A stretch of 17,640 nt of DNA. Source: Candidatus Poseidoniaceae archaeon. GTDB taxonomy: Archaea; Thermoplasmatota; Poseidoniia; Poseidoniales; Poseidoniaceae. Below, in pieces: positions 1 through 17,640 of the stretch (its first letter is position 1; each line of letters starts with the position of its first letter). Location: the NCBI GenBank assembly GCA_022425185.1, contig JAKMFY010000163.1, positions 1 to 17,640 on the forward strand, read 5' to 3'. Both the position numbers and the translations under genes were made by a program. The notes under the pieces were generated by a model. That model did no database searches. It was not told where the DNA came from and worked only from the letters and a program-made list of their open reading frames with translations.

Positions 1-2469
1 GTTCATGATGACAGCGTCTTGCATGTTGTAACCGTGTAGAGACATGATTGCAACGATGAAGTTCTGACCACCAGGGCGTTCATCGAAGTTTGTTGTCTTC
101 ATAGCGTCAGTGCGGACGATGGAGCGATGTGGGTAGTGCAGGATGTGAGCACGTGTGTCTGGGCGCAGACGATAGTTTGCGCTTGGTAGACCAAGTGATT
201 GCTTGACCATTGCAGTACCACCGGTAACACGAGGAGTTGAGTTGTGTTCTGGGTATGGGATAAGCGATGCACAAACACCGAGAACCAATTGTGGATCGAT
301 TTCGACGTGAGTGTGTTCTGCTCCAAACAAGAGAGGAACTTCGAGCTTAGCGACTTCAATTGAACCATTTGGCATTCGAACTTCTGCTTCGAGAGTAGCG
401 TGTGTGTTGCCTGGCTCACCGAGGTTGACCCATCGAATCTTCTCGTGTGTCACTGGACGGCCAGAGAATTTCCCATCAGGTACAGATTCAGGAAGAACGA
501 ACGGTCGAGGAGCGATGTAGAGGTCTTCTTCTTCCTCAGCATCTACCCATTCGACGATACCATCATTGACGAGATCTTTGAAGGTGATGTTACCTGCAGC
601 GAGATCGACAAGATGATGGTTTTCTAGACGAGGTGTCCCGTCATACAATACAAGCAGTGGACGAAGAATTCGTCCCTTGTCTGTGTTAATGAAAATATCA
701 CGGTTTTCAAGGTCGTGGCGGATGGAAACTTCCGAAGGAATGGTTCCACGGCGACGTGCGTTTTTGAAATGGTTTACAAGATTCTTACCTTTCTTGTGCA
801 TACCATAGATATCACCGTTGACGTGAATTCTGTCACCGTCAGTCCAGTCATCTGGTTGGTATACATCCAATTCATCAAGACGCTCACGTACTTCGTGCGG
901 GTCAACTTCTTCTGAAATATCAACCATTTGAGCTGCGTTCTTTACAAGACCACAATTCTGTCCTTCAGGAGTCTCGTTAGGACACAAACGACCCCACTGA
1001 GTAGGGTGAAGGTCACGAGCTTCGAAGTGAGGTTGACTTCGAACAAGAGGAGAGGTAACTCTTCTCATGTGTGAAAGAGATGCAAGGTATGTTGTTCTGT
1101 CGAGAAGTTGACTGACACCAGATCGTCCTCCAACCCAGTTTCCAGTTGCAAGTGCGTGGAGAATCTTTGACGAGAGAACATCCGGTCGTAGACAGGAGGT
1201 AATCTTGAGTTCTCTCTTACGGTTGTGATGGCGTTCGAGTTGGTACTTCAAGTCACGAGCGAGTTGTCCAGATGAAACACGGAACAAATCTTCGATAAGG
1301 TCACCTGCGAGTCGAACACGCTTGTTTGCATAGTGGTCCTTGTCGTTTGGTTCCTTGTCATTAAGTGCCATTTCGAGAACTTGTCGAACGATTCTTCCGA
1401 GGAAAATAGCCTTCTTCTTTCGGTCTTCAGTTTGGTCACCAAGGTGAGGAAGGAGTTCTCTATCGAGAAGGTGGTTAACTCGTGCTTCACGGTACTCCTT
1501 TTGTTGTCCTGCAGCGAATTTCTTTTGCAACCATTCGTAAGCTTCGTTGGTGCTCTTCACGTCGTAATCGCCTTCTTGCTTTTCGTCTCCGTTAACTTCG
1601 TTGATGTTAGCAACAATGTACTTGAATGTCTCTTGAGGACCGGAGATAGCAGTGAATACTTCTTGGTCATTTTCGATTCCAAGGGCTCTCATGAGAAGAA
1701 CGACTGGGATTGGAGTTGTACCAGCAGTACTTACTTTGACCATGAGCATACCGTCACGTCGCTTTTCAACAGTGAGTGGTTTGCGCATACCGTTTTTCTG
1801 AGAGAAAATCTTTGCGACTTCCGTACGCTTTGCAGTACGCTTGTTAATTTCTACAGTTACTCTGTTTGGAGCAAGATCTTCCATCGAAATCAGTACACGT
1901 TCTGTACCGTTGATGATGAAATAGCCACCTGGGTCGAGTGGGTCTTCGCCACGAGAGCGAAGAAGTTCTGCAAGAAGAGCAGAATCTTCGCTTGACTTAC
2001 TCGGTTCGAGTGTGCGACCGTCTGCGATATGGCTTGGATGAAGGTGACATCGCTGCGATCGGACCATGATTGGAATTGAACCGACTTGTACACCTTCTTC
2101 CGGGAAGGAAGCAACGCCATTTCGATAGATTGTGAAATCAATGCTGACCGGGGATTGGTAGGTCAACTTTCGAAGTCTGCATTCCATAGGGGAAGCGTGG
2201 TGATAAGAACCGTTGGCTTCTCGAATATTTGGAGCACCGAGTTTAATGTCCTTCAAGCGAATGACGATTTCTTGGTCTGCAACATCGAGTTTGATGTAGC
2301 CGCCGAGGTCATCAATGATTTCTTCATCAGTTCCGACACGGATGTTGCGAATAATTCTCTCCATTCGAGAGAGCTGGTTGACTGTGGAGGGGATACAGTC
2401 ATTGTATGAAGCAAGTTGATGGTTTACTAGGCTTCGTTCTTTGAAAAATGATTCAATAATTTCTTGCAT
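1..2469 (-). CDS. rpoB: DNA-directed RNA polymerase subunit B, unsplit, partial (C-terminus off the left edge)
   Basis: This is the second-largest catalytic subunit of archaeal RNA polymerase. The reading frame opens with MQEIIESFFKERSLVNHQLA at 2469 and stays open to base 1, giving 823 residues with the rest outside the window. Recognisable archaeal/eukaryotic-type motifs are RLCPNETPEGQNCGLVKN at about residues 490-507 and GGQNFIVAIMSLHGYNMQDA just before the left edge (about 800-819). The first lies in the region encoded by B'' in organisms with a split gene and the second lies in B', so the gene here is fused. The start ATG lies 16 bases after the rpoH stop and follows a GGAG sequence, so the two genes are probably cotranscribed. 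Long open frames antisense to this gene are shadows. Family identification is very secure. Confidence 0.97.
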   Translation of the reverse strand, partial: MQEIIESFFKERSLVNHQLASYNDCIPSTVNQLSRMERIIRNIRVGTDEEIIDDLGGYIKLDVADQEIVIRLKDIKLGAPNIREANGSYHHASPMECRLRKLTYQSPVSIDFTIYRNGVASFPEEGVQVGSIPIMVRSQRCHLHPSHIADGRTLEPSKSSEDSALLAELLRSRGEDPLDPGGYFIINGTERVLISMEDLAPNRVTVEINKRTAKRTEVAKIFSQKNGMRKPLTVEKRRDGMLMVKVSTAGTTPIPVVLLMRALGIENDQEVFTAISGPQETFKYIVANINEVNGDEKQEGDYDVKSTNEAYEWLQKKFAAGQQKEYREARVNHLLDRELLPHLGDQTEDRKKKAIFLGRIVRQVLEMALNDKEPNDKDHYANKRVRLAGDLIEDLFRVSSGQLARDLKYQLERHHNRKRELKITSCLRPDVLSSKILHALATGNWVGGRSGVSQLLDRTTYLASLSHMRRVTSPLVRSQPHFEARDLHPTQWGRLCPNETPEGQNCGLVKNAAQMVDISEEVDPHEVRERLDELDVYQPDDWTDGDRIHVNGDIYGMHKKGKNLVNHFKNARRRGTIPSEVSIRHDLENRDIFINTDKGRILRPLLVLYDGTPRLENHHLVDLAAGNITFKDLVNDGIVEWVDAEEEEDLYIAPRPFVLPESVPDGKFSGRPVTHEKIRWVNLGEPGNTHATLEAEVRMPNGSIEVAKLEVPLLFGAEHTHVEIDPQLVLGVCASLIPYPEHNSTPRVTGGTAMVKQSLGLPSANYRLRPDTRAHILHYPHRSIVRTDAMKTTNFDERPGGQNFIVAIMSLHGYNMQDAVIMN

Positions 2470-2485
2470 AATATCAACTCCAGCC

Positions 2486-3133
2486 TCAGCTGCCCTCCAC
2501 GATAAGTCGGTAAGCAACGGCTGTACCGGCAGATTTGGAATGTCTCTTTACTTTCAGAACACGGTCTGCAATCCAACCGGCTGCGAGTGGGCGGTGTTCA
2601 GGATTTGCTGCAAGTGTTGCATTGTCGAGGAGTTCACAAGCCTCTTTGATGGCTTGAACGACAGGATCTGAAATCAAAACTTTCGGAAGAAGTTCCTTTG
2701 CGAGGCGTGGTTTTCCGTCTTCATCGAGTTCTTCGAGACCCCAAGGAAGAAGTTCTTCTTTCTCCAGGTCGTATTGTTCTTGTTCGCTGATGTTCGCCTC
2801 GCCGAGAAGTTCCTGATGAGGGACCAGTTCGTGGTTTAAGGGGTTGAAACGACTGGTTGCCTCAGGACGATCGAACTCGTCAATGGCTTTGGATGAAATA
2901 GTAATTTTTTTGCTTCGCTTGTTGCGAGAACGTCGGTTCCCTTGCTCGGCAATAATTTGCATAACTTTGGTGAAGGATTCGCTGTCTTTTGCGATTCCGA
3001 GAATCTTTGCGACGTCATCAGCAGGCATGGCCTTAATGTCAGCCATGTTTCTGTCCGTAGCCAATTTGTGGGCGAATTCATCGGAGACTCCGAGTTCAAT
3101 TAACCGCTTTTTTGTTGCGCTCTTTACTACCAT
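2486..3133 (-). CDS. rpoH: RNA polymerase subunit H (Rpb5 C-terminal-like) with a long N-terminal extension
   Basis: RpoH is the archaeal counterpart of the Rpb5 C-terminal domain and belongs to the polymerase jaw. The core begins near residue 100 (HELVPHQELL), continues with LLPKVLISDPVVQAI (148-162), and ends with VKRHSKSAGTAVAYRLIVEG (195-214), all typical of RpoH. The protein is 215 residues, whereas RpoH is usually about 80. About 95 extra residues precede the core; residues 15-47 look like a helix-hairpin-helix unit, followed by a basic stretch (NRRSRNKRSKK, 66-76). Two insertions also expand the core, an acidic one near 118-146 and another near 165-190. I chose the ATG at 3133. An in-frame TTG at 3142 would add three residues, but the TATA-like box about 30 bases upstream of the ATG favours the ATG. 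It lies upstream of rpoB, as in other archaea. Confidence 0.92.
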   Translation of the reverse strand: MVVKSATKKRLIELGVSDEFAHKLATDRNMADIKAMPADDVAKILGIAKDSESFTKVMQIIAEQGNRRSRNKRSKKITISSKAIDEFDRPEATSRFNPLNHELVPHQELLGEANISEQEQYDLEKEELLPWGLEELDEDGKPRLAKELLPKVLISDPVVQAIKEACELLDNATLAANPEHRPLAAGWIADRVLKVKRHSKSAGTAVAYRLIVEGS

Positions 3134-3158
3134 CCTAATCAACCCCTCTTCGCCCCAA

Positions 3159-3170
3159 CGTTATACTGCG
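3159..3170 (-). promoter_or_regulatory. Putative TATA-box promoter of rpoH-rpoB
   Basis: On the minus strand the sequence reads CGCAGTATAACG, with TATAA at 3165-3161 about 30 bases upstream of the rpoH ATG. This matches the usual archaeal TATA-to-start spacing for a transcript with a very short leader. It lies in the 47-base gap between tRNA-Lys and rpoH, so rpoH-rpoB need not depend on tRNA read-through. This is inferred from motif and spacing only. Confidence 0.5.
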
Positions 3171-3180
3171 GCGCAGCAGG

Positions 3181-3254
3181 CGGGCCCGACGGGGTTCGAA
3201 CCCGCGACCATCGGATTAAAAGTCCGACGCTCTACCTGACTGAGCTACGAGCCC
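3181..3254 (-). tRNA. tRNA-Lys (anticodon TTT)
   Basis: A full cloverleaf can be folded on the minus strand. The acceptor stem is GGGCTCG with CGGGCCC (one T-G wobble), the D stem GCTC/GAGC, the anticodon stem TCGGA/TCCGA around the loop CTTTTAA, and the T arm GCGGG-TTCGAAC-CCCGT. The anticodon TTT decodes lysine codons AAA and AAG. The discriminator base is G and the bases that follow are CCT, so the 3' CCA is not encoded and must be added enzymatically. No intron is present in the anticodon loop. The tRNA lies just upstream of rpoH on the same strand. Confidence 0.96.
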
Positions 3255-3296
3255 AACGTTGCTTCTTGGGCTTTCAATGCGAACTACCACCCCTTC

Positions 3297-3305
3297 ATAT
3301 ACCTT
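3297..3305 (-). promoter_or_regulatory. Putative TATA-box promoter of tRNA-Lys
   Basis: The minus strand reads AAGGTATAT about 43-51 bases upstream of the mature tRNA 5' end. That distance would place transcription initiation some 15-20 bases before the tRNA, leaving a short leader for RNase P to remove. The 126-base gap 3255-3380 separates this tRNA from the divergent methyltransferase/biotin-ligase gene, and no other feature was seen there. Confidence 0.4.
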
Positions 3306-3380
3306 ACCGATGAGTTTGTAGCCATTGAGTGGGTTGGAAAGTCTCATGAAATACCGACAATAGGGCAAAATGATTGGAAG

Positions 3381-4799
3381 ATGTTTGACGAAAAGAAAAC
3401 ATTTCGAGAAATCGAATTGTTAGGAGGTGAATCAAGGGAAATTTTGTGGAAAGATTTCTCCTTGACCATACCCCCTACTGTATATCCACCTCGAGAGGAT
3501 ACGGAACTCATCGCAAGTGTTCTTGAAAAAGTCACCCCATTCGGTAAAAAACGCTTGCTTGAAATCGGAAGCGGATCTGGGGCTTTATCGATCCTTGCAG
3601 CATCTTTGGGTTGGGATGTGGAAGCATGCGACATCAACCCGTTTGCAGTTGCAGCAACCCGATATAATGCCATTGAAAACACCTTCCATATTGCATCGGC
3701 TGAAGGAGGCATTGGTCCGGCCAAGGATGGATTCCATTCCCAATGGATGAAGCCTGGAACTTACGATTTAGTGATGTGGAACATGCCTTACATTCCTAGC
3801 GAAGAAATTGAAGAGTATCTTGGGCCAATGGAGGACGCTGCATTAGTCGACACACATCCATCGGGATTGCTGAACGAATTTGCGGAAATGACAAGACGCT
3901 TTCAACTCATTTCCCCAACAGGAATTGCCCTTATCTTGTGTAGAGAATACATAGGATTGCATCGCTCGAAGGATGTACTCCTTTCAAGAGGACTAGCAAC
4001 ACAAAGCGTTTCAAAACGTACATTTGATGATGATGAAACCATCCAAGTATTAGCCGTATGGCATCCTTTCTTGAAATCTAAAAAACAGCAGATGCATTCA
4101 ATCCCATCGACAAACTCTGAAATGTTGGAGGGCAACTACAAACCAGGCGATTCACTGCGAGCAAGATTCCAAACCGATGGAAAGGGGCGTCATGGCCGAA
4201 CCTGGGATGACCATCTTGACTCGTTTAAGGGAAGTTGGAAGATCAATTCAGACCAAATACCTCACATTTCGTCCCAGTTACAATGTCAAGTTGCTCTTGA
4301 AATTGCTTCATTGTTGCAATCTATGGCCCCTAAACCGAATGTCATTAGAGTAAAGTGGCCAAATGATCTCCTCATATTGGATAGCGAATCTAAACAATGG
4401 AAAAAAGCAGGAGGAATACTCTTCCAATCTCTCTCAAAAGGTACAGAGCAATTTCTCGTTCTTGGAATAGGCATTAACACGAAGACAACTGCTGAAGTTC
4501 AAGGTCGAGGCTCACTTGAAGAAATAGGAATTGACCTCGACAATACTGAACTTTTCACGCTCCTAGACACTGTTGTATCTTCTCTATTTGAAAACAAATC
4601 AAACCTAATGAATGCCTCAGACAAAACCACTGACATCAATCTGAAACTATTGCTTCGGCAATGTATCTATAGAAATGAGAAATGTACTGTAAAAGGAATT
4701 TCTAGTGAAGGATATCTTCAAATTGAATCACAACGAGGAGAGTCTTACAACATCTCAGACGATCTTAGTCTTCTTTGGCCTCATCTTCAAGTTCAATAA
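3381..4799 (+). CDS. Fusion protein: HemK/PrmC-type methyltransferase + biotin-protein ligase (BirA catalytic domain)
   Basis: Two enzymes are joined in one 472-residue frame. Residues 1-230 are a class I SAM-dependent methyltransferase of the HemK/PrmC/Mtq2 type. It has the N-terminal PPTVYPPREDTEL (31-43), motif I LLEIGSGSGALSI (59-71), DINPFAV (84-90) and the signature tetrapeptide NMPY (134-137, usually NPPY). Such enzymes normally methylate the glutamine of the GGQ motif in peptide-chain release factors. Residues 238-472 form a complete biotin ligase catalytic domain with STN (243-245), GKGRHGRTW (267-275), VKWPNDLL (324-331), KAGGILFQS (342-350) and GIGIN (362-366). No DNA-binding domain is seen, so it should biotinylate carboxylase carrier proteins without acting as a repressor. 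The 3' end overlaps a convergent gene by 35 bases. The domain calls are secure; whether the fused protein has a joint function is unknown. Confidence 0.88.
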   Translation: MFDEKKTFREIELLGGESREILWKDFSLTIPPTVYPPREDTELIASVLEKVTPFGKKRLLEIGSGSGALSILAASLGWDVEACDINPFAVAATRYNAIENTFHIASAEGGIGPAKDGFHSQWMKPGTYDLVMWNMPYIPSEEIEEYLGPMEDAALVDTHPSGLLNEFAEMTRRFQLISPTGIALILCREYIGLHRSKDVLLSRGLATQSVSKRTFDDDETIQVLAVWHPFLKSKKQQMHSIPSTNSEMLEGNYKPGDSLRARFQTDGKGRHGRTWDDHLDSFKGSWKINSDQIPHISSQLQCQVALEIASLLQSMAPKPNVIRVKWPNDLLILDSESKQWKKAGGILFQSLSKGTEQFLVLGIGINTKTTAEVQGRGSLEEIGIDLDNTELFTLLDTVVSSLFENKSNLMNASDKTTDINLKLLLRQCIYRNEKCTVKGISSEGYLQIESQRGESYNISDDLSLLWPHLQVQ

Positions 4800-5283
4800 T
4801 GGCATCCAGAATTTCTTCTGGTTCAGCAGATTCATTCATTCTCCTGTAAACACCGTATCCCGCAAAAGCAAAACCAAGAAGGTATGGGATGAAATTCAAT
4901 CCATAGGCCCGAGACAGGTCAACGTCGACCTCTCCGTTGACACCTTCCTCCAGAGTAACAATCCATTCTAATTCCCCTCCATTGGAATCGTAACTCATCT
5001 CAACATCGCCGTCAGCTACGACCGATTCCCTTAGATCTTCGACTTCTTCACCATCTTCGAAAATCTGAACTCTTATTTCAGATGCATTTTCGACAACGGC
5101 TTTGATAGTTATTGAATCTCCGTCGAAGGTTTGAGATGTGCCTTGCAGTGGGCCTTCAGAGCCATTGATTTTTGTTGGCTGGTCCCATTCTTGAATAAAC
5201 AATGTACCGATTATGAGCGTGACGCCTACAAGCAAAAACACGTCGCTAATCTTCAAAGGGGGAGCAGTCCCTCCACCGGCCAT
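4765..5283 (-). CDS. Small two-helix membrane protein of unknown function
   Basis: I do not recognise this 172-residue protein. It has a membrane helix at residues 13-30 (DVFLLVGVTLIIGTLF) and a second at 129-146 (LNFIPYLLGFAFAGYGVY). Between them is an acidic, probably beta-rich domain of about 95 residues. An arginine pair follows the second helix, and the tail is acidic and helical (EEILDAIIELEDEAKED). With RR on the inside, both termini are probably cytoplasmic and the middle domain faces outward. Its start lies 35 bases after the Pop5-like gene on the same strand, so the two may be cotranscribed. Its 3' end overlaps the convergent methyltransferase/biotin-ligase gene by 35 bases. The consistent membrane/domain pattern makes it a likely real gene, with no functional call. 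Confidence 0.8.
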   Translation of the reverse strand: MAGGGTAPPLKISDVFLLVGVTLIIGTLFIQEWDQPTKINGSEGPLQGTSQTFDGDSITIKAVVENASEIRVQIFEDGEEVEDLRESVVADGDVEMSYDSNGGELEWIVTLEEGVNGEVDVDLSRAYGLNFIPYLLGFAFAGYGVYRRMNESAEPEEILDAIIELEDEAKED

Positions 5284-5318
5284 ACATCAATCCAAGAGGA
5301 ACAGAATGAAAATGTTGC

Positions 5319-5687
5319 CTATTTCTTTGTAGGCTTGGGTAGACCCAAACGTTGCCGTACAAGTCGTATCTTCCCAGAAGAAGAAATTGAATTCAGATTC
5401 AATCCCGCATTTGAACTTACAAAGCATTGGCGAACTGCCTCGTAGTCCACCAAATGGACACAAACAATGCCGAGTCCGATATCTTCCTCTATCGAGTGAA
5501 GTTTACAGGAATTTGCCACAACTTCTGAACCAGAGAAGTGCACATCATACAACCGAAAATAAATTGATTCGGGAAGAAACTGTCCGAAAAAAGTCTCAAG
5601 TTCATTCCTGGAACTGATTGATGAAGGAAATGAAAAACCAATCCAGCGTCGTTTAGGCCGTTTTGCTTTTGACAGTTTAGCAGCCAT
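5319..5687 (-). CDS. rnp2: RNase P protein component 2 (Pop5/Rpp14 family), probable
   Basis: This is a probable Pop5-like subunit of archaeal RNase P, which trims tRNA 5' leaders together with the catalytic RNA. With the ATG at 5687 it has 122 residues, the usual length of the family. The recognisable features are a basic N-terminus followed by a first beta strand (KRPKRRWIGFSF), a central helix, and the C-terminal part. That part contains the strand LGIVCVHLV, the helix DYEAVRQCFVSSNAG, and the SGKIRLVRQRLGLP end that corresponds to the family's SGTIR-like motif. The frame stays open further upstream to a TTG at 5756, but the extra segment (WFFRLFDVLIRHPL) is unlike Pop5 and has no ATG, so I used the internal ATG. 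Similarity is moderate because the sequence is divergent. Confidence 0.7.
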   Translation of the reverse strand: MAAKLSKAKRPKRRWIGFSFPSSISSRNELETFFGQFLPESIYFRLYDVHFSGSEVVANSCKLHSIEEDIGLGIVCVHLVDYEAVRQCFVSSNAGLNLNSISSSGKIRLVRQRLGLPKPTKK

Positions 5688-5771
5688 GGCTCTGCCAAGC
5701 ACCCATGATTGAAGAGGATGGCGGATAAGAACATCAAACAGCCTAAAGAACCACAACTTTGACGCCTTTCT

Positions 5772-7064
5772 ATGGAAGAAGAGACACCACTTACAAAAAT
5801 GGCCATCATTCGAAGTCTTCTCTCGCCATCAACAGCCCCTCATCTCCTTCTTCTTGTGATAATTGCAAGCCTCCTACATATTATGGCCAAGGTCGGGACC
5901 GAACAAGCTGCAAGTTTTGGCTTCATTTCCTTCTCAGTAGCATATATTTTGCTCGCTCCAGCATCCAACAAGGATGTGTTTCGTAAGTTAATTACATTTG
6001 AGAAACTCGAACAAGCATCATTTGCAGATTCAATGAAAGAGCGATTGAAAATTTTGGTTTTACCTCTTGCATTTGGTTTGCTCTTGTGGGGAATCATGTC
6101 CTTTGCGATGGGAGAAGGCAATACGCTTTCAGACGTGGGTACGATCATACCCCCCGCCCTCGGTTTCCTATTCGTAGCTTGGGCTGCTGCCCAGGGGTGG
6201 TTTTTTGCTTTTGCAACATCGAATTCAATAAAATCTCCAGAGACTGGAACTCTGAAAGATGCATCAGCCCATTCTCCAGTTCCTTCTCTGGTCACAACTT
6301 CTACATTGATGATCGTCATGACAATCCTCGTTACGGAAGCATTCAGATTTGGTCTCGGAAACAATAACTTCAGCATCTGGCCATATGTTGCTTCCTTTGC
6401 TGTGTTTGCCATCAGCGTAAGAATTACTTGGCCTCTTCGGCAAAAAGCCTCTACGCACACAGCAACACACGCGGTCGCAAAACGTTGGTTTCATGTAACT
6501 CAACTTTTCATCACTTGGCACGTACTAAGCATTGTACGTAGTATCGATTCTGCATCATCAAATACACTTATTTTTATCGAAGAACTTGTTTTAATGATCT
6601 TCACTGTTTTCATGGCCATATGGGCACTCACGAGTAAAGCAGATGGGCGTAAATCAACCCTATTCACTAAGGATAACGCATTATTCTGGGGTGTTGCCTT
6701 TGGATACGGATACGCCGGTAGTGTGGCTATGATCACATCTGTTTTCGATGATTTAACAGCCGTCCTGATAGGAGGGCACATCCTTGTTGTTGCAACTGTC
6801 GTTTGGGCACAGCGCTCGTTACTCGACTCTCGAATCAATCGTATGTTCAAGGATTTTGACATCAAAGAGTCTGTGGAATCAATCGATATCAAACCTCAAC
6901 CAGAGACTCTGACTGAAGAAAATATCCCCGAAATAAAATCGGACCTATCCGTCGACGGTGAAGAAAATGTCGAAAGTTTAGGAGACCCTGTAGATTGGAA
7001 CCAAAAGCCGGAATCAATTGGCGACGAAACAAATTGGGAAGAGGATATTGAACTTCTGGATTAA
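5772..7064 (+). CDS. Polytopic membrane protein of unknown function with acidic C-terminal tail
   Basis: I do not recognise a family for this 430-residue protein. About ten membrane helices can be read, near residues 23-39, 47-63, 93-112, 124-147, 173-193, 202-220, 240-257, 263-287, 303-323 and 329-347. A hydrophilic tail of about 80 residues follows, rich in Glu and Asp and ending in three Trp-containing repeats (VDWNQKPES, ETNWEEDIE and similar). No cofactor or transporter signature is visible. No Shine-Dalgarno site precedes the ATG at 5772, so the transcript may be leaderless; a second in-frame ATG lies at residue 10. The gene is divergent from the Pop5-like gene across an 84-base gap. 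Its stop shares the TTAA at 7061-7064 with the stop of the convergent FtsZ-family gene. Confidence 0.8.
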   Translation: MEEETPLTKMAIIRSLLSPSTAPHLLLLVIIASLLHIMAKVGTEQAASFGFISFSVAYILLAPASNKDVFRKLITFEKLEQASFADSMKERLKILVLPLAFGLLLWGIMSFAMGEGNTLSDVGTIIPPALGFLFVAWAAAQGWFFAFATSNSIKSPETGTLKDASAHSPVPSLVTTSTLMIVMTILVTEAFRFGLGNNNFSIWPYVASFAVFAISVRITWPLRQKASTHTATHAVAKRWFHVTQLFITWHVLSIVRSIDSASSNTLIFIEELVLMIFTVFMAIWALTSKADGRKSTLFTKDNALFWGVAFGYGYAGSVAMITSVFDDLTAVLIGGHILVVATVVWAQRSLLDSRINRMFKDFDIKESVESIDIKPQPETLTEENIPEIKSDLSVDGEENVESLGDPVDWNQKPESIGDETNWEEDIELLD

Positions 7065-7969
7065 ACATCAGTAATTCCTGATAGAAGCATGACGACTCTG
7101 ATCACTCCTTCTAGTTCGGGAGTTACTCTGGCACCGAGAATAACTTGTGCTTCGGAATCTACCGCTGATGTCAATGCGGTTGCGATCTCATCGACTTGGC
7201 CAATCGTCATACCCAATCCGCCTTCTATTTGGAGCAGACAACCTTTGGCCCCCCCTACGTTCATTGGAGCCAATGGTGCTTTTATTGTCGCCTCAAATAA
7301 TTCACTCAAGTTGTCATGATGTCCGGAACCGACCAACATAGTCGAAGCACCAGGCTGACGTACAATTGCCCGTAAATCCATCAGGTCGAGATTAATCAGT
7401 CCCATTGAGAGTAATGTACGAACCAAACCATCGACCAAATCTTCGACCCATTCAGAGCCCATGCTCCAGTCCTTTCCACGAGTGCGGGCTTGTCGAGCGA
7501 GACGCTCTAGCGAGAGTTGGACACATACATCCGAGTGATGTTCTAGGCGTTGAAGTTCGGTTGTTGCAATCTTCAGGCGAGTAGGTTGTTGGGAAAATGG
7601 CAGGGCTGCGATTGAAAGCACAGTCGCTCCGTGAAGTTTAGCTTGTCGTGCAAATTCATGCGAGGCTCCTGTTCCTGTACCTCCGCCCAATCCTGTAACA
7701 AGAATCACAAGTTCTGCCTTTTCTAGAAACGGGCGTGTGCGTGAAGCAAGTCCTCGCATCCTTTGTTCAGCTAATGGAGGTAATGCTGCGCAACCAAGCT
7801 GGTCTAGAGTGTGTCCTAACCGCATGATATGACCGTCTTCAGTGGGAGGAAAGGACTCATCTGCATCGATCATAAGCAGAGATGCACCACCGCCTCTTGC
7901 GTGTGCTCTCGAAGCCCAAGTACATCCAAGACCGCCAATCCCTGCGATGAGGATTTGGGAGGACTCCAT
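7061..7969 (-). CDS. Short, divergent FtsZ/tubulin-family GTPase
   Basis: The 302-residue protein belongs to the FtsZ/tubulin superfamily, GTP-dependent filament-forming proteins. The GTP-binding motifs are an N-terminal IAGIGGLGC (8-16) and the tubulin signature GLGGGTGTGAS (93-103). The T7 synergy loop that completes the catalytic site of the neighbouring subunit is NLDLMDLRAIV (193-203), with both acidic positions kept. The C-terminal domain is FtsZ-like: GGAKGCLLQIEGG (239-251), EAQVILGARVTPEL (273-286) and IRVVMLLSG (290-298). It ends right after that last strand, so the C-terminal linker and protein-binding tail of cell-division FtsZ are absent. A Shine-Dalgarno AGGAGG at 7979-7974 sits four bases before the ATG. 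It follows a small TPR gene by 35 bases. It may be a paralogue and not the main division FtsZ; that is inference. Confidence 0.87.
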   Translation of the reverse strand: MESSQILIAGIGGLGCTWASRAHARGGGASLLMIDADESFPPTEDGHIMRLGHTLDQLGCAALPPLAEQRMRGLASRTRPFLEKAELVILVTGLGGGTGTGASHEFARQAKLHGATVLSIAALPFSQQPTRLKIATTELQRLEHHSDVCVQLSLERLARQARTRGKDWSMGSEWVEDLVDGLVRTLLSMGLINLDLMDLRAIVRQPGASTMLVGSGHHDNLSELFEATIKAPLAPMNVGGAKGCLLQIEGGLGMTIGQVDEIATALTSAVDSEAQVILGARVTPELEGVIRVVMLLSGITDV

Positions 7970-7973
7970 GAAC

Positions 7974-7979
7974 CCTCCT
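7974..7979 (-). promoter_or_regulatory. Shine-Dalgarno site of the FtsZ-family gene
   Basis: AGGAGG on the minus strand lies four bases before the ATG at 7969, a strong match to the 16S rRNA 3' end. It fixes the start of this short FtsZ-family protein and shows that its N-terminus is complete. It sits in the 35-base gap after the TPR gene. Confidence 0.7.
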
Positions 7980-8004
7980 TGTGCACAACGCCCTTGAACT
8001 TACC

Positions 8005-8307
8005 TTACTTTTCGATAAACCGCATGTAACGTCGGCGAGCATCGCGAGCCCATGCATTATCTGGTTCTAAGTTGAGAACTCGATCATAATATCGAACTGC
8101 AGTTTCAAATTCTGACAGATGACGACCGTAAAGGTGCCCCAAATTGGAGAGAACTGGTATGCAATCTTCAGCCACTTCAAGCATTTGTAAAAGGAGTTTT
8201 TCCGCAGCCCCAAGACTGTTTCGTATCATCAAATCTTCAGCCTCATCAAGTTGTTCGAGTTGTTCTGTCGATAGGTCATAGATGTTGTCAAATGGTGTCT
8301 CGGCCAT
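8005..8307 (-). CDS. Small TPR-repeat protein upstream of the FtsZ-family gene
   Basis: This 100-residue protein starts MAETPFDNIYDLS and consists almost wholly of helical repeats. One clear tetratricopeptide unit is visible at about residues 52-85 (IPVLSNLGHLYGRHLSEFET, then AVRYYDRVLNLEPDNA), preceded by a more divergent unit with EAEDLMIRNSLGAAEKLLLQ. TPR proteins mediate protein-protein contacts. I chose the ATG at 8307. The frame stays open upstream, but the added residues are Cys- and basic-rich, unlike a TPR protein, and would span the putative promoter. It is followed after 35 bases by the FtsZ-family gene, so it may be a partner or regulator of that GTPase. No signal peptide is seen, so a cytoplasmic location is expected. 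Confidence 0.82.
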   Translation of the reverse strand: MAETPFDNIYDLSTEQLEQLDEAEDLMIRNSLGAAEKLLLQMLEVAEDCIPVLSNLGHLYGRHLSEFETAVRYYDRVLNLEPDNAWARDARRRYMRFIEK

Positions 8308-8450
8308 GCTTCTGCGAGGCAGGTTGAAGCAATGAATCCTTGCTTTGTTAAAATTTGAAGGTAAAACGCTACACTGCAAGACAATAATCTTACGCTCCAC
8401 CAACAATGTTTAAGGGGTCCTTGTTAGTCGAGAACCCATAGGGTATAGCC
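8308..8450 (+). promoter_or_regulatory. Divergent promoter region between the TPR/FtsZ unit and the cytochrome b/Rieske operon
   Basis: This 143-base non-coding gap lies between two divergent transcription units. On the plus strand TTTAAG at 8409-8414 is a TATA-like element 42 bases upstream of the ATG at 8451. On the minus strand TTTTAA at 8353-8348 is placed almost identically, 41 bases upstream of the ATG at 8307. Both spacings fit archaeal promoters with 5' leaders of about 10-15 bases. No clear operator palindrome was seen. These are motif-based inferences. Confidence 0.4.
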
Positions 8451-9275
8451 ATGCTAACAACCTCATTCACCAAGCGCCGGCCTATCGTCGTCGCAGTGTT
8501 GCTCTTGCTCCTTCTACCAGGGCTTGCCACGTCCCTGCCTACAGGTATCGGCGGACAACAACAAAACGGAGCAGATACAATAGACGATGTTGCCAAAGAA
8601 GGCTGCCTTTGCCACAACGGAGTCCCTGCTAACGAAGTTCAAGTCATTCTAGATGGCGTTCCTTATGCTTGGACCGCAGGAGAAACCTACGAACTGAATC
8701 TTCACATCATTGGAGGTCCAGACGCAGGAGGCCAATACTCTGCAGGATTCGCAATGCGAGTCTCAAGCGGCATCCTCTCAGGAATCGGTGCAGACAACTG
8801 GCAAGATGACGAACAATCCCTCACCCATACTTCTGCCTCTGCTGCTGAATCCGATCGAATGTGGGAAATCTCTTGGGTTGCACCTGCTGAAGGCGAAGGA
8901 ACGATTGTGTTCTGGATTACTGGAAACAGCGTCAACGGTGACGGAGGCCTCGGAAACCAAATTGAAGACATGTGGAATCAACTCACCTTTGCCATTTTAG
9001 AAGGCGACGAAGAGAGTTTAGCACGTGGAACAAGGACTGTTTTCGCAGGCGATGGAAACGTCAGCCCGCCTGAACCGACATCTCTTGGAACTGACCTCCA
9101 TCACATGGGAGCCAAACTTCGTGCCCACTGGCTGGGATTACTGGGCTTCGGAGCTGTCATCATGTGCATCATTTTTGCTGGACTCATGCTCCGCTACGGC
9201 TTCTCTACTTCTTACGAAGGTCGAAGTAACCAACTTCGATTACGATACAAACTCATGCGAAGAGGTGATCAGTAA
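8451..9275 (+). CDS. Membrane-anchored extracytoplasmic protein with CLCH motif, choice-of-anchor V/Reelin-like domain
   Basis: This is the first gene of the cytochrome b/Rieske operon. The 274-residue protein has a signal peptide (KRRPIVVAVLLLLLLPGLA, about 8-26), then the motif GCLCHNG (51-57). A beta-rich domain of about 130 residues follows, containing HTSAS (126-130), ISWVAPAEGEG and FWITGNSVNGDGG, which resembles Reelin-like/choice-of-anchor V domains that often carry an N-terminal CxxCH. A membrane helix (about 226-247) and a short basic cytoplasmic tail complete it. CLCH has only one residue between the cysteines, so classical c-type haem attachment is uncertain. By position it could stand in for cytochrome c1/f as the extracytoplasmic acceptor or as a docking subunit, but that is inference. 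Its stop overlaps the next start by one base. Confidence 0.78.
   Translation: MLTTSFTKRRPIVVAVLLLLLLPGLATSLPTGIGGQQQNGADTIDDVAKEGCLCHNGVPANEVQVILDGVPYAWTAGETYELNLHIIGGPDAGGQYSAGFAMRVSSGILSGIGADNWQDDEQSLTHTSASAAESDRMWEISWVAPAEGEGTIVFWITGNSVNGDGGLGNQIEDMWNQLTFAILEGDEESLARGTRTVFAGDGNVSPPEPTSLGTDLHHMGAKLRAHWLGLLGFGAVIMCIIFAGLMLRYGFSTSYEGRSNQLRLRYKLMRRGDQ
9262..9269 (+). promoter_or_regulatory. Shine-Dalgarno site for the gene at 9275
   Basis: GAGGTGAT lies inside the end of the preceding gene, five bases before the ATG at 9275. It is fully complementary to the archaeal 16S rRNA 3' end (AUCACCUC), which confirms this start and supports coupled translation of the one-base-overlapping genes. Confidence 0.75.
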
Positions 9276-9721
9276 TGTACGATGACACAATAAACAGTCT
9301 ACTGAAAGGTGTTGCAGACGGTTCCATATCAATCAAAGACGCACGTACTGCCCTCGAAGGGGTTGAGTTAACTGAAGAGCAAATGGATGCTGCCATTGAC
9401 CATGGTGTTCACAACGTCGCTGAGTCAGGTACAATCGTTAGCGCCTCCCTTGCCCCATCTGGGGCATCTTACCTCACTATGTTCTTCTTCGTTTGGGGAA
9501 TCTTCTGGATCTGCTACTGGTCCTTTTCCCTCATTTACGGACTAGCCAACGATTGGGATCAGCAAAACATGGCATTCCATCTCGCCATGGTCCTAACAAC
9601 CCTCATACTTCTGGGACTCGTTTATCTAAAATTCATCATACCAGACACCATCATTGTAAAACATTCACAGAACAAATATGTTCCTGAACACCAGAAAGAC
9701 TGGAAGGAGTACAAGTGGTGA
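9275..9721 (+). CDS. Two-helix membrane subunit of the cytochrome b/Rieske operon, unknown family
   Basis: I do not recognise this 148-residue protein. Residues 1-50 are soluble and acidic, with two short helices resembling a SHOCT-like or helical adaptor segment (INSLLKGVADGSISIKDART). Two membrane helices follow at about 64-90 (aromatic-rich: FFFVWGIFWICYWSFSLIYG) and 100-122, separated by a short hydrophilic turn. The tail is charged and ends in KDWKEYKW. No haem or Fe-S motif is present. It lies between the CLCH protein and the Rieske protein with overlapping ends, so it is probably a structural or assembly subunit of the complex, perhaps equivalent in role to small b6f/bc1 subunits. That role rests only on its position. 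Confidence 0.82.
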   Translation: MYDDTINSLLKGVADGSISIKDARTALEGVELTEEQMDAAIDHGVHNVAESGTIVSASLAPSGASYLTMFFFVWGIFWICYWSFSLIYGLANDWDQQNMAFHLAMVLTTLILLGLVYLKFIIPDTIIVKHSQNKYVPEHQKDWKEYKW

Positions 9722-9726
9722 GTTCT

Positions 9727-10569
9727 ATGGCAAAGGATTACGATTTAGTCATACCAGAATCGAAGGCTGGTGCACACACAGCTGCGAGTAACGTCATCAA
9801 CCGACGCCAATTCTTGCGCTATGGATTTAATACAGCCGCTGGGGTTCTAACGGCATCATTGGGTGTTCTTGGATTCGCATCCATTCTCCTACCACCTGGC
9901 GGAGGCACTGCAGGTGACCTATCGGTCAAATTCTGGGCCAAGGGTCGAGAGGATACTGCTTGGTATGGTGCAAAGCACCTACAAACAATGACGAAGTCTG
10001 ACTTTGCCGCAGAAGCAGCAAAGACCAACACTGGAACTTCTGGCGCATCTGGCGTGTGGAATGGCGTCCCTGTTGTCGTCACCTATGTTGAAAGTTCAAA
10101 GTGGGAAGGAACACCTGAAGACAACAATAAAGCCCGATTTATGATGATGGAAGGTTACGATGAAAGCGGGAAATACGTAGGTCACTTCGAAGATATGGTT
10201 GCTCAAGATGAGCGAATATATCCTTCTGATGATCTCATCATGGTCTTTGGAAGATGCACTCACCTCTGTTGCATACCTGGATGGCAACTCGTATCGAACC
10301 AATACACAGATGATTCATGGACTCCGGGCGGCACTGACGACGGAGGAACCAAACTTTTCTGTATCTGTCACTCTTCTCGATTCGATACAACTGCACTTGA
10401 AATGAATACGAACAGAAATCGTTCAAACGGTTCAACATTCAAGTATGCTGGCGTTCGAAAAGCAGGAGGTCCTGCCCCTGTTGGACTTCCGCTTATTCCG
10501 ATTGTTCTAAACAATGATGTCGTCGAGGGCATTACCGATTATGTCGATTGGCTGACATACTGTGACTGA
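9727..10569 (+). CDS. Rieske [2Fe-2S] protein of a cytochrome b complex
   Basis: The Rieske subunit takes electrons from quinol at the Qo site and passes them to an extracytoplasmic acceptor. The 280-residue form starts with a hydrophilic segment, a twin-arginine motif NRRQFLRYGF (25-34) and a membrane helix (about 36-55), so it is probably Tat-exported and stays anchored. Cluster box 1 is CTHLCC (177-182) and box 2 is CICHSSRFD (212-220). C177, H179, C212 and H215 are the expected cluster ligands, and C182 with C214 the structural disulfide. Both boxes deviate from the bc1 consensus (CTHLGC, CPCHGS). Start choice is uncertain. ATG 9727 follows a GGTGA at 9717-9721, but in-frame GTGs at 9715 and 9718 follow an AAGGAG at 9704-9709 and would overlap the previous gene. 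Confidence 0.93.
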   Translation: MAKDYDLVIPESKAGAHTAASNVINRRQFLRYGFNTAAGVLTASLGVLGFASILLPPGGGTAGDLSVKFWAKGREDTAWYGAKHLQTMTKSDFAAEAAKTNTGTSGASGVWNGVPVVVTYVESSKWEGTPEDNNKARFMMMEGYDESGKYVGHFEDMVAQDERIYPSDDLIMVFGRCTHLCCIPGWQLVSNQYTDDSWTPGGTDDGGTKLFCICHSSRFDTTALEMNTNRNRSNGSTFKYAGVRKAGGPAPVGLPLIPIVLNNDVVEGITDYVDWLTYCD

Positions 10570-10575
10570 GGTGAA
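10569..10575 (+). promoter_or_regulatory. Shine-Dalgarno site deciding the cytochrome b start
   Basis: GAGGTGA ends four bases before the ATG at 10580. An in-frame GTG at 10562 lies upstream of this site and inside the Rieske gene and has no comparable site of its own. The ATG at 10580 is therefore the better start. Confidence 0.72.
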
Positions 10576-10579
10576 TAAT

Positions 10580-11446
10580 ATGACCACAATGTTCTGGATT
10601 CTTTGGTTCTTTATTGCCTTCATTATCGTCCTGGTGGCCTTCACTCTCCGTAAAGAGACCGAAGAAATGCCGCGTCGTGAAATTCTACGTGCTGTAGAAT
10701 CAACTGGAGGAATGGGTGTCTCTGAACGGGCCTTTTTGTGGGTCTTTTCTTGGATGGATACTCGATTCCGTATTCAAGACTACTGGAACATGTCGAAGGG
10801 CGCATACTACAACATGCACCGACAAATGCCGCTCACACACGCTGAAAAATACAAACTTCGAATCATATGGTATTGGTATCCACTCTACTGTCTTGGTGGA
10901 ATCTCCTTCCTAAGTTTCATTGTCCTTGTCATCACAGGAACCGTCCTTGGAATCTACTATGTCCCAGGTGGCGAAGGCGATCCATCACCTGCGTATGCCT
11001 CCATGGAATTCATCATGCTCGAGCTTCCTTTCGGTTACATCATCAGAGCGGTTCACCACTGGACGACGCACTTCATGGTGGCATCTGTATTCTTACACAT
11101 GTGTCGTGTTTACTTCACAGGGGCATACCGAAACCCTCGCGAGTTGAACTGGTTGATTGGTGTAGCCCTCATGGCTCTCACAATCGTCTTTGGATACTCT
11201 GGTTATCTCCTTCCATGGGACAGTCTGGCATACGGTGCTGCTGTCATTGGAATTAACCTAGCGAATTCATCTCCATTGATTGGGAAATATATCGCAACTC
11301 TTCTGTTTGGAGGGTCTTCATTGACACCTCGGACCGTAACACGTATGTATTTCATACACGTCTTTATTCTACCAGTGATAGTGACTACATTGATCATTAT
11401 TCACTTGTTTATTGTCTGGGTACAAGGCATTGCGGAGCCGCATTGA
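10580..11446 (+). CDS. petB: Cytochrome b6-type subunit (N-terminal, haem-bearing half of cytochrome b) with haem c-n cysteine
   Basis: This 288-residue protein holds the quinone-site haems of a Rieske/cytochrome b complex. An extra N-terminal helix (5-22) precedes a cytoplasmic segment and the four-helix b6 core. Helix B carries H159 and H173 (RAVHHWTTHFMVASVFLHMCR region; spacing 14) and helix D carries H260 and H275 (spacing 15). The 15-residue spacing in helix D is the b6 pattern; bc1 has 14. LYCLGGISF (102-110) matches FYCLGGITL of chloroplast b6, whose cysteine covalently binds haem c-n, so C104 probably does the same. TGAYRNPRELNW (180-191) and SGYLLPWD (207-214) are further b6-like stretches. 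The protein ends after helix D, as in split b6/subunit IV systems; the second half is in the next gene. The symbol is given by homology to petB. Confidence 0.93.
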   Translation: MTTMFWILWFFIAFIIVLVAFTLRKETEEMPRREILRAVESTGGMGVSERAFLWVFSWMDTRFRIQDYWNMSKGAYYNMHRQMPLTHAEKYKLRIIWYWYPLYCLGGISFLSFIVLVITGTVLGIYYVPGGEGDPSPAYASMEFIMLELPFGYIIRAVHHWTTHFMVASVFLHMCRVYFTGAYRNPRELNWLIGVALMALTIVFGYSGYLLPWDSLAYGAAVIGINLANSSPLIGKYIATLLFGGSSLTPRTVTRMYFIHVFILPVIVTTLIIIHLFIVWVQGIAEPH

Positions 11447-11461
11447 TACGGGGGAATCTGA

Positions 11462-14278
11462 ATGGGATTAATGGAAAATTTTGGAAGAGTCGCTACATCC
11501 TACATGGATGAGAAAGCAAAACTCGAAGAAGCTGGTGAAAAGCGAACACGTACGCGAATGGGGCATGGATTCTGGCCTCATGAAGTCCTGCGTGATACGA
11601 TTCTCTTTTCGTTCATGGCTGCAGTTCTCCTGTTCTATGCGTGGTTAATTCCACCACCACTCCACGGTGCTGCAGATCCATACGCTCAAGCGGGGTTCGT
11701 TTTCCCGGATTGGTATGTTCTGTTCTCCTATGGATACCTACGTTGGGGAGAATATCTCCCACAATTTACGGTCCCTACAGGATTCATTGGCGATATCGTT
11801 GGCCAGCCTGTATTCGCATGGAACGCTGCTTGGTGGGGTGCTGCCCTAACAGGAATCCCAATCGGTATCCTTACTCTTCCACCGCTAATCGGAGGACGTG
11901 AAAAGAGACCTGTCGAAGACCCATGGTTTGCCGCTGCGGGAGCAGTTTATCTAGCACACATTTGGTTCATCTCCGTTTTCTCGATCAACATCTTCCTCGA
12001 ATTATACGGGAAAAATAGGTCGGATTATTGTAAACTCGATTCGCATGGAGATTTGCTATGTGGTACGAGAGCACCTTGGATGGCAGATATTTTCAATGCA
12101 GTCCCGTGGATTCTGACGGGTTTACTGTTGTGGATTGTTATTTACTTCATGGCCAGAAACATAATGGTCAAAGCCTGGGGATCTGGATTTACTCCTGCTC
12201 ATGGAAAGCGACTCATCATTGGTGCACTGGTTATCTCCGCAGGAGCATCCGTTGCAACATTCGATACATACGACAACGGTTTCTGGGAAGCTGGAGGTCT
12301 TTTGACGATCAAAGGGCTAACGCACGATTATTATCCTGAACTCGAAGCAATGCGGACACAACCATCCGATGTACACGTACACGAATCAAATGAGTTTACC
12401 GATGACCGGGGATACTCAGATGATGGTATTGTACCAGCCGCTGCATGGACTGAATGGCAAATTTATCAGCCTGCACGAGAAGTCATTATCGATTTCAGTG
12501 ATGCAAATAATCACCAAGATGCCGAAGAAGGCCTCAACGCAGCTGGAACAACAACATCCTTCTACGGCGGAGAAGGTTACATCACCAGTGGAACATTTAC
12601 TGTTACGGAGGACGTGAATAACTTCCCAGATGGCCACCATGAATCAGTCGAAGCACTTACGACAGATGTTGTCTGCGAATACCGATCGAGTGAGCGTAAA
12701 ATCGATGGAGTCAACACTGCAACAATGCTCACCAGTTCACTCACAGTCTCAGACGCAAATGGAAAGGTCATAACCTCATTCTCCGATTGTGTTGGTGACG
12801 AAATCACTCTTGAACCAGGTGTGTACAACTATGAATACAGCCTGCTAGCATCAGGACCTCTTGCTCAGAACAACTCAATCATGACAGAGACAACCTTCTC
12901 GATTCGTGCATATCAGCCACTTCTCCTATGGGACAGCAATGCAGGCCCACTTGCTGGAACTGTTGTCAATCTCAGCGATACAGCCACAATTGCTGCATCC
13001 GCAGGAACATACAGTGATGTTGTCAATCCATCATACCACGTTAACCCAAAGGCCCTTGACGCAAAACTCACCTATGCAATGTTTATTCCATGTTTGACAT
13101 TTGGTGCAATCGTAGTTGTTGTATTGAGATCAATGGCACGAGGATATGAATTCGAAATGAACAAGTGTTACGGCTGCGATTTGTGTGACGACGCTTGTCC
13201 TGTTCGATTATTCAACGGTGGTGACAAACTCAACATCATTTACAATTCATGGAACAATGAAGACGACGGTGTACCAATGTACTCCTGTCTGACGTGTACT
13301 GCCTGTACAAATGCATGTCCTCAACTTGTCAATTACGATTCTTATGTGGACATTCGCCGAAGCCTCATCGTAGGCGGCCCAGCGGCTGAAATCCCTCACA
13401 CAGTGTTGCAAGCAGTCTTAGCTGCAGAAGCCGAGGAAGCATCAAACGAGGATTTCATCCCAGTGGAAGAGTACCCAATATCATCCAACGTAGGATATTA
13501 TCCTGGATGTGTCGACTATCTCGACCAAGAGATGGTCTTCTCTCACGTCAATGAAGGAGATATGAATCTTGGAGATTCAACAACTGCTGCATTCACTCTC
13601 TTCGAAGAAATGGGCCATGATGTATCCTACCTCGGCCGTGATTTCCTGAAGTGCTGTGGTCACGACCAAAAGTGGCAAGGACTTACCGAAGTATTTGACA
13701 AGCTCAAAGCCTACAACCAAAAGAAGATTGAAGCATCAGGCATCGACACATTAGTCTCTTCTTGTGCTGAATGTTTCCGTACCTTTGCTCGAGATTACGA
13801 ACTTGAAGGTGTCAAGGTTATGCACACAACAGAGTATCTCATCGAAAGTGGATTCGATATGGAACTCTCAACTGATGCTACAACGGTTACGTATCACGAC
13901 CCATGTCGACTCGGTCGCCAGATGGGAATCTATGATGAACCTCGTGAATTGATCAACGCTGTAGAAGGTGTTGACCTCGTTGAAATGGAGCACAGTGGAG
14001 AAGACGCAATGTGCTGTGGCGTTTCCAGTATGATGTCATGCAACGAGAATGCACGTGCTCTGCGTGTATCTCGTATGGAAGAAATCAAATCCACTGGTGC
14101 AGACACCATGCTCACCTCTTGCCCGAAGTGTGTTTCACACTTTGAGTGCTTGAAGTTTGAAGGTGATGAGCGATACGAAGACATCGAAATTCTCGATGTT
14201 GTTTCTTTCCTTGCTCGAGAAGTCAATGCAAAGAAGAACGAATTGACTCAACCTTCACTTGGTGAAGTTGAAGCTTGA
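11462..14278 (+). CDS. Fusion protein: cytochrome b C-terminal half (subunit IV-like) + extracytoplasmic domain + HdrD/GlpC-like Fe-S/CCG module
   Basis: This 938-residue protein joins parts normally found in separate enzymes. Residues 40-235 form a subunit IV-like membrane part with helices at about 45-66, 121-142, 154-183 and 211-233. The Qo-site motif is PDWY (82-85; usually PEWY). A fifth helix (250-268) leads to a beta-rich domain of about 265 residues containing C405 and C443. Helix six (about 536-556) returns the chain to the cytoplasm. There follow two [4Fe-4S] motifs, C569/572/575/579 and C609/612/615/619, and two complete CCG domains (C683, C731-C732, C768, C771 and C815, C851-C852, C887, C890), as in HdrD, GlpC and LutA. 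With the N-terminus inside, helix counting puts PDWY outside and the Fe-S module inside. The module may exchange electrons with the n-side haems; its partner substrate is unknown. The start ATG is 15 bases after the cytochrome b stop. Confidence 0.92.
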   Translation: MGLMENFGRVATSYMDEKAKLEEAGEKRTRTRMGHGFWPHEVLRDTILFSFMAAVLLFYAWLIPPPLHGAADPYAQAGFVFPDWYVLFSYGYLRWGEYLPQFTVPTGFIGDIVGQPVFAWNAAWWGAALTGIPIGILTLPPLIGGREKRPVEDPWFAAAGAVYLAHIWFISVFSINIFLELYGKNRSDYCKLDSHGDLLCGTRAPWMADIFNAVPWILTGLLLWIVIYFMARNIMVKAWGSGFTPAHGKRLIIGALVISAGASVATFDTYDNGFWEAGGLLTIKGLTHDYYPELEAMRTQPSDVHVHESNEFTDDRGYSDDGIVPAAAWTEWQIYQPAREVIIDFSDANNHQDAEEGLNAAGTTTSFYGGEGYITSGTFTVTEDVNNFPDGHHESVEALTTDVVCEYRSSERKIDGVNTATMLTSSLTVSDANGKVITSFSDCVGDEITLEPGVYNYEYSLLASGPLAQNNSIMTETTFSIRAYQPLLLWDSNAGPLAGTVVNLSDTATIAASAGTYSDVVNPSYHVNPKALDAKLTYAMFIPCLTFGAIVVVVLRSMARGYEFEMNKCYGCDLCDDACPVRLFNGGDKLNIIYNSWNNEDDGVPMYSCLTCTACTNACPQLVNYDSYVDIRRSLIVGGPAAEIPHTVLQAVLAAEAEEASNEDFIPVEEYPISSNVGYYPGCVDYLDQEMVFSHVNEGDMNLGDSTTAAFTLFEEMGHDVSYLGRDFLKCCGHDQKWQGLTEVFDKLKAYNQKKIEASGIDTLVSSCAECFRTFARDYELEGVKVMHTTEYLIESGFDMELSTDATTVTYHDPCRLGRQMGIYDEPRELINAVEGVDLVEMEHSGEDAMCCGVSSMMSCNENARALRVSRMEEIKSTGADTMLTSCPKCVSHFECLKFEGDERYEDIEILDVVSFLAREVNAKKNELTQPSLGEVEA

Positions 14279-14283
14279 ACCGT

Positions 14284-14574
14284 TCAATCTTCAGTTGGAG
14301 GAGTTCCTTCCTCATCCATACCTACGATTTCGTAGTTTGATGGGAATAATGCGATAATGACTCCAGCGATGAGACTGAGCAATCCCCACATGAATTCTTG
14401 TTGAACGAAGAGCAGTTCAAGAGCGATAACACAGAGGACGAGCCCTCCGATATTTGAGGTCCAAACAAGCGTCTTGAACGTACCAAGCGATACACCTGTT
14501 GTACCATCTTTTCGATATGGTCCAAACTCTCCACCAAAACGTTGTGCTGACGGTTCTTTTCCTTTCTTTGACAT
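14284..14574 (-). CDS. Small two-helix membrane protein, unknown function
   Basis: This 96-residue protein has a basic, glycine-rich N-terminus (MSKKGKEPSAQRFGGEFGPY), membrane helices at about 37-57 and 62-77, and an acidic tail (MDEEGTPPTED). I do not recognise a family. The ATG is preceded by GAGGA seven bases upstream and lies ten bases after the ferredoxin stop, so it is probably translated from the same message. Its stop is five bases from the stop of the convergent Hdr-fusion gene. Position suggests a membrane partner for the ferredoxin or the membrane gene upstream, but the sequence offers no direct evidence. Confidence 0.78.
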   Translation of the reverse strand: MSKKGKEPSAQRFGGEFGPYRKDGTTGVSLGTFKTLVWTSNIGGLVLCVIALELLFVQQEFMWGLLSLIAGVIIALFPSNYEIVGMDEEGTPPTED

Positions 14575-14584
14575 CGTACATTCC

Positions 14585-14917
14585 TCATCGGTCGATCATG
14601 CTGATTGCATCTGTTGGACAAGCGAGAACACATAGCCTGCATCCAGTGCAAGCGTCTCTAATGATTTTCGCTTTTTGATTGCTTTCAACTTTGAGCAAGG
14701 CGCTCCTCATGGCCACCTTATACATTTCAATGGCATCATCATCACAAACGATTGTGCATTGATCACAACCGATACACAATGATTCTTGAACAAAAGCAAC
14801 AGCAGTCTCTCCTCCTTTGAGCGACGAATGCTGTACACCTCGCTGACGATTAAGGCTCGAACGAATACGCTTCGCCTCTTCTTCGCGACGACGCTTGAGG
14901 TCATCCGAGGACGTCAT
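14585..14917 (-). CDS. 2x[4Fe-4S] ferredoxin with charged N-terminal extension
   Basis: This is a bacterial-type dicluster ferredoxin of 110 residues, a cytoplasmic low-potential electron carrier. Cluster motif 1 is C48-IG-C51-DQ-C54-TIV-C58 and motif 2 is C90-TG-C93-RL-C96-VLA-C100-P. The last cysteine of motif 1 is followed by Asp, not the usual Pro. The motifs are separated by 31 residues, longer than in clostridial ferredoxins. The first 46 residues are a strongly charged, probably helical extension (DDLKRRREEEAKRIRSSLNR) without cofactor motifs. The ATG at 14917 lies 17 bases inside the upstream membrane-protein gene and follows AGGTGG, which suggests translational coupling. It could be the soluble donor or acceptor of the convergent Hdr-like complex, but that is inferred from proximity only. 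Confidence 0.92.
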   Translation of the reverse strand: MTSSDDLKRRREEEAKRIRSSLNRQRGVQHSSLKGGETAVAFVQESLCIGCDQCTIVCDDDAIEMYKVAMRSALLKVESNQKAKIIRDACTGCRLCVLACPTDAISMIDR

Positions 14918-15560
14918 GTTCCACCTGACTCATGGGTTGGCCTTCAAACTTGGCAACGCTCAAATTAACAAGAAGGTCACCAAAACAGTAGAATGCTCCA
15001 ACCAAGAGGGGTGGATTCCAAGCCGTCAGTCCTGTGTATGGTACAGAAGAAGCCCATGTCCAATTGCAGAGGTAAGTCCCCCACAATTCCATGGCGAGAG
15101 CAAGCCAAACCATTGTGGCATAAAGTCGAGGTTCTGGCCCCCATCGAATGAAACCGAACGTGAGAATCAACAATAGTACTGCAGAGGTATCTGTTCCTTT
15201 TACTGCTCCATAGAGAACGAGTGGCAACAGTGCTAGAATCAGATATACTGGCGATGAATGTGGAATTTTCTTGGCTACTCTGCGACCTAAATCAAACAAG
15301 AAATAATGGCCAACAGGGACAAAAAGCGGCATTAACCCTCTTTGATATTCATAAATCAACCACACTTCACTGAAGAACAATTCCATTGGTGTTGCGAATG
15401 CTAATACTGCCATCATTTCGATTCGTTCTTTACGATCAGTTTTGACGAAAAGATACAGGAAGATTCCAATGCACCAGATATCAACTGGCCATTGAGCATA
15501 CGTCGCTGAAACGAAGAGTCCAATTGCTATTGTCGTGATGTAAAGCAATTCACGACGCAT
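14901..15560 (-). CDS. Eight-helix membrane protein with a possible internal repeat, unknown function
   Basis: I do not recognise this 219-residue protein. About eight membrane helices are visible, near residues 4-20, 23-38, 47-68, 78-92, 104-119, 125-138, 147-165 and 184-202. The two halves look related. PMELFFSEVWLIYEY at 58-72 and VPVGHYFLFDLG at 81-92 resemble AMELWGTYLCNWTW at 156-169 and PPLLVGAFYCFGDL at 183-196, each pair containing intramembrane acidic residues. This suggests a duplication of a four-helix unit. The gene begins 31 bases after the glutamate-cysteine ligase stop and overlaps the ferredoxin start by 17 bases, so it belongs to that operon. The intramembrane Glu and His could bind a metal, quinone or lipid substrate, but this is speculation. 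Confidence 0.82.
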   Translation of the reverse strand: MRRELLYITTIAIGLFVSATYAQWPVDIWCIGIFLYLFVKTDRKERIEMMAVLAFATPMELFFSEVWLIYEYQRGLMPLFVPVGHYFLFDLGRRVAKKIPHSSPVYLILALLPLVLYGAVKGTDTSAVLLLILTFGFIRWGPEPRLYATMVWLALAMELWGTYLCNWTWASSVPYTGLTAWNPPLLVGAFYCFGDLLVNLSVAKFEGQPMSQVEHDVLG

Positions 15561-15591
15561 GGTTCTGCTACAAGCATCTCCTTTATCAGAA

Positions 15592-16797
15592 TCATGACGC
15601 TTTCATCGCTTCTAATTCAAGTCCCATAGCGAGCATTGAGAGTTCAGCGACCAATGCGTGCCAATTGTGCGCATGCGTCATGTATCCTGGCTCTTGATCA
15701 GAAGTGACGAATTGTGCACTCGGTGAATTGAGATTTCCTATGTCATCTCGTTTTGCATTAAGTCTGTAAAACCAGGATGATGCATCACCATCGACTAGAT
15801 AGACTACAGGTTCGACTGGGAAACCTTCTTGGGTTTTCATAAGAGTGGGAACGCCTTCTTGTATCAAGAAATCTTCAACATCTGTGGTTCCTTTCCCATA
15901 CATGAGTTTCTTCATCTTGCGATTGGAAAGATTGAGGAGTTGCTCTCCCGAGGTCACAGTCATGATTCCTAAGCCATAGGTTCCACGATTGTTTTTGACA
16001 TAGACAACAGGTTCTCTATCAAGGCCAAGAGATTGATATCGCTCTGAAAGAAGAGCGATGAATACATCAACCTCTTCAGCAAGTTTTACTCTGCAGGTTT
16101 CTTTTTCCAAACATTTATTCTCAGAGACAAATGAGTCACAAAGTAAGTGCCATGGTTCGATTCCAATTATTTCGCTTACTTCTTCGACAAGGGGGCGTAA
16201 ATGTTCAAAATGCATAGATTTCTTTCTCTTATGCCATCCCATTTGTGGATTGGGCAATATATGAGGGGACGAAAGCCCCTGTAAACCTTCATCAGTAAGA
16301 TCATTGTTGAGTAAAATAAAGTCCGGTTGTTCTCCATTTACCATAAGAACATCGTCAATAACGCCGACTTGATTCAATGGAAGTGGGCCATGAATTCCAT
16401 TAAGTGATTCAAATCCGTCAAGTTCGGGATTACCGATGGTACATCGATATCCTGCTGATTCAACCAACTTACATAACGTTCGAAGATTCTCAACATATCC
16501 TTGATTTCTCGTATGAGATTCAGGATAGATATGGACCCACTTACAATCAGGGTTATTTCGTTTGATGTGTTCTGAAATGCGATTTGTGAGATGAGGTAAA
16601 TCCGAATCAGAGGTGTTATTGAAGCCTGCAGGGAATTGATTGGCATCGACAACCGCTATTTTCCATCCTGCATCACGGACATCCACGCTTCCGTAAATTG
16701 GGACCTCTATGGATGAACGTTTTTTATTCATCCATTTGGTCAATTCATCACGCTTTTCTTCGAGTCGATTGCTTAAATCATGTAAGAATGTCATCAT
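15592..16797 (-). CDS. gshA: Glutamate-cysteine ligase, GshA family of ATP-grasp-like type (PF08886-like)
   Basis: This 401-residue protein matches the glutamate-cysteine ligase family first defined in Acidithiobacillus-type and other proteobacteria, which forms gamma-glutamylcysteine from Glu, Cys and ATP. The family landmarks are VDVRDAGWKIAVVDANQFP (38-56) followed by AGFNN, the nucleotide/metal segment VYVKNNRGTYGLGIMTV (265-281), LIQEGVPT (311-318), EPVVYLVDG (329-337) and FYRLNAKRDDIGNLNSP (343-359). Length fits the family. The start overlaps the stop of the asparagine-synthetase-like gene as ATGATGA. A Shine-Dalgarno GAGGTGAT at 16805-16798 lies directly before the first ATG and is better spaced for the second ATG at 16794, so the protein may begin one residue later. 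The product would be cytoplasmic. Confidence in the family is high; the in vivo thiol is not known. Confidence 0.85.
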   Translation of the reverse strand: MMTFLHDLSNRLEEKRDELTKWMNKKRSSIEVPIYGSVDVRDAGWKIAVVDANQFPAGFNNTSDSDLPHLTNRISEHIKRNNPDCKWVHIYPESHTRNQGYVENLRTLCKLVESAGYRCTIGNPELDGFESLNGIHGPLPLNQVGVIDDVLMVNGEQPDFILLNNDLTDEGLQGLSSPHILPNPQMGWHKRKKSMHFEHLRPLVEEVSEIIGIEPWHLLCDSFVSENKCLEKETCRVKLAEEVDVFIALLSERYQSLGLDREPVVYVKNNRGTYGLGIMTVTSGEQLLNLSNRKMKKLMYGKGTTDVEDFLIQEGVPTLMKTQEGFPVEPVVYLVDGDASSWFYRLNAKRDDIGNLNSPSAQFVTSDQEPGYMTHAHNWHALVAELSMLAMGLELEAMKAS

Positions 16798-17640
16798 ATC
16801 ACCTCATTTAATAGATCATCAAGAGTTCTGTTCTGCAAGTGAAGCCCATGCCCTTGCAGATGTATGGACTCGAACAAACCAAGTCCCAAAGCAATTTCTG
16901 GTTGTCTCTTTAGAACCTTTTCGCACACAGTCCATTTTGACGAAATGTCTTGTATTTGAGATGCATATTCACCAAGGCAGGACGAAAGGAGTGTTGGAGA
17001 AGTTGCAGTCCCAGCAGGTAGTTTCTTTCGATAAACAACGGATTCAGGAAGGTTCGTCAACGCTGCAGCTGAGCGCAAGGCTTTCTTTTCCAAACCCTTC
17101 GATGGAAGACGTTGATTCATCGGAAGGTGCATTGCTTCTTGTCGATGTGCACGTCCAAGGAAAGGAACTCGAACTTCCAGTGAATGGGCCATAGAGTGTC
17201 GATCAACAAGACGAAGTTGGAAATTACTAAGCTGACCATGATCCATTTCGAACTGTAATGTCTTTTGTAACGAACTCAAGTGAGTTGACGGGCGATGATC
17301 TTGTGTCCACCAGTGAGAGTTGTCTGACAACGATTCGGTTTGGAGAGTTGACGCGAAGGGGTGATCGATATCAGACATTCGAGTCTCAAGTTGTTGTTGA
17401 TGATGCTTCAAATCCACATATCGGGGATATCCAGCATGTATCTCGTCTGCTCCCTGACCGCATAGGCCAACACGTACGGCTTTCGACATTTGCTGAAACA
17501 AAGGTTGGAAGAATAAAACAGAGACATCTAAGTCTTCACCATGCCAAGAAAGTGATGGTAAGTGAGTGGAAAATGAATCGGAATCCATAATCGATTGGTG
17601 ATGCTCTAAATCCAATGACGATGCTACGAGTTCAGCAGCC
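16794..17640 (-). CDS. Asparagine-synthetase-like protein (AsnB family), partial, N-terminus off the right edge
   Basis: Only the C-terminal 282 residues lie in the window; the frame is still open at base 17640, so the TTG at 17615 is not the start. Visible AsnB synthetase-domain motifs are VGLCGQGADEIHAGYPRY (usual form LSGxGADElFgGY), the RHSMAHSLEVRVPFLGR segment (usual SMAHGLEVRVPFLD), and SKGLEKKALRSAA with LPESVVYRKKLPAGTATS near the C-terminus. The N-terminal glutaminase domain and the SGGxDS ATP-binding loop would be outside the window. Members use ATP and glutamine to amidate a carboxylate, usually aspartate. PFLG in place of PFLD and other deviations, plus a four-base overlap with the glutamate-cysteine ligase gene, suggest it could act on another substrate; that part is inference. 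Confidence 0.88.
   Translation of the reverse strand, partial: AAELVASSLDLEHHQSIMDSDSFSTHLPSLSWHGEDLDVSVLFFQPLFQQMSKAVRVGLCGQGADEIHAGYPRYVDLKHHQQQLETRMSDIDHPFASTLQTESLSDNSHWWTQDHRPSTHLSSLQKTLQFEMDHGQLSNFQLRLVDRHSMAHSLEVRVPFLGRAHRQEAMHLPMNQRLPSKGLEKKALRSAAALTNLPESVVYRKKLPAGTATSPTLLSSCLGEYASQIQDISSKWTVCEKVLKRQPEIALGLGLFESIHLQGHGLHLQNRTLDDLLNEVI
16798..16805 (-). promoter_or_regulatory. Shine-Dalgarno site of gshA inside the end of the asnB-like gene
   Basis: GAGGTGAT on the minus strand abuts the first of two consecutive ATG codons (16797 and 16794). Spacing favours the second, so translation may begin at 16794. The site and the overlapping stop/start indicate coupled translation. Confidence 0.6.

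Follow-up and report, generated by a model that had tools for sequence, protein, structure and literature searches.

In the cyclic-flow model, ferredoxin electrons enter the cytochrome b6f complex from the n-side near haem c(n), and we know of no b6f complex with an Fe–S arm fused to subunit IV. The molecular entity behind ferredoxin-dependent cyclic electron flow was described as unidentified in 2024 (PMC10931702). Ferredoxin reoxidation has also been stated as open, both for aerobic thermoacidophilic archaea (PMC2946596) and for haloarchaea, whose genes resemble those of b6f (PMC8305020).

The locus described here lies in a 17,640-nucleotide contig stretch of a Candidatus Poseidoniaceae archaeon (JAKMFY010000163.1; the whole stretch analysed is hereafter called the window). 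Its host group, Marine Group II, has been called globally abundant (PMC6336850, PMC6461757). The closest described systems are the haloarchaeal and other archaeal b6f-like complexes of the petABD type, e.g. that of Halospeciosus flavus, with the same operon order and homologous subunits. In H. flavus, however, subunit IV stands alone, with neither an Fe–S/CCG arm nor a ferredoxin gene in the 12.6 kb read, and Ala occupies the haem c(n) cysteine position that is Cys110 in the window. A different likeness is to EtfD/EMO, the membrane ETF:menaquinone oxidoreductase, in which a membrane cytochrome b is fused to two cubane clusters and two cytoplasm-facing CCG domains. In its structure, CCG clusters, a pair of cubane clusters and haem b form a wire that links a cytoplasmic protein to menaquinone; its membrane part has five helices and one haem b (PMC13083937), whereas here the membrane part is that of subunit IV. 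Furthermore, EtfD/EMO has no Rieske protein or Qo site, and its CCG ligands differ at a Thr and a His position. The window complex likely has the same type of wire, here ending at subunit IV of a Rieske/cytochrome b complex. Fe–S and CCG modules like those of the fused protein also occur in HdrD/HdrBC and TfrB, but there the membrane partner differs, and the first CCG domain (CCG1) of the present family is degenerate in six of the eight sequences that come from other lineages than Marine Group II. Lastly, the ferredoxin:plastoquinone route proposed for b6f in cyclic electron flow likewise has its ferredoxin entry on the n-side, near haem c(n).

Tully et al. reported cytochrome b and Rieske genes, but no canonical bc1, for most members of Marine Group II, and RnfB for many (PMC6336850); this RnfB may be the ferredoxin gene of the block described below. 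Their main text does not contain "heterodisulfide", "fusion" or "fused", and that of Rinke et al. has no match for cytochrome or Rieske (PMC6461757). Within the portions of the open-access literature consulted, including these two papers and PMC9239135, we found no earlier description of the fusion. The parts themselves are already annotated: database names include Fe-S oxidoreductase, heterodisulfide reductase subunit D and, among Marine Group III proteins, Cytochrome b(C-terminal)/b6. What appears to be new is a Rieske/cytochrome b complex of a known type with a fused, HdrD-type entry arm. The built-in iron–sulfur arm and the adjacent ferredoxin-like gene suggest a direct ferredoxin feed into the quinol-oxidising complex of abundant ocean archaea, and the existence of both the fused arm and arm-less relatives makes the ferredoxin reoxidation and cyclic-flow questions testable.

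The fused subunit IV

Positions 11462–14278 of the window form one uninterrupted open frame of 938 aa (Table 1). A preliminary description, made from the letters of the DNA, had read in this frame PDWY at residues 82–85, a sixth helix, two [4Fe-4S] motifs and two CCG domains, and all of these are confirmed. According to Pfam, a dicluster ferredoxin domain and two CCG stretches (3e-23) lie in the C-terminal ~370 residues. Of the domain searches that the description had proposed, PF13183 and PF02754 gave matches and PF00032 gave none to the window protein, so that the latter search, used singly, would have failed. Indeed, of 292 genomes sampled from the phylum, PF00032 matched 42, all belonging to other families and none to Poseidoniales or Marine Group III; it was above cut-off in five of six module-free relatives submitted to Pfam, as well as in L093 and L094, the two relatives with a fusion. 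The subunit IV identity was established by profile–profile comparison (hhalign) instead. Using a profile of 42 Poseidoniales sequences as query and nine stand-alone archaeal subunit IV proteins as target, residues 10–179 matched with a probability of 99.8, an E of 3.7e-30 and 34% identity. By this comparison, the N-terminal part is a b6f-type subunit IV. The Fe–S part starts where the stand-alone chain ends, soon after the last helix.

Table 1. Features of the gene block, with positions in the window
Feature	Position	Strand	Evidence
Choice-of-anchor-V domain protein with conserved GCxCH and C-terminal membrane anchor (by eye); opens the block	8451..9275	+	NF041895, 3.2e-24; synteny; motif alignment
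Small membrane protein, weakly like DUF7318	9275..9721	+	PF24002, 19.5 bits (below cut-off of 27); syntenic in relatives
Rieske-type iron–sulfur protein	9715..10569	+	TIGR01416, 41.1 bits (below cut-off of 97.4); CxHLCC and CxCH boxes
Cytochrome b6-type subunit	10562..11446	+	PF00033, 4.5e-42; PDB cytochrome b6 1vf5, 1.2e-43
Codon of Cys110, cytochrome b6	10889..10891	+	Aligned with Cys of the YCLGG stretch in b6f cytochrome b6 (1vf5)
Subunit IV fused to 2x[4Fe-4S] and two CCG domains	11462..14278	+	938 aa
Subunit IV-like domain, aa 10–179	11489..11998	+	Profile–profile match, E 3.7e-30
PDWY, aa 82–85	11705..11716	+	Within subunit IV-like domain
Acidic loop/domain, aa 270–535, probably on the outer side, without known family	12269..13066	+	Hydropathy, charge; no Pfam match
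Sixth helix, aa 536–554, probably leading to the n-side	13067..13123	+	Hydropathy
Two [4Fe-4S] motifs, aa 565–621	13154..13324	+	PF13183 (Fer4_8 dicluster), 3.5e-7; eight Cys conserved
CCG domain 1 ligand span, Cys 683, 731, 732, 768, 771	13508..13774	+	Cys alignment
CCG domain 2, aa 809–894, Cys 815, 851, 852, 887, 890	13886..14143	+	PF02754; Cys alignment
Small membrane protein, usual companion of the ferredoxin gene	14284..14574	-	Synteny
Two-cluster (RnfB-like) ferredoxin, putative partner or subunit	14585..14917	-	PF14697, 6.5e-14; synteny

The motifs are strongly conserved. PDWY is present in all 127 Poseidoniales sequences that cover the site and in 8/8 others. The window protein has all eight Fer4 and all ten CCG cysteines, and each of these 18 is kept in at least 128 of 130 Poseidoniales sequences, the sole losses being one Cys569 and one Cys732. 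Five cysteines are found in both CCG domains in Marine Group II (Cys732 in 129/130), L093 and L094; in the other six of the eight non-Marine Group II sequences, CCG1 has lost Cys732 (four) or Cys771 (two; two cases were checked directly). Glu770 of CCG1 (CAE) is invariant among 138 fused or split sequences. The best NCBIfam match of the fused protein is TfrB, at 112.7 bits and under the TfrB cut-off of 385, and residues 605–929 match the EtfD structure 9ojn at 3e-21.

Subunit IV is fused to the Fe–S/CCG module across Marine Group II. Both halves lie in one open frame in 49 of 60 genomes, mostly drafts, from the genus, family and order (counted by hand), with 35 recovered as one match and 14 as two matches within one frame of 925–988 aa. 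A single stop was flagged in eight of the 49, but direct reading showed each of these frames to be intact (922–941 aa). The remaining 11 genomes comprise nine with pieces, mostly at contig ends, G040, with two overlapping frames on one contig, and G015, where this survey gave no match to the gene. A protein search returned 563 matches at E ≤0.001; among the matches listed, 117 of 120 are 915–942 aa long, and the named ones include Poseidoniaceae and Thalassarchaeaceae. The worry that an assembly join or a frameshift had linked two separate genes can be dismissed, since 49 genomes show one frame and the flagged frames are intact. Marine Group II does not have this architecture to itself, and in Marine Group III the CCG part is a separate gene.

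As for topology, simple hydropathy gives the window protein six helices, five before the acidic stretch 270–535 and one after it, and gives the L094 form four. With an inside N-terminus, these even counts place the Fe–S/CCG part in the cytoplasm, i.e., on the n-side. Helix counting on the window protein hence agrees with the cytoplasmic location first suggested for the module and speaks against the opposite orientation. The same simple count is uneven in two relatives: L093 has seven helices, of which an N-terminal extension contributes three, and at the Marine Group III locus L023 three exceed the threshold and a fourth is weaker. We infer an n-side arm, with a helix count that is not uniform across relatives.

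The gene block and haem c(n)

Wherever the contig allows, the genes keep one order (20 genomes): anchor-V protein, small membrane protein, Rieske protein, cytochrome b6, and subunit IV with module. Both Rieske boxes (CxHLxC and CxCH) are conserved across the alignment of relatives; by eye, the haem b histidines of the cytochrome b6 subunit align with those of cytochrome b6 and are conserved in relatives. Judging from its gene content, the operon appears to encode a b6f-like Rieske/cytochrome b complex, seemingly the complex III of Marine Group II.

Cys110 of the cytochrome b6 subunit aligns with the position in b6f cytochrome b6 that we take to be the haem c(n) ligand. The subunit thus has a cysteine at the haem c(n) position of b6f, with the attachment of the haem itself putative. 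The position is Cys in the module-bearing loci read, except in Marine Group III genus g24, which has Ser (G061, G062, G064 and G066); among module-free loci, it is Ser, Thr or Ala in nine of ten readable cases and Cys in L102. In the cytochrome b6 tree, 22 module-bearing rows and L102 are split from seven module-free rows (100/99). With four rows added, the split holds (96/91), and L127 and L102 fall among the module-bearing rows. Module and cysteine thus mark nearly one cytochrome b6 clade, and their association may go back to one event. As independent support, the cysteine is weakened accordingly, because the trees group nearly all Cys-bearing rows.

The ferredoxin gene

The two-cluster ferredoxin gene was found in all 24 genomes queried, at ~1.2 kb or less from the module in 21, at ~14 kb in G033 and G070, and on another contig in G061. 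It accompanies all five CCG lineages (Marine Group II, Marine Group III, L093, L094, which is cut at the contig end, and L126), an association that covers a single phylum and a small number of lineages, several of which are represented by one locus. It was not found in 11 module-free loci, for which 7.4–18.5 kb were read per locus. The gene follows the module on the strand of the complex in all seven f2 loci, in the f1 loci L057 and L058 and in three loci of Marine Group III; the window, like seven further f1 loci, has it on the opposite strand, together with the small protein where this is present. This second small membrane protein goes with the ferredoxin in most loci; of the three Marine Group III loci, two gave a match to it; at L051, both genes are absent from the stretch examined.

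The Marine Group III protein is 279–336 aa long, and the N-terminal part of the L023 protein matches the Sulfolobus zinc ferredoxin 1xer (E 3.7e-29). At E 1e-6, Sulfolobus-type ferredoxin occurs in 3/3 Marine Group III and 0/15 Marine Group II genomes. The window gene 14585–14917 scores 49.9 bits against the RnfB cut-off of 68.7. A role as RnfB of an Rnf complex was rejected on this score and because the other Rnf subunits have been reported missing (PMC6336850).

Discussion

We propose, giving the idea about an even chance, that the fused module is an entry arm through which a b6f-like Rieske/cytochrome b complex passes electrons from ferredoxin to quinone on its n-side. In this scheme, 2-oxoacid:ferredoxin oxidoreductases would deliver reduced ferredoxin, from which electrons would pass through the ferredoxin subunit to the CCG clusters, then to the two cubane clusters and to haem c(n)/b(n), and would reduce quinone at the n-side site. 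Quinol would be oxidised at Qo, with one electron going to the Rieske centre and on to the oxidase; the other, passed along the b haems at each Qo turnover, may be joined at the n-side site by the electrons from the arm. The complex would then be a ferredoxin:quinone oxidoreductase built into complex III, reoxidising ferredoxin besides a NuoF-less complex I. More tentatively, and with somewhat less than even confidence, we suggest that complex III became a hybrid in one Thermoplasmata branch, accepting electrons from quinol at Qo and, by way of the fused HdrD-type wire and haem c(n), from ferredoxin at the quinone site on the n-side. Such a complex would be a hard-wired, natural version of the ferredoxin:plastoquinone reductase long proposed for b6f, and would also be the ferredoxin reoxidase that has been missing from the picture of these aerobic archaea.

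The proposed direction of flow draws on pathway content and energetics. A POR domain is present in 16 of 18 genomes (15 above cut-off), and the Sulfolobus zinc ferredoxin is an acceptor for 2-oxoacid:ferredoxin oxidoreductase (PMC2946596). The ferredoxin of Sulfolobus tokodaii has potentials of -280 and -530 mV (PMC2946596), from which flow to a menaquinone-like pool, the pool type we assume, would be downhill. NuoD is present in 17/18 genomes and NuoF in none of the 18 (9/14 controls matched); complex I could already accept ferredoxin electrons, which counts against a ferredoxin-fed complex III as the best explanation.

That the arm is fed by another soluble donor (ETF, a flavoprotein dehydrogenase or a 2-hydroxyacid dehydrogenase), as in EtfD, LutA and GlpC, with the nearby ferredoxin acting as an internal relay, is in our view unlikely. 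It draws on the fact that CCG proteins of such type often relay flavoprotein electrons, judging from family names and EtfD (PMC13083937). ETF alpha is present in 17 of 18 genomes, and ETF-QO reached its cut-off in none of the 18 (3/14 control genomes matched); weak matches to ETF-QO, under the cut-off, came from two Marine Group III genomes, and that of G060 falls in the block's own ferredoxin gene. ETF, however, can be assigned an outlet of its own, since the window genome encodes a separate 681-aa protein that matches the EtfD structure 9ojn at 5.9e-99, against 3e-21 for the fused protein, and its homologue in the Marine Group III genome G060 directly precedes etfB and etfA. The etf genes adjoin the separate EtfD-type gene in L073, whereas the conserved block genes compared include no etf and no flavoprotein gene. 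Moreover, CCG1 ends in CPHC in two EtfD-type proteins compared, and the fused or split module has the invariant Glu770 at that His position. ETF as the main donor is disfavoured on account of the separate outlet and the differing motif. Given that the CCG module is accompanied by a gene for a two-cluster ferredoxin, and that ETF is served elsewhere, the partner of the arm is most likely ferredoxin.

Electrons might also flow outward, quinol oxidation at Qo yielding low-potential electrons that reach a cytoplasmic disulfide or ferredoxin via the b haems, i.e., quinone-based bifurcation. The Qo-type core, the glutamate-cysteine ligase-like gene nearby in the window and the five cysteines that, as in heterodisulfide reductase, each CCG domain has in Marine Group II, L093 and L094 would fit such a scheme, but we judge it improbable. 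Sending electrons out to the n-side means moving them against the membrane potential. The ligase-like gene is absent from three Marine Group III neighbourhoods, and CCG1 is one ligand short in the six sequences listed above, whereas cleavage by Hdr involves both of its noncubane clusters (PMC13083937). The notion raised in the preliminary description that a cytoplasmic redox partner couples directly to quinone gains support, with ferredoxin as the likeliest partner; its disulfide variant is disfavoured by the loss of a CCG1 ligand in Marine Group III and one further lineage, and bifurcation at Qo towards the cytoplasm found no positive evidence. Most improbable to us is a structural or regulatory arm, a redox sensor or docking surface with no steady electron flow to quinone. 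The large acidic outer loop without assigned function could be taken in its favour, but the near-complete retention of the 18 Fe–S cysteines in Poseidoniales and the persistence of the parts together across lineages, fused or split, argue against it.

Other Thermoplasmata carry the operon in fused, split or module-free form. In Marine Group III, one gene encodes subunit IV and two [4Fe-4S] motifs, the next, overlapping by a few bases, encodes the CCG part, and the ferredoxin gene follows; in L126, too, CCG has a separate gene. L093 and L094/L095 are fused and lack the large outer loop. L106 has the [4Fe-4S] arm, with no CCG or ferredoxin gene in the 8.1 kb examined, and subunit IV has no arm in eleven loci (L096 to L104, L127 and L130) of a phylum contig scan that used two peptide patterns and may have let other forms escape. 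The last of these is the haloarchaeon H. flavus, so the base plan is that of a haloarchaeal b6f-like complex. In the subunit IV tree, the module-bearing rows do not form one clade, although long branches make this tree unsure. One module-free locus, L098, encodes a 1182-aa FAD-linked oxidase with CCG and Fer4 domains ~3.7 kb past subunit IV, which we did not count as the module.

EtfD-type and other CCG proteins

An EtfD-type protein was found in both Marine Group II and Marine Group III, the 681-aa protein of the window's genome matching the EtfD structure 9ojn at 5.9e-99, and in G060, a Marine Group III genome, its gene precedes etfB/etfA. In the ETF-QO search, which covered 18 genomes, no ETF-QO over the cut-off was found in those Marine Group II and III genomes that carry the EtfD-type protein. 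A further CCG protein is encoded ~3.7 kb downstream of the subunit IV of L098, which lacks the [4Fe-4S]/CCG module; this protein is an FAD-linked oxidase, 1182 aa long, that contains both CCG and Fer4 domains.

Variation of the operon in relatives

The GCxCH motif of the anchor-V protein, encoded by the first gene of the Rieske/cytochrome b operon, is kept in all of the 19 sequences aligned; at L102, a module-free locus, the motif reads CTSCH, a form of CxxCH. The anchor-V protein may bind haem or a metal on the outer side.

Subunit IV itself varies. That of L106 carries two [4Fe-4S] motifs, with no CCG and no ferredoxin gene within the 8.1-kb stretch. At L096, from another Thermoplasmata family, a LamG-like domain lies C-terminal of helix 3, close to the position of the extra helices and the acidic loop in Marine Group II subunit IV. 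The fused gene of L155, from a Poseidoniales genome, is present on a single contig as two overlapping frames (353 and 584 aa), the split reflecting either a frameshift or a sequencing error.

Neighbouring genes and record assignment

Many Marine Group II loci have the glutamate-cysteine ligase-like gene close to the genes of the complex; it is absent from all three Marine Group III stretches compared.

Coordinates of the genes described
Location	Feature	Remark
window 2486-3142	218-aa protein	RNA polymerase subunit H-like domain at its end
window 3381-4799	HemK/PrmC-like methyltransferase half and biotin-protein ligase half	single frame
window 8451-9275	anchor-V protein	
window 15592-16797	glutamate-cysteine ligase-like protein	TIGR02049, 273.8 bits, below cut-off of 293.9
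L071:488-2533	EtfD-type protein	
L073:4678-8368	EtfD-type protein	
L096:7994-9733	subunit IV	
L098:9308-12856	FAD-linked oxidase	
L106:5983-6954	subunit IV	
L155 (G040:C26:500-3700)	fused gene	

The operon of L118, whose record is labelled Chloroflexi bacterium EAC10, is of the Marine Group III type; either the Chloroflexi label or the bin is probably wrong.
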